Origin: Luteolibacter rhizosphaerae
GTDB lineage: Bacteria; Verrucomicrobiota; Verrucomicrobiia; Verrucomicrobiales; Akkermansiaceae
Direction of reading: 5' to 3'
Assembly: GCF_025950095.1 (NCBI RefSeq)
Contig: NZ_JAPDDR010000005.1
Location: forward strand, 310,001-374,000
Length of the DNA: 64,000 bases
This document shows positions 1 through 64,000 of this stretch, one piece after another (the stretch's first letter is position 1; every line of letters starts with the position of its first letter). A program made the translations under genes and the position numbers. Under the pieces are notes generated by a model. That model had not been told where the DNA came from, ran no database searches, and saw nothing but the letters and a program-made list of their open reading frames with translations.

Positions 1-1
1 C

Positions 2-826
2 CTGCTCGCTGCACTTTCACCGAAAGGCACCCGCTATGCCGTGACGCTAGGCCCGGACAATATCCGCTGGCAGGCAGTGCATGAAGAGTGGATGGCCTTC
101 GCCAACGATACCGGGCTGCCGGTGATGCTGGATGTCGTCGGGCGTCTGTCGCCTGCGCCCAAGGCGCAACGGAGCTTCGCGGGCTGGCTGCGGCACTCGA
201 CTCATTGCATCACCACCTCGGTGGCGGAGGGATTCGGCCTCGGGTTTTTGGAACCTGTGGCCATGGGTAAGCCTCTGCTCGGACGGAATTTGCCCGCGGT
301 GACGAACGACTTCGCCGAGGCAGGAATCGTGCCGGGAAGGCTCTACGACCGTCTGCTAGTTCCAGTGGGGTGGGTCGGGATGGAAACGCTGCGGCAGCGC
401 TTGGTGCGCAGCCTGCGGTCAACGCTTGAGGCTTATGGCCAAGCGATGTCCAACGAGCATCTGGAGCGGTCCTTCGCGGCGATGCATCACAAGGGTTATC
501 TCGATTTCGGCAACCTTCCCGAGGACCTGCAACGGCAGGTGATCCACCGGATCCTCGCGGGGGAAGACGCGGATGCAGTGCTGGTGGAATCCCGCGCGGA
601 GACCCAGCCGCTGCGGACCTGGCTGCGCAGGACTCTCAAACAAACTAGCCCGACCGCGAAGCCGCAGGATCTGGCGGCGTATGCTCCCGACGCGTATGCA
701 GGAAGATTGCAGCAGCTCTACAGCTCCGTGATGGATGTGAAGCCGGCGGCGCCGGAGTATGTGCCGAAGCACAAGGTGCTGAACCAATTCCTGAAGCCGG
801 GCTCCTTCCACTTCCTGTGCACGTGA
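2..826 (+). CDS. GT4-type glycosyltransferase, 5' end cut by window edge
   Basis: The reading frame is already open at base 2, so the start lies left of the window; a GTG at 41 is only an internal codon. About 274 C-terminal residues are present. The segment SVAEGFGLGFLEP carries the E-x7-E pattern (EGFGLGFLE) that marks the nucleotide-sugar site of GT-B retaining glycosyltransferases of family 4, followed by the usual MGKPLLGRNLPAV stretch. By family it should transfer a sugar from an activated donor, but donor and acceptor cannot be read from this fragment. The C-terminal ~100 residues after the GT fold are longer than usual and unrecognised. The stop overlaps the next gene by 10 bases, so the two are probably co-transcribed and translationally coupled. 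Confidence 0.8.
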   Translation: MLAALSPKGTRYAVTLGPDNIRWQAVHEEWMAFANDTGLPVMLDVVGRLSPAPKAQRSFAGWLRHSTHCITTSVAEGFGLGFLEPVAMGKPLLGRNLPAVTNDFAEAGIVPGRLYDRLLVPVGWVGMETLRQRLVRSLRSTLEAYGQAMSNEHLERSFAAMHHKGYLDFGNLPEDLQRQVIHRILAGEDADAVLVESRAETQPLRTWLRRTLKQTSPTAKPQDLAAYAPDAYAGRLQQLYSSVMDVKPAAPEYVPKHKVLNQFLKPGSFHFLCT

Positions 827-1485
827 GCATCCGGGCGGTGCTATTCGACATCTACGGCACGCTGCTGAGATCGGATGCCGGTGAGATCCATCCGGACCCG
901 GCCTTGCGGGCGGAGATCGCGAAGGCTCATGCGGCCTCGCCTCATCCCTTCCCCGAGGTGGATATCCGGGAGATCCATGCGGCGCTGAATCCCGGGAGAA
1001 CGGGAGACGAGATCGAGAAGCTATCGATGGAGGCCGAACAGCGGAGCAATCCGGTGACAGCCATGGAGGGAGCAGCGGAGACTCTGGAGTCTCTAAAGGG
1101 GCGAGGGCTGGCCTTGGGGCTGATCTCGAATGCCCAGTTCTACACGGTGCCGGTGCTAGAAAAATGCATCGGGAAAGGTCTGTTAGACGCGGGAATCTCC
1201 CCTGCCCTCTGCTGCTTCTCCTATCTGGAGCGGAGGGCCAAGCCGGATGCCTATCTCTTCGAGGCGGTGCGTGAACGTTTGGCTCAGAACGGCATCGAGG
1301 CGAATCAGGTGCTGTATGTGGGGAACGATGTGCGCAACGACATCGAGCCGGCGCGAGCATGCGGCTTCCTCACGGCGCTATTCGCCGGAGACGAGAACTC
1401 CCTGCGTCTCCGCGGGAGGAGTCTGGATGGCAGCGGTGCCGACCATGTGATCCATGATCTGCGGGAGATCCTCAAGCTGGTGTAG
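817..1485 (+). CDS. HAD-superfamily hydrolase
   Basis: A 222-residue protein with the four HAD motifs in order: motif I FDIYGTLL near residue 10 (Asp nucleophile; the second acidic position is Tyr, as in haloacid-dehalogenase-like members), motif II LISNAQ (Ser), motif III RRAKPDAYLFE (Lys), motif IV GNDVRND (Asp pair). A helical cap lies between motifs I and II. Such enzymes usually dephosphorylate small metabolites; the substrate is unknown. The start is GTG at 817, with another GTG at 823; both overlap the upstream glycosyltransferase, suggesting coupled translation and perhaps a shared sugar-phosphate role (inference). The 3' end overlaps the convergent TrhO-RluA gene by 14 bases. Confidence 0.85.
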   Translation: MHVSIRAVLFDIYGTLLRSDAGEIHPDPALRAEIAKAHAASPHPFPEVDIREIHAALNPGRTGDEIEKLSMEAEQRSNPVTAMEGAAETLESLKGRGLALGLISNAQFYTVPVLEKCIGKGLLDAGISPALCCFSYLERRAKPDAYLFEAVRERLAQNGIEANQVLYVGNDVRNDIEPARACGFLTALFAGDENSLRLRGRSLDGSGADHVIHDLREILKLV

Positions 1486-3262
1486 CCCACGCAGGCAGCT
1501 CCGCCGTGAAGGTGGAGCGTGTGCCATGGAGCGGATGCAGGAAGGAGATCCTCCACGCATGCAGGCACATTGGCGGCGCATTGAGTGGCAAGGTCTGGGT
1601 GTCACCGCGGGATGCATGCGGCAGATAGACGGGGTCACCCTGGATGGGGAAGCCGGTGTGCCAGAGATGAATGCGGATCTGATTAGTGCGACCTGTTAGA
1701 GGCGTGACCTCCAGAAGGCTGCTGCCATCGGCATCGCGGCTGAGGACGCGGAATTGCGTGCGGGCCTCTTGTCCCTCCTCGTCGATCTCACGTGCGCCCA
1801 GACCGCAGGCTTGATCGGAGATGGGTGCATCGATGGTGAAGCGATCTTCCGGCGGATGACCGATCACGCGGGCGAGGTAGGTTTTCGCCACCTCGCCACG
1901 GCTGAACTGCGGTTGGAGCAACTTCGCGAAGTGGCGTGTGCGGGCACAAACGAGCACGCCGCCGGTATTCGCATCCAGACGATGGGCCGGACGCGGCTTC
2001 TCCGGGTGCCATGCTTCATGCAGGAAATGGGAAAGCGTGTTGCGGTTGAAGCGGCCGCTGGGATGCATCGGTAGCGGCGCGGGCTTGTGCAGCACGATGA
2101 TGGCCTCATCCTCGTGCAGGACGCGGATATCGGCATTCACTTCAGGCTCGATGGTGCCGGGGAAGATGCGGATCCACTCCTCCCCTGCCCTCGCGGTTTG
2201 TTCGGGGCTTGCGGGATTGCCTTTCGGGTCGAGCACGAGACCGCTTGCCAGGATTCCCAACCAGGTCTCCTGAGAGGTTTGAGGGAACAAGGCTTCGAGG
2301 ATCGCGAGGATCGAGGCTCCTTCCAAGTGCGCGGGCACACGGATGGGACGACGGTTCTCGTAAGGGACGCTGCCGGGCAATGGATTGGTCACGCGGGCGA
2401 GCGCTGCGCGACGGATCGCGATACGATCGTCCAAGCGCTGCTGATCCGAGCGATAGCAATGCGGGCAGGAGACATTCGCGAGGTAGCGCGGGTCCTCCTG
2501 CTCATGCTTGGCGAGAGGAGCTTGGCAGGCGAAGCAGACGGCGGAACCGGTTTCGCTGAGAGCCGGATCGACGCCGACGCGCTGATCGAAGACGAAGCAT
2601 TCGCCATCGTAGTGATCCCCGCCGACTTCTTCGAAATACTTCAGGATGCCGCCTTCGAGTTGATACACTTCGCGGAAGCCTGCCTGCTCCATGAAGGGCG
2701 CGGCCTTCTCGCAACGGATGCCGCCGGTGCAGAAGGTGACCACGGGAGCATCCCGCATCTCCGCGGGGAGCTTGGCGACTGCATCCGGAAAATGCCGGAA
2801 GTGATCGATGCCGGCAGGGATGGCGTTCTTGAAGGTGCCGAGCTTCACCTCGTAGTCATTGCGCGTGTCGTAGAGGACGACGGGCTTTCCTTCATCGAGC
2901 CATTGCTTGAGCTGCTTCGCCTCGATGCGGGGTGAGGTGTAGGTGGCGGGATCGATGCCTTCGACCCCGAAGGCGATGATCTCTTTCTTCAGCCGCACCA
3001 GCATGCGGGAGAAGGGCTGCTCGTCGCTGAGGCTATACTTCGGAGCGAGGTCTTCCAAGCCGGGTAGCTCGCGCAGCCTGGTGACGAGTTCGCCGACGGG
3101 AGCTTCAGAGCCCGCGACGAAGAGATTGATGCCCTCCGGTGCGAGAAGGATGGTGCCCTTGAGATCGCGCGACTTGCAGAAGGACAGAAGCTCGGTGCGC
3201 AGTTCCTTCAGCCCTTCCATTCGGGCGAAGCGATAGGCGGCGATGTTCGTGACGGCGGGCAC
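1472..3262 (-). CDS. TrhO (rhodanese-type tRNA U34 hydroxylase) fused to an RluA-family pseudouridine synthase
   Basis: 596 residues with two enzymes. Residues ~1-235 match TrhO/YceA: an N-terminal acylphosphatase-like region (LAPEGINLFVAG) and a rhodanese domain whose active loop reads CTGGIRCEKA, with Cys in the catalytic position. A Cys-rich segment (CFAC...CPHC) follows, then an S4-like stretch with ILASGLVLDPKG, then an RluA-type synthase with the catalytic motif HRLDANTGG and the end motif TGRTNQIRIHL. TrhO makes 5-hydroxyuridine at U34 of tRNA using oxygen; RluA enzymes isomerise uridine in rRNA or tRNA. The two are normally separate proteins. Start is GTG at 3262 with no clear Shine-Dalgarno. 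I see no frame break or stop between the halves, so the fusion looks genuine. Confidence 0.88.
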   Translation of the reverse strand: MPAVTNIAAYRFARMEGLKELRTELLSFCKSRDLKGTILLAPEGINLFVAGSEAPVGELVTRLRELPGLEDLAPKYSLSDEQPFSRMLVRLKKEIIAFGVEGIDPATYTSPRIEAKQLKQWLDEGKPVVLYDTRNDYEVKLGTFKNAIPAGIDHFRHFPDAVAKLPAEMRDAPVVTFCTGGIRCEKAAPFMEQAGFREVYQLEGGILKYFEEVGGDHYDGECFVFDQRVGVDPALSETGSAVCFACQAPLAKHEQEDPRYLANVSCPHCYRSDQQRLDDRIAIRRAALARVTNPLPGSVPYENRRPIRVPAHLEGASILAILEALFPQTSQETWLGILASGLVLDPKGNPASPEQTARAGEEWIRIFPGTIEPEVNADIRVLHEDEAIIVLHKPAPLPMHPSGRFNRNTLSHFLHEAWHPEKPRPAHRLDANTGGVLVCARTRHFAKLLQPQFSRGEVAKTYLARVIGHPPEDRFTIDAPISDQACGLGAREIDEEGQEARTQFRVLSRDADGSSLLEVTPLTGRTNQIRIHLWHTGFPIQGDPVYLPHASRGDTQTLPLNAPPMCLHAWRISFLHPLHGTRSTFTAELPAWATPA

Positions 3263-3313
3263 GCGGCGAGGATGGATGGAACGGGGAGACGGTGCAATGC
3301 CGGTAGCTACGCA

Positions 3314-4402
3314 TCATTTGATGCCCGCGCCGCTGAGAAGGTAGGTGGCGAAGGAGCCGAGCCAGTGCTCGCCCTCGTAGTGGCCGGTCTCGACCATCGC
3401 CAGCCCGGCTGCAGCGTGCTTCTGCGCGGAATCTAACAGAATCTTACGGCGCGGATCGGAATCCGGGAGGACGGAGGCAATGCCGCGCATGGTCCAAGCA
3501 CGATTCAGATTCAGGCCCGCGAGGTGGATGAGATGGCCATCGGTCGGATCGCTCACGGTGACGGGCGTGAAGAGATTGCCCGCCTCTCCCGCGGCAAGGT
3601 CGGGGAGGTAGTCGGTGAGCCACTTGGAAAACTCCTCCGCGGGAAGCACTCGACGCATGAGGTCGGCGGCATTGAGGCCGGGGGAGAAGAAGTCGTTTCC
3701 CGAGGGTTCGTAGGCGGCGGGGTAGTTGCGATCCTTACCGTAGAAAGCGCGGGACTTCGCGGTCACGAGTTGCTCCAGATCCGAGTCGCCGGTGGAGCGG
3801 GCGTAATCGAGCATCTGTCCAAGCGGGAAGGAAGACTCCGGATGGAAGCCGCAGCGGACGGGCCAATCGAGCTTCGGGAGATAACCCTTGGCCAAGCCGG
3901 TGATCTCCTTTTCGAGAACTTCATAGTGGGCAGTCCAGCGCTTCGCATCCGGATCATCCCAAGTGCGCAGCTCTTGGGCGAGGCGCAGTGCCCAGGCCCA
4001 GCCATACATGCGCTCGAAGCTGCGGTTCTCCTTGGTGCGGAAGTAGGCGGCCTCCCCTTCCAAGGCTTCTTTGGTAAAACGACCGTCGAGGACCTTGCGT
4101 GCCTCGGCGGCGAAAGGTGCCTGCGGGAAGAGCTTGAGAAGGCGGACGAGAGTCCAGTGGCCATGCACCGAGGAGTGCCAATCGAAATGGCCGTAGAAGA
4201 CCGGGTGCATCTGGCGCGGGGTCTTCAGGTCGTCCGCGCCGGTGGTGACGTGTCCGGTCTTGTTCGGGAACTCGCGGTCGATCCCGGCGAGAGCCAGTTT
4301 GAAGAAGGCTGCGGCTTGCTGCTCGGTCATGGGCTTCTCCTGCCCGAGGGCGGCCGGGGCGGCAAGCACGGCGACGATGGCGGGAATCGTGAATCGCATC
4401 AT
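3314..4402 (-). CDS. DUF2891 family exported protein
   Basis: The protein matches the DUF2891 pattern: HPVFYGHFDWHSSVHGHW near the N-terminus, Trp/Tyr-rich helical repeats, and the segment CGFHPESSFPLGQMLDYAR; a helical-barrel fold is inferred. The reading frame is open further upstream, but I chose the Met-Met at 4402/4399 because a signal peptide follows directly (MRFTIPAIVAVLAAPAALG) and 42 extra residues upstream look random. The product is then ~362 residues and exported. It is 50 bases downstream of rsmH on the same strand and may be co-transcribed. The function of the family is not established. Confidence 0.85.
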   Translation of the reverse strand: MMRFTIPAIVAVLAAPAALGQEKPMTEQQAAAFFKLALAGIDREFPNKTGHVTTGADDLKTPRQMHPVFYGHFDWHSSVHGHWTLVRLLKLFPQAPFAAEARKVLDGRFTKEALEGEAAYFRTKENRSFERMYGWAWALRLAQELRTWDDPDAKRWTAHYEVLEKEITGLAKGYLPKLDWPVRCGFHPESSFPLGQMLDYARSTGDSDLEQLVTAKSRAFYGKDRNYPAAYEPSGNDFFSPGLNAADLMRRVLPAEEFSKWLTDYLPDLAAGEAGNLFTPVTVSDPTDGHLIHLAGLNLNRAWTMRGIASVLPDSDPRRKILLDSAQKHAAAGLAMVETGHYEGEHWLGSFATYLLSGAGIK

Positions 4403-4451
4403 GGCTGGCGGGAGAGAAGCTGGCACGGACGGGTGCTGCGAGCAGATAAGC

Positions 4452-5489
4452 TCAGGCGCGGATGGCTTGGCGCAGTTTGGCGGGAATGCTGCGAGGATTC
4501 GCGCGGCGTTCCTCGGGCCCGGCGACAATCACGTTCTCGCTGACGGTGGAATAGAGGCCGTCGCGCAGGCCTGCTTGGAAGGCTTTTTTCACCCGGCGGT
4601 CCTCGCCGGAATGGAAGGTCAGGATGGCGGCATGGCCTCCGGGCTTGAGGCAGGACGGAAGGACACGCAGGAAGGAATCGAGCGCGGTGAACTCCTCGTT
4701 CACGGCAATGCGGATGGCTTGGAAGGCGCGGCGGACGGTGAGGTCGAGGCGCTCCTCATCGAGCTTGGCGAGTTGCGGAAGCGAGCGGATGGCTTTGGCG
4801 AGATCAAGGGTGCCGGTGAGATGCTTTCCCGCCAAGGCGGCGGCGATCTCCTCGGCGCGGGGCTCATCGGCGTTCTCGCGCAGGGCCTCGGCGAGCACCG
4901 CGGGTTTCACCTTGGCAAGCCACTCCGAGGCCGGGACGCCGCGCTGCGGGTTCATGCGCATGTCGAGGGGGCCGTCGACCTTGAAGGTGAAGCCGCGCGA
5001 GGGATTGTCGAACTGCATGGAAGAGCAGCCGAGATCGCCGAAGACGAAGTCGGCGGCATCCCAGCCGACGCTATCGAGGGCCTTGCGGATGCCGGCGTAG
5101 TTCGAGCGAATCGCTTGGAAGGAATCGGGGGCGTAGCTCAGTTCCCGGAGCCGGGCCTCGGTTTTAGGTTGCTCGATCGGATCGACGTCCAGCCCGATCA
5201 GGTGGCCGCCGGGGCTGATCCGGGCGAGGATCTCGCGGGCGTGGCCGCCGTAGCCCAAGGTGGCATCGATGCCGTGCTGGCCGGGCTGGAGAGCGAGGGC
5301 TTCCAGGCACTCGGTCACCATGATCGGGACGTGCATGCCGGCCGGTGTTTTCCCGGAGGCGAGCACCTTGGCCACGGTTTCGCCATGGGCCCCGGGGGCG
5401 TGTTCCTTGTATTTGTCCTCGAAACGCCGGGGATTCTTTCCGGAGTAGCGTTTCCGCCGGGGAGGGCGCGGCGAGGTCGAATCTTCCAT
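4452..5489 (-). CDS. rsmH: 16S rRNA (cytosine1402-N4)-methyltransferase
   Basis: RsmH/MraW: HVPIMVTECLEAL opens the conserved core, followed by the SAM-binding loop IDATLGYGGHAREIL, LIGLDVDP, and FVFGDLGCSSMQFDNPSRGF; the C-terminus has ILTFHSGEDRRVKKAF and a basic tail. It methylates N4 of C1402 in the ribosomal P site. I prefer the ATG at 5489 (345 residues) over an in-frame codon at 5522, because the upstream stretch is unconserved. A basic N-terminal extension of about 45 residues precedes the core. In many bacteria rsmH opens the division/cell-wall cluster; here no mraZ, ftsL or mur gene is adjacent. Confidence 0.93.
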   Translation of the reverse strand: MEDSTSPRPPRRKRYSGKNPRRFEDKYKEHAPGAHGETVAKVLASGKTPAGMHVPIMVTECLEALALQPGQHGIDATLGYGGHAREILARISPGGHLIGLDVDPIEQPKTEARLRELSYAPDSFQAIRSNYAGIRKALDSVGWDAADFVFGDLGCSSMQFDNPSRGFTFKVDGPLDMRMNPQRGVPASEWLAKVKPAVLAEALRENADEPRAEEIAAALAGKHLTGTLDLAKAIRSLPQLAKLDEERLDLTVRRAFQAIRIAVNEEFTALDSFLRVLPSCLKPGGHAAILTFHSGEDRRVKKAFQAGLRDGLYSTVSENVIVAGPEERRANPRSIPAKLRQAIRA

Positions 5490-5626
5490 GCCCGAGGCTA
5501 GCGTCCGGAGGGGCCGCGCCAAGCTCCGGCTGCGGGCGCGAAATTTTCGAGCGATTCAGCGAACCAAAATGCTTGCCATCCCCGTCCCGCTCACGCAAAA
5601 CCTCGGCCCCGCCGCAAGGCAACAAG

Positions 5627-5701
5627 GCGCGCTTAGCTCAGTGGTAGAGCACATCCTTCACACGGATGGGGTCGCAGGTTCGAACCCTGCAGCGCGCACC
5701 A
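5627..5701 (+). tRNA. tRNA-Val (anticodon CAC)
   Basis: A full cloverleaf can be drawn: acceptor stem GCGCGCT / AGCGCGC (7 bp), D arm GCTC-AGTGGTA-GAGC, anticodon stem CATCC / GGATG with loop TTCACAC (anticodon CAC, U33 present), variable region GGGTC, T arm GCAGG-TTCGAAC-CCTGC, discriminator A. The 3' CCA is encoded at 5699-5701. It decodes GUG valine codons, which are common in this GC-rich sequence. Confidence 0.97.
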
Positions 5702-5770
5702 TCTCGAAACCGGTAGGTTGGTGAGATTTTTCTCCAGTAGATCCCGCGTGGGCTGGATATTTCGTAGTAA

Positions 5771-6346
5771 CTAGACTCTTAGGCAGGCGCGGAATGCCCG
5801 GGCGCTGTAGTAGGATTGGGCACCGTTGTGATAAGTGAAGACTTGGCCGAAGCGGCGGTCGCAGAAGAGCGCGCCGCCGAGTTTGCGGATGTCCGGCGGG
5901 GTGAGGATCCAAGTCGAGGTTTTCAGGTCGAACTCGCCGAGCTTCTGGAGTTCCCGGTACTGCTCCTCGGTGAGGATCTCGACCCCCATGGCGGTGGCCA
6001 TGTCGATGGCGGTGTTCGCGGGACGGTGTTCCTTCCGGGATTCAAGGCCCGCGCGATCGTAGCAGACGGAGACGCGACCCTTCGGGCTTTCGGGTGAACA
6101 ATCGAAGAAGAGATACTCGCCGCTCTTCTTGTCATGCCCTACCACGTCCGGTTCGCCGGCGCTGTCCTCCATTTCGTTGAGCGACCAGAGCTTGGCAGGA
6201 TGGGCTTCGAGCCGCGATTGCACGTCGGCCCATTTGATCCCCTTGTGGCGTTGCATGTTCTTCTCGAAGCGCGCTTCAAGCAACGCGAAGAGCTTCGCGC
6301 GCTGTTCCTGTGACAGGTCCTGCTTATTGCTGTTAGGCTTGCTCAT
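5771..6346 (-). CDS. DUF4256 domain protein
   Basis: 191 residues with the DUF4256 signatures: RFEKNMQRHKGIKWADVQ..L near the N-terminus, SLNEMEDSAGEPDVVG, then FFDCSPESPKGR, GVEILTEEQYRELQKLGEFD, TSTWILTPPDIRKLGGALFCDRRFGQVFTYHNGAQSYY. The family is cytosolic and its function is not known. The start at 6346 was chosen because the conserved region begins a few residues later; the frame stays open upstream for 99 codons that look like non-coding sequence. The gene converges on the tRNA-Val gene and diverges from the sigma-factor gene. Confidence 0.85.
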   Translation of the reverse strand: MSKPNSNKQDLSQEQRAKLFALLEARFEKNMQRHKGIKWADVQSRLEAHPAKLWSLNEMEDSAGEPDVVGHDKKSGEYLFFDCSPESPKGRVSVCYDRAGLESRKEHRPANTAIDMATAMGVEILTEEQYRELQKLGEFDLKTSTWILTPPDIRKLGGALFCDRRFGQVFTYHNGAQSYYSARAFRACLRV

Positions 6347-6657
6347 GGGTTTGATCCGCTGGTGGTGACAAGATCGCGTGGTCCGGAAAGTTCCGGGATT
6401 CGACTCGAAAGCAACGCAGAGCCGTTGTCGGTAGCCAAGCTTGAAACCCCTGGAACGAACACACGCCGACAGGGCCCTGGAGATAATTACGTAAGGTCCC
6501 GAGGTAGTTTTCTCCAAGAACGGCCCGCATCCTGCCTTGTGCCGAAGCGATGGCCGATTCTTCGATTTTTGCCGAAACCCCGGGAAAGCTGACTTTCCCG
6601 GCTCCCGCGCTAAACCAAGGCCCCCTGCATCACGTGAAACCACGTTCCCAAGACGAA
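6347..6657. promoter_or_regulatory. divergent intergenic region with a perfect hairpin
   Basis: 311 bases between the DUF4256 gene (minus) and the sigma-factor gene (plus). The clearest element is a perfect inverted repeat at 6580-6601, CCGGGAAAG-ctga-CTTTCCCGG, nine base pairs with a tetraloop. No U-run follows, so it is not an obvious terminator. It lies 57 bases before the preferred sigma start and would sit in the leader. If the alternative start at 6550 were used, the hairpin would be inside the gene. I could not identify a convincing -35/-10 pair. Confidence 0.5.
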
Positions 6658-7188
6658 ATGGATCGCAAGAAGGACAATCTCGAAGACTTCGTGCACGAGC
6701 TCACCCGCTGTCAGGGTGACTTGTTCTATTTCATTCGGGCACTGTGCGGAGATCCGCATGCGGCCGCGGACATCCGCCAGACCGTGAACATGATTCTCTG
6801 GCGCAAGCGCGAAAAGTTCCGCCCCGGCACCAGCTTCAAGAACTGGGCCTTCCGCATCGCCCAGCTCGAGGTGATGACCTTCCTGCGCCGCAAGAAGAAG
6901 GACCGCACCGTCTGCTTCGATGCGGACCTGATCGAGTGCTTCGCTTCCGAGATGCCATCCGTGATCGATGAGTATCCGGAGCGCCGAACGGCGCTGGCGG
7001 AGTGTTTGAAGAAGCTCACCCCGAAGGACGACGAATTGATCCGCCACCACTACTGGTCGGGCGGTTCGCTTGAAGTGCTAGCGCGAGCCACCGAGCGCAG
7101 CGTGGGCACCCTCAAGGCACGTCTGTTCCAACTCCGCGGCAACCTGCGCCGCTGCATCCGAGTCCAACTGTCTCCCCGCGAGTCCTGA
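6658..7188 (+). CDS. ECF-type RNA polymerase sigma factor (Planctomycete/Verrucomicrobium type)
   Basis: From the ATG at 6658 the product has 176 residues. Region 2 shows FVHELTRCQGDLFYFIRALCGDPHAAADIRQTV and WRKREKF..GTSFKNWAFRIAQ; region 4 shows LAECLKKLTPKDDELIRHHYW..GSLEVLA followed by SVGTLKARLFQLR. This matches the short sigma-70 subfamily common in Planctomycetes and Verrucomicrobia, in which the sigma gene is followed by a FecR-like gene. A start at 6550 is possible but adds an unconserved stretch across a perfect hairpin. The stop is 5 bases before the FecR-like gene, so they form an operon; the partner probably controls the sigma factor (inference). Confidence 0.88.
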   Translation: MDRKKDNLEDFVHELTRCQGDLFYFIRALCGDPHAAADIRQTVNMILWRKREKFRPGTSFKNWAFRIAQLEVMTFLRRKKKDRTVCFDADLIECFASEMPSVIDEYPERRTALAECLKKLTPKDDELIRHHYWSGGSLEVLARATERSVGTLKARLFQLRGNLRRCIRVQLSPRES

Positions 7189-7193
7189 TCCCG

Positions 7194-8633
7194 ATGGAAG
7201 AACACGAAGTCAACCGCCTCCTGAATCGCCTGATCGACGGCTCGATCAGCCGCGAGGACTTCACGCGGATCCAAGGGGTCATGCGGGTGAATCCCGAAGT
7301 GCGTGCCGAGTACTACGATCTGGTCGGCTTGGACCTCATGCTCTTCGACCGCTATGAAGTGCCGACCCACATCTCGGTGCAGGCCAAGACGATGGACGAC
7401 CACTGGATGGTACGTCAGTCCAAGCGCAGAACGGTCAACGGTATCGTCTGGGCGGCGGCTGCCTGCGTACTGCTCAGCGCGGGCGGTTTCTTCTATTTTC
7501 GCAACACCCAGCCGGCAGCTTCTCTAACAGCATCGGTGGATTGCAGCTACTCTATCGACGGAACCCCGCGCTCGATCACCACGCTGAAGAAGGATGAGAT
7601 CCTGAGCGTGGAGAACGGCGTGATGTCGATGTCGATCGGCAATCACGTGGAAGCCTGCGTGGAGGGTCCGGCCAAGGTCCGCCTCATTGCTCACGAGGGC
7701 AAGATGGAGATCCTTCAGGGCAGCGTCTTCCTGCAGATCCTGCCGGGCGGCAAAGGATTCGAGGTCCACACTCCCGGTGGCATCATCCGCGATATCGGGA
7801 CCAAGTTCGGCGTGCACGTGGCTAGCAACGGTAGCGTGGAAACGCATGTGACCGCAGGCACCGTGGAGATCGATCGCGACAACGGGGAGCAGCCGCGCCA
7901 GATCCGTGCGGGCGAATCCGCGGTGTGGACACGCACGGGCACGATCCGCGGTGGGCGTCATGCCACCGACCGCTTCGTCCAAGCCTTGCCTTGGGAGGAT
8001 GCGGTGTTTGCGGACGATTTCGATGACCGCGACGGCACCTTGCTCGACAAGAAGACTCCGGATACCGGGCTGCCATGGGTGGCGGAAGCGGAGATGAATC
8101 CGACCACCGTGGTGAACGGCAAGCTGGATACCTCCACCGGTTGGCGCACGCTCAAGGCTCCCTTCCGCGATGACCAGCAATCGAACCGCCGGAAGGTCTA
8201 CGTGGTCAACTTCGCCACCCGGGTACCGGCCAACATCTGGGACAAGGCTGGCTACCTCGATGCTGCCGAACGGATCACCTTCCAACGCAAAGGCGCGGAT
8301 GGTCTCCTGTTCAGCCTCGTGGCCCGTGCGTCCCGCAATCACCACTGGCAGATCAAGAGCGAAGCCGATGCGGTGCACTCCCGTGGCACGCGCACCTCGG
8401 CCCTCCAACCGCACGACCTGACCGTGACCTACGATAGTGGAACCGGCGAAGTGCGTTTCTACGAGGGAAGTAGTACTGAAGGCACCCTGCTCGACCGTCT
8501 AACAGTCGAAGCCGGGGCGGTGCTTGATTCCGTCGTCATCTCCAACGACGAGGGCGGTGATGTAGCCCTCGAAGATCTCACCGTGCGTATCCTTACTTAC
8601 CCGCAGAATGGTGAACGCCAGAAAAGCAGGTGA
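7194..8633 (+). CDS. FecR-like transmembrane protein with C-terminal LamG-like domain
   Basis: 479 residues. The N-terminal ~70 residues resemble the cytoplasmic part of FecR-type anti-sigma proteins (VNRLLNRLIDGSISREDF). One membrane helix lies at about 83-102 (VWAAAACVLLSAGGFFYF). A FecR-like beta domain follows at about 120-260, with ILQGSVFLQILPGGKGFEVHTPG and DIGTKFGVHV. The last ~200 residues (DDFDDRDGTLLDKKTPDTG...) look like a concanavalin/LamG-like fold. By family it should hold or release the sigma factor encoded just upstream, with the LamG-like part outside the membrane as a possible sensor (inference). No TonB receptor gene is present, unlike in classical FecR systems. Confidence 0.82.
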   Translation: MEEHEVNRLLNRLIDGSISREDFTRIQGVMRVNPEVRAEYYDLVGLDLMLFDRYEVPTHISVQAKTMDDHWMVRQSKRRTVNGIVWAAAACVLLSAGGFFYFRNTQPAASLTASVDCSYSIDGTPRSITTLKKDEILSVENGVMSMSIGNHVEACVEGPAKVRLIAHEGKMEILQGSVFLQILPGGKGFEVHTPGGIIRDIGTKFGVHVASNGSVETHVTAGTVEIDRDNGEQPRQIRAGESAVWTRTGTIRGGRHATDRFVQALPWEDAVFADDFDDRDGTLLDKKTPDTGLPWVAEAEMNPTTVVNGKLDTSTGWRTLKAPFRDDQQSNRRKVYVVNFATRVPANIWDKAGYLDAAERITFQRKGADGLLFSLVARASRNHHWQIKSEADAVHSRGTRTSALQPHDLTVTYDSGTGEVRFYEGSSTEGTLLDRLTVEAGAVLDSVVISNDEGGDVALEDLTVRILTYPQNGERQKSR

Positions 8634-8700
8634 TAAGGATGGAAACTGCGTTTTGAAACCAACCCAATCTTCTCCCCCCAGAGATTAACCGCGAATCTAT

Positions 8701-8725
8701 CGAGCATATTCATGAATATCGCTCG
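8701..8725. promoter_or_regulatory. AT-rich palindrome upstream of the PilX-like gene
   Basis: CGAGC-ATATT-CATG-AATAT-c-GCTCG: a perfect 14-base palindrome (8706-8719) with five-base arms on both sides and one unpaired C. It lies in the 187-base gap between the FecR-like gene and the large PilX-like gene, 96 bases before the start. In such a GC-rich window a long AT-rich palindrome is unusual. It could be an operator or an RNA hairpin in the leader; no U-run follows, so a simple terminator is unlikely. Confidence 0.55.
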
Positions 8726-8820
8726 GAAAATGAGTTTAAGAACACCTTAAAAGGCAAAGAAGCAATAACCCCGGGCCCCAAGACCGGCGTGATTACGGAG
8801 CAGATACAAAGCAGCTCGCC

Positions 8821-11800
8821 ATGAAAGCATCCGGACCCACCCGATTTCATCATCATCGACCGACATGGAAGACCCTGCCCCGGGGTCGCGATGGATTTGC
8901 CCTCGTCGTCACGCTGACGATGATGGTTCTTCTTTCCGTTCTAGCGATCGGTCTCCTGTCTCTTGCGAACATCTCGCTGCGCGGTTCCAGCGCGGGAGAC
9001 GCCAAGCGTGCGGCTCAAGCGAATGCACGAGTCGCCTTGGCCATGGCGATCGGCCAATTGCAGAACGAGCTCGGCGACGACCGGCGGGTCACCGCCGATG
9101 GTGCAATCCTCGGCACGGGGGCGAGCCAGCAGCAACTGGTAGGAGTCTGGGACTCAATGGCGGGCACCCAAACCACGCTGCCCACCGCTGCTGCGCCGGA
9201 TTATGATAGCTGGAAGCGGAACAAGTTCCGCACTTGGCTGGCTTCCAGCCCGAATCCGGAGGATCTCCGTACCCGCGATTACGCTCAGAGCCCCGTGGGC
9301 GATGAATCCGTAAGGCTCTTCGCCGAGAAGTCGGATGGCTTCGAGATGCGGGCGCTGACGATCCCGGTGGCGGAAGAGAACGGCATGGCCGGCAACATGG
9401 CCTGGGCGGTCACACAGGAAGCGACCAAGGCCAAGATCAACGTGGGGAGCGATCTGGCCCGCGCGAAATATAACGATGCCATCCATGCTCCGAACGGCCC
9501 GTCGCTGGGACTCTCGGATCTGGCAAAGCAGCCGAAGGAAGGCTGGGATAAGCGTTCGGGGCGAGTTCTCGGGATGAACCAGGCGATTCTCGACGAGGAA
9601 TACGGCTTGGACAAGGAAAGCGCGGCAGCGTTCCGCCGCGAGCACGGCGCTCATGCCCGTGGGGTCCTCTCGGATGTGGTGAAAGGTGGCTTGAAGACCG
9701 ACCTCTCGCTCGGGTTCAACCTCGGCGACGGGGAATTCAGCCAGTCCCGCTGGGGCCAGGTGAACAATCCTTTCAGCGGCGGCACTGCCCCCCGCGGTGA
9801 AGTCCCGCTCTACGAGCCCTTGAATGGTGGCACGCCGGTGACCGTATCGATGAACTACGGGACGGTTCGCTACGATCACATCTTCGAGACCGGAGCGTCA
9901 CCGACCTTCAACTCGCTGCGCTCGCACTACAACCTCTTCCAGCACCTCTACAGTTCCGCCAGCGGCACCTCCGCGTTCTATCGCCCGCAAGCCAGCACCT
10001 ATTGGCCGGATGCGACGCGCGGAAGCGAGACCTCCGTGTCTCCGGTCCTGGACCGTGTTCTTTTCTTCGTGTGCCTCTACGCCGATAGCGCGGGAGTCCC
10101 GAACGTGGTGTTCACCCCTGTAATCACCCTGTGGAATCCGTATAACGTGAGCATCGAATCCGAAGGCTTCGTGGTCTTCCCGTGGATGGACATCCCGATG
10201 TTCGGCAACTTCAACATCACCGGCACCAACTACAGCACCATCATGTCCTGGCACATGGGCATGGACAGCGCAGGCAAGGGTGAAGGCCGCCAGAAGGAGC
10301 CTTACTTCTACTGCAAGCTCACCGGTAGCGGCACGAACAATACCAGCACTCCGATCCGGATCGGTCCCGGGGAAGTCCGCGTGTTCATTCCTGCGACGAA
10401 GGACGTGATCCGCTACGAACGTCAGCAGCCGGAAGCGAGCCGCACTTCGATCTTCATGCGCCCTGCCGCCTCTGCGGCCGACATCGACATCGGCGGCGGA
10501 ATCGGTGTGCCCCTGAACTCTTCCATCGGGACCCCGATCACGAAGACGATCACGAATACCGACACCATGTCCGCGAAGCTCGATTTCGACTTCGCCCGCT
10601 ACCATTACTTCGTGCGGATGGAGGACTCCGGCCGATTGAAGGGCCTGACCCGTGGCAAGACGGTCTCGGAGGTTCAGATCTATAACGGCAAGATGAGCAG
10701 CCAGAGCGTCCAGACCCCTACCCTGACGGGCTCCGCGCTGAAGCAAAAGCCGCGTCCGGTGGCTATTCTGGAAACCTTCCACCGCACGGCCGGCGAGTCC
10801 GGGCAGATGGCGGACCTCGTCTACACGGTGAACCCGCGGCAACGCTACGTGAACGCGATGATCTCCGGTTCCACCACCTTCGTAGCCGGTCCTCACTACG
10901 AGTCCAGCATGCACAAGGTGACGGACTTCATCAGCGAAGCCTTCCAAGTCACCGGTGACGGCCAGCGCTCCTACTATGGCATGAGCAATGCCGCCGGCAG
11001 CGGCCGCGACTACCTGCCCTTCTTCGAGATTCCGAAGGAACCGATGATGTCGCTCGGTGCATTCCAGCACGCCGACCTTTCCGATTCGGCCTATTCGCCG
11101 GGTTCCCAGTTCGGCAATGCCTGGGCCTCCGGCTTCGTTTCCCGGACCACGGCAGCACGCACGCTCAAGACGGCGACGACCGCCGGTGCCGAGAAGATCT
11201 CGCCAAACGGTCTCGGTCTCTACGACCACTCCTACCTGATGAATGCGGCGGTGTGGGATGGTTATTACTTCTCCTCCATCGCTCCTCGCACGACACCGGG
11301 AAGCTCCGGCGGATCACCATCCGTCTATAGCAACAAGGTGGCCCGCACGACTCAAGAGACCTCGGATGTCATCAAGAACTGGGTCCAATCTCCGGAAGCA
11401 AATCCACTCCGCAACACGCGCCACATCCTCCACCGCGGCGGAATGACGAACGAACAGGTTATCGAGCGCTTGGACTCCTCCGCGGGCTGCCGCTGGGCCC
11501 CGGCGCACATGCTGGTGGACGGCGTCTTCAACGTGAACTCCGTGAACGAGTCCGCATGGCGCGCGATGCTGGCGAGCCTGCGCGGCAGCAAGCTGGACGT
11601 GACCGGCAAGGGAACCCATGACTCCGGCAATTCGACCCCGGTGCCGCGCCTGCGCGACCCATCCGGCAGCCCCGGGGATCTCTGGAACGGCTTCCGCGAG
11701 CTCTCCGACGACCAGATCCGCGTGCTGGCCCGCGAGATCGTGCAGGAAGTCCGCGACCGCGGCCCCTTCCAATCGATGGGTGAATTCGTCAATCGCCGTC

Positions 11801-12243
11801 TCGCATCGAGCAATCTGGGCCTGAAGGGTGCGCTGCAAGCCGCGATCGATCGCGCCAACCTGAACCAGCAGGCCACCGTCGAGCGTTTCAACAACACCGG
11901 CTATCCCTTCCGCAGCAATCTGCCCGAGCCCTTCACCGGCACCGGCACCCCGGGCTGGCTGACGCAGGCCGACCTGCTTACCGCGCTCGGTCCTTTCATC
12001 ACGGTTCGCTCGGACACCTTCACCGTCCGTGCCTATGGTGAAGCAAAGGATGGCGAGGGCAAGGTGCTGGCCCGCGCTTGGTGCGAGGCGGTGGTGCAGC
12101 GCGTCCCCGATCTCCTCGACCCCGATTCCAACGACAACGCCACCGAGCTGCCGCTCGACCTGAACCCGATCAACGCCCGTTTCGGCCGCCGTTTCGAGAT
12201 CATCTCCTACCGCGACCTTGCCGACGACGAACTCGCCGTCTGA
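8821..12243 (+). CDS. large PilX-like secreted/membrane protein resembling Verru_Chthon cassette protein A
   Basis: 1140 residues. After a short basic N-terminus (RGRDGFALVV...) there is a single hydrophobic helix at about 27-49, followed by a helix with Ala-rich repeats (DAKRAAQANARVALAMAIGQLQ): the layout of PilX/GspK-like pilin proteins. The bulk is a large beta-rich exported region. Near the C-terminus the segment RWAPAHMLVDGVFNVNSVNESAW is typical, as I remember it, of 'Verru_Chthon cassette protein A', a Verrucomicrobia protein of unknown role normally coded beside proteins B, C and D. None of B-D is recognisable here. No Shine-Dalgarno is seen. Placement after the sigma/FecR pair suggests control by them (inference). 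Confidence 0.75.
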   Translation: MKASGPTRFHHHRPTWKTLPRGRDGFALVVTLTMMVLLSVLAIGLLSLANISLRGSSAGDAKRAAQANARVALAMAIGQLQNELGDDRRVTADGAILGTGASQQQLVGVWDSMAGTQTTLPTAAAPDYDSWKRNKFRTWLASSPNPEDLRTRDYAQSPVGDESVRLFAEKSDGFEMRALTIPVAEENGMAGNMAWAVTQEATKAKINVGSDLARAKYNDAIHAPNGPSLGLSDLAKQPKEGWDKRSGRVLGMNQAILDEEYGLDKESAAAFRREHGAHARGVLSDVVKGGLKTDLSLGFNLGDGEFSQSRWGQVNNPFSGGTAPRGEVPLYEPLNGGTPVTVSMNYGTVRYDHIFETGASPTFNSLRSHYNLFQHLYSSASGTSAFYRPQASTYWPDATRGSETSVSPVLDRVLFFVCLYADSAGVPNVVFTPVITLWNPYNVSIESEGFVVFPWMDIPMFGNFNITGTNYSTIMSWHMGMDSAGKGEGRQKEPYFYCKLTGSGTNNTSTPIRIGPGEVRVFIPATKDVIRYERQQPEASRTSIFMRPAASAADIDIGGGIGVPLNSSIGTPITKTITNTDTMSAKLDFDFARYHYFVRMEDSGRLKGLTRGKTVSEVQIYNGKMSSQSVQTPTLTGSALKQKPRPVAILETFHRTAGESGQMADLVYTVNPRQRYVNAMISGSTTFVAGPHYESSMHKVTDFISEAFQVTGDGQRSYYGMSNAAGSGRDYLPFFEIPKEPMMSLGAFQHADLSDSAYSPGSQFGNAWASGFVSRTTAARTLKTATTAGAEKISPNGLGLYDHSYLMNAAVWDGYYFSSIAPRTTPGSSGGSPSVYSNKVARTTQETSDVIKNWVQSPEANPLRNTRHILHRGGMTNEQVIERLDSSAGCRWAPAHMLVDGVFNVNSVNESAWRAMLASLRGSKLDVTGKGTHDSGNSTPVPRLRDPSGSPGDLWNGFRELSDDQIRVLAREIVQEVRDRGPFQSMGEFVNRRLASSNLGLKGALQAAIDRANLNQQATVERFNNTGYPFRSNLPEPFTGTGTPGWLTQADLLTALGPFITVRSDTFTVRAYGEAKDGEGKVLARAWCEAVVQRVPDLLDPDSNDNATELPLDLNPINARFGRRFEIISYRDLADDELAV

Positions 12244-12264
12244 CCTTCCGATATCCGCCAAGTC

Positions 12265-12948
12265 ATGAAGCAACTTCTCCGCTGTCTCGTTCCCGCCCTG
12301 ATCGCCCTCACCTCCTTGGCCGAGGCCATCGAGGTGCGCTTCCTCGCTTGGGATGACGCCATCGCCGCCCGCCAAGTCGCCGTGATGGGCGGCTCGGATG
12401 AGAAGCCGATCAAGGGTCTCCATCCTCTCCAACGGACCAGTCCGATGGGGGTGACCATCACCGAAGGCAATCTGGTGCTACGCGCACTCGACAAGAAGGA
12501 CGCCCAAGGCAAGGCCGTGGATGTCCCCGTGAAAGTCGGCGAAGCGATGACCCAGCCGCTGGTGCTGATCCTGCCCGATCCCAAGGCTCCCAGCGGGCTG
12601 CGCGGTTTCGCGATCGAGGACAATAGCACCTCTTTCCCGTGGGGCACTTTCCGGATGCTCAACGCGACCGGCAAGCCCTTGAACGTCGTGCTCGGCACGA
12701 TGCAGAAGCAACTGCCCCCCTCGTGGCAACCGGTGGACCTGCGCCCCGGTGGAGACAAGGCCCTGCCGGTGTCCCTCGCCGCATCCGATGCCCCCAAAAA
12801 GCCGCTCTACACGGGTGTGTGGAAACCGGAGGACGGCGTCCGCCGCCTAGTCTTCGTGCTTCCCGGCACCGATGTCCGCATGGGCCCGATCGCGCTGAAG
12901 GTGATCCCGGAAGATCGCGAGGCCCTCGCGGCTACGGGGAACCCTTGA
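12265..12948 (+). CDS. exported protein of unknown function, downstream of the PilX-like gene
   Basis: 227 residues with a clear signal peptide (MKQLLRCLVPALIALTSLAEA, cleavage near residue 21). The mature part starts IEVRFLAWDDAIAARQVAV and seems to consist of two beta-rich halves; I recognise no domain. It begins 21 bases after the PilX-like gene and is probably in the same operon, so it may be a partner of that protein in the periplasm (inference). A long inverted repeat lies 23 bases after the stop. Confidence 0.75.
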   Translation: MKQLLRCLVPALIALTSLAEAIEVRFLAWDDAIAARQVAVMGGSDEKPIKGLHPLQRTSPMGVTITEGNLVLRALDKKDAQGKAVDVPVKVGEAMTQPLVLILPDPKAPSGLRGFAIEDNSTSFPWGTFRMLNATGKPLNVVLGTMQKQLPPSWQPVDLRPGGDKALPVSLAASDAPKKPLYTGVWKPEDGVRRLVFVLPGTDVRMGPIALKVIPEDREALAATGNP

Positions 12949-12970
12949 GCGGATTTCACCGAACGATCCA

Positions 12971-13014
12971 GACCCCTTCCCGGCTTGTCGTTGGACAATC
13001 ACCCGGAAGGGGTC
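12971..13014 (+). promoter_or_regulatory. hairpin that would mask the GH13 ribosome-binding site
   Basis: GACCCCTTCC at 12971-12980 is the exact reverse complement of GGAAGGGGTC at 13005-13014; two more pairs form inside across a bulged C. The right arm contains GGAAGGGG, the only convincing Shine-Dalgarno-like sequence before the GTG start at 13019. If folded in mRNA, the start region would be closed. No U-run follows, so transcription termination is less likely. Confidence 0.6.
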
Positions 13015-13018
13015 AATC

Positions 13019-14851
13019 GTGTCGGCATCGATGGAAAGCCAAGCCAGCTCCCCTCCCCGCCCGGTCATCTATCAACTGCTGCCCAGGCTTTTCGGCAACA
13101 CCGTCGAAACGCGGCAGGTCAACGGACCGATCGAGGTCAACGGCTGCGGTAAATTCAGCGATATCTCCGAGGCGGCATTGATCTCACTCCGGGAGATGGG
13201 TTTCACCCACCTGTGGCTGACCGGCGTGCTGGAACAGGCGAGCGGCACATCTTGGCCGGGGCGGCCAGCGGATACTCCCGATGTCCTGAAAGGGATCGCC
13301 GGGAGTCCTTATGCGATCAAGGACTACTTCGACGTATGTCCGGACTATGCGGAGGACCCGGAGAAGCGGCTGGCGGAGTTCCAAGCCCTGGTGGACCGCT
13401 GCCATGCGCAGTACCTGAAAGTGATCATCGATTTCGTGCCCAATCATGTCGCGCGATCCTATCACTCCGACGTGAAGCCCGAACTCTCCTTCGGGAGCGG
13501 CGACAACACGGACGTTTTCTTCCAACGGGATAACCACTTCTACTATCTGCGCCGTAGTGATCCCGGAGGCGGGGCTCCCTTGAAGTTGCCGACCGCCGAG
13601 ACGGCAGGCTGCAGCGGCCTCTTTGAAGCGGAAGCCGAGTTCGGACGGGTGACGGGCAACAATTCGGTTTCATGGTCGCCGTCGATCCACGATTGGTACG
13701 AGACCGTGAAGCTGAACTACGGCCATGACTTCACCTCGGGGCGTGACACCACGCACCTGCCTGCGAGCGATTCTTCGCCGGAAGATGTTCCGCGGACCTG
13801 GCGGACCATGGATGCGATCCTGGCCTATTGGCAGCATCACGGTGTGGACGGCTTCCGAGTGGACATGGCACACATGATCCCAATGGAATTCTGGCGCTGG
13901 GTGATCCGCCGGGCGCGGGCGCGGAACTCATCGGTGTTCTTCTCCGCCGAGGCCTATGACAACGATCCGGCGAAGCTGAGCGAAGAGCACGTGATGGATG
14001 TGCTGCTTGGAACGGGATTCGACGCCGTCTATGACGACCCGATCTACGATGTGCTGGAGGGAATCTACGATTCGGGCAAATGGGCGAATGATATCGACAC
14101 GCTCACCTTCACGGGCAGCCGCTTTCATCATTCGCTGCGCTATGCGGAGAACCATGATGAAGTGCGTCTCGCCAGTCCCAAGGAATGGGGCGGCTGGGGA
14201 ATGCGGGTAGGACGTCCGGTGAGTGCCGTGCTCTTCGGGATGGGACGCGGGCCGATCATGCTCTATTCGGGGCAAGAAGTGGGCGAACCTGCTGCCGGTG
14301 AAGAGGGCTTCGGCGGAGACGATGCCCGGACGACGATCTTCGATTACTGGTCGATGCCGGAGTTCACGAAATGGGTGAATGGCGGCAGATACGACGGTGG
14401 CCGGCTCAGTGAAGAGCAGATGGATCTGCGCGAGTGGTATGGACGGCTACTGCGCCTGATGCACGAGCCGGCCTTCGAGAGGGGCGACTTCTACGGCCTG
14501 AACCACGCCAACAAGGAGAACCCCGGCTACGGCCGTGTGGGCGACGAAACGGCTAGCGGCCACTGGCTCTATGCCTATCTCCGCCGCGATGCCGAATCCG
14601 GACAGGCCTTTCTCGTGATCGCGAACTTCAGTGGAAGTGAGAGCCTATCCGGTGTCCGGCTCCAGATTCCTTGGAATGCCTTGGAGTGGTTGCAAGCGGG
14701 CCCGTGCCTTGTATGCATGAACCGTCTTGATCCCGGATGGTCGCAGGAAGTCGAAGCAGCCTCCCTGCCTACGGATGGGCTGCCGCTTCCAACGCTTGAG
14801 CCGCTGAGCGCGATGTTGATCGAGATCCGCGCTCCAGAGGCTATTGCTTGA
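13019..14851 (+). CDS. GH13 alpha-amylase-family glycosidase
   Basis: 610 residues, no signal peptide, so probably cytosolic. The GH13 regions are in order: region I IDFVPNHVA (~137), region II GFRVDMAHM with nucleophile Asp282, region III FFSAEAYD with acid/base Glu311, region IV RYAENHDEVR with Asp380. The (beta/alpha)8 barrel is followed by a C-terminal beta domain (FLVIANFSGSESLSGV). It should act on alpha-glucans or related alpha-glucosides; the exact specificity cannot be read. Start is GTG at 13019 with GGAAGGGG six bases upstream; an ATG at 13031 is possible. The stop overlaps the convergent EEP gene by 11 bases. Confidence 0.9.
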   Translation: MSASMESQASSPPRPVIYQLLPRLFGNTVETRQVNGPIEVNGCGKFSDISEAALISLREMGFTHLWLTGVLEQASGTSWPGRPADTPDVLKGIAGSPYAIKDYFDVCPDYAEDPEKRLAEFQALVDRCHAQYLKVIIDFVPNHVARSYHSDVKPELSFGSGDNTDVFFQRDNHFYYLRRSDPGGGAPLKLPTAETAGCSGLFEAEAEFGRVTGNNSVSWSPSIHDWYETVKLNYGHDFTSGRDTTHLPASDSSPEDVPRTWRTMDAILAYWQHHGVDGFRVDMAHMIPMEFWRWVIRRARARNSSVFFSAEAYDNDPAKLSEEHVMDVLLGTGFDAVYDDPIYDVLEGIYDSGKWANDIDTLTFTGSRFHHSLRYAENHDEVRLASPKEWGGWGMRVGRPVSAVLFGMGRGPIMLYSGQEVGEPAAGEEGFGGDDARTTIFDYWSMPEFTKWVNGGRYDGGRLSEEQMDLREWYGRLLRLMHEPAFERGDFYGLNHANKENPGYGRVGDETASGHWLYAYLRRDAESGQAFLVIANFSGSESLSGVRLQIPWNALEWLQAGPCLVCMNRLDPGWSQEVEAASLPTDGLPLPTLEPLSAMLIEIRAPEAIA

Positions 14852-15890
14852 GGATCACCAAGAGGGGCCGGTGATCGCTGGCGCCTGCGGTTTCCTCACC
14901 ATCGAGGATCTTGGAGTGATCACGGTCCACCAAATCCCGGAGGATGGGCGAGACCATCACGTAATCGATGCGTGAGTAGACATCCTGATAGTCCCAATGG
15001 TGGGTCCAGAACTGACCCCGGGAATCCTTGAGCGGGATCGTGGTAAGGGCCGCAGCGCTACGGGCGGGGCCTTGGGCCGTGCGGATCGTGGGGCTATTGC
15101 GGGTGTCGTTGAAATCGCCGTAGACTACCAGGCGGGCCTCTGGATCATCGCGGAGGATCGCATCGACCTCGCGGCGTAGCAGATGGGCCTCGCTGCGCCG
15201 CATTTCTTCCTGATCGCCCTCGTCGACCTCGCGCTTGGATTTGAGGTGCACGCCGAGGAAGCGGAACGCGCCCACGGGGGTGTTGATGGTGGCATCGAGG
15301 ATGCCCCGCTGCATCTTGAATTCCTCGCCTTGAATGCGGTAAGCGAGGTTATCGCGTGCGGCGGTCTTGCCGATGGGAAACTTCGAAAGAATGACGAGGC
15401 TGCGGGTGTCATCCGCGCCGCGATTCAGGTGGGAGTGTGGCAAGGGCATGCCTGCATCCGCGAGATGCTTCTGGAGATCCTTCACGTCGTCCTCGTTGCC
15501 GATCTCGGAGATGCCGAGGATGTCCGGCTTGGCAGAGAGAAGCGCTTTGACGACGGCTTGGCGCTCCTTCTCAGGCTTGGGCGATGCGATGCGCTTGCCA
15601 TTTGCGTAGCGCTCCATCGTGAGCCAGTTCTCGACATTGTAGGCGACGAAGCGGACCGAACCGGGATCCGTGGCCGCGGCGGCAGGCGCTGGAGCAGGTG
15701 GTGCCGGTGCCTTTGTCGGGGCGGCGGCTGGTGGCGCGGGAGGTGCCTCCTTAACCGCGGGGGCTTCCTGCTTGTGGCCGGACCAATCCTCGGTCTGCTG
15801 CTTGTCGCGGCAGGCAGGAAGCGCGAGGCACAAGAAAAACGCCCCGAGTAAACCCGGGGCGCGATGGAACAAAGCTGTCGCTTTCTTCAT
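14841..15890 (-). CDS. endonuclease/exonuclease/phosphatase (EEP) family lipoprotein
   Basis: 349 residues. A signal peptide ends in the lipobox LALPAC, so Cys27 should be lipidated. A Pro/Ala-rich linker (~45-75) leads to an EEP domain: VRFVAYNVENW (metal-binding Asn), ILGISEIGNEDD (catalytic Glu), FLGVHLKSKREV, VVYGDFND (Asp/Asn), and SRIDYVMVSP...GASDHRPLLV with the final Asp-His pair. The key residues look intact, so it is probably an active phosphodiesterase anchored to the envelope; nucleic acid, phospholipid or sugar phosphate are all possible substrates. It lies 2 bases after tatA on the same strand. Confidence 0.85.
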   Translation of the reverse strand: MKKATALFHRAPGLLGAFFLCLALPACRDKQQTEDWSGHKQEAPAVKEAPPAPPAAAPTKAPAPPAPAPAAAATDPGSVRFVAYNVENWLTMERYANGKRIASPKPEKERQAVVKALLSAKPDILGISEIGNEDDVKDLQKHLADAGMPLPHSHLNRGADDTRSLVILSKFPIGKTAARDNLAYRIQGEEFKMQRGILDATINTPVGAFRFLGVHLKSKREVDEGDQEEMRRSEAHLLRREVDAILRDDPEARLVVYGDFNDTRNSPTIRTAQGPARSAAALTTIPLKDSRGQFWTHHWDYQDVYSRIDYVMVSPILRDLVDRDHSKILDGEETAGASDHRPLLVILKQ

Positions 15891-15892
15891 GT

Positions 15893-16171
15893 TCAGGCCT
15901 TCTCGACCGGTTCCTTGCCCGCAGCTTCACGGATGCGGATCTCGTCGTCGGCCTTGGCCTTCGCTTCGTCACGGCGACGGACATCGTCTTCCGAGCGGGT
16001 AATCTCGCGCTCGAAGTCGTCACGGGCCTTCTTGAATTCTCCCATGCTCTTGCCGACCCCGCGGGCCAGTTCGGGCAGCTTTTTCGCACCGAAGAGCAGC
16101 AGCACGATGAGGAAGATGATGATCATCTCCTGACCGCCGAGGCCGCCGATGAAACCGAGCAAAGTGTTCAT
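15893..16171 (-). CDS. tatA: Sec-independent translocase subunit TatA/TatB-like
   Basis: 92 residues. One hydrophobic N-terminal helix (EMIIIFLIVLLLFG) ends in the Phe-Gly hinge, followed by the amphipathic helix AKKLPELARGVGKSMGEFKKA and a charged tail, the TatA layout. TatA forms the protein-conducting part of the twin-arginine export system in the inner membrane. ATG at 16171 was preferred over an upstream in-frame start because the membrane helix begins about 14 residues later. No tatB or tatC is adjacent. Confidence 0.9.
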   Translation of the reverse strand: MNTLLGFIGGLGGQEMIIIFLIVLLLFGAKKLPELARGVGKSMGEFKKARDDFEREITRSEDDVRRRDEAKAKADDEIRIREAAGKEPVEKA

Positions 16172-16334
16172 ATACGTAAGGATAGGGCGGCGGAGGCTGC
16201 CTTGCAATGGGAATAACGAGCCCAAACGGGAGCATCTTTCGTCCGGCAGGTGAGCGCTGCCGATCGGCGTGCTCGTTCCGCGATTCGCGAATTAGCGGAG
16301 AAATGCGGTCACGGGCTTTGCGGGGAATCCGTTC

Positions 16335-18968
16335 TTGGCAGTTCCCAAGGCCGTGGAAGCTGGCTATGCGCGGGGCGTGCGTTTGCCTGTCCACGAAATC
16401 GAAGGAGATCTGAAAGCCGCGGTAGCCGGCGGAAACCGGGACCGAGTGCTCCTGAAGGCCCCTACCGGCTCCGGTAAATCGACGGCCGTGCCGGGGATGC
16501 TCATGGACGCAGGGATCGAGGGGCGGATTCTCGTGATCGAGCCCCGGCGAATGGCGGCGCGCCTGCTGGCAGGCTGGGTGGCGAAGCTGCGAGGCAGCAG
16601 CTTGGGTGGTGAAGTGGGCTACGCGGTGCGTTTCGACACCAAATACGGTCGGGATACCCGGCTGATCTATCTCACGGATGGCGTATTCCAGCGCTGGATG
16701 CAGGAGGATCCGACGCTGGCAGGCGTCGGGGCGGTGGTTTTCGACGAATTCCACGAGCGACGTCTGGCCGTGGACGTGGCGCTGGGGCGTTGCTTGGATC
16801 TGCAAGAACAGGCCAGGCCGGACCTGCGGGTGCTCGTCATGTCCGCCACGCTCGAAACGCGGGGTCTGGCGGATTTCCTGGCTCCGGCGAAAATGCTGGA
16901 AGCCGGGGGGCGGACTTTCCCGATCGAAGTGGCCTATCGTCCGGATCGTCCGAAGGTCAACGACCGCCGGGGCGGTCCGCCGCAGGAAACGCCGGTGTGG
17001 GAGAAGATTGCGACCGTCTGCAAGGAGGCCTTGGCCCTGCCGGATGCCGGTGACCTGCTGTGCTTCCTGCCCGGAATGCATGAGATCCGGAAGACGGTGG
17101 AGACGCTGGAGAACTCGTCTTTTACCCGGAACCACGACATCTTCCCGCTCCATGGCGGGCTGCCTCCAGCGGCTCAAGAGGCGGCAGTTTCCCCCGGGAA
17201 GCGACCCAAGATCATTGTTTCGACCAACGTGGCGGAAACCTCGCTGACCATCGAGGGGGTGCGGACGGTGATTGATGCGGGTCTGGCTCGTGAGGCGAGC
17301 TTCGACCCTCGCCGCGGGATCGATACCCTGTTGATCCGCAAGATCTCCCGGGCCTCCGCGGAGCAGCGGGCGGGTCGCGCCGGCCGAACCGGGCCGGGAC
17401 GGGCGTTCCGGCTCTGGAGCGAGGGCGAGCATGCCCGGCGCGAGGCCTTCGATGCGCCGGAGGTGCGGCGGGTGGATCTGGCGGAAGTGGTTCTACTTCT
17501 GAAGGCGGCGGGGGTCGGCGAGGTGCGGGACTTCCGCTGGTTGGATGCCCCTTTGGAAGACAGCCTCCGACGGGCGGAATCGCTGCTGCACGATCTCGGG
17601 GCACTGGATGCGGAGGGCGCGCTGACGGAGGAAGGGCGGGCGATGGCTGCCCTGCCCTTGGAACCGCGTTACTCGCGGCTGATGCTGGCAGGGGTCGAGC
17701 AGGGTTGCGTGGCCGAGATGGCTTTCATTGCCGCCGCGGTGCAGGGAGAAGGAATCTTCACTTCAAAGCGCGGAGGAATCGGGCGGAAGGACTTCGTGTT
17801 CCCCGGGGACGGAAGCGATTTTGAGGCGGAGTGGCGGGCATTCGACTCGGCGGCCGGAATGGACTTTGATCCGCGGCGATGTGCGCCGCTGGGGATTCAT
17901 GGCCGCGGGGCGCGTGAGGTGGCTCAGGGATTCGATCGCTTGCAGCGTCTGGCACTTCAGCGCGGGTGGCCATGGGAAGGCGTGGACTTCGCGAAGCGCC
18001 GCGAGGCTGTGGGGCGTGCGATGCTGGCATCCTTCAGCGATCGCCTGGCGGTGCGCTTCGGGGAGGCTACTCTCGCCTGCCGTGTGGTCGGCAAGCGTCG
18101 CGGCAAGTTGGATGACGAGAGTGCAGCCAAGCAGGCGGTGGCCTTCGTGGCCGCGGAGATCACGGAGGTGGAGGGGCGCGAGGTGATTGTGCAATTGCGG
18201 CGGGCTACCGCGGTGGATCCGGAGTGGCTGAAGGAGCTGTTTCCCGAGGATTTCGGTTTCACCGACGGCGCGAGCTACGATGAGCCCCGTAGAAGAGTGG
18301 TGGCACGCAAGGAGACGAAGTTCCGGGATCTGGTGCTTGAGTCCAAGGAGAGCGACCACGGAGTGAATCTGGACGCCGCGGCGGAGATCTTGGCGGCCAA
18401 GGTATTGTCGGGTGAACTGATCTTGAAGAACTGGGATGCTGCGGTGGACCAGTGGTGCGCGCGTCTCGACGGTTTGGGTAAATGGATGCCGGAGCTCGAT
18501 CTGCCCGGGTGGTCGGAAGAGGACCGCGCGGCGGCCGTGGCCCAGATCTGTCATGGGGCCGTGTCCTACAAGGACATCAAGGAGCGCCAAGTCTGGCCGG
18601 TGCTGAAGGAGTGGCTGAGCGGGGCACAACGCGCGGCTCTCGATTCCTATGCGCCGGAGCGGATCGCGCTGCCCAACGGACAGAATCCGAAAATTACCTA
18701 CGAGATGGGCAAGGATCCGTGGATCGCCTTGCGAGTGCGGGATCTCTTCGGGGTTTGGCAGACGCCGACGATCGCGAGCGGGCGGGTTCCCCTGCTGGTT
18801 CACATCTTGGCACCGAGCATGCGGCCGTGGCAGATGACGAAGGATCTGGGAAGCTTTTGGGCAAACGGCTATACCCAGATGAAGAAGGATCTGGCAGGGC
18901 GCTATCCGAAGCAGCCTTGGCCGGATGATCCGAAGGCATGGCTTGCCGCGGGCGGCGGGAAACGCTGA
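16335..18968 (+). CDS. hrpB: HrpB-type ATP-dependent helicase (DEAH/RHA family)
   Basis: 877 residues, close to the family length. Walker A is APTGSGKST (~42-50), motif Ia EPRRMAAR, motif II reads DEFH (137-140) rather than DEAH, motif III VMSAT, motif V STNVAETSLTIEGV, motif VI QRAGRAGRTGPG. The helicase-associated and HrpB C-terminal regions follow and end in KQPWPDDP. HrpB is a putative RNA helicase whose role is poorly known. The best start in frame is TTG at 16335, with no Shine-Dalgarno. It is followed 12 bases later by a small membrane-protein gene. Confidence 0.9.
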   Translation: MAVPKAVEAGYARGVRLPVHEIEGDLKAAVAGGNRDRVLLKAPTGSGKSTAVPGMLMDAGIEGRILVIEPRRMAARLLAGWVAKLRGSSLGGEVGYAVRFDTKYGRDTRLIYLTDGVFQRWMQEDPTLAGVGAVVFDEFHERRLAVDVALGRCLDLQEQARPDLRVLVMSATLETRGLADFLAPAKMLEAGGRTFPIEVAYRPDRPKVNDRRGGPPQETPVWEKIATVCKEALALPDAGDLLCFLPGMHEIRKTVETLENSSFTRNHDIFPLHGGLPPAAQEAAVSPGKRPKIIVSTNVAETSLTIEGVRTVIDAGLAREASFDPRRGIDTLLIRKISRASAEQRAGRAGRTGPGRAFRLWSEGEHARREAFDAPEVRRVDLAEVVLLLKAAGVGEVRDFRWLDAPLEDSLRRAESLLHDLGALDAEGALTEEGRAMAALPLEPRYSRLMLAGVEQGCVAEMAFIAAAVQGEGIFTSKRGGIGRKDFVFPGDGSDFEAEWRAFDSAAGMDFDPRRCAPLGIHGRGAREVAQGFDRLQRLALQRGWPWEGVDFAKRREAVGRAMLASFSDRLAVRFGEATLACRVVGKRRGKLDDESAAKQAVAFVAAEITEVEGREVIVQLRRATAVDPEWLKELFPEDFGFTDGASYDEPRRRVVARKETKFRDLVLESKESDHGVNLDAAAEILAAKVLSGELILKNWDAAVDQWCARLDGLGKWMPELDLPGWSEEDRAAAVAQICHGAVSYKDIKERQVWPVLKEWLSGAQRAALDSYAPERIALPNGQNPKITYEMGKDPWIALRVRDLFGVWQTPTIASGRVPLLVHILAPSMRPWQMTKDLGSFWANGYTQMKKDLAGRYPKQPWPDDPKAWLAAGGGKR

Positions 18969-18980
18969 GTTAGCAGGGTC

Positions 18981-19526
18981 GTGTGGAAGCTTCTCATTCT
19001 GCTCTCTCTCATCCCTCTCGCCGGGGCTTGGGCCGGGAGGCATTGGTTCTGGAGCCGCGTCCGTTTCGAGGGGATGCGCCGGAATTGCGAGACGACGGTA
19101 AAGGACTTGCGGGTGCGAATGGGCCTGCCCGGCGGTCGTGGTGGGAATGAGACGCATGCCGCGGCTTTAGGGAACGCCGTGCGGGAGTGCGGCCTGGCGC
19201 TTCTCGAACGTGACGGTGACCGGCTGGCCAAGGCGCGCGTGAAAGGAGCTTTTCTAACAAGGGCTCTGCCTGCTCTGGTCGGGGTGGTGGCGGTTTTCGC
19301 GATCTTTTCGAAACGAGTCCCGGCCGGATGGGCTGTCGCGGGAGCGATCGGAGTCGTGGCGATGTGGACCCTGCTGCGTCTCACCGGAATGGCGATCGAA
19401 TGGCGTGCCGTGGCTCGTGGTACGGAAGAGCTCCGAGCTACCCGGGCGCTGAAGCGTCTTTCGGATGAGGAAGAGGTGATCCGCTGCGCGAAGGCGAGCG
19501 TGTGGAGCACCGTCTGGCCCTTTTAA
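18981..19526 (+). CDS. small membrane protein, possibly a degenerate YugP-like zinc metallopeptidase
   Basis: 181 residues with an N-terminal hydrophobic helix (WKLLILLSLIPLAGAWA) and two central ones around 95-135. I do not recognise it directly. The stretch ALGNAVRECGLALLERDG lines up by eye with the zinc-binding region of YugP-type peptidases, where HEAGH would be expected; here it reads RECGL, so both His ligands are missing. The C-terminal EWRAVARGTEEL...LSDEEEV also resembles the end of that family. If so it is a catalytically dead relative; otherwise a lineage-specific membrane protein. Start GTG at 18981 is weak. The end overlaps lnt by 4 bases, tail to tail. Confidence 0.55.
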   Translation: MWKLLILLSLIPLAGAWAGRHWFWSRVRFEGMRRNCETTVKDLRVRMGLPGGRGGNETHAAALGNAVRECGLALLERDGDRLAKARVKGAFLTRALPALVGVVAVFAIFSKRVPAGWAVAGAIGVVAMWTLLRLTGMAIEWRAVARGTEELRATRALKRLSDEEEVIRCAKASVWSTVWPF

Positions 19527-21217
19527 GCTTCGGCTTCTTCAGGCGGGAGCGTGTTTCGACGGCAACGCCACCACATCAGCAGGAGGCTCGCGATCGAGAG
19601 TCCGATGAGGCCCCAGTCTCCGATCATGGAGTAGAGGGTCCGCGAAGGATGCTTCGGGATATCGATATCCACGATCAGGGATCCTCGAGTGAAGGTGCTG
19701 CCATTCGCGTCGCGGAGTTCCTGTGGTTTCTTGGTCTGGGGATGCAGGGTGATCCCGGTAGTCGATACGGCGGCGCTAACTCCCGTATTCGAGGCGCGGA
19801 CCAGCGGGCGGCGCAATTCGATGGCGCGAAAACGGGCGTTAGCGAAATGCTGCGCGGCTCCCTCGCTCTCCTTGAACCAGCCATCGTTCGTGATGTTCAC
19901 GATGACCTGTGGAGCGTCCCGAGTGAACTTCCGGACGAGACGGCCCACGCTGTCTTCAAAGCAGACGGTCGGAATGATCTGCACCTCTTGCCCCCTCACC
20001 TGCGCCTTCATCGGCTCCAGGCTCTCACCCACCGAGAAGCCGCCGCCGAAGCGGGTGCCGGTCTGCTGTTCGTAGATCTTGGCGAGGAAGGGCAGCTTGT
20101 CGACGAAGGGGATGTATTCGCCGAAGATCACGAGGTGATGCTTGCGGAAGGTCTCGAGACTGCCATCCGGAGGCATGACCGTCATGGTGTTCCATGCCCG
20201 GGTATTCTCCTTCACCCAATACTCCTCGCCGTGCATCTCACCTTCGAGTTCGTTGAGGCCGAGGATCAGGGTGAAGTTCCCGGCCTCGCGGACGCGATCG
20301 ATAGAGATGAGGTTGTCGGAGGGCATGGCCCAAGTGCCATCGTCCATCCGGAGGATGCGGCCTGTTAGAGAAGTCTCGGGCCAGATCACCCAGTCGGGGC
20401 GGGATTTCTTGAGAGCCGCGATGGTGTCTTCCTCGTAGCCCAGGTGGATATCGAGGGCCTCCCATTCGACCTTGCCTGCCTCCTGAGGGATGTTGAGTTG
20501 AACCAGCAGGGCTTTCAGTCGGATCGATTCGGCCTGATTGGCCGTCCTGATCCGCCAGATGCCGTAGCCGTAGCAAGAGATCATCAGGACCGTGGTGCAG
20601 GCAAGCGCGACCCGGCGGCGACGCTCGGCGGAATGATATTGGGAGACGCGGCGGACGCAGATCTGAATCAGGACGGCCTGAACGAAGATCGGCAGGATCG
20701 AGAGACTGGTAGCCCCTAACAGATCTGCAGCTTGCGAGAACACCGGGGTCTCATGGAAGGCCACACCCAAGGGATTCCAGCCGAAGCCGGTGAAGAGCCA
20801 GCCACGCAGCCACTCCAGGCCCGCCCAGGTGGCTCCGCAGACGAAAGCATGAAGCGGCGCATGGAAGAGCCCCTCCTCCCCTGCCTCCTTCCGCCAAGGA
20901 TTGCCCAAGGTGGAGGCGAAGACCGCCCATGCCGCGGGGAACAGGGAGAGGTAAAGCGAAAGGGCGATCCAGCCCGCATCGCTTACAGTTCGGAGCCAGA
21001 CGAGATTGAGGAGGAAGAAGCCAAGGCCGGTCAGATAGCCGAGACCGAAGGCCTTCCGCTTGCGCTTCTCCTCCCCGAGGCTCCACAGTGCCAGCAGCAG
21101 CGGCACCATCACCAGCCAGACCAGCTTGCTGATCGAGTGCGGCGGGAAAAGCAGGGCCATCCCCGTGCCGCTCAGAATGGCGGCAAGGGGACGGAGAACG
21201 GGAAGAAGACGTCTCAT
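19523..21217 (-). CDS. lnt: apolipoprotein N-acyltransferase
   Basis: 564 residues. About seven hydrophobic helices occupy residues 1-220, then a nitrilase-type periplasmic domain: VIWPETSLTG (Glu281), RKHHLVIFGEYIPF (Lys359) and IPTVCFEDSVG (Cys419) supply the Glu-Lys-Cys triad; a last membrane helix lies near the C-terminus. Lnt adds the third acyl chain to the N-terminal cysteine of lipoproteins at the inner membrane, the last maturation step in didermal bacteria. It fits with the several lipobox proteins in this window. It is 36 bases downstream of the phosphohexomutase gene. Confidence 0.92.
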   Translation of the reverse strand: MRRLLPVLRPLAAILSGTGMALLFPPHSISKLVWLVMVPLLLALWSLGEEKRKRKAFGLGYLTGLGFFLLNLVWLRTVSDAGWIALSLYLSLFPAAWAVFASTLGNPWRKEAGEEGLFHAPLHAFVCGATWAGLEWLRGWLFTGFGWNPLGVAFHETPVFSQAADLLGATSLSILPIFVQAVLIQICVRRVSQYHSAERRRRVALACTTVLMISCYGYGIWRIRTANQAESIRLKALLVQLNIPQEAGKVEWEALDIHLGYEEDTIAALKKSRPDWVIWPETSLTGRILRMDDGTWAMPSDNLISIDRVREAGNFTLILGLNELEGEMHGEEYWVKENTRAWNTMTVMPPDGSLETFRKHHLVIFGEYIPFVDKLPFLAKIYEQQTGTRFGGGFSVGESLEPMKAQVRGQEVQIIPTVCFEDSVGRLVRKFTRDAPQVIVNITNDGWFKESEGAAQHFANARFRAIELRRPLVRASNTGVSAAVSTTGITLHPQTKKPQELRDANGSTFTRGSLIVDIDIPKHPSRTLYSMIGDWGLIGLSIASLLLMWWRCRRNTLPPEEAEA

Positions 21218-21253
21218 GAAAAGCGGCGGAACCTGCCCCGGGGATGATGCGGG

Positions 21254-23185
21254 TTAAGCGAGACGCGCCTTGGCATCAGCCTCGATCCAAGCCCAGAGGC
21301 CATCGAGCGAGGCCGCAACCTTCGAGCGGGAGCCGGCGAGGTCGTCAGAGGGCACCGACTTGCCGTAGAGGTAGAACTTGATCTTCGGCTCGGTGCCGGA
21401 GGGGCGGACCGCGAAGGCGCGGCCGTCTTCCAGATCGACGAAGAGCATTTTCTCCTTCGGCAGCGGATCGCCCTCGGCATCGAAAAGATCCTGGGTTGCG
21501 AAATCGCGGACGCTGGAGACCTTCGAGCCATCGACTTCCTCCGGCGGGTTGAGCGAGTAGGTTCCGGCGAGTGCTTGGATCTTCGCGGCACCATCCGCAC
21601 CTTCCATCGTGAGCGACTTGCCGCGCTCCTCGTAGTAGCCGAACTCGCGGAAGATGTCGTCCAGCAGCGTGGCGAGGGATTTGCCGACCGACTTCGCGTA
21701 GGCGGCGACCTCCGCGAACATCACGGCGGCGCCATTGCCATCCTTATCGCGAACAAAGTCGCAGCCGAGGTAGCCGTAGCTCTCCTCGCCACCGAAGAGG
21801 AAGAAGCGGGAGTATTCGAGGCGCAGGGCACGGGTCGTGGCCTCATCGAGCGAGCGGTAGTCGGAGCCCTTCTTGTCGGCCGGGATCGCGTCCTCATACT
21901 TGCGGAGCTTCTCGGCGATGTATTTGAAACCGGTCAGGGTATTCACCACTCCGATGCCGTATTTATCTGCGATGGCGCTTTGAAGCTCAGTGGTGACGTA
22001 GGTTTTGACGAACAGCGCGCGGGCACGGGTAGTGTCGTTCAGCCAGCCGATCTCGAGGGCGGTCTTGGCGCGATACCACGCCATCAGGGATCCGATCTGA
22101 TTTCCGGTCAGGACGCGCATGGAGCCGTCCGCCTCGCGCACGGCGACCCCCATGCGGTCATTGTCCGGATCGGTGCCGATCATAAGCTCCGCACCTTCCT
22201 TGATGGCGAGGTCGATGGCCATCTTGAGTGCGGGCGGGTTCTCCGGGTTCGGAGATTCCACGGTCGGGAAGCGACCGTCCTGGATATCCTGTTCCGGCAC
22301 GGTGAGAACCTCGAAACCAAGCTCGCGCAGCATCGGAACGATGATCACGCCGCCGACGCCGTGGAGGTTGGTGTAGACGACCTTGGTGCTACTACCTTGA
22401 AGGAGTTCCGGGCGCATCAGCAGCGACTTCAGTCGATCCATGTAACGGCGGTCGAGATCCGCGCCGACGATGGTGACTGAGCCTTGTTGATCCGGTGGCA
22501 GCGGCTCGTAGATCTCGTTCTGGAGGGCGTTCACCTCGGCGATGATGGCGGAGGCGTGGGGCTCCACGATCTGAGCACCGTCGTTGAAGTAGGCCTTGAA
22601 GCCATTGTCGTGCGCGGGATTGTGGCTGGCGGTCAGGACCACGCCGGCATCGGCCCGCAGATCGCGGATCGCGAAGGAAAGCTCCGGGGTCGAGCGGCCC
22701 GACTCAAAGAGCACGGCATCGCAGCCCAGTTCGGCGGAGGCCTTGGCGCAGTATTCGGCAAAATCGCGCGAGAAGTGGCGGCTGTCGTGAGCGAAGACCA
22801 GCTTCGCCTTGCGGGAGCTTCCCACGTGCTGCTTGGCGTAGGCGATCAGGCCGCGGACCGCGCGGGAGACGTTGAAGAAATTCATCGTCGCGGTGCCGGC
22901 GCAGGGGTGCTCCGGGCGCTCGTTGGGTCCACCCTGCCCCTGCTCCGCCTTGGTCACGATGCGACCGATGGTGCGGCCGCGCAGGCCGCCGGTCCCGAAA
23001 GCGAGGGTCTTGAAGAAGCGGTCGTTGAGTTCCTGCCACTCGCCGGCCTCGGCCAGTTCGCGGACAGCCTCGCAGGCCACCTTGGTAGCGGAGCCTGCCA
23101 GCAGCAGGTCGATGTTCACTCGGGAGCTTTCCAGCAGGAGTCCGTGGGCCAGGGCTTCGTCAAGTCGGGAGGCGAGGTCGCTCAT
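21254..23185 (-). CDS. phosphoglucomutase / phosphomannomutase-type phosphohexomutase
   Basis: 643 residues from the ATG at 23185; an ATG at 23218 is possible but would overlap the divergent gene. AFGTGGLRG opens the first domain, the active loop is TASHNP with phosphoserine at Ser187, the metal loop is GTDPDNDR (Asp339, 341, 343), the sugar-binding loop contains GGEESYGY, and the C-terminal phosphate-binding loop is RPSGTEPKIKFY. It interconverts hexose 1- and 6-phosphates. The length and the GGEESYG motif point to the phosphoglucomutase/phosphopentomutase branch rather than GlmM, but specificity is not certain. Confidence 0.9.
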   Translation of the reverse strand: MSDLASRLDEALAHGLLLESSRVNIDLLLAGSATKVACEAVRELAEAGEWQELNDRFFKTLAFGTGGLRGRTIGRIVTKAEQGQGGPNERPEHPCAGTATMNFFNVSRAVRGLIAYAKQHVGSSRKAKLVFAHDSRHFSRDFAEYCAKASAELGCDAVLFESGRSTPELSFAIRDLRADAGVVLTASHNPAHDNGFKAYFNDGAQIVEPHASAIIAEVNALQNEIYEPLPPDQQGSVTIVGADLDRRYMDRLKSLLMRPELLQGSSTKVVYTNLHGVGGVIIVPMLRELGFEVLTVPEQDIQDGRFPTVESPNPENPPALKMAIDLAIKEGAELMIGTDPDNDRMGVAVREADGSMRVLTGNQIGSLMAWYRAKTALEIGWLNDTTRARALFVKTYVTTELQSAIADKYGIGVVNTLTGFKYIAEKLRKYEDAIPADKKGSDYRSLDEATTRALRLEYSRFFLFGGEESYGYLGCDFVRDKDGNGAAVMFAEVAAYAKSVGKSLATLLDDIFREFGYYEERGKSLTMEGADGAAKIQALAGTYSLNPPEEVDGSKVSSVRDFATQDLFDAEGDPLPKEKMLFVDLEDGRAFAVRPSGTEPKIKFYLYGKSVPSDDLAGSRSKVAASLDGLWAWIEADAKARLA

Positions 23186-23222
23186 TTCGCGCTGGATGCT
23201 AGCGGCCCGATCCGGCATGGCA

Positions 23223-24125
23223 ATGCCTCCCATGCGCCATCTGCTCGAAGCCGCCCTCGCCCAGCGTGAACCGCTCCGACAGCCCGGAACGGATGCCCTC
23301 CGGCTGATCGATGGCAGCGGCGACGGCCTGCCGGACATTGAACTGGAAGACTTTGCGGGCAGGTGGTTGCTCTCGACCCGCGATCGCGAGATCCCGCCCG
23401 CGATGGGCTCGTGGCTGAGGGATCAAGGGCGGACGGTCTATTGGAAGCGGCTGGACCAGCAACAAAAGGAATCCCCTTCCCATCTTGCTGGCCCCCGATG
23501 CGACGAGGTCTTCTCCATCCACGAGGAAGGCCTAGCCTTCGAGATCTCATTCCAATCCGGCTACTCCCAAGGGATCTTCCTCGATCAACGCGACAACCGA
23601 GCGGAACTCCGCAGCCGCCTGAAGCCGGGGATGACCCTGCTCAATACCTTCGCCTACACCGGGGCATTCTCGGTCTACGGGGCAGCCGCCGGGGCGACCA
23701 CGACCACGCTCGATCTCGCCCAGCCCTACCTCGACTGGGCCAAGCGGAACTTCGTTCTGAACGACTTCGACCCGGAAGCTCATTACTTCTGCAAGGGCGA
23801 TACCTTCCAATGGCTGGCCCGCTTCGCGAAGCAGGGGCGAAAGTTCGATGGCATCGTGCTCGATCCCCCCACCTTCTCCCGTGACAAGGATGGCAAGGTC
23901 TTCCGGGTGGAGAAGGATTACGGGCGTCTAGCTGAGCTCGCCTTCGCATGCCTTGCTCCGGGAGGATTCCTGCTGGCCTCGACCAATTGCCGGACCCTGA
24001 GCCCAACGACATTCGAGATGCAGGTGCGAGGAGTGGCGAAGCGTGCGGTGAGAACCAGGCTGGCACCGATGCCCGCGGATTTCACCGGCGAGCCCTATCT
24101 GAAGAGCCTGTGGGTGAACGCGTGA
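23223..24125 (+). CDS. RlmI-like SAM-dependent (rRNA) methyltransferase
   Basis: About 300 residues. The Rossmann core shows LNTFAYTGAFSVYGA (SAM loop), the acidic strand TLDLAQPYLDWAKRN, and motif IV VLDPPTFSR, followed by GGFLLASTNC. An N-terminal region includes FSIHEEGLAFEISFQSGYSQGIFLDQRDNR, typical of RlmI/RlmK-type 23S rRNA cytosine/guanine methyltransferases. In-frame ATG codons occur at 23217, 23223 and 23232; none has a clear ribosome-binding site. The gene is divergent from the phosphohexomutase with almost no gap, so promoters must overlap the coding ends. The methylated base is not certain. Confidence 0.85.
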   Translation: MPPMRHLLEAALAQREPLRQPGTDALRLIDGSGDGLPDIELEDFAGRWLLSTRDREIPPAMGSWLRDQGRTVYWKRLDQQQKESPSHLAGPRCDEVFSIHEEGLAFEISFQSGYSQGIFLDQRDNRAELRSRLKPGMTLLNTFAYTGAFSVYGAAAGATTTTLDLAQPYLDWAKRNFVLNDFDPEAHYFCKGDTFQWLARFAKQGRKFDGIVLDPPTFSRDKDGKVFRVEKDYGRLAELAFACLAPGGFLLASTNCRTLSPTTFEMQVRGVAKRAVRTRLAPMPADFTGEPYLKSLWVNA

Positions 24126-24247
24126 GTTCCCCGAATCCGAGCAATCGAGGCGCCGTATTTGGATTCCACTTCCAGCTATCCAATCCAAATTGGGTTTCGC
24201 TGCAAACCGTTGATTTATCGGGATTGGCGAGCCCCAATGACAAAAGA

Positions 24248-24277
24248 ATCCTTTCCCGTGGGGTTGGCAGAAAGGAT
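24248..24277 (+). promoter_or_regulatory. inverted repeat in the mqo leader
   Basis: ATCCTTTC at 24248-24255 is exactly repeated in reverse complement as GAAAGGAT at 24270-24277, with a 14-base loop. It ends 36 bases before the mqo start. A second, weaker pairing (ATTGG...CCAAT) lies just upstream at about 24223-24238. It may be an operator or a leader hairpin; the rest of the 188-base gap holds no gene that I can support. Confidence 0.45.
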
Positions 24278-24313
24278 CCGAGCCGCTAGACCGTCCGGGT
24301 CATCCGAAGACCC

Positions 24314-25813
24314 ATGCCGCAATCGACCCATATCCAGAATCCCGACGTTGTCCTGATCGGCAGCGGCGTGATGTCCTCCAATCTCGGCGCTCTACTCAAG
24401 CGTCTCGATCCTTCACTCTCCATCCAGGTCTACGAGGTCACCGAGGAACTCGCGCAAGAAAGCTCCCATGGCTGGAACAATGCGGGCACGGGTCACGCGG
24501 GAATTTGCGAGTTGAGCTACACGCCGACCCATGAAGCGGACGGCACGGTGAAGGTCGGCAAGGCGATCGAGATCTTCGAGCACTTCGACCACTCCAAGCA
24601 GTTCTGGTCCTATGCGATCGGCAGCGGGATGATCGACAATCCCCGCGAGTTCATCACTCCCCTACCCCATATCAGCTTCGTGCACGGGGCCAAGATGGTG
24701 TCCTACCTGAAGGCCCGCTACGAGGGCATGGCGGCGCACCATTTCTTCCGCGAGATGGAGTTCAGCACCGACCGCGAGACGATCAAGAGCTGGGCCCCGC
24801 TGCTGCTCGACAAGCGCGGCGACGTGCCGATCGCGGCGACGAAGATGGACAGCGGCACCGACGTGAACTTCGGCAACATCTCCCGCAAGCTGCTGGCATG
24901 GCTGGGCAAGCAGGAAGGTTGCGGGATCGCCACGAACCACCGCGTGACCGACCTGAACAAAACCGATTTGGGCTGGGAGGTCACGGTGCAAAACCTCGCC
25001 ACGGGCGAGACGCATCACAACAACGCCAAGTTCGTCTTCGTAGGCGCAGGCGGCGGCAGCCTGAAGCTCCTCCAAAAGGCCGGGATTCCGGAAGCCAAGG
25101 GGCTCGGCGGCTTCCCGATCGGCGGCCAGTGGCTGGTCTGTGATAACCCCGAGATTGTGGCGCAACACGAGGCCAAGGTCTACGGACAGCCTCTCGACTC
25201 CGCGCCAACGATGGCGGTGCCCCATTTGGACACCCGCTATCTGGACGGGAAGAAGACCCTGCTCTTCGGTCCTTTCGCAGCCTGGACCACCAAGTTCCTG
25301 CACAAAAAGGGCAGCTACTTGGATCTGCCGCTCTCGGTGAAGCCGGACAATCTCGCCACGCTGCTCAAGATCGGCGTGAGCAATCTGCCGTTGGTCCGCT
25401 ATCTGGTCCAACAGGGCACCCAGAGCATGCAGGACCGGATGGAGGTGCTACATGTCTTTTACCCCGGGGCCAAGGCGGAGGACTGGAAGCTCATCGATGC
25501 TGGTATCCGCGTGCAGGCGATCAAGAAGACCGACGGCGAAGCGGGCATCGTCCACTACGGCACGGAAGTGATCACCAACGAGGACAAAAGCATCTCCGCG
25601 CTGCTAGGAGCCTCGCCCGGTGCTTCCGTCTCGGTGAACATCGTGATGGAAGTGATTAAGAAATGCTTCGGCGAGTTACTGGAGAGCCCGGCAGGAAAGG
25701 CCCGATTGAAAGAGATGATCCCGGGCTGGGATGAAGATCTAAAGAAGCCGGAAAACGAAGCCCGCTACCGCGAGATCGACCGCCGGTCCTGCGAATTGCT
25801 GCAATTGATTTGA
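24314..25813 (+). CDS. mqo: malate:quinone oxidoreductase
   Basis: 499 residues, the normal size. The N-terminal FAD-binding segment is VVLIGSGVMSSNLGALL, followed by ESSHGWNNAGTGHAGICELSYTP, a hallmark of Mqo; further conserved blocks are VFVGAGGGSLKLLQKAG and LLGASPGASVSV near the C-terminus. Mqo is a peripheral membrane flavoprotein that oxidises malate to oxaloacetate and passes electrons to quinone, as an alternative to NAD-dependent malate dehydrogenase. It stands alone, with an inverted repeat in its leader. Confidence 0.95.
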   Translation: MPQSTHIQNPDVVLIGSGVMSSNLGALLKRLDPSLSIQVYEVTEELAQESSHGWNNAGTGHAGICELSYTPTHEADGTVKVGKAIEIFEHFDHSKQFWSYAIGSGMIDNPREFITPLPHISFVHGAKMVSYLKARYEGMAAHHFFREMEFSTDRETIKSWAPLLLDKRGDVPIAATKMDSGTDVNFGNISRKLLAWLGKQEGCGIATNHRVTDLNKTDLGWEVTVQNLATGETHHNNAKFVFVGAGGGSLKLLQKAGIPEAKGLGGFPIGGQWLVCDNPEIVAQHEAKVYGQPLDSAPTMAVPHLDTRYLDGKKTLLFGPFAAWTTKFLHKKGSYLDLPLSVKPDNLATLLKIGVSNLPLVRYLVQQGTQSMQDRMEVLHVFYPGAKAEDWKLIDAGIRVQAIKKTDGEAGIVHYGTEVITNEDKSISALLGASPGASVSVNIVMEVIKKCFGELLESPAGKARLKEMIPGWDEDLKKPENEARYREIDRRSCELLQLI

Positions 25814-25906
25814 ATCCCGGGCTTTGTTGCCGCGTCCACTCCCTAGACGCGGCAACCCGGAATCCGGGGGCTGCGCAACTTCTGACTCGTCCGGCGGTTC
25901 GCCACG

Positions 25907-26554
25907 ATGAGAATGGAAGCCGCACTGACCTTCCCGAACTTCCGCATGCCAGCACCACGCCCGATCCCAGCGAGCCAGAGCGCGGATGGGGACGACATTG
26001 ACGTGGCCCTGATGTATCGGATCGCGGAGGGTGACGAGCAGGCCTTCCGCCAATTGGTGGAGCGGCACCAGAATGCCGTGGTGGGCACGGTGGCCCGCAT
26101 GCTGGGTGACCCGACCGAGGCGGAGGACATCGCCCAACTGGCCTTCCTGAGGGTGTGGAAACATGCGAAACGCTGGCGGCCGGACGCCAAGTTCACCACT
26201 TACCTTTTCACGATCACCCGGAACCTCGTATTCAACGAGTCCCGGCGGAGGACCCGGCGCAAGGAAGTCTCCACCGACGAGCGCGAGGAAGAGAGCGGCT
26301 TCCAGATGGCAGCCGAGGCGCGCCAAGGGCCTGAAGAGGAGGCCATGAAGCTGGAGATGCATCAGCAGATCGACCGCGCCATCGCAACCCTGCCGGAAGC
26401 CCAGCGCACGGCAGTGATCCTCTACAGCTACGAATCCCTGCCCTACGAGGAAATCGCCGTCGTATTGAAGACCTCGGTATCCTCGGTGAAGAGTCTGCTC
26501 TTCCGGGCCAGGACAACCTTGAGGGAGCGGCTGGCCACTTATCTGGCGGATTGA
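25907..26554 (+). CDS. ECF RNA polymerase sigma factor
   Basis: 215 residues. Region 2: LMYRIAEGDEQAFRQLVERHQ, MLGDPTEAEDIAQLAFLRVWKHAKRW and FTTYLFTITRNLVFNESRR. Region 4: IDRAIATLPEAQRTAVILYSYESLPYEEIA followed by TSVSSVKSLLFRARTTLRERL. This is the classical RpoE-like group, unlike the sigma factor at 6.6 kb. The start is uncertain: ATG at 25907 or at 25946. No anti-sigma gene follows; the next gene, 132 bases on, codes for a PEP-CTERM protein and could be a target (inference). Confidence 0.9.
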   Translation: MRMEAALTFPNFRMPAPRPIPASQSADGDDIDVALMYRIAEGDEQAFRQLVERHQNAVVGTVARMLGDPTEAEDIAQLAFLRVWKHAKRWRPDAKFTTYLFTITRNLVFNESRRRTRRKEVSTDEREEESGFQMAAEARQGPEEEAMKLEMHQQIDRAIATLPEAQRTAVILYSYESLPYEEIAVVLKTSVSSVKSLLFRARTTLRERLATYLAD

Positions 26555-26686
26555 GCCGGATTGCCAGTCTCCCTTATTGCGAAGTTAAGCCAATCAGGTA
26601 CATTAACAGGGTCTTGATCCCCCTGAAGACATCTTTTGAAACTCCCGGCCGGGCGTTGGCGGATCAAGGGTAACCCCTTCTCGGAT

Positions 26687-27292
26687 ATGCCTCTATTCCC
26701 TCGCCTGCTACTTGTTTCTATCCTCTTCTCCGGTTTCGCCAGCGCTGCTACCACCGCTGTGAGCTTGGAAACGGACTACACCGGAGCCCCCGCGTTCTCG
26801 ATCAATACCTCCGACACGGAGGTGCGCGATCTCAGCAACCTATCCGGACTAACCCCCGGTCAGTCGATCCAAGTGGAGTTCACCCCCAGTGCTCCGGCCT
26901 TCTGGGAAGGTTTCTTTTATTATCCTGCGGGCGAGCTGACGGTGACTTGGACCGCCACGGTAGAGATCAATATCGACGGCAACATCTTCAGCTTCACCGA
27001 TACTTGGACTCTCGGTCCGCAGATCGTCCCTGAGAGCGGTGCGGGCGGGGTCTATGGCTATCAATTCGGAGCGGATCCAGAATCGCATGCCTTCGTGGTG
27101 CCTTGGGGCACGGACCTGAGCGATGTGACGATCACCCTGCGTGATCTGACCTCGATCAGCAGCGGCTACTTCACTTGGTCGACGATGTCCCTCAATGGCA
27201 CCCTGACCACGAGCAGCGTGCCGGAGCCTTCCGCGATGGCGCTCTCCCTGATCCTGCCCGCCGCACTGCTGCTGCGCAGGCGGCGGAAGTAA
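26687..27292 (+). CDS. PEP-CTERM sorting-signal protein
   Basis: 201 residues. A signal peptide (PLFPRLLLVSILFSGFASA) precedes a beta-rich region with no domain I recognise. The C-terminus has the three-part sorting signal: VPEPS, a hydrophobic stretch (AMALSLILPAALLL) and an Arg cluster (RRRRK). Such proteins are exported and processed by an exosortase, usually in exopolysaccharide-producing bacteria. The frame is open upstream to 26636, but the signal peptide supports the ATG at 26687. The gene ends 13 bases from the convergent opcA. No exosortase gene lies in the window. Confidence 0.85.
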   Translation: MPLFPRLLLVSILFSGFASAATTAVSLETDYTGAPAFSINTSDTEVRDLSNLSGLTPGQSIQVEFTPSAPAFWEGFFYYPAGELTVTWTATVEINIDGNIFSFTDTWTLGPQIVPESGAGGVYGYQFGADPESHAFVVPWGTDLSDVTITLRDLTSISSGYFTWSTMSLNGTLTTSSVPEPSAMALSLILPAALLLRRRRK

Positions 27293-27305
27293 GTTGGGAA
27301 GCGGC

Positions 27306-28391
27306 TCAGCGCTCCAGCAACTGGCGGAAGCGCGGGAGGATCTTCTGGAACAGCGAGTTCTTCCCGCCGCGAGCGAGCTGCTCGCCGATGAGACCGGCGG
27401 AACTATCGGGGTCCACAGGCCCCGGCAGCTCGACCACATGGCTGGCGCACTTGATCCGGCGAATCAGGAATGCGGCCCCCGCCTCACGGGAAACGGACAC
27501 CTCCGTATCCCCACCCTTCAGCGAGACCAAGCCGAGCGGTGCCGACGACTCATCCGCGGTCAATGTGGCCGAGATGGTCACACCGCCGGGACCTTCAAAA
27601 GAGAAACCTTCCTTGTTCCCGCTGCGGCGGGCGACCGCGAGATCCAGCTCCATGCCATCGCGCCAACCCGCCTGCACGGCGAGCCATGCGAGCATCTGCA
27701 GGGCGGTGCCGCGGTTATCGGGATGATGGATAATCTCCACCGTATCCACCTTCGGAAGTCCTGCGAGGACCAAGGGGTCATCGTAGAGCGCGGCGATGGA
27801 GACGCGGAACTGGAAGCTGCGGGTCCATGCGAGATCCTGTACGACGAGCTCCCGGGTCGCGCTTCCTACCGCATCGGAGATCGTCCCGAAGGAGGCAATG
27901 GGATCGGACCATTCCGAGCTATCGAAAACGAAGCGATCCACGAGACTGTAGAGGCGATCCTCGAAGATCGGCGTGAGCTCTCCTTGCCACCAGAAGATCA
28001 ACGGCAGATCGGAGGCGAGGTGAGCGAAGACCGTGTTCCTGAGACGCCCGGTAGCCTTGCCGGTGAGGGCGAAAGCGATCTGTTCGCAGCATACCGACTT
28101 CCGGCCGCTGGAGAGATGACAGTGAGCGGTGATCCAAGCACGGATCGAGGCGTCCGCCGCATTCCGGTCGATCCCGATGAGCAGTGCCCGGCAGGCATGC
28201 TCGGCGGTGAGTTCGCGGACAGCCGCGGAGTTCTTCTCGAGTGAACCCGGAGCTTCCGAATACACGGCCAGATTCATCAGCGAGGCATTCGTGCGGGCCT
28301 CGTCTTCCTCCCAGAGCTTGCGCAGTTCCTTGTCGATCGAGCCGACAGGCACTTCGCGTCCGAGTTCGGGATGCATCTCCAGAGTTGCCAT
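27306..28391 (-). CDS. opcA: glucose-6-phosphate dehydrogenase assembly protein OpcA
   Basis: 361 residues. OpcA signatures are present: ARTNASLMNLAVYSE near the N-terminus, HCHLSSGRKSVCCEQIAF, HLASDLPLIFWWQGEL and DLAWTRSFQFR. OpcA assists assembly or activation of glucose-6-phosphate dehydrogenase, best known in cyanobacteria and actinobacteria. It follows zwf on the same strand after 73 bases, the expected operon order, so both should support NADPH supply through the oxidative pentose phosphate pathway. The 73-base gap contains a short AT-rich palindrome-like segment (CTAGATTCTAG) but no gene. Confidence 0.92.
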   Translation of the reverse strand: MATLEMHPELGREVPVGSIDKELRKLWEEDEARTNASLMNLAVYSEAPGSLEKNSAAVRELTAEHACRALLIGIDRNAADASIRAWITAHCHLSSGRKSVCCEQIAFALTGKATGRLRNTVFAHLASDLPLIFWWQGELTPIFEDRLYSLVDRFVFDSSEWSDPIASFGTISDAVGSATRELVVQDLAWTRSFQFRVSIAALYDDPLVLAGLPKVDTVEIIHHPDNRGTALQMLAWLAVQAGWRDGMELDLAVARRSGNKEGFSFEGPGGVTISATLTADESSAPLGLVSLKGGDTEVSVSREAGAAFLIRRIKCASHVVELPGPVDPDSSAGLIGEQLARGGKNSLFQKILPRFRQLLER

Positions 28392-28464
28392 GGGAAGATC
28401 GTGGATGATGGATGCTAGATTCTAGATGGGAGAAGTGAGATGGCCGTATGCAAGCCGCCAACTC

Positions 28465-29997
28465 TCACAGCCTGCGCCACGAGTTCCCGTCCTGCTGGAG
28501 AAGTTCGTCCGCTTCCTTCGGGCCCCAGGTGCCGGCGACGTATTCGGCCATCGGCGGCGGATTGTCGCTCTTGTGCCAAGCGTTCTCGATGTTGTCGATA
28601 AAGCGCCATGCTTCCTCGACCTCGTCGCGGCGGGCGAAGAGTGTGGCATCTCCGGCCATGGCATCGAGCAGCAGGCGCTCGTAGGCCTCCGGGCTCCCTT
28701 TGCCGAAGCTGGTGGCGTAGTGGAAGTCCATCTTCACGGGTTCCAGTCGCAGGCTGGTGCCGGGGATCTTGGAGACCATGCGCAGCGAGATGCCTTCATC
28801 CGGCTGGATGCGGATGACCAGCACATTCGCGCCGGGCACGCCGCCGGGCAGGGCATTGAAAAGCACGCAGGGCGGAGCCTTGAAGTGAACCGAGATCTCG
28901 GTGGCCTTCTTCGGCAGTTGCTTGCCCATGCGGATGTAGAAGGGCACGCCGCTCCAGCGCCAAGTATCGATCATGAGGCGGACCGCCACGTAAGCTTCGG
29001 TCATGCTTTCGGGATCGACGCGGTCTTCCTCGCGATAACCCGGGACCGGTTTGCCATCGACATGACCGGTGGTGTATTGTGCGCGGATCACGTTCTCGGC
29101 GACCTTCTCGGGAGTGTCCCACTGGCGCAGCGAGCGGATCACTTTCACCTTCTCGTCGCGCACGCCATCGGCGCTGAGATCGGTGGGCGGCTCCATGGTC
29201 ACGAGGCTGAGGAGCTGCAGGAGGTGATTCTGCACCATGTCCCGCAGGGCACCGGACTTGTCATAGTAGCCGCCGCGTCCGCCTTCCATGCCGAGATTCT
29301 CCGCGCAGGTGATCTGCACGTGCGAGATGTAGCGGCTATTCCAGAGCGGTTCGAAAATGGCGTTCGCAAAGCGCAGCACCATGATGTTCTGCGCGGTTTC
29401 CTTCCCGAGGTAGTGGTCGATCCGGTAGGTGTCCTTTTCCTGGAAGGTCCGGTTCACCACCTCGTTGAGGTGCTGGGCGGTGGCAAGGTCGGTGCCGAAA
29501 GGCTTCTCGACAATGACGCGGGCCCAGCAGCCGTCTTTGGCCATGTTCAGCCCGGCGTCCTTGAGCTGGGTGAGGATGTCGTCGAAGAACTCGGGGGCGC
29601 TGGCGACGTAAAAGAGGCGGTTCCCCTTCCCGCCGCGGTCGCGGTCGATCTCATCCAGACGCTCCGCGAGGCGCTTGTAGCCGTCGGCGTCGGTAAACTC
29701 GCTCTGGTGGTAGTGGATGCTCTCGACGAACTTGCCCCAGATTGCGTCGTCATGGCCGGAGCGGGAGACCTTGCGGTTCAGCTCTTCCAAGCCGGTGCGG
29801 AACTCCTCGTCGGACTTTTCCCGGCGGGCGAAGCCGAGGATCTTGACTCCGGGAGGAAGCTCGCCGTCCACGGCCAAATTGTAGATCGCCGGCACCAGCT
29901 TGCGGTGGGTCAGGTCACCGGTCGCGCCGAAGATCACCACGGTGCAGGGCTCCGGGCGGGAACGGGAGACGAGGTCTTCGCGAAAAGGGTTCGTCAT
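28465..29997 (-). CDS. zwf: glucose-6-phosphate 1-dehydrogenase
   Basis: 510 residues from the ATG at 29997; the frame is open further upstream but the conserved protein starts here (TVVIFGATGDLTHRKLVPAIYNL is the NADP-binding strand-loop-helix). The substrate motif is YRIDHYLGKETAQN, with the catalytic His farther along; the C-terminal block includes GDATLFARRDEVEEAW. The cytosolic enzyme oxidises glucose 6-phosphate to 6-phosphogluconolactone with NADP. It leads the zwf-opcA unit. No Shine-Dalgarno is seen. Confidence 0.96.
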   Translation of the reverse strand: MTNPFREDLVSRSRPEPCTVVIFGATGDLTHRKLVPAIYNLAVDGELPPGVKILGFARREKSDEEFRTGLEELNRKVSRSGHDDAIWGKFVESIHYHQSEFTDADGYKRLAERLDEIDRDRGGKGNRLFYVASAPEFFDDILTQLKDAGLNMAKDGCWARVIVEKPFGTDLATAQHLNEVVNRTFQEKDTYRIDHYLGKETAQNIMVLRFANAIFEPLWNSRYISHVQITCAENLGMEGGRGGYYDKSGALRDMVQNHLLQLLSLVTMEPPTDLSADGVRDEKVKVIRSLRQWDTPEKVAENVIRAQYTTGHVDGKPVPGYREEDRVDPESMTEAYVAVRLMIDTWRWSGVPFYIRMGKQLPKKATEISVHFKAPPCVLFNALPGGVPGANVLVIRIQPDEGISLRMVSKIPGTSLRLEPVKMDFHYATSFGKGSPEAYERLLLDAMAGDATLFARRDEVEEAWRFIDNIENAWHKSDNPPPMAEYVAGTWGPKEADELLQQDGNSWRRL

Positions 29998-30306
29998 GGC
30001 AGGGCGGCGGTGTCGCTCAAAGTGCGCCGATGGGGAAGAGAAATGGGTATGAATTCTCGTCAACGCCAGTATGACCGGGAGCACGGGTCGTGGAAACCCA
30101 GAAGTAAGAGGCTTTCCCGTGACAGGACTTGCCTTGCCAAGAGGCATGGTGCCGCGGGTTCCGGTGGAATGGTATTCAATCGCCAAGGCGGCCTTTGGCT
30201 TCTGAAAGCGGCGCTGAAGAGTTCGATTAAGGGCGAAAGAAGCGTGAGTTGTTAAATCGCAAATCGCTTGCAAATGCGATCCTCCTGCGCGAAGGATCGC
30301 GTGTCG
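29998..30306. promoter_or_regulatory. divergent intergenic region with inverted repeat
   Basis: 309 bases between zwf (minus) and the metal-transport-like cluster (plus). The clearest element is at 30256-30280: ATCGCA and TGCGAT are exact reverse complements separated by 13 bases, and the interval also contains a near-direct repeat of GCAAATCGC / GCAAATGCG. It lies close to the start of the transporter operon, a position that would suit a metal-responsive repressor such as Zur or a DtxR-like protein, but it does not match a consensus I can name. Nothing else convincing is seen. Confidence 0.35.
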
Positions 30307-30717
30307 ATGCGCGGCTCGCCCTTGTTCCGAACTTTGATCGTCCTTGCCGTGTTGCTGGCTACAGGACTTGCCCTTGCGCGTCTTACGAGCGGGTCGACGC
30401 CGGTTGCGACGGTGACGAAGACGGCGGAGGATGCCGTGATCTCCCCTGCCCCGGCGACAAAATTGGCGAACTACGAACTCCTGCTATCTGCATCCGCGGC
30501 GGAGATCGAACTGGGTGCGGGCGGGAAGCCCGCGTCCGCGATGACGGGTGTGCTTGAGATCACGGGTGAAGAGCCGGTGATTTCACTGCGGATCAAGTGG
30601 GCAGATGCTTCTCCGGGACACCGCTTTGCGAAGCTGCGGCTGGAGATCCCGGGCCGGGATACACTGGAGCATGTGTTCAACGCATCCGGGTACATCGACG
30701 ACATCTGGGAACCATGA
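30307..30717 (+). CDS. membrane-anchored protein of unknown function, first gene of the metal-type ABC cluster
   Basis: About 136 residues from the ATG at 30307; a TTG at 30268 and an ATG at 30274 are alternatives. A single hydrophobic helix lies near the N-terminus (LFRTLIVLAVLLATGLALA), followed by a Thr/Ala-rich linker and a small beta-rich periplasmic domain (YELLLSASAAEIELGAGGK...). I recognise no family. Its stop overlaps the ATG of the ATPase gene (ATGA), so the three genes form one operon. It is too short to be a solute-binding protein of the usual cluster A-I type. Confidence 0.7.
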   Translation: MRGSPLFRTLIVLAVLLATGLALARLTSGSTPVATVTKTAEDAVISPAPATKLANYELLLSASAAEIELGAGGKPASAMTGVLEITGEEPVISLRIKWADASPGHRFAKLRLEIPGRDTLEHVFNASGYIDDIWEP

Positions 30718-31511
30718 GCGAGGAACATCACGATTGCTGCGCGCATCACTCGCATCACCACGAACTGGTGATCGATTCGCTGCAGGTGAGGTACCGGAAC
30801 ACGCTGGCGCTGGATGGGGTTTCCTTTGCGACCTCCTGCGGGAACCGGGTCGCTCTGGTGGGCCCGAATGGTGCTGGCAAAAGTACTTTGCTAAAGGCGA
30901 TCGCGGGATTGGTACCGCGGAGCGGCGGAACGATCTCGTGGCGGCGGACCGCGGTGAAGCGCTGGTCGAGGGAGTTTGCTTACCTACCCCAGCGCGAGGA
31001 AGTGGATTGGTCCTTCCCGATCACCGTGCGCGGCTTGGTGGAGATGGGGCGCTATCCGCAGACGGGAATCTTCGGGCGCTTCGGCGATGCGGATCACGCG
31101 GCCGTGGAAAACGCGTTGCAATCACTGGACCTGCTGGACCTGCAGAAGCGGCAGATCCGGGAACTTTCCGGCGGGCAGCAGCAGCGGGCCTTCCTAGCGA
31201 GAGCGATCGCACAGGAGGCGCATGTGCTTCTGCTGGATGAGCCGTTCACGGGCTTGGATCGGAATGCGTCGCGGCAGTTGGGCGACTTGCTCGAGCGACT
31301 GGCTCATGAGGGCCGCTTGGTAGTGGCATCGCACCATGACCTGGCGACCGTGCCGAAGCTTTTCGATGAAGCCCTGCTACTGAAGACACGACCGATTGCT
31401 TTCGGCACCGCGGAGGAGGCGCTGAGCGCGAAGAATCTCGACCGGGCCTTCGGGCACATTACCGATGCGGAGGATCGTGCCGCTCCTCAACTCGTCACTT
31501 CCGATCTCTGA
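30714..31511 (+). CDS. metal-type ABC transporter ATP-binding protein with His/Cys-rich N-terminus
   Basis: 265 residues from the ATG at 30714, overlapping the previous stop. Walker A GPNGAGKST, Q-loop YLPQREEVDW, signature LSGGQQQR, Walker B VLLLDEP, D-loop GLD and switch SHHD are all present; QREEVDWSFP is typical of the Mn/Zn/Fe ATPases (ZnuC/MntA type). The first residues form a His/Cys cluster (HHDCCAHHSHHHE), suggesting metal binding at the cytosolic face. It should power uptake of zinc, manganese or iron with the permease encoded next. Confidence 0.9.
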   Translation: MSEEHHDCCAHHSHHHELVIDSLQVRYRNTLALDGVSFATSCGNRVALVGPNGAGKSTLLKAIAGLVPRSGGTISWRRTAVKRWSREFAYLPQREEVDWSFPITVRGLVEMGRYPQTGIFGRFGDADHAAVENALQSLDLLDLQKRQIRELSGGQQQRAFLARAIAQEAHVLLLDEPFTGLDRNASRQLGDLLERLAHEGRLVVASHHDLATVPKLFDEALLLKTRPIAFGTAEEALSAKNLDRAFGHITDAEDRAAPQLVTSDL

Positions 31512-32349
31512 TCCCTTGGACCTGCTCGCCAATCCCTTCTATCAGCGTGCTCTTGCCGCGGCGCTGCTCATTGGTTTTGCCAATGGCTTCTTCAGCGGGT
31601 TCGTGGTCCTGCGCCGGAACGCGCTTTCGGTGAGTGCGCTGTCACACACCATGCTGCCCGGGATCGCCTTCGGGATTTTGGTGACAGGAGCGCTGACGCA
31701 GGCAAGTGCGTTTGTGGGGGCGCTGTTCGCGGCGCTGATGGTTGGCCTGGGATCGGTGGCGGTGGCGCGGGGGAACCGGGTGGCACAGGGCACGGCGCTG
31801 GCCGTGATCTACACGACGGCATTCGCGGCGGGGGTGGCGATCTTGCCGCGGCTCGACACGCGTCAAGAGCTCGAGCACTGGCTATTCGGCGACATCATGG
31901 CGGTGGGGAATGCGGATCTCTGGATCGCGTTCGCGACGGGGTCGTTTACGCTGATCGTGGCGAACCTGTTAATGCGTCCGATGCTGCTGACGCTTTTCGA
32001 GCCGAACGTGGCGGCGGCCCAGGGCGTGCCGGTCCGAGTGATGCACTACCTGCAGTTCACGCTGCTGGTGCTGGCTTTGGTTAGTTCATTGCAAGCGGTG
32101 GGCTGTGTGCTGTCGGTCGGGATGTTGATCGCGCCGGCGGCGACCGTTTCACTACTTACCGACAAGACCTCCGCGCTGTTCTGGGGCGGTGGCGCGATCG
32201 GGGGGGGCGGAGCAGTTGCCGGGGTTTTGCTTGCGGCCTATCTCGGATTGGCGCCGGGTCCGGTGATCGTGATGCTGCTGGGAGTTTTCTTCCTCGCTGC
32301 TTGGCTTTTTAGCCCGAAGTACGGAGCTCTTTCTCTGCGCCGGAGCTAA
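31465..32349 (+). CDS. metal-type ABC transporter permease (ZnuB/MntB family)
   Basis: 294 residues with about eight hydrophobic helices. Family blocks include FFSGFVVLRRNALSVSALSHTMLPGIAFG, typical of ABC-3 permeases, GTALAVIYTTAFAAG, and QAVGCVLSVGMLIAPAATVSLL. The ATG at 31465 overlaps the ATPase gene by 47 bases in another frame, so translation is probably coupled; no other good start is seen close by. With the ATPase it forms the membrane part of a divalent-metal importer. The matching solute-binding protein is not in this window. Confidence 0.9.
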   Translation: MRRIVPLLNSSLPISDPLDLLANPFYQRALAAALLIGFANGFFSGFVVLRRNALSVSALSHTMLPGIAFGILVTGALTQASAFVGALFAALMVGLGSVAVARGNRVAQGTALAVIYTTAFAAGVAILPRLDTRQELEHWLFGDIMAVGNADLWIAFATGSFTLIVANLLMRPMLLTLFEPNVAAAQGVPVRVMHYLQFTLLVLALVSSLQAVGCVLSVGMLIAPAATVSLLTDKTSALFWGGGAIGGGGAVAGVLLAAYLGLAPGPVIVMLLGVFFLAAWLFSPKYGALSLRRS

Positions 32350-32350
32350 C

Positions 32351-32383
32351 AAAAAATGCGGCCCGGCGTAGTGCCGGACCGCA
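32351..32383 (-). terminator. intrinsic terminator
   Basis: On the minus strand an 11-bp stem with one mismatch (TGCGGTCCGGC / GCCGGGCCGCA, loop ACTAC) is followed by a run of six T. It lies 20 bases after the stop of the giant PPC/thrombospondin-3 protein gene. The stem could also slow transcription coming from the permease gene on the plus strand, though that side lacks a T-run. Confidence 0.85.
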
Positions 32384-32402
32384 TTGTGAAGAGCCGCATC
32401 GA

Positions 32403-35201
32403 TCAGCGTGCGCGATAGAACAGCTTCGCTGGCGAAGCTGCGGGCACCGTGTAAGGAGAACTGGCTCCCGGGACATCGGTGAAGTCTCCGAGGGTGGCCG
32501 AGGACTGAAGCACCCCGGTGTAGGTGATCACGTAGGAACTACCGACCTTCGAGATGGCAATCGTCGGGGTGGTCGCTCCTGAGCCTACGACGGACAGGTT
32601 GATGTTGTCGATATCCTGTCTGACGTAGAGTCCTCCGGTGCGTCCGCCGGCGATGAGGCGGAACGCTTCATTCGGCAGATCGAAGCCGGGCACGAGCACG
32701 TTCTTGAAGATCGAATGCGTGATGGGCGTTCCATTCACATTCTCGATCAGATCCATGCTGACCATGCCGCTGCCGGGACCATTGGTCAGGACGGTGATGA
32801 CGGCGCGGTTGAACACATCATTTGTCAGGACGAAGGGCGCCACTTGATCGACCAAAGCGACGCCCGGAGTGACCGGACCGATCATCCGGACGTAATCCGT
32901 GCCATAGTTGGCGAGGCCGAATGCAAGCGCCTGCGGGAAGCCGCCGTTGGCAGCGGGATTCTCCCAGTTCTTGCCGCTCTCGGCCGGGTTGATTGCTCCG
33001 GTCTCACCATACTGGCCGGTGCGGAAGAAGCCGATTCCGATGCCGTCCGCCGGGTTTACCGAACCCATCCGGAAGTCGAAGCTGAGACGAAGTGCCTGTG
33101 TGCCACTCGCGGGGACACGATTCCAAGCGATCGAGTTGTTGTTGCTTCCCGTGGCATCGGTGATCTGCGCGGCCATTCCGTTTGCCGGCACGCCGGTCGC
33201 CGTCACCGCTGGAGTGAAGGTGCCGCCGTTGGTCGTGAAACCGTAGGTGGAGTTCAGGTTCACCCCGTCGAAGTTGTCGGTAAGGAGAGGCTGATAGGCC
33301 AGAGCCGGAATGCTGCCGGCCAGCTTCGGATTGCTGGCGAAGGCGACTTCCACCCGGTCCGGATAGCCGTCCCCATCCGTATCCAATTTGTTAGGATCGG
33401 TGCCGGGCTGCGAGAGCCCTGTCCACGCTTCGTTTGGATCTTCGTCGCTATCCGGGAAACCGTCCTTATCCGAGTCGCCGGTCAAAGGATCGGTGCCGGT
33501 GTTGGTGGCGCTCACCCAGATGCCGGTATCAGTCTCCACGCCGTCCTTCAGGAGGTCGTCGTCCGTATCGTCATCCTTCGGCTTGGTGCCGCGGGCGTAT
33601 TCCTGGACGTTGGTCAGACCGTCGTTATCGGGATCACCTGCTGCGCCCTCGGCACCGACCGATGAGTTCGGGTTCAAGCCGTTGTCAGTCTCCCACTGGT
33701 TCGGCATGCCATCACCATCGGAGTCGCCGCTGTAGGCTTCGAGCAGTTCCCATGTGGTTTCCGATACGAGGAAGTACTCGCCTTGGGTCTGCGCGATACT
33801 GAGCTCCATCTGGTCTCCACCGCCCATCTCGAACTGGGTGTATTCGATGGTGTGCTCGCCTGCCGTGAGCTCAAGGAACCCGAGGATCGGGGTGTTCGCT
33901 TGGAAGTTCTGAAGGACGTCCTGACCATCCACCCGCAAGCGCTGGCCATCGTCCGCCAAACCACGGAAGGTGTAGTATCCCGTCTGCCGGATAAAGATGG
34001 TGCCGGTGGCTTGCGTGACGAACTGCGAACCACTCCCTGCCGTGTCGGGGAAGGCACGGTCCGCGCCGAAGTAACCTTGGGCCACGCCGTCGTTGGCGTA
34101 GTTGATCACCGGGTTGGTCTGGGTCGCGGAGGTGGCTGCATTCGTTCCTGCCAGAAGTGCATCAGCCACTTCAAAGCTATTCACCTCCGTTCCCGGAGTC
34201 GCGTGAACCTGCCGGACCGTGAAGCTGCCGCCGCCTGAAACCAGAGGGTTCCGGGTATCGAGAGCCAACTTGATGTCCAGCGGGTCATTGCTGGTGAGAT
34301 CGAGCGTTGCTGAGGCAGTGGATTGGATTCCATCGCCTTGATAGACCAGGGTGATGTTAGAGATTCCGTTCGGGTTGATCGTCAAAGGGGTCGTCAAACC
34401 TTGGACGGAGAACTTCGCGGCATCGGGCCCGGTGATGGTGTAACCGGTGATGGTCCACGGGGTGTTGCCCGTGTTCTCCAGGCCCACCCGGGAGGTCTGG
34501 GTGAACCCAACCTGTCCAATGATCCGCGACCAATATGGAGTAGGCACCGGATTGCCCGAAGTGAGGCTGTTGAATTGAGGGATCGGGACATTCGCGTTCA
34601 AGCCGATGAAGACCTGATAAGGCCCGCCCGTGCCTCCCGGGGGGCCGTAGCCGGTGCCCGCCACATTGGGATTCGCTGGCAAGGCTGCGTAGCCTCCCGG
34701 AGGATCTGCCACATTCACCCAATTACTAACACAAACATAGTAAGTTCCGGAAACTGCCGCCGTGAAAGTAAGTTTGCTGGCGCGGCCGATCGCATCGTCG
34801 TTTGTCGCCAGCACGGTTCCCGCAGGACCATAAAGGCCGATGAAAGAGTCGAAGTCGTCGTTTGTGGAGAAGTTCTTCAGATCGACTGAGATCACTTGAC
34901 CCGCATTCGCTTCAAGCCGGAAGAAGTCAAAGTCCCCGCTCAAGTCGCCTGTCACGCCATAGTCGCCATCGGCAGAGTGACCATAGGCCACCTTGATTCC
35001 GGTCGCAGTGGGTGTCAGACCGGTGGCGTTCGCCGTGGCGAAGGTGTCGTCCTGCTCAGTCTGGGTGATTACTTGGCTGAAGGCGGACGTGCTCAGACCA
35101 AGTAGTGCGCCAAGCACCGCGGCGGGTTTTCGAGCAGCGGTGAGAACGAGCCCGGGTTGGCTCGTGGGGATCGGGTTTATCGATTCGGGTTGGGTCGTCA
35201 T
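32403..35201 (-). CDS. giant exported protein with PPC domain, calcium-type repeats and verrucomicrobial C-terminal module
   Basis: 932 residues. A long signal peptide (ALGALLGLSTSAFS, cleavage near 43) is followed by a pre-peptidase C-terminal-like domain (~50-200; DFDFFRLEANAGQVISVDL), an immunoglobulin-like region (~210-330; ENTGNTPWTITGYTI), a PA14-like region (~370-480; YYTFRGLADDGQRLRVDG), then four thrombospondin type 3 calcium loops (DSDGDGMPNQ, DPDNDGLTNV, DSDKDGFPDS, DTDGDGYPDR; ~495-640), and a lectin-like region. The end SSATLGDFTDVPGASSPYTVP resembles a repeat-like module common at the C-terminus of verrucomicrobial exported proteins. No catalytic motif was seen; a surface adhesin or carbohydrate-binding protein is likely (inference). 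Confidence 0.78.
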   Translation of the reverse strand: MTTQPESINPIPTSQPGLVLTAARKPAAVLGALLGLSTSAFSQVITQTEQDDTFATANATGLTPTATGIKVAYGHSADGDYGVTGDLSGDFDFFRLEANAGQVISVDLKNFSTNDDFDSFIGLYGPAGTVLATNDDAIGRASKLTFTAAVSGTYYVCVSNWVNVADPPGGYAALPANPNVAGTGYGPPGGTGGPYQVFIGLNANVPIPQFNSLTSGNPVPTPYWSRIIGQVGFTQTSRVGLENTGNTPWTITGYTITGPDAAKFSVQGLTTPLTINPNGISNITLVYQGDGIQSTASATLDLTSNDPLDIKLALDTRNPLVSGGGSFTVRQVHATPGTEVNSFEVADALLAGTNAATSATQTNPVINYANDGVAQGYFGADRAFPDTAGSGSQFVTQATGTIFIRQTGYYTFRGLADDGQRLRVDGQDVLQNFQANTPILGFLELTAGEHTIEYTQFEMGGGDQMELSIAQTQGEYFLVSETTWELLEAYSGDSDGDGMPNQWETDNGLNPNSSVGAEGAAGDPDNDGLTNVQEYARGTKPKDDDTDDDLLKDGVETDTGIWVSATNTGTDPLTGDSDKDGFPDSDEDPNEAWTGLSQPGTDPNKLDTDGDGYPDRVEVAFASNPKLAGSIPALAYQPLLTDNFDGVNLNSTYGFTTNGGTFTPAVTATGVPANGMAAQITDATGSNNNSIAWNRVPASGTQALRLSFDFRMGSVNPADGIGIGFFRTGQYGETGAINPAESGKNWENPAANGGFPQALAFGLANYGTDYVRMIGPVTPGVALVDQVAPFVLTNDVFNRAVITVLTNGPGSGMVSMDLIENVNGTPITHSIFKNVLVPGFDLPNEAFRLIAGGRTGGLYVRQDIDNINLSVVGSGATTPTIAISKVGSSYVITYTGVLQSSATLGDFTDVPGASSPYTVPAASPAKLFYRAR

Positions 35202-35540
35202 ATATGGTTTTATTGCTTCTTACCTACCACCAAACCCCGCCTGATTGGGCGACACGGCCATGAACATCCCGGCCAGTGGGGATGTAGTGTTTTGCAACGA
35301 ATTGCACCGGTAACAAACTCATGGCCTTGAGGGACAGGTCGGGGAATCCCGGTGGCGAATGTTCCACCACCGAAACCTGCCTTAAAGCAGGCGGTGAGCC
35401 ACATCACAAGTTGGAGGGAGCACAAAGGGCTCCAGCAGGTGCGCAAAATTGCGATCAATGCTCTCCATAGTAATCCGCGCACCGAACTCATGATGGGCTC
35501 GCAGCCCTACCAGCTCCGGCACTGGCCGATCAGCAGTATG
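35202..35540 (-). promoter_or_regulatory. structured leader/promoter region of the giant PPC protein
   Basis: 339 bases with several inverted repeats, read on the minus strand. (1) CCTGC / GCAGG at 35376-35391. (2) CAGGT / ACCTG at 35335-35379 enclosing GGTGG / CCACC at 35351-35368. Elements 1 and 2 use the same bases (35376-35379), so only one can form at a time. (3) TGCAA / TTGCA at 35293-35306. (4) CATCCC / GGGATG at 35265-35284. (5) CGCC / GGCG close to 35240. This looks like a folded 5' leader. I do not recognise a known riboswitch class. A 96-codon open frame on the plus strand here (from 35352) has no supporting feature. Confidence 0.45.
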
Positions 35541-35577
35541 AAAAAAGTCTCCTCCAGCAATCTGCTAGAGAGGACTT
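35541..35577 (-). terminator. intrinsic terminator of the CotH/LTD giant gene
   Basis: On the minus strand AAGTCCTCTCTAGCA pairs with TGCTGGAGGAGACTT (15 positions, one mismatch and two G-U pairs, loop of three), followed by a run of T. It starts 36 bases after the stop of the 1604-residue CotH/LTD gene and so ends that transcript before the leader of the next gene. Confidence 0.88.
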
Positions 35578-35612
35578 CGATATATTTGAATACCTCCGAG
35601 ATGTCAGACAGA

Positions 35613-38600
35613 TCAAGGCGCCTCGTATGCTTCCAGACGTAAGAAGCCCCGAGATCCCAAGGGCAGCCAAGCCCTGCGGAGCTCGGTCGCACCGCTGGTA
35701 GAAATCAGCTCATCATGGGTGGCGGGAGTCCATTGGTTCAATGCCCCGGATTGGAAGGCCGAAAGCGTGCCGTCGTCGCGGTCCTTGCGCACCGAATAGT
35801 TCAGAACGAAGCGCGGACTGCCGTTGTTCGGATCGATCGCCGAGGAAAGCGCGGTAAAGCTGTTAGGATCGGAACCGAGCAGATACTCGACGAAGTTGTC
35901 GAGGCCGTCGCGGTCCGCATCCTCATTTGGCCCGCCAGCAGGTGACGTGATAGTGGCGATGCGCCACGCGGAGTATCCCCCTACCCCGCTGCCGGGGCCG
36001 GGCGCACCCGCGGTCCATGCCAAGGGATTGCTACCCCATTTACGGACGCCCACCCTGCGAATGGACGAGCCGGTACCTGACGCAGTGCTAGGCCACGGCG
36101 TGGAAGCGAGATAATTCACCTCGTCCTCCACCATCAGCCCCACATAGGCCGGTTCTTCCTCCGGCGGAGGCACCAGTCTGCGCAGACGCACTTCCCCGCC
36201 CGTATTCCCCAAAGTATCCGCCGCAGACCAAGGCCCGACCAAGCGGACTCCCGCCGGGACACCATACTGATTCCGGAAGCTGGTGGCTTGGGAGCCCTGC
36301 AGAACCGGATCGAAGGCGACTAGGACGATGGCTTCCGCCGGGGCAATCGTGAAGCCCACCGGGAAATCGAAATCGACATCGCCACGGAGCGTCCATCTGC
36401 CCAGATCCTCTACGGCACTGCCGGTATTCGAGATCTCGACGAACTCCGGCGTGACGCCCGCCGGATGATAATGGATCTCGGTGATTTGGACCGGCCCGAC
36501 ACGCGCTGCCGAGTTCGCCTGCGAAGGCGTATAGCTCGCCAAAGGCGTGAACTCCCCCGAGCCGTCCGGAAAGCGCCCGTAGGCAATGCCCGGCAAAACC
36601 GGAGTCCATTCCGGAGCGTCCTCGAAGTTCCGGAACTTGCCATTGGCGGGATCCGCGGAGACCAGCCAGAGGCTCCCCCCCCGATGGCCATCGAGACTCA
36701 TCTCCCCATTCGGGCTGAAGGCCGCTTCGCCAATCAGCAGGTATCCTCCCGCAGGAAGCACCGTGTTATCCGGGATCCGGTAAGTCTTGAGATCCTCTCC
36801 ATACTCGGGATCCGCCGAATGGCTCAGGAACCAACCGCCGAGATTCACCGGGGCCGGACCATTGTTGCGCAGCTCGATGGCGTCGCCTTGAGGTGTCACG
36901 GTATTGGCGAGGATCTCATTGATCACCACCCCCGACAGGGCCGGTGCCGAGGTGATACCGGGATCCCCATGCACGGCGACGCTGGATTTCCAGTTGAGAG
37001 GATTCTCGTAGTCCGAGGTGAGATTGCCCAGAGCCACATACTCGAGAGCGCTGCCGTCGCCGTCCGCCCGTTCCGGCCAATCGTCCTCATCGTCGTAATT
37101 GAACTCGGCGATCACGGCCCCATTCCGATCCAGCACGCTGATTGCTTCCCCTGCATTGTCCAAGCCTCCGTCGCCCGTCCATAGGCCCACGATACGTGCG
37201 GCCGCGGCGGCCCCGTAGCGGAGCGTGAATGCTTGGACATTCTTCGCGACCACGGCCCGGGCGCCCGGTGCGAGCGTGAATGCCGGAAGCGTGAGAGCGC
37301 TGGCCGGCGAGCCTTCGCCGAAGGAGACGTTCTGAAGATTCACCGCGCCGGCACTGACGTTCTTCAACTCGATCCATTCGAAATCCCCGCCTTCCGCCTC
37401 AGGCATCGCGAGGGCTTCAGCATCGTCGGGATCGAGCGGATGATAGTTGATCGCGCTCACCCGCAGATTGGCTGCGCTGGCATAGCTTTCGTTGACGAGA
37501 TAGAGCGCTTCGACCGGACCGCTCCAGTTGGTGGCGGGAACTGCAAAGCTGCCGCTGCGCTGGGCTCGCGCCGTCACTTTGGTGGTGGCGGAGACCACGA
37601 CCGGGGTGCCGGTGTATTGCAGAGCGCTTGCCGAGGTGCCGCCGCCTTCCGCCCGCGGGTCGCTGCCATCGAGCGTGTAGAAGACGGTGCTGCCGGGGGG
37701 CACGGTGAAGGTCACGGTCTGCCCCGCGGTCACGGGGCCTGCTGCGGGAAGAATGCCCGGGCGGGTCGCGAACTGGCTATCGATCCAAGTCGAACGGCTC
37801 GAGAGCCAGTTTTTCATCACGGCGGTTTCAGTCGTGATGTTATTGGAAGTGGCGGAGCCGTACCAGCGGGCGTAGTCGCGCTTCGCGGGATTGTTCGTGT
37901 CGGCAGGCCGGAACTGGGCGAGGTAACCGTCGAGGATCGAATTCACATTCGACGTGGCCAGCGGGCCGTCGCGCAGCTTCTGCCAGCGATCCACGTAGAG
38001 CTGCCGGAACTCGATGTCTTGGAAGAGCTGCGACCACCAAGCGAAGAGGAAGTAGTTGGTTCCGTCGCCGGTGCCATGCCAAGTGTTGGTTTCGTTGTCG
38101 CGTCCATCGGTGGAATTCACGGAGCGGTCGAAGTCCCAGAGAGGACCCGCCGCCATCTTCCCGGCACGGTCCTTATGGTAGTAGGCGCTGAGCCGGAGAG
38201 CATCGACATTCTTCGATACCATGCTGAAGATATTGTGGTCCGCCCATGCCTCGGAATCGATGTAGTTGCGGTAAGTCCGCGTGGTGAACCCTGCGGAAGC
38301 CTCGGTGTAGACGGCATTTTCAAAGGATTGGAAGTAGTTCACCAGATAGCTGCTCTGCTGCGTGGCCAAGTCCGCGAGCTTCGGCCGGTGGATCACCAGT
38401 GCGTCCGCGCCTGCCGGGTTGTTGCGCTGGGTGCGCCATTGGAACTCATCGGCCTCCGGTTGATCCACTTTGAAAATGAAGCCGCCGCTCACGCCGGGAA
38501 GGGTCGTCTCGGAGGGCTCCATGTTCGCCACGTCCACCCGATCGCTGCCGCGGCGGATGTTCTCGATCAGCACGTAAACGCCGCGGTAGTCGTTGTTCGC

Positions 38601-40427
38601 GTTGTTATTGGCCGGATCGAAGCTGAGTGCATTGCCATTCTGGTTGAAGACCACCTCGACCAATCGGGTGCGCGGAGCCCAGCGCCCGGCCTGACGGCTG
38701 ACCTCGTAGATCCATTGGTTGCGCATGAAGGCGCGGTCGAAGTCGTAGCAGCCGACCAAGGCCCAGTCCTCATCCGCGGGCATACCCAGAACCTCGACAT
38801 CCTTCCCTGCACCGCTTTCATCCTGGAACTCGATATTCCAAGAGCGCTTCGGGAAGCCGGACGAACTCCTTCCCCGGCGATTCACCGCAGCGCGCAGGTT
38901 GATGATGGGTACCGAATTGGTGGCCAGCGAGGCGAAGCCGCTCACATCACGGTCGTAGAGCTGCACCCGGCAGTCCTGTTTGGCCTCACCGGTGTCCCCT
39001 CCGCCGAAATTGTTGATCACGACAATCGGCAGACAAGATCTGAAGGCACCGTTGGCATCGTAGTTCGCGATGGTGGTATCGATCAGTTCATAGTGCCGGG
39101 CCCCGATAAACCCGAGCGCCCCCGTCGTGGTCGACACGATCCGAGCGCGAATCCGCGCACTGGCCGCGACGGGGACGGGGCTGGAGTAGAGCAAGGAGCT
39201 GGCGGTGGGAGTGCTGCCGTCGGTGGTGTAGCGGATCTGTTGCCCCGAGATCGCTCCGCCGAGAGTGAGATTGAAGTTGCCCGTAAAGGTGCCGGACTGA
39301 CGCGAGAACGTAACCTCCTGAGGGATCACGACGCCGCTCGATCCGGAATTCCGGGCACCCGGCGTAGGCGTGGAGAAGTAGGCGGCGGGGAGCGGGTCAC
39401 CGGCCGCGAACTCCTCGCCTGCGAACTCGGGCCGAATCAGGAAATCTGAACTGGTGGCGTTCACGTTCATCGCCTGGATCGCGAGAATGTTCTGCCCGGT
39501 GACGATCAGTCCTTTGCTTTCCGTGACGTCGAAGTCGGTGAAGATGAGGCTATCGGCGTCCACCGGCTGGGTCCCGGTGGCTTGGCTATTCCACTGGACC
39601 GGGTTCGGGCAATTCCGGCGGACTTGGGTATTCCCGGAGAGCAGAGGCTGGCCATTGAGCCAAGCGATGAAGCCGTCGTCGTATTTCACGCGTAGCTTGA
39701 GGCCTGCGATCGACATTCCCGCGGGAACGTTGAATGGGATCCGGACATAACAGGAGCGATTCGCCGCATTGACCATGGCTGTCCGGGTGTTCCCGTTCGC
39801 GCCGATCTGCGGATTGTAGTCCACCGCGGTGGTATTGGTGTCGAATCCCAGACCGAGGTTCGCGGAGGTCCAACCCGCTCCGGGGATGAAATTTCGCTGG
39901 ATCCAGCTCGTGCCGGGGACCGTGGCAGAAGTGGGCACGGTCCATTGGGCGGCCGCACTTTCGGTGAAGAAGGTCACCGGAGACACATTCGATGGCAGGC
40001 CGTAGGAGATATCCGGGAACTGGGCTGGGAAGGAGGGGTTATATTGCGAGACGACCGTGGACCCGTTCGGACGCACTAAGCCCAGGAATTCACCGTCCGC
40101 GCTGAGGGAGAAATTCGTATGCAGGGGCTGCCCGGTCACACGCCGGTCCTTGCCCGAGGCGAAGACCACCAGATAGCCCCCCGGAGCGATGGTTACGGCC
40201 GGGAAACGCCACTTGTTCTTCTCGGAGGCGTTGTCGGTGAGATACCAGTTTGTGAGATCCGCAGAAACGGAATCCGGATTGTGAATTTCGACCCAATCCG
40301 GACGATCGTCGTCCTCATCTTCCAGGCCGTTTTGGTTACTGGCGCAAAATTCCGAGATCACGGGGTCGGCTTTCGCGAGGGGCGAAATTGCCACAAAAAG
40401 CAGCAGCGAGACAAGAAATGGTCGCAT
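35613..40427 (-). CDS. giant exported protein with lamin-tail domains and a CotH kinase-like domain
   Basis: About 1604 residues from the ATG at 40427, chosen because a signal peptide follows (RPFLVSLLLFVAISPLAKA). Lamin-tail domain 1 starts at once (VISEFCASNQNGLEDEDDDR...DWVEIHN). A chitobiase-C-type segment (YTTDGSTPTASSLLYSS) precedes the CotH-like region, recognised by GVYVLIENI, NIFSMVSKNVDALRLSAYYH and GPLWDFDRSVNSTDG. A second DGSDP segment and three more lamin-tail domains follow (FEWIELKNVSAGAVNL, DAIELRNNGPAPVNLGGW, PEFVEISNTGSAVEDL). CotH proteins are atypical kinases in spore coats; the bacterial secreted forms with lamin tails are poorly understood. The C-terminal LNYSVRKDRDDGTLSAF end is a common module in verrucomicrobial exported proteins. 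Confidence 0.85.
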   Translation of the reverse strand: MRPFLVSLLLFVAISPLAKADPVISEFCASNQNGLEDEDDDRPDWVEIHNPDSVSADLTNWYLTDNASEKNKWRFPAVTIAPGGYLVVFASGKDRRVTGQPLHTNFSLSADGEFLGLVRPNGSTVVSQYNPSFPAQFPDISYGLPSNVSPVTFFTESAAAQWTVPTSATVPGTSWIQRNFIPGAGWTSANLGLGFDTNTTAVDYNPQIGANGNTRTAMVNAANRSCYVRIPFNVPAGMSIAGLKLRVKYDDGFIAWLNGQPLLSGNTQVRRNCPNPVQWNSQATGTQPVDADSLIFTDFDVTESKGLIVTGQNILAIQAMNVNATSSDFLIRPEFAGEEFAAGDPLPAAYFSTPTPGARNSGSSGVVIPQEVTFSRQSGTFTGNFNLTLGGAISGQQIRYTTDGSTPTASSLLYSSPVPVAASARIRARIVSTTTGALGFIGARHYELIDTTIANYDANGAFRSCLPIVVINNFGGGDTGEAKQDCRVQLYDRDVSGFASLATNSVPIINLRAAVNRRGRSSSGFPKRSWNIEFQDESGAGKDVEVLGMPADEDWALVGCYDFDRAFMRNQWIYEVSRQAGRWAPRTRLVEVVFNQNGNALSFDPANNNANNDYRGVYVLIENIRRGSDRVDVANMEPSETTLPGVSGGFIFKVDQPEADEFQWRTQRNNPAGADALVIHRPKLADLATQQSSYLVNYFQSFENAVYTEASAGFTTRTYRNYIDSEAWADHNIFSMVSKNVDALRLSAYYHKDRAGKMAAGPLWDFDRSVNSTDGRDNETNTWHGTGDGTNYFLFAWWSQLFQDIEFRQLYVDRWQKLRDGPLATSNVNSILDGYLAQFRPADTNNPAKRDYARWYGSATSNNITTETAVMKNWLSSRSTWIDSQFATRPGILPAAGPVTAGQTVTFTVPPGSTVFYTLDGSDPRAEGGGTSASALQYTGTPVVVSATTKVTARAQRSGSFAVPATNWSGPVEALYLVNESYASAANLRVSAINYHPLDPDDAEALAMPEAEGGDFEWIELKNVSAGAVNLQNVSFGEGSPASALTLPAFTLAPGARAVVAKNVQAFTLRYGAAAAARIVGLWTGDGGLDNAGEAISVLDRNGAVIAEFNYDDEDDWPERADGDGSALEYVALGNLTSDYENPLNWKSSVAVHGDPGITSAPALSGVVINEILANTVTPQGDAIELRNNGPAPVNLGGWFLSHSADPEYGEDLKTYRIPDNTVLPAGGYLLIGEAAFSPNGEMSLDGHRGGSLWLVSADPANGKFRNFEDAPEWTPVLPGIAYGRFPDGSGEFTPLASYTPSQANSAARVGPVQITEIHYHPAGVTPEFVEISNTGSAVEDLGRWTLRGDVDFDFPVGFTIAPAEAIVLVAFDPVLQGSQATSFRNQYGVPAGVRLVGPWSAADTLGNTGGEVRLRRLVPPPEEEPAYVGLMVEDEVNYLASTPWPSTASGTGSSIRRVGVRKWGSNPLAWTAGAPGPGSGVGGYSAWRIATITSPAGGPNEDADRDGLDNFVEYLLGSDPNSFTALSSAIDPNNGSPRFVLNYSVRKDRDDGTLSAFQSGALNQWTPATHDELISTSGATELRRAWLPLGSRGFLRLEAYEAP

Positions 40428-40476
40428 CGGGTGGGTTTTTGCAAGGGGGCAGAAGCCGTCGCGAGCTCGACGGCAG

Positions 40477-40492
40477 GTGACGGTTACGTCAC
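40477..40492. promoter_or_regulatory. small palindrome between the CotH gene and xylA
   Basis: GTGACG-gtta-CGTCAC, six-base arms with a four-base centre, in the 211-base divergent gap. It is 50 bases upstream of the CotH/LTD start and about 147 bases from xylA. The shape fits a dimeric regulator site or a short hairpin. No other gene is seen in the gap; the sequence near 40560-40600 is AT-richer and could hold the xylA promoter. Confidence 0.4.
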
Positions 40493-40638
40493 AATCCATC
40501 TTCGGGTTTAGCACCTTGGCAAGCCCGTCCCCCACCCACTCCCGCGCACTAATTCGGATTCACCCGACAGGAATTACGCAATCATACACAATTCAGTGAT
40601 GGACTCGCGGGGTGCGAAACCGTATTGCGATTTCACCC

Positions 40639-41946
40639 ATGGCTTACTTCCCGGACATTCCCAAGGTCGTCTTTGAGGGCCCCAAATCCAAGAATCCATT
40701 CGCATTCAAGCATTACAATCCCGACGAGGTGATCGAAGGGAAAACGATGCGTGAACATTTCCGTTTCGGCGCAGCCTATTGGCACGTGATGCGGAACGGT
40801 CTGGCCGACCCTTTCGGCGGGGGGACGGCGGTCACCCCTTGGGATGACCAGTCGGATTCCGTGGACAACGCCAAGAAGCGGGCGGACGTCTTCTTCGAGT
40901 TCCTCGAGAAGATCGATATCGACTACTACTGCTTCCACGATCGCGACATCGCTCCGGAGTTGAACGACTTCGCCAAGTCCACGGCGGCTCTTAACCAAGT
41001 GGTGGAGCACCTCGGCGGCCTGCAGAAGGCGACCGGCAAGAAACTGCTCTGGGGCACGGCCTGCCTCTTCTCGCACCCCCGCTACTCGCAGGGCGCCGGC
41101 ACCTCGCCGGATGCCCGGGTCTTCGCCTACGGCGCAGCCCAGGTGAAGGCGGCGATGGATGCCACCCACGCGCTCGGCGGCGAGGGCTACACCTTCTGGG
41201 GCGGCCGCGAAGGCTACGCCACCCTGCTAAATACGGACATGAAGCGCGAGCTGGATCACTTGGCCACGCTCCTGCACATGGCCGTCGCTCACAAGAAGAA
41301 GATCGGCTTCACCGGCCAGTTCTATATCGAGCCGAAGCCACGCGAACCCTCCACCCACCAGTATGACTCGGACTCGGCTGCCTGCCTGAACTTCCTCCGG
41401 CAGTATGATCTGCTCGAGCACTTCAAGCTCAACATCGAGACCAACCATGCCACACTCGCCGGCCACACGATGGAGCACGAGTTGACCGTAGCCATGGACG
41501 CGGGTGCACTCGGCTCGATCGATGCGAACCAAGGCGACGAGCTACTGGGCTGGGATACCGACCAATTCCCGAGCGACCTGTATGGCACGACCAAGGTGAT
41601 GCTGAAGCTGCTCGAGATGGGCGGCTTCACCACCGGTGGCCTGAACTTCGACGCGAAGCGCCGCCGTGAGTCCCACGAGCCGGTCGATCTCTTCCACGCC
41701 CACATCGGTGGCATGGATGCCTTCGCCCGCGGTCTGAAGACCGCTGCCGCCATCCGCGAGGACGGCCGCATCGCCGACTTCGTGAAGTCCCGTTACTCAA
41801 GCTGGGACAGCGGGATCGGCCAGCAAATCGAAAGCGGGGCGATGGACTTCGACCAGCTGACCGACTGGGTGCTCCGCAATCCCGAGCCGGTGATCGCGTC
41901 CGGCCGCCAGGAACTGATGGAGAACATCCTCAACGAACTTCTGTGA
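40639..41946 (+). CDS. xylA: xylose isomerase
   Basis: 435 residues from the ATG at 40639; an in-frame ATG or GTG upstream would add only nine unconserved residues. Family blocks: [30 protein letters not shown] (catalytic His), [39 protein letters not shown] (metal-binding Glu), [37 protein letters not shown] (metal-binding Asp) and [13 protein letters not shown]. The metal-dependent cytosolic enzyme converts D-xylose to D-xylulose. It stands without xylB or a xylose transporter next to it. A strong terminator follows. Confidence 0.97.
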
Positions 41947-42027
41947 CCGGCGGCGGGTTCGCCCGCCAAGGGTCACCTTCCAACGGGTGCCAAACGGTCC
42001 GGTGCGCAAGTGCCGGACCGTTTCATT
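41943..42027 (+). terminator. tandem hairpins and intrinsic terminator after xylA
   Basis: First hairpin: GTGACC / GGTCAC (41943-41948 with 41971-41976) enclosing GGCGGG / CCCGCC. Second hairpin: AAACGGTCCGG / CCGGACCGTTT (41992-42002 with 42013-42023, loop TGCGCAAGTG), followed by CATTTTA. The second is a classical terminator; the first overlaps the xylA stop codon and may protect the 3' end. Confidence 0.85.
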
Positions 42028-42078
42028 TTATCCGGAGCTCGGGCTCGCCGCCGGCCACGATTCTGATAGATAGGGGCG

Positions 42079-42795
42079 ATGACGAATCCCCCTTGGCGAG
42101 CGGTGGCCGATGCCTATTGGGCGCGGGAGCTGGGTTGCCGTGAGGATGAGCTTTTCTCGACGGCAGTGTGGATGAAACCTCATGGCGAGGCTCTCGCGGA
42201 TTACAATGGAGTCTTCGCGCTGTTCCGGGATGGGCGTGCGATCGTGTCATTCCCTGCCGATCGGCTTGAGGAATTGGCCGGACGCTTGCCTTCGGAGGGC
42301 TTGTCTCCGGATGTCCTCGCATCGCACTTCAGCGGCCAAGGCTATCGTGTCATCGGGCCGGCGTTTATCGGATATGCGGATAGCGTCAGGGATGCGGGTG
42401 GCGATGTGCGCGCGATGGATGGCCTCGATCGCGGCATGATTGATGAGCTTCGAGGGGCTTGCAGTGAAATGGAGTGGGAACACGGCGGGAGCGATCTTGG
42501 CGACAGTCCCTGTTCGGGTTCCTTTGAGGCCGGAGAGTTGGCGGCCCTCGCGGGTTACGAGGTCTGGGATGATTCGATTGCTCACATCTGCGTGGTCACT
42601 CATCCGGATTTCCGGGCGCGTGGACATGCGAAGCGGGCAGCCAGCCATCTGGCCGCAAGGGCTATCGCCGCCGGACTTGTTCCGCAGTATCGAACCTTGG
42701 TAGCGAATGTGCCTTCGATGAAGGCTGCGGAGGCACTTGGTTTTCAGCCGTATGCCCGGTCGGTGGCGGTGCGGCTGGGAGAGCGAACTCAATAG
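42079..42795 (+). CDS. GNAT-family N-acetyltransferase
   Basis: 238 residues. The C-terminal half has the acetyl-CoA-binding layout: AHICVVTHPDFRARGHAKRAASHLAARAI, with the RxxGxA motif as RARGHA, then LVANVPSMKAAEALGFQPY, the usual end strand-helix. The N-terminal half (~1-110) is a divergent GNAT-like or unknown domain. The acceptor substrate cannot be read. The stop is 5 bases from the next start, so these two genes are probably co-transcribed. Confidence 0.75.
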   Translation: MTNPPWRAVADAYWARELGCREDELFSTAVWMKPHGEALADYNGVFALFRDGRAIVSFPADRLEELAGRLPSEGLSPDVLASHFSGQGYRVIGPAFIGYADSVRDAGGDVRAMDGLDRGMIDELRGACSEMEWEHGGSDLGDSPCSGSFEAGELAALAGYEVWDDSIAHICVVTHPDFRARGHAKRAASHLAARAIAAGLVPQYRTLVANVPSMKAAEALGFQPYARSVAVRLGERTQ

Positions 42796-42800
42796 AAGGA

Positions 42801-43265
42801 ATGAGGACACATTTCCCCATCGTCGATCCTTACACGCTGGCCGAGATCCAGGAGATCATCGCAGCCGCCGGGTTCACGACGATCCACTACACCGGGTTTG
42901 CGGACGAGTCAGTGATTCGGACGCTCAAGGAGAGCTACTCCCTTTCGATAAAAGATTGCTACAACCGGACCAATTGCTCGACTCACTTCTGGTTTGAAGA
43001 GGATGAGATTGACTTCTCCCTCTACCCAATTCCCGCCTGGATGGACGGAGTGACGTCCTACGAGGAAGGGGCCGGTCGTCATGAAGTTGGGATTCGGGAT
43101 ATCCCTTGGGACGGCCCCGACCAGCTTGAGAAGATCGTAGCCTTCACCGGCAGGAAACCTCCCAAGCTGGTGATCCTCTTCGGCGAAGCGGATTTACTCA
43201 CCCGATGCCCGGCCTACGAATGGGAACGCAGGACGGGTCTTTCGATCGGACGCTGGAAAGTTTAG
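42801..43265 (+). CDS. hypothetical protein
   Basis: 154 residues, no signal peptide or membrane helix. It opens THFPIVDPYTLAEIQEIIAA and contains CYNRTNCSTHFWFEEDEIDFSLY and TGRKPPKLVILFGEADLL; I recognise no family. It has the GC-rich codon pattern of its neighbours, so it looks real. An AAGGA lies immediately before the ATG, too close for an ideal Shine-Dalgarno. It ends 4 bases inside the convergent VOC gene. Confidence 0.65.
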   Translation: MRTHFPIVDPYTLAEIQEIIAAAGFTTIHYTGFADESVIRTLKESYSLSIKDCYNRTNCSTHFWFEEDEIDFSLYPIPAWMDGVTSYEEGAGRHEVGIRDIPWDGPDQLEKIVAFTGRKPPKLVILFGEADLLTRCPAYEWERRTGLSIGRWKV

Positions 43266-43759
43266 CCGTCGTAAGCGGCTTTCAAGGCGGCGATATCGAG
43301 CTTCTTCATCTCCATCATGGTGGCGGTCACGCGCCGGACCTTGGCGGCGTCGGGATCAAGCATCATCTCGAGCAAGGCTGCCGGGACGACTTGCCATGAG
43401 ACGCCGAATTGATCCTTGAGCCAGCCGCAGGCTTGGCAGGATGGGTCTCCCCCTTCGTTGAGCTTGTCCCAGTAGTAATCCACCTCTTCCTGGGTTTCGC
43501 AGTCGATCTGGAATGAGATGGCCTCGCTGATCTTGAAGATCGGGCCGCCGTTGAGAGCGGTGAAGGTCTGGCCTTCGATCTGGAATCCGACGGCCATGAC
43601 CGTTCCGGATTCCTGCCCGTGGTGCTCTTTGCCGACATCGCTATAGTAAGAGATGTTCTCGATCTTCGAGTTCTTGAAGACGGAGGTGTAGAAGCGGGCG
43701 GCTGGCTCGGCTTGACCGTCGAACCACAGGCAGGGACTGATTTTGGAGCGGAGTGACAT
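43262..43759 (-). CDS. VOC-superfamily protein, PhnB / 3-demethylubiquinone methyltransferase-like
   Basis: 165 residues from the ATG at 43759. Signatures: ISPCLWFDGQAEPAARFYTSVFKNSKI, VMAVGFQIEGQTFTALNGGPIFKISEAISFQIDC, YYWDKLNEGG, CGWLKDQFGVSWQVVP, TATMMEMKKLDIAALKAA. This is the small VOC group annotated as PhnB-like or 3-demethylubiquinone-9 3-methyltransferase-like; true activity is rarely known. The frame stays open upstream of the chosen start, but the conserved protein begins here. Confidence 0.88.
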   Translation of the reverse strand: MSLRSKISPCLWFDGQAEPAARFYTSVFKNSKIENISYYSDVGKEHHGQESGTVMAVGFQIEGQTFTALNGGPIFKISEAISFQIDCETQEEVDYYWDKLNEGGDPSCQACGWLKDQFGVSWQVVPAALLEMMLDPDAAKVRRVTATMMEMKKLDIAALKAAYDG

Positions 43760-43922
43760 GGCTTTGAATGAGGTTGCTTCAATACTGCGACGAATCGGGA
43801 CGCGGCATTGGGACACTCGCCCGAGCTTTTCTCTTTTTCCACCGCGAATCCTTCGCCCTCGCCCTTGACTCGCCGGGCATGCGGGTGGAGAAGGGATAGG
43901 GCCCGGAGCGGCCCTCCAAGCC

Positions 43923-44177
43923 ATGCACGTGAAGATCGGTGACACGGTGAGGCTTCCCGGATTCCCGGGATTGCTCAAGGTGGAGGATATCTCCGGCGCG
44001 CTGGGCACGGTCTGCTGGACCTCGGCCACCGGCAGCGTGATCCGCGGCGAGGTCTTCCTTTCCCAGCTCCAGCCCGCGGATTGGTATCAGGGTAAGCAAG
44101 GCTACACGGCGCACCTCGGCGAGCCGGTGCCTCCGCCCTTTGCAGAAGAGCGCTGGGATCCGCCGGCGGATGCCTAA
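43923..44177 (+). CDS. small YodC-like (DUF2158-type) protein
   Basis: 84 residues. The first half (KIGDTVRLPGFPGLLKVEDISGA... then FLSQLQPADW) resembles by eye the small beta-barrel of YodC/DUF2158 proteins, which begin with a similar KxGDxVxLxxG pattern; the similarity is weak. The C-terminus is Pro-rich and unrecognised. Third codon positions are almost all G or C, supporting coding. It ends immediately beside the convergent GT4-phosphoesterase gene, with no gap. Confidence 0.55.
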   Translation: MHVKIGDTVRLPGFPGLLKVEDISGALGTVCWTSATGSVIRGEVFLSQLQPADWYQGKQGYTAHLGEPVPPPFAEERWDPPADA

Positions 44178-46136
44178 TCAGGCGGAGAGGACGAAGCCCG
44201 CTTCGATCCGGCTCCGGTCCTTCGCCGGCCGCACTTCCGCGGCCAGCGCGGCCATGAACTCGGTGTAGTGCACGAGCTCCAGACGTCCGTCGTGATGCTC
44301 GACGATGGCCGTCATGCTCTCGACCCAATCGCCGGAATTCAGGTACCGGATCTCACCCACCTGCTTGTCCTCCGGGGTGTGGATGTGGCCGCAGATGATG
44401 CCGTCGCAGTTGCGCTTGCGGGCGAAGTCTTGGAGTTGGATCTCATACTCGCCCACGAAGTTCACTGCGGACTTCACGCGTGCTTTGATCGCCTTGCTGA
44501 CGGAGTAGTATTCCTTCCCGCGCCAAGCCCGGTAGCGGTTGTAGACGCGGTTGGCGCGAAGCAAGGCGTCGTAGCCGATCGCGCCAAGCACGGCCACCCA
44601 CTTGTGGTTGGTGGAGACGGAGTCGAAGCCGTCGCCGTGAACAACCAGGTAACGCTTGCCGTCCACGCCCTTGTGGATGTGCTCCTTCACGAACTGCAGC
44701 TTGCCGAAGCCGAGGGGCAGGAAGCGCTCGAGGATGTCATCGTGATTGCCGCGGAGATAGACGACCTCGGTGTCGTCCTTCTCCATCTTCTTCAGCACGG
44801 TGCGGATGAATTTGCTATGGCGCTTGCGCCATTTGGTGCCCCGCTTGAGGGCCCAGCCGTCGATGATGTCGCCATTCAGCACCAGCTTCTCGCAGCGGGT
44901 GTGCTTGAGGAAGTCGATAACCTCGTGGACCTTCGAGTCTTCGGTGCCGAGATGAATGTCGGAGAGGAAGATGGTGCGGAAGTTTCGCTTCGGCCGTTTC
45001 TTGCGCTCCTTGAGAGTGAGCGTGACTGGGCCGCGCGCTTCGCTGGCCTCGACAAGGTGGCTCTCGAAGGCCTCCACGACTTGTTCCCATCCGAGGGATT
45101 CGGCGGATTGTCTGGCGCGGGCCCGGAACTTGTCATCGCGCCAGCGTTCCAGAGCTGAGAGGCACTCGGTTTGATAAGCCGAGCCATCGCCCTTGGCGCA
45201 TTTCAGGCCGTTGCCACCGTGCTCCACGTGACGGGCGGAGGCGGCGTAGTCATGGCTGACGGTGACCAGACCACTGGCCATGCCTTCCAGGAGGACGTTG
45301 CCGAAAGTCTCGGTTTCGCTAGGAAAGAGCAGGATATCGGCCGAGGCATAGTGACGCGCGAGGTCCTCGCCCGTCTGCATTCCGGCGAAGTTTACGAAGG
45401 AATTCTCCACCTGCAGCTTCTCGCGCAGGGGGCCATCGCCCACGACCACGCAACGGAGATCCGGCACGCGCTCGCGCATCTTGCGGAAGCACTCCATCGC
45501 GAACGGGAGGTTCTTCTCGGCGGCCACACGACCCACCACAATGGCAACGGGTGACTCGGAGCGCGCACCCCACGAAGCTCGCAAGGTGGCGCAGCGTTTG
45601 GCGGGATCGAAGAGCAGAGTGTCCACGCCGCGTCCCAGGAGGCGGACGTTGTTAAAGCCCTCGCGGCGCAGCATGTCGACCACGTCGGTGGTGGGCGCCA
45701 TCGTGAGATCCGCGCGGTTGTGGACGCGTTTGAGATAGGCCATCGCGGCCGGTTGCAGTCCGCCGAGGCGATACTGCTCCATGTACTGATGGAAGTTCGT
45801 GTGGAAGCCTGCGGCGACCGGGATCTCCAAGGCGTTGGCGGTCTTGATCGCGGAACTGCCGAGCGGGCTCTCGGTGGCCACATAGACGGCATCTGGGCGA
45901 CGCTTCGTCCAGCGCTTGCGGAGCTTGAAAGGCCCGGGAAGCCCGACGCGGACTTCCTTGTATCCGGGCAGCGGGACCGATGCGGCGATGGTCTCCCCTT
46001 TTCCCCCACCCTCTCCCGTGCGGATCACATGGACCAAATGTCCCCGGCGGCGGAGTCCGTCGCAGAGGCGACCGAGCGTCATGGCCACGCCGTTGACGTC
46101 GGGAGCGAAGGTGTCGGTGACGATGTCAATTCTCAT
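44178..46136 (-). CDS. fusion of GT4 glycosyltransferase and LpxH-like metallophosphoesterase
   Basis: 652 residues in two enzymes. Residues 1-370: GT4 glycosyltransferase (IDIVTDTFAPDVNGVAMTLGRL; VGRVAAEKNL; E-x7-E as Glu276-x7-Glu284 in ETFGNVLLEG), of the type that makes mannosyl- or glucuronyl-glycolipids. Residues ~385-620: metallophosphoesterase with all metal motifs: LSDIHLGTED (Asp393, His395), NGDIIDGW (Asp423), LRGNHDD (Asn464, His465), VVHGDG (His500) and CGHIHTPE. This half resembles UDP-2,3-diacylglucosamine hydrolase relatives. Both active sites look intact. The pairing suggests one protein that transfers a sugar and cleaves a phosphodiester in envelope lipid synthesis (inference). 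Confidence 0.87.
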   Translation of the reverse strand: MRIDIVTDTFAPDVNGVAMTLGRLCDGLRRRGHLVHVIRTGEGGGKGETIAASVPLPGYKEVRVGLPGPFKLRKRWTKRRPDAVYVATESPLGSSAIKTANALEIPVAAGFHTNFHQYMEQYRLGGLQPAAMAYLKRVHNRADLTMAPTTDVVDMLRREGFNNVRLLGRGVDTLLFDPAKRCATLRASWGARSESPVAIVVGRVAAEKNLPFAMECFRKMRERVPDLRCVVVGDGPLREKLQVENSFVNFAGMQTGEDLARHYASADILLFPSETETFGNVLLEGMASGLVTVSHDYAASARHVEHGGNGLKCAKGDGSAYQTECLSALERWRDDKFRARARQSAESLGWEQVVEAFESHLVEASEARGPVTLTLKERKKRPKRNFRTIFLSDIHLGTEDSKVHEVIDFLKHTRCEKLVLNGDIIDGWALKRGTKWRKRHSKFIRTVLKKMEKDDTEVVYLRGNHDDILERFLPLGFGKLQFVKEHIHKGVDGKRYLVVHGDGFDSVSTNHKWVAVLGAIGYDALLRANRVYNRYRAWRGKEYYSVSKAIKARVKSAVNFVGEYEIQLQDFARKRNCDGIICGHIHTPEDKQVGEIRYLNSGDWVESMTAIVEHHDGRLELVHYTEFMAALAAEVRPAKDRSRIEAGFVLSA

Positions 46137-46261
46137 GGATAATCAAGTGTTCCAAACGAATCGCAATCAGGGTTTAGCATGACCGTAGCGGCCCGCGTTT
46201 CACCTTTCCTGTGTCGAATCCGACACCCGTCACCGGCATCGCCAGTTGGCTGGTGCTCAGA

Positions 46262-46801
46262 CTACTCGTCGAAGTGGACCGAGTCCATGATCCGCGAGAA
46301 TCGTGAGGGGTCAGCCGCGTGAGCGCTCCGGAACTGGGCGAGAAAGAAGAAATAAACTTCGTCCCTGGAGTGATAGAGCCGCGAACTCATCACCATGTCG
46401 GAGGAGACATAAGCGGAGTTATTCATCGTGCCGGACAACACGTGGTCCATGGTGCGGAATCTACCGCTTTGACCGATGCTGCGGCTGATCTCGCGGGCAT
46501 TGCTGAAGCCCTTGTGCACATTCAAAGTTCTCAGGGCCGCATCGCCCTCGCGATACCACTGCTGAGGAGTGAGCTTGAAAGGATCCTGCCCATGGGTGGC
46601 CCAGACTACGGAAAACATCTCCGGGCTGGTGGCCGAGCGTGTGATGGCAGTGAAGGACCCCGGAGAATGAATGCGCGAAAAGCCGGGTGAGAGCGTGAAG
46701 TTCGACTTCCCGTAGTGATACCCGCCGGTCTTGCAGGATGCCAAAAATATCACTGTCAGGAGACAAACGGCACGTACGGCGAAACGCAGGGAGCGGAACA
46801 T
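46262..46801 (-). CDS. hypothetical lipoprotein
   Basis: 179 residues. A signal peptide ends in the lipobox IFLASC (Cys23). The mature part (GGYHYGKSNFTLSPGFSRIHSPGSFTAI...) is of unknown fold; I recognise no domain. It should be lipidated through Lgt, Lsp and Lnt and stay in the envelope. It is transcribed towards the GT4-phosphoesterase gene, with a 125-base gap that holds nothing I can identify. Confidence 0.7.
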   Translation of the reverse strand: MFRSLRFAVRAVCLLTVIFLASCKTGGYHYGKSNFTLSPGFSRIHSPGSFTAITRSATSPEMFSVVWATHGQDPFKLTPQQWYREGDAALRTLNVHKGFSNAREISRSIGQSGRFRTMDHVLSGTMNNSAYVSSDMVMSSRLYHSRDEVYFFFLAQFRSAHAADPSRFSRIMDSVHFDE

Positions 46802-47001
46802 TCACCGCTTCTCTCATTCAGGGCGCACGGTGTCTACCAATTGGTCGGAGCCCGCGGGATGATCTCATGACCGGCGGCCCGGCCTCTCGCAGGCCCGCTA
46901 GGAAACCGCTTGCCTTCGGGGATTATCCGGGATAGTGAAGGGCCGTCGGTTGCGACCGGCAGGAGCCAATTCGACGGTTCCGCCCCCTCTTCCTGTCTTC
47001 A

Positions 47002-47042
47002 TCGATGAGCGATGGTTCGAGGACTCCCTTGATGCTCATCGA
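47002..47042 (+). promoter_or_regulatory. inverted repeat in the leader of the DEAD-box helicase gene
   Basis: TCGATGAGC at 47002-47010 is exactly matched in reverse complement by GCTCATCGA at 47034-47042, with a 23-base loop. It lies 44 bases before the ATG at 47087. Leaders of DEAD-box helicase genes are often targets of cold or feedback control, so this may be a regulatory hairpin (inference). The rest of the 46802-47086 gap shows no gene. Confidence 0.45.
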
Positions 47043-47086
47043 CACCGCCAGCCGCCGGGACTCCGCGCGGGCAGGCATCTGAATAC

Positions 47087-48481
47087 ATGACCCCGACCCC
47101 GTTCGAGGCGTTGCCGTTGGCCGCGCCTCTCCATCGCGCGTTGCGCGAACTCGAATACACCACCCCCTCGCCGATCCAGGCGCAAGCGATCCCGATCTTG
47201 TTAGAGGGACGCGATCTCCTCGGCTCCGCGCAGACCGGCACCGGCAAGACCGCGGGCTTCGCCCTGCCGATCCTGCACGCGCTGCATGAGAAGCCGAAAC
47301 CGCTGAAGCAGAAGACCGCCCGCACCCTGGTGCTAACCCCGACCCGCGAGCTCGCGGTGCAGGTGGCCAAGAGCTTCACCACCTACGGTCGCCACGTCCG
47401 CTTCCGCCAGACCCTGATCTACGGTGGCGTGGGCCAAAACCCGCAGGTAGCCGCCATGAAGACCGGCGTGGACGTGCTGGTCGCCACTCCCGGCCGCTTG
47501 CTCGACCTGATCGACCAGAAGTTCCTCGACCTCTCCGGCGTGGAGTTCTTCGTGCTGGATGAAGTGGACCGCATGCTCGACATGGGCTTCCAACGCGATG
47601 TCACCCGCATTGTGGGGATGCTGCCGAAGCAACGCCAATCGCTGTTCTTCTCCGCCACCATGGCTCCGAACATCGTGAAGCTCGCGGAGACGATCCTGAC
47701 CGAGCCTGCAAAGGTGACGATCGCCCCTCAGTCCACCACTGCAGAGCGTGTGGAGCAAAAGGTTGCCTTCGTGCACAAGGAGCACAAGCGCTCGCTGCTG
47801 GAGGAACTGCTCAAGGAGCAAGCCTCCGCCACGGACGCGAAGCTCACCATTGTCTTCAGCCGCACCAAGCACGGCGCGAACAAGCTGGCGAAGGGGCTTA
47901 CCGCCGCCGGCTTCCAAGCCGATGCCATTCACGGCAATAAGTCGCAGGCACAACGTGAGAAAGCGCTCGAGCGTTTCCGCAAAGGCCTCGTGCCCGTCCT
48001 GGTCGCCACCGATGTCGCGGCCCGCGGCGTGGATGTGAAGGATGTGGGTCTGGTGGTGAACTACGATCTGCCCAACGAGCCGGAAGCCTACGTGCACCGG
48101 ATCGGCCGCACCGGCCGGGCGGGTGCCGAAGGGCGCTCGGTTTCCTTCTGCTCGGAAGAGGAACTCGAATACCTGCGGGACATCGAGAAGATCATCCGCA
48201 TGTCCGTGCCACGCTGGGACGACCATCGCTGGCATGACGACGCCGTGGCGGACCGCCACGCTCGGGGTGTTAGGGTTTCGGCCCCGGTCAAGGTCAATGC
48301 GAACAAGCCACCGAAGCGCCAAGGCGATCGGGGTAACCGCGGCGAGCGCCAGCCGCAGAATCAGACCCAAGCCAATCCGGGCGGTAGCGAAGCGGCCAAC
48401 CCCGCAAGGCGTCGACGCCGACGCCGGAGTGGCGGTGGCGGAGGTCGTTTCCGCGGCTCCAGCACCAGCGCAGCCCGCTAA
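47087..48481 (+). CDS. rhlE: DEAD-box RNA helicase, RhlE-type
   Basis: 464 residues. Q motif F6...PSPIQ (27-31), Walker A AQTGTGKT (48-55), Ia PTRELA, Ib TPGR, motif II reads DEVD (158-161) instead of DEAD, III SAT (189-191), IV IVFSRTKHGANKL, V ATDVAARGVD, VI HRIGRTGRAG. The C-terminal ~80 residues are basic and rich in Arg, Gly and Asn (ARRRRRRRSGGGGGRFRG), an RNA-binding tail. It should unwind RNA in ribosome assembly or decay. A hairpin lies in the leader and a strong terminator follows the stop. Confidence 0.93.
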   Translation: MTPTPFEALPLAAPLHRALRELEYTTPSPIQAQAIPILLEGRDLLGSAQTGTGKTAGFALPILHALHEKPKPLKQKTARTLVLTPTRELAVQVAKSFTTYGRHVRFRQTLIYGGVGQNPQVAAMKTGVDVLVATPGRLLDLIDQKFLDLSGVEFFVLDEVDRMLDMGFQRDVTRIVGMLPKQRQSLFFSATMAPNIVKLAETILTEPAKVTIAPQSTTAERVEQKVAFVHKEHKRSLLEELLKEQASATDAKLTIVFSRTKHGANKLAKGLTAAGFQADAIHGNKSQAQREKALERFRKGLVPVLVATDVAARGVDVKDVGLVVNYDLPNEPEAYVHRIGRTGRAGAEGRSVSFCSEEELEYLRDIEKIIRMSVPRWDDHRWHDDAVADRHARGVRVSAPVKVNANKPPKRQGDRGNRGERQPQNQTQANPGGSEAANPARRRRRRRSGGGGGRFRGSSTSAAR

Positions 48482-48495
48482 GCACCAGCATTTCA

Positions 48496-48525
48496 AAGCC
48501 GCTCCCGATCCGGGAGCGGCTTTTT
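48496..48525 (+). terminator. intrinsic terminator of the helicase gene
   Basis: AAGCCGCTCCCG / CGGGAGCGGCTT, a perfect 12-bp stem (48496-48507 with 48511-48522) with a three-base loop, followed by a T-run. It ends 15-45 bases after the helicase stop and separates it from the efflux operon. Confidence 0.93.
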
Positions 48526-48599
48526 CGTTTTCGCGGCAAGCGAGAGAAAAACCGGCGGCTTCACGTTTTCTAAAGGTAGCCTCTGACAATTTGACCCGC

Positions 48600-50006
48600 A
48601 TGATCACGACCGGAAGCCGCCTCACCCTCATCCTCGCCGCGGGATCGTGCGCGCTGCTGCTGCCCGGCTGCATGAAGACGGGCACGACTTCCTCGCCAAA
48701 CGTGACGCTCCCGGTCTCTTGGCGGAATGCTGCCGATTTCCCCACCGCAGCCCCGGATCACGATCTCTCGCGCTGGTGGAACCAATTCGGCGATGCCCGT
48801 ATGAGCAGCTTGATCCGCGAGGCGCTCGCCGGAAACCGCGACATGGCGGCCTCGATGTCCCGCGTTCGTGAGGCGCTCGCCCGGAAGGCAGCGCAGCAAG
48901 CATCGCTCTTCCCCACCTTGGACTACTCCGGCGGCCGCAATACCAGCGCAGGCTTCAACGACTGGACCCGCACCGGCTCGGGCACCTCCTACTCCGCCGG
49001 CCTGAGCGCTTCTTGGGAGTTGGATTTCTTCGGCAAGAACCGGCAATCGATCCTTGCGGCGTCGGCAAGTGCCGATGCGACCAAAGAGAACTTCCACTCT
49101 GCTCAAGCGGCTTTGGCATCCGAAGTGGCACTCGCCTACATCGACTTGCGAGCCCTTGAGTCACGACTGGAAGTCGTGAAGCAAAGCGTGAAGACCCGGG
49201 AGGAAACCACGCAGCTCGCCTCATGGCGTCATCAAGCGGGCGAAATCGATGCGCTGCAACTGCGCCAAGCGGAATCCAGCTTGGAATCAGCGCGGGGCTC
49301 GATCTCCAGCCTCGAGCAAAACATCGGCCAGTCACGCAATCGCCTCTCCCTGCTCTGCGGTCGCACTCCGGGAGATGTTCGCTTGGGCGTCGGGTCCGTG
49401 CCCGTTCCGGGTAGACAGCTTGCGATCGGCATCCCTGCGGACACGATCCGTCAGCGTCCCGACGTCCGTGCTGCCGGCTACAACTGGATCGCCGCGATCG
49501 CCAACACCCGCTCGGCCGAGGCCGACAAGCTGCCCAGCCTGCGACTCAGCGGAAGCCTCGGTGTGAACACCCTGGCAAGCTCGAAGCTCTTCAATCCCGA
49601 ATCCGCAGCCGCGGGCATCATCGCAGGCATCTCCGGTCCCATCTTCGATGCCGGACGGATCCGGGCAAACATCGCGGCACAGGGCGAGGCCGAACAGCAG
49701 GCGCTACTCTCCTACGAGTCCAGCATCCTCACCGCTCTATCGGAAGTGGAGGATGCCCTGATCGCCTGCCGCCGCACGGAGGAGCGAATGGTATCCGTGG
49801 AGAAGGCCGCCGCCGCAGGTCGCGAGGCATCCAAGTTGGCCACCCAGCGCTACCGCACCGGGGTGATCGACTTCCTCACCGTGCTCGATGCCCAGCGCAA
49901 CGACCTCGCGCAGGAAGAGAGCCTCATCAATGTCCGCGCGGATCGCGCGGCAGCCCACATCCAACTTTACAAGGCGCTCGGCGGCGGTTGGTCCGCAGGC
50001 TCCTGA
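48600..50006 (+). CDS. outer-membrane efflux lipoprotein, NodT/TolC family
   Basis: 468 residues from the ATG at 48600; the frame is open upstream only inside the helicase gene. A signal peptide ends in LLPGC, so Cys24 should be lipidated. Two OEP repeats of long helices follow: DLSRWWNQFGDARMSSLIREAL.., SASWELDFFGKNRQS, and the second half with DTIRQRPDVRAAGYNWIAA, typical of NodT lipoproteins. It forms the outer-membrane channel of a tripartite efflux pump. The next three genes follow closely: 20 bases, 2 bases, then an overlap. Confidence 0.92.
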   Translation: MITTGSRLTLILAAGSCALLLPGCMKTGTTSSPNVTLPVSWRNAADFPTAAPDHDLSRWWNQFGDARMSSLIREALAGNRDMAASMSRVREALARKAAQQASLFPTLDYSGGRNTSAGFNDWTRTGSGTSYSAGLSASWELDFFGKNRQSILAASASADATKENFHSAQAALASEVALAYIDLRALESRLEVVKQSVKTREETTQLASWRHQAGEIDALQLRQAESSLESARGSISSLEQNIGQSRNRLSLLCGRTPGDVRLGVGSVPVPGRQLAIGIPADTIRQRPDVRAAGYNWIAAIANTRSAEADKLPSLRLSGSLGVNTLASSKLFNPESAAAGIIAGISGPIFDAGRIRANIAAQGEAEQQALLSYESSILTALSEVEDALIACRRTEERMVSVEKAAAAGREASKLATQRYRTGVIDFLTVLDAQRNDLAQEESLINVRADRAAAHIQLYKALGGGWSAGS

Positions 50007-50026
50007 ACCCATTCTTCGCACCCGCA

Positions 50027-51343
50027 ATGTCCAAGAAAGATTCATCCGAAGATCTCGCCGCCATTATTGCCCGCGGCAAGTCGCGCCCTGTTAGAAAGTG
50101 GTTCTTCATCGCCTTCGGCCTTGCCGCGGTCGGTTCCGGCACTTGGTACTACAAGTCTCGTGAAAGCGAAGCTCCCCAGGGGCCCGAGTACCTCACCCAG
50201 CCCTTGGAGCGGGGTGATCTCTCGATCGAAGTCACCGCCACCGGCACGCTCGCCCCGATCAACCAGGTGACCGTGGGTAGCGAGCTGTCCGGCACTGCCG
50301 CGGAAGTCTATGTCGACACCAACGATCTGGTGAAGAAGGGGCAGCCGCTGGCGAAGCTCGACACCACAAAACTCGAAAGCCAGACCGAACGCAGCCGTGC
50401 CGTGCTGCTCGCAGCCAAGGCACGGGTAAGCCAGGTCGAAGCCACCCTGAAGGAAAGCGAGGCATCGCATGCCCGCCTGCAGGAGCTTCACAAGCTCAGC
50501 GGCGGCCAGACTCCTTCCAAGGCGGAGATGGAAACTTCCGAAGCCACCGTCACCCGCGCGCACGCGGACCTCGAAAGCGCGAAGGCCTCGGTGGCCCAGG
50601 CGGAAGCCGACCTGAAGTCGATCGAGCGCGACCTCGGCAAGACCATCATCCGCTCGCCCGTCGATGGCACCGTGCTTTCGCGCAAGCTGGAGGTCGGCCA
50701 GACCGTGGCGGCATCCTTCACCGCTCCCGAGCTCTTCATCATCGGTGAGGACCTGCGCAAGATGGAGCTGAACGTGGCCGTGGGTGAGGCCGAGATCGGC
50801 CGCCTCGAAGCCGGACAGGAAGCCGAGTTCGAGGTCTCCACCTGGCGGCAGCGCGTTTACAAGGCCTCCGTGAAAAAGGTCCTGTTCGGCTCCGTGATCA
50901 CGAACAATGTGGTGACCTACAGCACCGAGCTCGAAGTGAACAACGACGACCTCAGCCTGCGTCCCGGCATGACTGCCACGGCGAACATCTTCGTCGCGAA
51001 GAAGGAGAACATTCTCAAGGTTTCGAATGCAGCCCTGCGTTTCGATCCCGTCGCGGCGGCCAAGCTCGGCAAGCCGGAGGAAGAGGATGGGAAGCGCACG
51101 CTGGTGCAAAACCTCTCCCCGGGTGGTGGTCGCTGGCGCCGCCTGGCCGGTGGTGGCGGAGGCGCCGCCGGATCTCCTGACCCGAAGAAAGGCGCCCGCA
51201 TCTGGGTGCTCAAGGACGGTCAACCGGTCGAGATCCCGGTCACCGTCGGCATCACCGATGGCAATGACACCGAGGTCTCCGGTGAAGGCTTGAGCGAGGA
51301 CATGAAGGTGATCGTGAGCGCGAAACCCGTGACCGCCGCCTGA
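50027..51343 (+). CDS. periplasmic membrane-fusion protein, MacA/HlyD type
   Basis: 438 residues. One N-terminal membrane helix (~24-42, KWFFIAFGLAAVGSGTWYY). A barrel-sandwich half motif GTLAPINQVTVGSELSG, a long coiled-coil hairpin (~120-205; RSRAVLLAAKARVSQVEATLKES...), then the second lipoyl half IRSPVDGTVLSRKLEVGQTV, a beta-barrel and a C-terminal domain with a Gly-rich insert (GGGRWRRLAGGGGGAAG). It connects the inner-membrane ABC part to the outer-membrane channel. The start ATG at 50027 is preferred over an in-frame upstream codon inside the previous gene. Confidence 0.92.
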   Translation: MSKKDSSEDLAAIIARGKSRPVRKWFFIAFGLAAVGSGTWYYKSRESEAPQGPEYLTQPLERGDLSIEVTATGTLAPINQVTVGSELSGTAAEVYVDTNDLVKKGQPLAKLDTTKLESQTERSRAVLLAAKARVSQVEATLKESEASHARLQELHKLSGGQTPSKAEMETSEATVTRAHADLESAKASVAQAEADLKSIERDLGKTIIRSPVDGTVLSRKLEVGQTVAASFTAPELFIIGEDLRKMELNVAVGEAEIGRLEAGQEAEFEVSTWRQRVYKASVKKVLFGSVITNNVVTYSTELEVNNDDLSLRPGMTATANIFVAKKENILKVSNAALRFDPVAAAKLGKPEEEDGKRTLVQNLSPGGGRWRRLAGGGGGAAGSPDPKKGARIWVLKDGQPVEIPVTVGITDGNDTEVSGEGLSEDMKVIVSAKPVTAA

Positions 51344-51345
51344 GA

Positions 51346-52062
51346 ATGGAAAGTCTCATCGAGCTCAGGTCCCTCACCAAGACCTACGGCAAGGGTGATG
51401 CCGAGTTCCAAGCGCTCAAGGGCGTGGATCTCGACATCAACAAAGGCGAGTTCGTCGCCGTGATGGGTCCCAGCGGCTCGGGCAAGTCCACGCTGATGAA
51501 CCTGCTCGGCTGCCTTGATACCCCGACCACCGGTTCCTACGTCTTCGATGGAATCTCCGTGGACCAACTCAACAAGGACCAGCGCTCGCTGCTGCGTCGT
51601 CACGCCCTCGGCTTCATCTTCCAAGGCTTCAATCTGCTCGCGCGCACCTCCGCTCTGGAGAATGTCGAGCTTCCTTTGCTCTATCGCGGCTACACCCGCC
51701 GCGAACGCCATGAGATGGCACGTGCCGCTCTGGCCAGCGTGGGTCTCCCCGACAAGGAGCGGAACACTCCGGCGGAACTTTCCGGTGGCCAGCAGCAACG
51801 CGTCGCCATCGCCCGCGCGATCGTCACGAATCCCGGCACGCTCTTCGCCGACGAACCGACCGGTAACCTCGATTCGAAAACCACGCTGGAGATCATGGAA
51901 CTGCTCTGCCGTCTCAATGAGGACCGCGGCATCTCGATCCTGATGGTGACCCACGAAGACGACGTGGCGCACTATGCAAAACGAATCGTCCATGTCCGCG
52001 ACGGCCTGATCGGCTCGGACGTCGTCAACGAAAATCGCCCGGCCCGGGCCAAGAAGCCATGA
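51346..52062 (+). CDS. MacB-type ABC transporter ATP-binding protein
   Basis: 238 residues. Walker A GPSGSGKST, Q-loop IFQGFNLLARTSALENV, signature LSGGQQQR, Walker B TLFADEPTGNLD, His switch VTHED. The LolD/MacB-type sequence (PLLYRGYTRRER) fits ATPases paired with FtsX-like permeases. It starts 2 bases after the membrane-fusion gene and overlaps the permease gene by ATGA, so the four genes are one operon. In E. coli MacB the ATPase and permease are fused; here they are separate. Confidence 0.94.
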   Translation: MESLIELRSLTKTYGKGDAEFQALKGVDLDINKGEFVAVMGPSGSGKSTLMNLLGCLDTPTTGSYVFDGISVDQLNKDQRSLLRRHALGFIFQGFNLLARTSALENVELPLLYRGYTRRERHEMARAALASVGLPDKERNTPAELSGGQQQRVAIARAIVTNPGTLFADEPTGNLDSKTTLEIMELLCRLNEDRGISILMVTHEDDVAHYAKRIVHVRDGLIGSDVVNENRPARAKKP

Positions 52063-53273
52063 CGTCCATGTTCTGGAATGCTTTCATCATCGCGCTGCGG
52101 GAGATCCGGCGGAATCTCACCCGCGCCTTCCTCACCGTGCTTGGCGTGGTGATCGGTGTGGCGGCAGTGATCACCATGGTCACGCTCGGCAGCGGTGCCA
52201 CCGAGGCTCTGAAGCAAGGGATCTCCAAGCTCGGTAACAACCTGCTCACGCTCCGGCCCGGCCAAGGCTGGGGGCCGTCCGCCGCGCCGCTCTTCAGCGC
52301 CACGGACGTGGACATGATCCGCAACCAGGTTCCCGGCATCCGTCACATCACGCCGATGTCGAATACCAACGTGCAGGCCATTTACGGCGAGGAAGCCCGC
52401 CAGACCGATGTCCAAGGCACCTACCCGGAATACTTCCCGATCGGAAACTGGAAGATCGCCAGTGGTCGCTTCTTCGAGATGGATGAGCTGAATGAAGGCG
52501 CTCCGGTCGCAGTCATCGGCGAGACGATCAAGAAGGAGCTCTTCAATGGACGTGACCCGCTCGGAGAGAAGATCCGCCTGCTGAATACCGCCGTCACCGT
52601 GATCGGCGTGACCGAAGTGAAGGGACAGGCCGGATGGGGCGATGACCTGGATGACAACATCATCATCCCGATCACCACCCTGCAGAGCCGCCTGAACGGC
52701 CAGATGTTCAAGCAGAACGTCAACCAGATCATGATCTCCACGGAGGACGGTTATCCGACCGACGCGGTCATGGCGGACATCACCTCGCTCATGCGCGAAA
52801 GGCGCAATCTCGCTCGCACGGTATCCAACAACTTTTCGGTAACCGATACCCGCCAGATCGCGGAGGTGATGAGCTCGAGCGTGAAGACCATGACGGGACT
52901 GCTTGGCGCGGTCGCGGGAGTCAGTCTTCTGGTAGGCGGTATCGGCATCATGAATATCATGCTCGTGTCCGTGACCGAGCGCACGCGCGAGATCGGCATC
53001 CGCATGTCCATCGGCGCACGGGCTAGGGAGGTCATGCTCCAGTTCCTGGTGGAGGCCGTCACCCTATCCTGCGTGGGCGGGCTGAGCGGGATCGGCTTGG
53101 CCTATGGCCTGTGTTACGTGCTCTCGCCCTTGGTCGGCGCGCCCTTCACCTTCGATCCGAAGATCAATATCATCGCCGTCATCTTCTCGGCTGCCATCGG
53201 CGTGCTCTTCGGCTTCATGCCTGCCCGTCGTGCCGCCAAGCTCGATCCGATCGAAGCCTTGAGGCACGAGTAA
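52059..53273 (+). CDS. MacB-like ABC permease (FtsX family)
   Basis: 404 residues with four membrane helices: one at the N-terminus (FLTVLGVVIGVAAVITMVT), and three at the end (~280-400; LLGAVAGVSLLVGGIGIMNIMLVSVTERTREIGIRMSIGAR). Between lies the periplasmic MacB-PCD domain (SRFFEMDELNEGAPVAVIG; LGEKIRLLNTAVTVIGV). The C-terminal motif FGFMPARRAAKLDPIEALRHE is typical. It works as a mechanotransmitting ABC exporter with the ATPase, MacA-like protein and TolC-like lipoprotein. The substrate (antibiotic, peptide, lipid) is unknown. Confidence 0.94.
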   Translation: MTSMFWNAFIIALREIRRNLTRAFLTVLGVVIGVAAVITMVTLGSGATEALKQGISKLGNNLLTLRPGQGWGPSAAPLFSATDVDMIRNQVPGIRHITPMSNTNVQAIYGEEARQTDVQGTYPEYFPIGNWKIASGRFFEMDELNEGAPVAVIGETIKKELFNGRDPLGEKIRLLNTAVTVIGVTEVKGQAGWGDDLDDNIIIPITTLQSRLNGQMFKQNVNQIMISTEDGYPTDAVMADITSLMRERRNLARTVSNNFSVTDTRQIAEVMSSSVKTMTGLLGAVAGVSLLVGGIGIMNIMLVSVTERTREIGIRMSIGARAREVMLQFLVEAVTLSCVGGLSGIGLAYGLCYVLSPLVGAPFTFDPKINIIAVIFSAAIGVLFGFMPARRAAKLDPIEALRHE

Positions 53274-53294
53274 GCATCCCTATCATCCAGCACC

Positions 53295-53945
53295 GTGCGC
53301 CTTCTCGTCATCGAGGATGATCCCCTCCTTCGCCACAGCCTGACCGAAGGGCTGCGGGAGGAGGACTACGCCGTGGATGCGGCGGAAGACGGCCCGGAAG
53401 GATTGGCGAAGGCGAGCGATGCCGGTTACGACGCGATCATCCTGGACGGCATGCTTCCCGGCTTCGATGGCTGGGAGTTGCTGCTCCGTTTGCGGCGTGA
53501 GAAAGCCACTCCGGTGCTGATGCTCACCGCGCGCGATGCCATTCCTGATCGCATTCGCGGGCTCGATGCCGGAGCCGACGACTACCTCACCAAGCCCTTC
53601 GATTTCGACGAGCTTCTGGCCCGCCTGCGTGCCCTGATCCGCCGCAGTTCCGGCGCGGGATCGAATCTGATCGAGATCGGCGAGATCACCGTGGACACCG
53701 GCGGCAGGACGATCAGTCGCAATCATGAGGTGGTATCCCTCACCGCCCGCGAGTATCGCTTGGTCGAGTATCTGGCGTATCACCGTGGCAGCGTGGTGAG
53801 CCGCACGGAGCTCTACGAACACCTCTTCGACGAGAACGAGGATACGCTCTCCAATCTCCTCGACGTGCACGTATCGAACGTGCGCAAGAAGCTGGGCGCA
53901 TCCTTCATTTCCACCCGCCGCGGTCACGGCTACTGCATCGAATGA
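53295..53945 (+). CDS. OmpR/PhoB-family response regulator
   Basis: 216 residues. Receiver domain: acidic pair EDD near residue 7-9, phosphoacceptor Asp51 (AIILDGMLPG), Thr in MLTARD, and Lys in YLTKPF. Winged-helix domain: SLTAREYRLVEYLAYHRGSVVSRTELYEHLFDE, NLLDVHVSNVRKKLG, STRRGHGYCIE. It binds DNA after phosphorylation by the kinase encoded next, with which it overlaps (ATGA). Start GTG at 53295, 21 bases after the permease stop. Closeness to the efflux genes suggests it controls them (inference). Confidence 0.93.
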   Translation: MRLLVIEDDPLLRHSLTEGLREEDYAVDAAEDGPEGLAKASDAGYDAIILDGMLPGFDGWELLLRLRREKATPVLMLTARDAIPDRIRGLDAGADDYLTKPFDFDELLARLRALIRRSSGAGSNLIEIGEITVDTGGRTISRNHEVVSLTAREYRLVEYLAYHRGSVVSRTELYEHLFDENEDTLSNLLDVHVSNVRKKLGASFISTRRGHGYCIE

Positions 53946-55369
53946 GGCGCTATTTCCAATCGGTGCGGTGGAGCATGATGCTGTGGTATGGCCTGATCCT
54001 GCTCGTGCTCATCGCAGGTCTCTGCCTGCTGGCCTTCCGCCTCGCGGCGAATGACAAGACCGACCAGATCGACCGCGAGATCCGCGGCTTCCAAGGGACA
54101 TTCTTCCGCGCCCTCTTCGCTTCCAAGCCGGTGGAAAAGAAGAATGAAAAGAAGAGCGACATGGATGAAATCCGCGAGCGCCTCCGCAACCCCGGTGATG
54201 TCTCCGCCTTCCCGCCCGAACTGCATGCGCTCTTTTCCGGTGAGGGCGGCGGATGCTACCTCGCCTTCTGGGATGCGGACGGCAGCCCGCTCTTCGTTTC
54301 CGCGAATGCGCCGGAAGGCCTGACCCCGCCGGTGCAGGCCACGGATGGCCCGCCGCGCTACGTCGAGAAGAAGAACTTCCGCGAACATCACCGCAAGGGC
54401 TCCGATGGAATCAGCTCGATCATCGGCCGCGATATCAGTGCGGAGCAAGGCGACTTGGTGCGCTTCGGTTTGCTTCTCGCTCTTGGCGGCGGCGCGCTGT
54501 GGTTGCTAGGTCTCTCCGGCGGTTGGTGGCTCGCAGGCCGTGCCTTGAAGCCCATCGACGACATCGGGCTCACGGCCACGCGGATCGCCGCGGGTAACCT
54601 CGACCAACGCATCGAGATCGCCAATACCGACAACGAACTCGGACGTCTGGGGCGGGTGCTGAATGAAACCTTCGACCGGCTTTCGGATGCCATCGAACGC
54701 CAGAAGCGTTTCACCGGCGATGCCTCTCATGAGCTGCGCACACCGGTCACCATCATCCTTTCTGAAACGCAGCGGGCCCTGAAGCGCGAACGTGAGCCGG
54801 AACAATACCGCGAGATCATCGGCACCTGCCGCGCTGCGGCGGAGCGCATGCGGGCCTTGGTCGAATCCTTGCTCATCCTCGCGAAGCAGGACCTGCCAAC
54901 CGTGGGTGCCGCGCATGTGCCCTGCGACTTGGCGGAGATCACTGCCGGCGTGGCCGACCTGCTCCAGCCGATGGCGGACGAGCATGCGACCAAGATCGAA
55001 CGGGAGCTCTCCCCCGCCCTGCTCCAAGGTGATCCCCATTCCCTCGCCATGGTGGTGCAGAATCTTCTCTCGAATGCCTTGGTTCATCCGCCCGCAGGAG
55101 GGATTGTTAGGGTGCGGACCCTCCTGCGTTCCGAAGGCTCGCTGCTTGAGGTTTCGGACTCCGGCCCCGGCATCCCCGCGGAGCACTTGCCACACCTCTT
55201 TGATCGCTTCTACCGCGCCGACTCGGCCCGCGGTCCGGCCAATGGCCACACCGGTCTCGGTCTGGCGATCGCGAGATCGGTGGTGGAAAGCCACGGCGGG
55301 AAAATCGAAGTCGAGAGTTCCCCTGCGGGAGGCACCTTGTTCCGCGTGGTATTTCCTGCTGCGTCATAG
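53942..55369 (+). CDS. membrane sensor histidine kinase
   Basis: 475 residues. Membrane helix 1 at ~12-33, periplasmic sensor region ~35-170 (Lys/Glu-rich, no recognised fold), helix 2 at ~172-195, HAMP (ALKPIDDIGLTATRIAAGNLDQRI), dimerisation domain with His263 in GDASHELRTPVT, then the ATPase domain: N box VVQNLLSNALVHPP, G1 VSDSGPGIPAEH, F box LFDRFYRAD, G2 GHTGLGLAI. It should autophosphorylate on His263 and phosphorylate the response regulator encoded upstream, responding to envelope stress or an exported compound (inference). Confidence 0.93.
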   Translation: MRRYFQSVRWSMMLWYGLILLVLIAGLCLLAFRLAANDKTDQIDREIRGFQGTFFRALFASKPVEKKNEKKSDMDEIRERLRNPGDVSAFPPELHALFSGEGGGCYLAFWDADGSPLFVSANAPEGLTPPVQATDGPPRYVEKKNFREHHRKGSDGISSIIGRDISAEQGDLVRFGLLLALGGGALWLLGLSGGWWLAGRALKPIDDIGLTATRIAAGNLDQRIEIANTDNELGRLGRVLNETFDRLSDAIERQKRFTGDASHELRTPVTIILSETQRALKREREPEQYREIIGTCRAAAERMRALVESLLILAKQDLPTVGAAHVPCDLAEITAGVADLLQPMADEHATKIERELSPALLQGDPHSLAMVVQNLLSNALVHPPAGGIVRVRTLLRSEGSLLEVSDSGPGIPAEHLPHLFDRFYRADSARGPANGHTGLGLAIARSVVESHGGKIEVESSPAGGTLFRVVFPAAS

Positions 55370-55431
55370 CAGCGCCGGGTAGCTCAGTCCGCTTGCCAAG
55401 CCCCGCTCGCCCGGGCACTTAAGCGATAGGA

Positions 55432-56679
55432 ATGCGGATACTTATTTACGCCATGGGCAGCGCCGGGGATGTGCATCCCTTCCTCGGTCTCGGCCGTGCG
55501 CTTCAGGCCCGCGGGCATGAAGTCTTCGTGGCCACCAGCGCCTTTTTCGAGGAGTTGGTGAAGCGCGCCGGGCTTGAGTTCCGCGCCTTGGGAACCGTTG
55601 CCGACTTCGAGCGAGTTCAGGGCGATCCGCATATCTGGCACCCGCGCAAGGCGCTCGCCTCGGTGGTGAAGAATGCGGTCGACCCGAGCTACGAAGCGAT
55701 CCTGGAGATCGCCAAAGAGTTGCATCTGCCCGGGCAGACCGTGATCGTTGCGAGTTCCCTTGCATGGGGAAGCTTCGCCGCACGAGACCTGTGGGGCATT
55801 CCGATCGTGAGCGTTCACCTCGCGCCATCCCTCTTCGTGAGCGAGTATCGGCAACCCGTTCTCCACGGAGCTCCGGTTCCACAGAATGCGCCGCGATGGA
55901 TGAAGCGCACCCAGTGGTGGGCGGCGGGTCGAGTGGTCGACTTTCTCGTTCTGCCGGGACTCAACCGCTTCCGGAAGAGCGTCGGGCTTCCACCTGCGAG
56001 GAACATGCTTCATAGCTGGCACTCGCCCGATCGGGTGCTCGCGCTCTTCCCGGATTGGTTCGGCCCTCCTCAACCGGATTGGCCGCAGCAGACACGCATT
56101 ACCGGCTTCCCGATGTTCGATGAAGCGGGCATCCGCGATCTGCCCGGTGATCTCGCGGACTTCCTCGATGGCGGCGAGGCACCGGTGATCTTCACACCGG
56201 GCAGCGCGATGGATCGCGGCCATTCCTTTTTCGATGAAGCGGTGAAGGCACTGCAAATGACTGGCAAGAGAGGCATCCTTCTCAGTCGCTTTCCGGACAC
56301 GATTCCATCCCATCTTCCGGAAGGAATCCGTCACTACCCCTTCGTGCCCTTCAGCCAGGTACTGCCCCGCGCTGCAGCGCTGGTCTATCATGGCGGCGTC
56401 GGCACCTGCGCCCAAGCGCTGCAGGCAGGCATCCCCCATCTTCTCCAGCCGATGGCCCATGACCAACTCGACACCTTGAGCCGCGTGCGGGATCTCTGTG
56501 TCGGAGATGGCCTGCATCCCCGGCAATTCAAGGCGAAGAGGATTGCGGCGATGCTCGACCGTCTCATCGGGGATACGGCCTTGAAGCAACGGGCCCGCGA
56601 GATCGGCACGCGTTTCCGGGTGAAGGAGTGGATGAATGAAAGCTGTCGGGTGATCGAAGAAGCGATCACCAAGCGCTAG
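55432..56679 (+). CDS. UGT-like (GT1) glycosyltransferase
   Basis: 415 residues. N-terminal Rossmann region ILIYAMGSAGDVHPFLGLGRALQARGHEV, and the C-terminal donor-binding segment VYHGGVGTCAQALQAGIPHLLQPMAHDQ, typical of macrolide/sterol-type glycosyltransferases (GT1). It has no signal peptide. By family it transfers a sugar from a nucleotide donor to a lipid or small molecule. The start is ATG at 55432, with AGG two bases upstream. The 62-base gap before it contains a tRNA-like word but no tRNA. It stands alone, apart from the parA gene that follows. Confidence 0.88.
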   Translation: MRILIYAMGSAGDVHPFLGLGRALQARGHEVFVATSAFFEELVKRAGLEFRALGTVADFERVQGDPHIWHPRKALASVVKNAVDPSYEAILEIAKELHLPGQTVIVASSLAWGSFAARDLWGIPIVSVHLAPSLFVSEYRQPVLHGAPVPQNAPRWMKRTQWWAAGRVVDFLVLPGLNRFRKSVGLPPARNMLHSWHSPDRVLALFPDWFGPPQPDWPQQTRITGFPMFDEAGIRDLPGDLADFLDGGEAPVIFTPGSAMDRGHSFFDEAVKALQMTGKRGILLSRFPDTIPSHLPEGIRHYPFVPFSQVLPRAAALVYHGGVGTCAQALQAGIPHLLQPMAHDQLDTLSRVRDLCVGDGLHPRQFKAKRIAAMLDRLIGDTALKQRAREIGTRFRVKEWMNESCRVIEEAITKR

Positions 56680-56768
56680 CATCCACGCGTCACACTTCGC
56701 TCCGGTTTTGTTTGCAAGGGGACGCCCGGGGCGGAAGACTCCGCGCCGCTCCTGTCCGCTCGCGCCAG

Positions 56769-57557
56769 ATGAAAGTCGTCGCCGTTGCCAATCAAAAAGG
56801 TGGCGTGGGGAAAACCACCACCGCGCTCAACCTGTCCGCTGCCCTCGCCCTCCGCGGGCAGCGCGTCCTCTTGATCGATCTCGACCCCCAGGCGAATACC
56901 ACCAGCGGTCTCGGGCTCGATGTGGATGGCGATGCCACCGTCTATCCCGCCCTGCTCGGCGAGGCGAACGTGCGCGACAAGATCATGGCCTCCGGTCGCG
57001 ATAATCTTTCGGTGATTCCTTCGCACATGGATCTTGCCGGGGTGGAGATCGAGCTCGCCCGCGGGGATGACCATCTGGTCCGCCTGCGGACCCATCTTCA
57101 GGGGCTGAAGCCCAATGATTTATTCGACTTCTGCCTCTTGGATACCCCTCCTTCCCTGGGCGTCCTGATGACCTCCGCGCTGGCTGCGGCCGATGAGATC
57201 CTGATCCCGCTCCAGTGCGAGTGGTTCGGTCTCGAGGGCTTGGCGAAGATCGTCCACGTTATCGACCAGATCCGCGAATCAGGAGCAAACCCTGATCTGA
57301 CGCTGGAAGGCATCGTGATGACCATGTTCGACGGACGCACGAATCTGGCCAAGCAGGTGGTGGACGAGGTGGGCAACTACTTCCCCAACCAACTCTACCA
57401 AACGGTGATCCCCCGCACGATCCGTCTCGGGGAGGCTCCCAGCCACGCCAAGACCATCTTCGAACACGATCCGGACGGCATCGGCGCGAAGGCCTACTAC
57501 GGGCTGGCGGACGAGTTCCTGACCCGCCACGCGGCGGTGGGACCGGCCTTGGCCTGA
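56769..57557 (+). CDS. parA: ParA-family chromosome-partition ATPase
   Basis: 262 residues. Deviant Walker A KGGVGKTTT (10-18), Walker A' CLLDTPPSLG, Walker B-type LIPLQCEWFGLEGLAK and the typical FDGRTNLAKQVVDEVGNYF and IPRTIRLGEAPSHAKTI. This is the chromosomal Soj/ParA type rather than MinD (no amphipathic C-terminal tail). ParA forms gradients that move ParB-parS complexes. No parB gene follows here; parA instead precedes the mreB cluster after a 208-base gap. ATG at 56769 was chosen over an in-frame start at 56712 because conserved sequence starts here. Confidence 0.92.
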   Translation: MKVVAVANQKGGVGKTTTALNLSAALALRGQRVLLIDLDPQANTTSGLGLDVDGDATVYPALLGEANVRDKIMASGRDNLSVIPSHMDLAGVEIELARGDDHLVRLRTHLQGLKPNDLFDFCLLDTPPSLGVLMTSALAAADEILIPLQCEWFGLEGLAKIVHVIDQIRESGANPDLTLEGIVMTMFDGRTNLAKQVVDEVGNYFPNQLYQTVIPRTIRLGEAPSHAKTIFEHDPDGIGAKAYYGLADEFLTRHAAVGPALA

Positions 57558-57615
57558 GACCGACCCGGAGCCCGGCTGGAACTCGCTGGTTGTCCTTGGG
57601 AAACGGGGATTCCCC

Positions 57616-57645
57616 TTGACCCAGCGGGGGGCTGATCCCCATAGT
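57616..57645 (+). promoter_or_regulatory. candidate sigma-70-type promoter for the mre cluster
   Basis: TTGACC at 57616-57621, an 18-base spacer, and CATAGT at 57640-57645, about 120 bases upstream of mreB. The -35 is good, the -10 moderate. It lies after parA, so mreB need not depend on the parA promoter. Inverted bases GGGG-att-CCCC overlap its upstream edge. Confidence 0.35.
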
Positions 57646-57669
57646 TCGACGGCTACCGGAATATTCGGA

Positions 57670-57723
57670 ATGCTTAAGTTTTTCGCTCCTCGACAAACGG
57701 CGGACGGTGCCGCGCCGGGGTAG
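57670..57723 (+). other. short open frame (17 residues) in the mreB leader
   Basis: ATG at 57670 to TAG at 57721 codes for MLKFFAPRQTADGAAPG. It is downstream of the candidate promoter and 42 bases before mreB. CGGA directly precedes the ATG. It may be a leader peptide or chance; its conservation in relatives would decide. Confidence 0.2.
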
Positions 57724-57765
57724 TGCAGACCGTCACTCACCTTTTCCAAATCGCTCGCCACCAGA

Positions 57766-58800
57766 ATGTTTTCTCGCTTATTCGGAAGCTGGTTTTCCAA
57801 CGACATCGGCATCGACCTCGGCACTGCAAATACACTCGTCAACGTTAAGGACCAAGGAATTGTACTCCGCGAGCCCTCGGTGGTCGCGGTCAAGGCAGGC
57901 ACCAATGAGGTGCTTGCTGTCGGAGACGATGCCAAGCGCATGCTCGGGCGCACACCGGGCAATATCGTCGCGATCCGCCCCCTCAAGGACGGGGTGATCG
58001 CGGATTTCGAAGTGACCGAGGCCATGCTCCGGCACTTCATCCGCAAGGCGAACAACAATCGCCGCCGCAACAATCCCCGCGTGGTCATCGCGGTGCCCTC
58101 CGGCATCACCGAGGTGGAGCGCCGCGCCGTCAGCGAATCCGCCGAGCAAGCGGGCGCCCGCGAGGTCCACATCGTCGAGGAGCCGATGGCTGCCGCGATC
58201 GGGGTGGGCCTACCGGTCATGGATGCCTCCGGTAACATGATCGTGGACATCGGCGGTGGCACCACTGAGGTCGCCCTCATCTCTCTCGGCGGCATCGTCT
58301 TCGCCCGTTCCGTCCGCACCGCGGGCGATGAGCTGGACGAAGCGATCGTGTCCTACATGAAGCGCGCGTATAACCTGATGATCGGGGAACGCACCGCGGA
58401 GGACATCAAGATCCGCCTCGGCTCGGCAGCACCGCTGCCGAAGGAAATCACCATGGACGTGAAGGGCCGCGACCTTGTCGCCGGCCTGCCGAAAACCATC
58501 ACCATCACCTCGCAGGAAATCCGCGAGGCCATGTCAGATCCGCTTTCGACCATCGTGGACGCCGTGCGCACGACGCTCGAGCGCTGCCCGCCGGAACTCG
58601 CCGCCGACCTCGTGGACCGGGGAATCGTGCTGGCCGGGGGCGGAGCACTCCTCCGTGGCTTGGACCGCCTTCTCCGGGAAGAAACCGGACTGCCCGTGCA
58701 CGTCGCCGAGGATCCTCTCAGCGCGGTGGCGGAAGGTACCGGCAAGATGCTTCAGGAGATCGAGGTGCTGAAGCGGGTGACCACATCATCCCACTACTGA
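57766..58800 (+). CDS. mreB: rod-shape-determining actin-like protein MreB
   Basis: 344 residues, the normal length. Phosphate 1 [13 protein letters not shown], connect 1 [14 protein letters not shown], phosphate 2 [13 protein letters not shown], adenosine loop [15 protein letters not shown]. The N-terminal FSRLFGSWF is an amphipathic membrane-binding segment, as in Gram-negative MreB. It polymerises under the inner membrane and guides lateral wall synthesis. First gene of mreB-mreC-mreD-mrdA. Confidence 0.97.
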
Positions 58801-58830
58801 CCTGACCGGCATCGCCGGGCGCTCCTCGCC

Positions 58831-59631
58831 ATGAGGCCGCTCAATCTTCTCGCATTCCTGCTCTTTCTCTGGGGCGCCGCTTGGGCGCTCACCAGAAGTG
58901 AGCGTACGGTCCGTGAGATCCAGCGCACCTACTACTCCTGGCTCACGCCATTCCTCAATGCGGGCTCCACCATGGAGACGGAAGCCCGCACCTTCCTCGA
59001 TGAGGTCGATCACTCGAAGAAGCTGGAGGAAGAGCTCCGCATCATCCGCACCGACTACGAACGCCTCAAGCAGGTGGAGGCCCACTCCCTCGAGGTGGAT
59101 GCCGAGAATGCCCGTCTGCGGCGTGCGCTCGATTTCCAGAAGCGGATGGATTTCAAAGCCAGTGCGGCCCGCGTGATCCGGCGTCAGCCCACCACCTGGT
59201 GGCAGACGGTCGAGATTGATCGCGGTAGCGAGGGCGGCGTGGCGGTCCACCAACCGGTCGTCGCCGATGGCGGCTTGGTCGGGAAGGTCGACCGGGTAGG
59301 CGATAAACTTTCCTCGGTGATTCTTCTCACCGACGAAGCATGTCAGGTATCCGTGCAGGTCGAGGGGACGCCCGAAGTGGGCATCCTCAGCGGCCAGCGC
59401 GGGCAATATGAGAGGGAGCCCCTGCTCCGTCTCCGTTTCCTTTCCGCGAAGGCCCGGATCAGTCCGGGCACCCGCGTGTTCACCACCGGCCTCGGGGGAC
59501 TGTTTCCCGCGAATGTTCTGGTGGGCACCATCGAGTCGGTTGAACCCGGCACGCTGGATACCGAAGCTTTGGTCCGACCATCGGTCGATTTCACGGATCT
59601 GGGCACGGTATTCCTCCTTCCGCTGCCATGA
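58831..59631 (+). CDS. mreC: rod-shape-determining protein MreC
   Basis: 266 residues: a single N-terminal membrane helix (LLAFLLFLWGAAWAL), a coiled coil (~55-110; ARTFLDEVDHSKKLEEELRIIRTDY...) and a beta-rich domain with VIRRQPTTWWQTVEIDRGSEGGV, followed by VVADGGLVGKVDRVG, a conserved MreC block. MreC links MreB to PBP2 on the periplasmic side. It begins 30 bases after mreB. Confidence 0.93.
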   Translation: MRPLNLLAFLLFLWGAAWALTRSERTVREIQRTYYSWLTPFLNAGSTMETEARTFLDEVDHSKKLEEELRIIRTDYERLKQVEAHSLEVDAENARLRRALDFQKRMDFKASAARVIRRQPTTWWQTVEIDRGSEGGVAVHQPVVADGGLVGKVDRVGDKLSSVILLTDEACQVSVQVEGTPEVGILSGQRGQYEREPLLRLRFLSAKARISPGTRVFTTGLGGLFPANVLVGTIESVEPGTLDTEALVRPSVDFTDLGTVFLLPLP

Positions 59632-59640
59632 TCTGATGCC

Positions 59641-60237
59641 GTGATCCGTTACTCCCTCAGCATACTCCTGATGATCCTGTTCGCCCTTGTGGCGCAGCAG
59701 TTCATCCCTGCGCTGACCGGGGTCTACAACTCGCGCTTGCTGCTGGTCACGCTGGTCTTCCTCTGCGCTTCGGTCACGGTCGGACCGCCGGTGATGCTGG
59801 CGCTGGCTTTCATCTGCGGATTCCTTTGGGACGCACAGGGAGCGCTAGGTCCGGCGGGGGGGGATCCGGAGGTCTACAAGTATCCCGCGGAATCCTTGCG
59901 CTTCGGCTACTCGATCGTGCTCTACGGTCTGATCGGCTACCTGATGCAGGGCATCCAGCCCCTGTTCCGCCAGGGCAAGTGGCAATTCTCGACCTTCCTC
60001 GTGGGGGTCTCGATCTTCATCTATCTGGTCGCGGAATTCCTCATCATCAATTTCGTCCGCGGGGATTTCCGTTTCCCCCGCGCGACCCTGTTCCAGATCG
60101 TATTCACCTCGGTGCTCACGATGCTGTTCTCGCCCGTCGTGTTCTGGATCCTGTTCCAGATCGCGGAGAAGTTCGGGTATGAGATCAGGTTCGAGGGCTT
60201 GAAAAAGAAACCGCGTCGTCGACGCACTTTGGCATGA
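59641..60237 (+). CDS. mreD: rod-shape-determining protein MreD
   Basis: 198 residues with about five hydrophobic helices (YSLSILLMILFALVAQQF, LLLVTLVFLCASVTVG, VMLALAFICGFLWDAQGALG...). The FxxGFLxDxxG-type segment GFLWDAQGALG is the usual MreD mark. MreD is an integral membrane partner of MreC. Start GTG at 59641, 10 bases after mreC; its stop overlaps the mrdA start (ATGA). Confidence 0.88.
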   Translation: MIRYSLSILLMILFALVAQQFIPALTGVYNSRLLLVTLVFLCASVTVGPPVMLALAFICGFLWDAQGALGPAGGDPEVYKYPAESLRFGYSIVLYGLIGYLMQGIQPLFRQGKWQFSTFLVGVSIFIYLVAEFLIINFVRGDFRFPRATLFQIVFTSVLTMLFSPVVFWILFQIAEKFGYEIRFEGLKKKPRRRRTLA

Positions 60238-62447
60238 TCATCGAACCTCGTTATCGTCTCCGGGTTTACCTGCTTACCGCGCTTGTGTTGGGCGGCTTCG
60301 GGGTCCTTCTCGGTCGTCTTTACGAGTTCCAGATCGAGAAGCGCGAGGAGTTCCAGAAGGACGTCCCCGGCCCTCGCCAGATCACGGTCCGCGAACCCGG
60401 TGTCCGCGGCATCATCAAGGACCGCCACGGGGTCGAGTTGGCGCGAAACAAGCGCAAGTATGAGGTCTCGTTCAATCTCCAGGAAATCCACGACGCCTAT
60501 CGTCTGCAGCAGAGCGACGGCCCGGTGGTGGAGGTGGCCGCTTGGGAAAAAGGGATGAAGCGCACCCGCAAGGAAGCGGACATCCTGACCATCGTGAAGA
60601 AGCGGATCATCCCCCCGCTCCAGGATCTGGGTCTCGCGAAGGACTTCAACTCCAAGGCCCTCGTCAGCCACTACAAGACCCACGGCGGACTTGTACCTTT
60701 CACCTACACCACGGACATCGACTACGAGCAGTTCGCGCGCTTCGCGGAACACTCGCTCGAGCTGCCCGGCGTTTACCTCAATGTCCGCCCGCAGCGGGAA
60801 TATCCCTACAAGGCGCTCTCTTGCCACACGCTCGGCTATCTCCGCCAGTGGGCGAAGGGCGACATTCCCGAAGACGCCTACAACAAGTTCGGCTATCAGT
60901 ATGTGGGCGATGATGTCGGCGTGGCCGGCGTCGAAGCGACCCTCGACGACATGCTGCGCGGGGTGACTGCCGACAATCCGGACGGTGCCGAGGGCTGGAA
61001 GACCATCGTCAAGAACGAGAAGGGCAAGATCATCGGGGAGCTTGTCGATGCCCAGGAGCCCGGGACCGGCGCCGAGGTGACCCTGACCATCGATGCCGAG
61101 GTCCAGTACCTCCTTTCAAATGTCCTCCGGCGTGCCGGCGTCGCTTCCGGCGTGGTGATGGACGTCCGCACCGGCGAGATCCTGGCCATGGCCTCGATCC
61201 CCGACTACGACCCGAACGACTACGTTCCTAGTATCACGGTCGCCAAAAAGAAGGAATACGACGAGAACAAGCTCCACCCGATGATCGACCGCTCGATCAG
61301 CGCTTTCTCGCCGGGCTCGACCTTCAAGATCCCGACCGCCCTGGTCGGGGCGATCTACGGCAAGGCTACCAACAACTACAACTGCAGCGGTTCCGTGCGC
61401 TACGGCTCGATGGCCGTGCGCTGCTGGATCGCCAAGCAGAGCGGTGGCAGCCATGGCTCGCTTAGCCTGCCCGAGGCCATCCAGGTTTCCTGCAACCCTT
61501 ACTTCATGCAGCTCGCGGGTTCGCTCGGCCCCACGAAGATGAACGAGGGCTTCAGGATGCTCGGCTTTGGCGAGAAGACCGGTGTCCCCTTGCCTGGCGA
61601 ATACCCCGGCATGATCATCGGCAACCGCGCATGGCGCCGCAAGAACCCCAACGAAAAGGCTGAAGGCGTGAACATGGGCTTCGCCGCCATCGGCCAGGGC
61701 AACTCGCTCGCTACGCCGCTTCAGCTTTGCGCCATGATCTGCAGCGTCGCCAATGGCGGTCGCTACTATCACCCCCGCCTCGTGAAGAAAGCCGTCGACC
61801 AAAGAGGCAACGTGCTGGTCGAGGACGCTCCGCGGCTCAAGGTGGACTTGGTCAAGGAAGGCATCAAGGCCTCGGACATCGAGTTCATCCGCAAGGGCAT
61901 GTGGAAGGCGGTCAACGAGCAACGCGGCACCGCCGGCCGAGTGAAGATCCCCGGCTACGAGATCGCCGCGAAGACCGGCACCGCGCAGGCCGAGATGGTG
62001 GGCAGCTACCAGCGCCACAATTCATGGACCATGGCCTTCGGCCCCTATGAAGACCCGCGCTACGCCGTGGTCATCTTCGTGCACGACGGCAAGTCCGGCG
62101 GCAAGGTCTGCGGTCCGCTCGTCCACCTCGTGATGCGCGGCCTCTTCTCCCGTGATGAAGGGATGAAGCTTCCCCTCCACCCTCTCGACCCGGTCCCCGG
62201 CAAGCTGGAAGCCATTGACGAGATCCCGCTTCCCGAAGACGTCCTCGCCGCGATCGATGTCACCCAGGACGACGGCGAGACCGGCGACGAAGCTGCCGAC
62301 GCCGCCGCAGCGGCCGGCATCGTCCCCGGCAACCCCGAGAACGATCAACCCGCAGTAGCCCCCAGCCCCACCATCACTCTCGAAGCGGACGCCGAAGGCA
62401 CCGTGGCTCCTCGCAAGAAGCAGGAGCCCGCCAAGCGCAACCGCTAA
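60234..62447 (+). CDS. mrdA: penicillin-binding protein 2 (elongation-specific transpeptidase)
   Basis: 737 residues, longer than the ~630 usual, mainly by a C-terminal Ala/Glu/Pro-rich tail (~680-737). N-terminal membrane helix (YLLTALVLGGFGVLLGRLY), dimerisation region with PGVRGIIKDRHGVELA, and the transpeptidase with SxxK as GSTFK (Ser362-Lys365), SxN as SCN (419-421) and KTG as KTGTAQ (580). It crosslinks peptidoglycan in the lateral wall with RodA, MreC and MreD. rodA does not follow; RNase G does. The start overlaps mreD by 4 bases. Confidence 0.95.
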   Translation: MIIEPRYRLRVYLLTALVLGGFGVLLGRLYEFQIEKREEFQKDVPGPRQITVREPGVRGIIKDRHGVELARNKRKYEVSFNLQEIHDAYRLQQSDGPVVEVAAWEKGMKRTRKEADILTIVKKRIIPPLQDLGLAKDFNSKALVSHYKTHGGLVPFTYTTDIDYEQFARFAEHSLELPGVYLNVRPQREYPYKALSCHTLGYLRQWAKGDIPEDAYNKFGYQYVGDDVGVAGVEATLDDMLRGVTADNPDGAEGWKTIVKNEKGKIIGELVDAQEPGTGAEVTLTIDAEVQYLLSNVLRRAGVASGVVMDVRTGEILAMASIPDYDPNDYVPSITVAKKKEYDENKLHPMIDRSISAFSPGSTFKIPTALVGAIYGKATNNYNCSGSVRYGSMAVRCWIAKQSGGSHGSLSLPEAIQVSCNPYFMQLAGSLGPTKMNEGFRMLGFGEKTGVPLPGEYPGMIIGNRAWRRKNPNEKAEGVNMGFAAIGQGNSLATPLQLCAMICSVANGGRYYHPRLVKKAVDQRGNVLVEDAPRLKVDLVKEGIKASDIEFIRKGMWKAVNEQRGTAGRVKIPGYEIAAKTGTAQAEMVGSYQRHNSWTMAFGPYEDPRYAVVIFVHDGKSGGKVCGPLVHLVMRGLFSRDEGMKLPLHPLDPVPGKLEAIDEIPLPEDVLAAIDVTQDDGETGDEAADAAAAAGIVPGNPENDQPAVAPSPTITLEADAEGTVAPRKKQEPAKRNR

Positions 62448-62479
62448 TCCCCTTTCCCACCTCCTGTCTTAACAAATCC

Positions 62480-64000
62480 ATGATTCAGAAAATCAAACGC
62501 TTCCTTGGAATCGGGCGACCGAACCCCAAGGAGGGCAACACGGTTATCGTCAATGTCGAACGCTTGGAGCGACGCGTCGCCCTCCTCGATAACGGCGTCC
62601 TGGAAGAATACACCGTCGAGCGCGAAGGCGAACAGAACATCGTCGGCGGTATCTTCAAAGGCCGCGTGAAGAACATCGAACCGGGCCTCAAGGCCATGTT
62701 CGTCGACATCGGCCTCGACAAAAACGCCTTCCTCCACTTCTGGGACGCCATCCCTGCCGCTCTCGATGCCGGTCTCGAAGAGATCGAGCGCGCGAGCAGC
62801 AACAAGAAGAAGCAACAGCAGAAGATCACCTCCAAGGACATCCCGAGCATCTACCCGATCGGCTCGGAGATCATGATCCAGGTGTCCAAGGGGCCGATCG
62901 GCACCAAGGGCCCGCGTGTCACCACGAATATCTCCTTGGCCGGTCGTTACCTGGTGCTCATGCCCTTCACCGAGCAGTTCGGCATCTCCCGCAAGATCGA
63001 GGACCCGAAGGAGCGCCTGCGCCTGCGCAAGATCATGCAGAAGCTCAGCGTGCCGGAAGGTATGGGCATCATCATGCGCACCGTGGCTCACGGCACCCGT
63101 GCCCGCCACTTCGTCCGCGACCTCGCCATGTTGCTTGAGCAGTGGGGTGCGGTGGAAGACAAGCGCGACTCCGGCCCGGCTCCCCTCTGCGTGTTCCAAG
63201 AGCCCGGCCTGATCGAGCGCACCGCCCGCGACTTCCTCACCGATGAAGTCGACCAAGTGCTCTGCGACAGCGCGGAAACCACCGAGTTCATCCGCGAAAT
63301 CGCCGGCAAGGTGTCGCGCCGCGCCAAGCGCCGCATCCATCATCTGCCGACCTCGCAGCCGATCTTCGAGGCGGTGAATATCCAGAAGCAGATCGACGAG
63401 GCCTTCTCCCGCCAGGTCTGGCTGCCCTGCGGCGGTTATATCGTGATCGATGAAACCGAAGCCCTCATCTCCATCGACGTGAACACCGGCCGCAACCGCG
63501 GCTCGAAGGACGTCGACAAGATGATCTTCGAGACCAACGTCGAGGCCGCCCAGGAAGTCGCCCGCCAGCTCCGCCTGCGCAACATCGGCGGTTTGGTCGT
63601 GGTCGACTTCATCGACATGCGCCACCGCAAGGACCAGCAGGCCGTCTACAAGGCGATGAAGGATCGCCTCAAGAAGGACAAGGCCAAGACCCAAGTCCTG
63701 CAGATCTCCTCCATCGGCCTGATGGAGATGACTCGCCAGCGCCTGAATGAGTCGCTGCGCGACACCATGTTCGAGCCCTGCCCCTATTGCCAGGGCCGCG
63801 GCCGCGTGAAGACCCCGATGACCATGAGCGTCGAGATCCAGCGTCGCATCGTGACCGTCATCAACAAACACCGCGACCAAGCGGGCGACCTCGTCATCGT
63901 GGTCAACCCCGACGTGCTCACCCGCTTCAAGACCGAAGACGGCAAGCACCTCGTCGAGCTAGAGCGCCAGCACTCCGGCCGCCTCATCTTCCGCTCGGAT
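62480..64000 (+). CDS. rng: ribonuclease G / RNase E family endoribonuclease, 3' end beyond window
   Basis: The frame from the ATG at 62480 stays open to the last base (507 codons), so the C-terminus lies outside. S1-domain start (NIVGGIFKGRVKNIEPGLKA, FVDIGLDKNAFLH), the 5'-sensor/DNase-I-like regions, the catalytic acidic motifs IDVNTGRNRGSKD and VVVDFIDM, and the zinc-link CPYCQGRGR are all seen. It is a 5'-end-dependent single-strand RNA endonuclease in rRNA maturation and mRNA decay. A Lys/Gln-rich insert (SSNKKKQQQKITSK) lies in the S1 region. It starts 33 bases after mrdA; an mre-rng link is also known in E. coli. Confidence 0.95.
   Translation, partial: MIQKIKRFLGIGRPNPKEGNTVIVNVERLERRVALLDNGVLEEYTVEREGEQNIVGGIFKGRVKNIEPGLKAMFVDIGLDKNAFLHFWDAIPAALDAGLEEIERASSNKKKQQQKITSKDIPSIYPIGSEIMIQVSKGPIGTKGPRVTTNISLAGRYLVLMPFTEQFGISRKIEDPKERLRLRKIMQKLSVPEGMGIIMRTVAHGTRARHFVRDLAMLLEQWGAVEDKRDSGPAPLCVFQEPGLIERTARDFLTDEVDQVLCDSAETTEFIREIAGKVSRRAKRRIHHLPTSQPIFEAVNIQKQIDEAFSRQVWLPCGGYIVIDETEALISIDVNTGRNRGSKDVDKMIFETNVEAAQEVARQLRLRNIGGLVVVDFIDMRHRKDQQAVYKAMKDRLKKDKAKTQVLQISSIGLMEMTRQRLNESLRDTMFEPCPYCQGRGRVKTPMTMSVEIQRRIVTVINKHRDQAGDLVIVVNPDVLTRFKTEDGKHLVELERQHSGRLIFRSD

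Follow-up and report, generated by a model that had tools for sequence, protein, structure and literature searches.

A fused GT4 glycosyltransferase and PlcP-type metallophosphoesterase in Luteolibacter rhizosphaerae and its family, a probable one-chain enzyme of phospholipid-to-glycolipid conversion

Luteolibacter rhizosphaerae and many of its relatives encode a single protein in which a GT4 glycosyltransferase (GT) resembling Agt2 is joined to a metallophosphoesterase (MPE) that we assign to the PlcP type (Table 1). With a probability of about 0.8, we regard this protein as a one-chain PlcP-Agt enzyme that turns phospholipids into glycolipids and so remodels the membrane lipids under phosphate shortage. 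Its C-terminal half would be a metal-dependent phospholipase C that cleaves membrane phospholipids into diacylglycerol (DAG) and the phosphate-bearing head group; its N-terminal half would use a UDP-sugar to glycosylate this DAG, and the product would be a glycolipid free of phosphorus. Fusion would hold both steps at one place on the membrane in a 1:1 ratio, and the swap of head groups would save phosphorus for a cell under scarcity. The observed basis comprises the fused architecture, the family relationships, the intact motifs, the gene context in relatives and a shared upstream palindrome; we infer the substrates, the products, the sugar and an induction by phosphate limitation. A role in envelope glycolipid synthesis, proposed in an earlier note on this DNA, is the likeliest reading. 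The order of steps given there, with sugar transfer named before pyrophosphate cleavage, is predicted to be the reverse, head-group removal coming first and sugar transfer second. The note's further idea, a lipid intermediate passed from one half to the other, fits this reading, in which DAG may be channelled. The PlcP-Agt pair and its pathway are already known, and the roles of both enzymes have been shown by mutants and expression in other bacteria (PMC4796936, PMC8528852, PMC9239053). Verrucomicrobia have been counted among the holders of PlcP (PMC4796936), and verrucomicrobial methanotrophs are reported to lack it (PMC9239053). Of the fused form we found no report in the open-access literature searched.

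Table 1. Positions of the fused gene, its parts and the upstream palindrome in the window.
Feature	Position	Strand
Fused gene, 652 aa: N-terminal GT4 glycosyltransferase (Agt2-like) and C-terminal PlcP-type metallophosphoesterase	44178..46136	-
GT4 half, residues 1-365, with UDP-sugar-binding motifs GRVAAEKN and FPSETETFG and histidine motif GFHTNFHQY	45042..46136	-
Linker, short and charged, about 20 residues (about 366-384; approximate borders)	44985..45041	-
PlcP-type metallophosphoesterase half, residues 385-631, helical insert at about 504-574	44244..44984	-
16-bp palindrome GTGTCGGATTCGACAC (gene strand), candidate operator, 75-90 bp upstream of the start	46211..46226	.

The window, that is the whole stretch of DNA analysed, comprises 64,000 nucleotides of a 6.2 Mb genome in 31 contigs. 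The fused gene is a single open reading frame with an ATG start and zero internal stops. Pfam covers the GT4 part in full (Glyco_transf_4 at residues 14-173, Glyco_trans_1_4 at 196-329), and the Metallophos match at residues 387-588 spans profile positions 2-191 of 191. The GT motifs lie at residues 202-209 (GRVAAEKN), 271-279 (FPSETETFG) and 110-118 (GFHTNFHQY). In the MPE half, SDIHLG starts at residue 392, GDIIDGW at 422, HGDGFD at 500, CGHIH at 582 and GDWVE at 602, and RGNHD occupies 462-466. Seven residues of metal-ligand type (D393, H395, D423, N464, H500, H584 and H586) are invariant in 18 fused proteins, and an alignment finds the same seven common to the window MPE and PlcP. The claim of one 652-residue polypeptide with a complete GT4 domain, a complete phosphoesterase and intact active-site motifs in both is borne out by the exact coordinates, the Pfam coverage and the motif positions. 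An AlphaFold2 model of the whole protein has a mean pLDDT of 81.1 and a pTM of 0.59, which says little about the relative placing of the GT and MPE domains. The neighbours in the window are a 3-dmu-9_3-mt family protein, a GNAT protein, a DEAD helicase and small proteins without family; none of the genes next to the fused gene within the window was recognised as a lipid or phosphate gene.

The fusion is a genuine, inherited single gene. A search of 57 genomes found it at full length and in one frame in 28 of the 35 genomes of the own family; the seven without a full-length match include two incomplete genomes, G004 (61% complete), which holds only a fragment of the fused gene at a contig end, and G010 (72%). 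Thirty-nine other fused homologues, 35-90% identical to the window protein, read as unbroken single reading frames with no frameshift and no assembly join, which puts the fusion far beyond chance. Named fused relatives include Luteolibacter marinus (85% identity), Rubritalea marina (61%) and Persicirhabdus sediminis (55%). A frameshift or assembly artefact is ruled out by the 28 family genomes together with these unbroken frames, and so both objections raised beforehand fall, namely that homologues might always be two separate genes and that the junction might hide a frameshift. A 387-genome sample of the phylum overlaps the 57-genome set, so that the counts are not additive; among its 38 own-family genomes listed, 27 have the full-length fusion (two of them with a degenerate GT half), one has the phosphoesterase only, and ten, all of genus g3, have no match at 1e-60. 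Two fused g3 proteins (L071:1468-3369 in G277, L072:1501-3411 in G150) have a GT half without the NGV, His, EKN and ETFG motifs, and their phosphoesterase motifs are intact despite the decaying GT domain; a third g3 genome, G242, has a stand-alone phosphoesterase. The lost GT motifs and the stand-alone MPE indicate that the phosphoesterase half can be useful alone, and since two g3 genomes retain the fusion with a motif-less GT half, both halves are not always needed. In another family, the fusion of genome G038 (L220) looks independent; its linker is much longer, and the frame has 744 residues. Equal frame lengths had also pointed to fusions in G269, G057 and G182; on reading, these are separate genes, and G038 alone of the four is fused. 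Three loci titled Akkermansia muciniphila (L076, L079, L080) encode fused proteins 68-86% identical to that of the window; the titles look wrong, the sources being metagenome bins.

The MPE half is 41.0% identical to a protein of S. meliloti (L039) and 42.5% identical to one of P. aeruginosa (L040), compared with 22.1% identity to E. coli LpxH (E 1.3e-5). PlcP of S. meliloti and PlcP of P. aeruginosa are stated to be 46% identical, and PA3219 and PA3218 to form an operon (PMC8528852). The L039 and L040 proteins share 46.6% identity, the L039 gene sits after a luxR-type gene and the L040 gene overlaps a GT gene. We take both proteins to be PlcP because of this mutual identity, because the overlap resembles the PA3219-PA3218 arrangement, and because the luxR-type neighbour would correspond to sinR, after which SMc00171 of S. 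meliloti presumably sits. In a tree of 41 MPE rows, obtained by a quick method without bootstraps, six LpxH rows on long branches split from the 35 rows that hold PlcP and the window MPE with an SH-aLRT support of 100. Within the latter, the window MPE belongs to a group of Verrucomicrobiota/Bacteroidota sequences (support 86) that is distinct from the characterised PlcPs of proteobacteria, so that its substrate could differ; we know of no characterised member of this clade. The alignment places GNHD of the window against GNRD of E. coli LpxH, a motif that to our knowledge is general to LpxH, and GDWVE is common to the window MPE and PlcP and absent from E. coli LpxH. We assign the half to the PlcP type on these grounds, and phospholipase activity is predicted.

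A model of the MPE half (mean pLDDT 75.1) leads in Foldseek to LpxH at ranks 1-11, and in VIA-align the top 23 rows are LpxH structures (Z 17.2-18.6, rmsd 3.0-4.6 over 180-201 residues, 16-20% identity). The earlier designation 'LpxH-like' is thus correct for the fold and does not hold for the family, where 22% identity to LpxH stands against 41-42% to PlcP. These nearest solved folds, together with a weak match to the NCBIfam LpxH model NF003743 (39.5 bits against a cut-off of 134) and the name 'UDP-2,3-diacylglucosamine diphosphatase' given to annotated relatives, would suit an enzyme whose C-terminal half is LpxH, cleaving UDP-2,3-diacylglucosamine for lipid A, and whose GT4 half modifies a lipid A precursor. 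We consider this highly improbable in view of the identities, the two motif differences and the tree split given above. Moreover, the LpxH model TIGR01854 is unmatched in the own genome and above its cut-off in none of the 57 genomes (one of two control genomes, E. coli and Bacteroides ihuae, was above it). The own genome encodes LpxI (E 8.3e-45) and LpxB, both elsewhere, LpxI being the enzyme that serves the LpxH step, and no lpx gene was recognised among the neighbours read. The lipid A part of the earlier note does not hold up: both lipid A-like synthesis and cleavage of UDP-diacylglucosamine are disfavoured by the PlcP type of the MPE half, the LpxH/PlcP split, LpxI and LpxB, the lack of an LpxH over the cut-off in the 57 genomes and the relatives' context of phosphate and DAG metabolism. 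The separate lpxH that the note suggested looking for was indeed not found in canonical form, but LpxI covers the UDP-diacylglucosamine step.

The GT half is 43.5% identical over 375 residues to a P. aeruginosa protein (L046), the best match among enzymes tied to a characterised one, whose gene adjoins plcR and phospholipase C genes. We take this protein to be Agt2 (PA0842), which is presumably located by the plcR and phospholipase C genes; the neighbours are not named in the text of the Agt2 paper. Identity to the L040 GT, taken as Agt1, is 30.1%. With DAG as acceptor, Agt2 takes UDP-glucuronic acid as sugar donor and can to some extent use UDP-glucose (PMC8528852). Since the GT half is close to Agt2, the transferred sugar may be glucuronic acid and/or glucose. 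Pelagibacter DAG glycosyltransferase has the motifs GRVAxEKN and FPSxTDTFG and a catalytic His (PMC8231724), and counterparts of all three are present in the window protein as GRVAAEKN, FPSETETFG and GFHTNFHQY. A fold search with the whole model recovers GT4 enzymes such as BshA, MshA and PimA. In a GT tree of 28 rows, the 26 rows with Agt1, Agt2 and the window GT separate from two actinobacterial rows (100/99), a split that comes with a long-branch warning and few GT4 outgroups, and this tree gives no settled order among Agt1, Agt2 and the window GT.

Outside the own family, GT and MPE are mostly separate genes. Among the best 80 named loci of the matches listed, 11 are fused. In 21, including Prosthecobacter and Verrucomicrobium, GT and MPE are adjacent on one strand, GT first, with 39-164 bp between the aligned parts. 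Another 18, 16 of them titled Opitutae, have GT first and a gap of 1.2-2.2 kb before the MPE; in one locus the two are on opposite strands, and in 29 the phosphoesterase is alone in the stretch. In 12 of these 21 loci with an adjacent pair, a phoU-type frame of the same orientation begins 54-173 bp downstream, and three of three PhoU proteins tested from such loci score above the PhoU cut-off. At least one Pho/Pst-type gene lies within 23 of the 80 loci (BLAST to tested seeds, at least 30% identity, 45% for PhoB and PhoR), and a Pst gene is found in the stretch of two of the 11 fused loci. PstC of L091 and PstS of L078 are above their cut-offs. For PstS of L082 and three PhoB-type proteins these families are the best match, yet below cut-off; one PhoR-type protein matches PnpS best and PhoR second, both below cut-off. 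All 18 wide-spacing loci have the order GT4, MGDG-synthase-like GT, MPE (for example L113:4734-8798), and in 14 of the 18 a DAG kinase directly precedes the phosphoesterase. Three MGDG-synthase-like proteins and one DAG kinase tested with Pfam are above their cut-offs, and four GTs of this Opitutae type are 41-47% identical to the P. aeruginosa protein identified as Agt2. The cluster of GT4, MGDG-synthase-like GT, DAG kinase and MPE is apparently a fuller glycolipid/DAG cassette.

The DAG kinase in this cluster makes cycling between DAG and phosphatidic acid plausible and lends some weight to another explanation, in which the MPE acts on a different phosphorylated substrate (phosphatidic acid, polyprenyl or glycosyl phosphate, ceramide phosphate), the GT glycosylates the product, and phosphate limitation is incidental. 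The MPE clade without a characterised member known to us and the lack of a classical Pho box, described below, would also suit it. Against it stand the closest characterised relatives found, PlcP and Agt2, the phoU genes adjoining 12 of the 21 adjacent pairs in the best 80 named loci, and palindrome-type sites at PiT and some Pst genes, so that we hold it to be improbable. As separate observations, the fused gene of two genus members has another, second pstS-type gene at a distance of 2 to 4 kb (L226:3986-4801 in G009; L209 in G015), and the window's genome has a single PstS match, away from the fused gene.

The PlcP-Agt reading would be in line with control by phosphate, and the upstream regions offer a candidate element. 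Within the genus these regions have mostly diverged; what is retained is a block at the start and, 88-94 bp ahead of the start, the 16-bp palindrome GTGTCGNNNTCGMCAC. An unbiased spaced-pentamer search of 73 dereplicated upstream regions ranks parts of this palindrome at the top (6 regions; best shuffled 3 to 5). An exact search of 18 genus genomes with a slightly narrower pattern found 23 distinct places, ten of them just upstream of the fused gene, and the reversed control pattern gave two rows. Six further places share one sequence, whose own-genome copy lies inside a coding region. We built a weight matrix from 16 genus loci (with a wrong segment included for L029, whose true variant scores 11.5); the scores of these 16 loci are circular because the matrix comes from them. 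Its background is one match of at least 14 and three of at least 10 in 67,329 bases (19 loci). Six of eight PHO4 loci (L184-L189) have sites scoring 14.5-20.8 upstream of the PiT operon; of the two without a site, one is a short homologue and one is broken by a contig end. In the three PiT loci read, the site lies about 20-25 bp before a DUF47 gene that precedes the PiT transporter gene, and Pfam confirms DUF47 and PHO4 in one of them. Sites scoring 11.5-17.8 lie just after pstS in four of 21 PstS loci (L198, L203, L205, L206), and the other 17 have none there. Three of the loci with such a site were read, and the next gene is pstC-type; that of L206 matches no Pfam family in its available part and is classed as pstC-type by 32% identity over 474 residues to the L091 PstC. 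Sites of 12.2-14.4 also occur elsewhere in L208, L210 and L211.

Within the genus, palindromes of the type GTGTCGN4CGACAC occur at the fused gene, at the PiT operon and after pstS, and outside the genus several fused loci have related GTGACG...CGTCAC forms about 60-97 bp upstream. We regard the palindrome as a candidate operator, possibly with a phosphate link. The classical Pho box CTGTCATNNNNCTGTCAT was considered as upstream element and rejected: its best match in the window reaches 8 of 14 positions, and in 86 upstream regions, near-duplicates included, it is not enriched above shuffles (four at 11/14 against 1.6 expected, none higher). This result counts against the PlcP-Agt reading, as do the 17 PstS loci lacking a site after pstS, the small share of fused loci with a Pst gene (two of 11) and the window's neighbouring genes. 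Elsewhere in the own genome (L156, C1:252016-252031), an exact palindrome is flanked by a frame whose start resembles a signal peptide and, about 0.7 kb on, by a PhoD-like phosphatase gene.

How the fusion arose is partly visible from the trees. In the GT tree the window's family forms a clade of its own (100/98), and the G038 fusion groups with unfused Verrucomicrobium/Prosthecobacter (100/99), so that the fused or separate state must have changed at least twice. These may be two fusions or a fusion plus a splitting, G038 being a single genome. The degenerate GT of L071 was omitted from the GT trees, and the sets were assembled without rows that had short hits. In the MPE tree the halves of the fused family do not form a single clade, and the two trees disagree on this group. 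At least two state changes and the persistence in 28 of 35 family genomes suggest some benefit of the fusion and weigh against a variant of the PlcP-Agt reading in which both activities are the same and the fusion is functionally neutral, ensuring equal expression only while DAG diffuses freely. As unfused adjacent pairs are common, the GT half of L071 and L072 has decayed beside an intact MPE half, and the model, at this pTM, tells little of domain placing, we see the chances of such neutrality as about even. A more detailed version of the one-chain reading pictures a head-group exchanger: both active sites would be oriented to the same patch of membrane and DAG would go straight from phospholipase to glycosyltransferase without build-up of free DAG, fusion would have taken place two or more times within Verrucomicrobiales, and control would lie with a palindrome-binding regulator that responds to phosphate and is not classical PhoB; taken as a whole, we consider it tentative and rather unlikely.

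Compared with the known PlcP-Agt pair (PlcP of S. meliloti, PlcP with Agt1/Agt2 of P. aeruginosa, SAR11, Methylosinus), the window protein shares both enzyme families, the gene adjacency seen in relatives, the expected DAG intermediate and the phosphate context. It differs in being one polypeptide with the GT first, in coming from Verrucomicrobiota, in a GT nearer to Agt2 (43%) than to the plcP-linked Agt1 (30%), and in an upstream palindrome instead of a Pho box. With LpxH it has in common the calcineurin fold with a helical insert and the nearest solved structures, whereas identity is 16-22%, GNHD replaces GNRD, the clade is separate and LpxI is present for the lipid A step. The GT4 glycoglycerolipid synthases (Agt, and GTcp of Pelagibacter) share GRVAxEKN, FPSxT(D/E)TFG and the histidine motif; the window protein has in addition a C-terminal phosphoesterase, and Glu for Asp in the second motif. 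The Opitutae clusters of GT4, MGDG-synthase-like GT, DAG kinase and PlcP-type genes hold homologous GT4 and MPE, but their genes are unfused, with one or two extra genes between the two.

A natural fusion provides a single protein in which the hand-over of DAG can be measured. We further argue that the usual annotation, 'UDP-2,3-diacylglucosamine diphosphatase', wrongly assigns such genes to lipid A synthesis; the palindrome offers a testable, possibly phosphate-linked operator in Verrucomicrobiota. Beyond this phylum, a Parabacteroides locus (L043:4022-5943) encodes a PlcP-type MPE, 50% identical to the window half, followed by a GT gene of the Glyco_trans_1_3 family; with the MPE preceding a GT of another family, the partner GT may vary between phyla.
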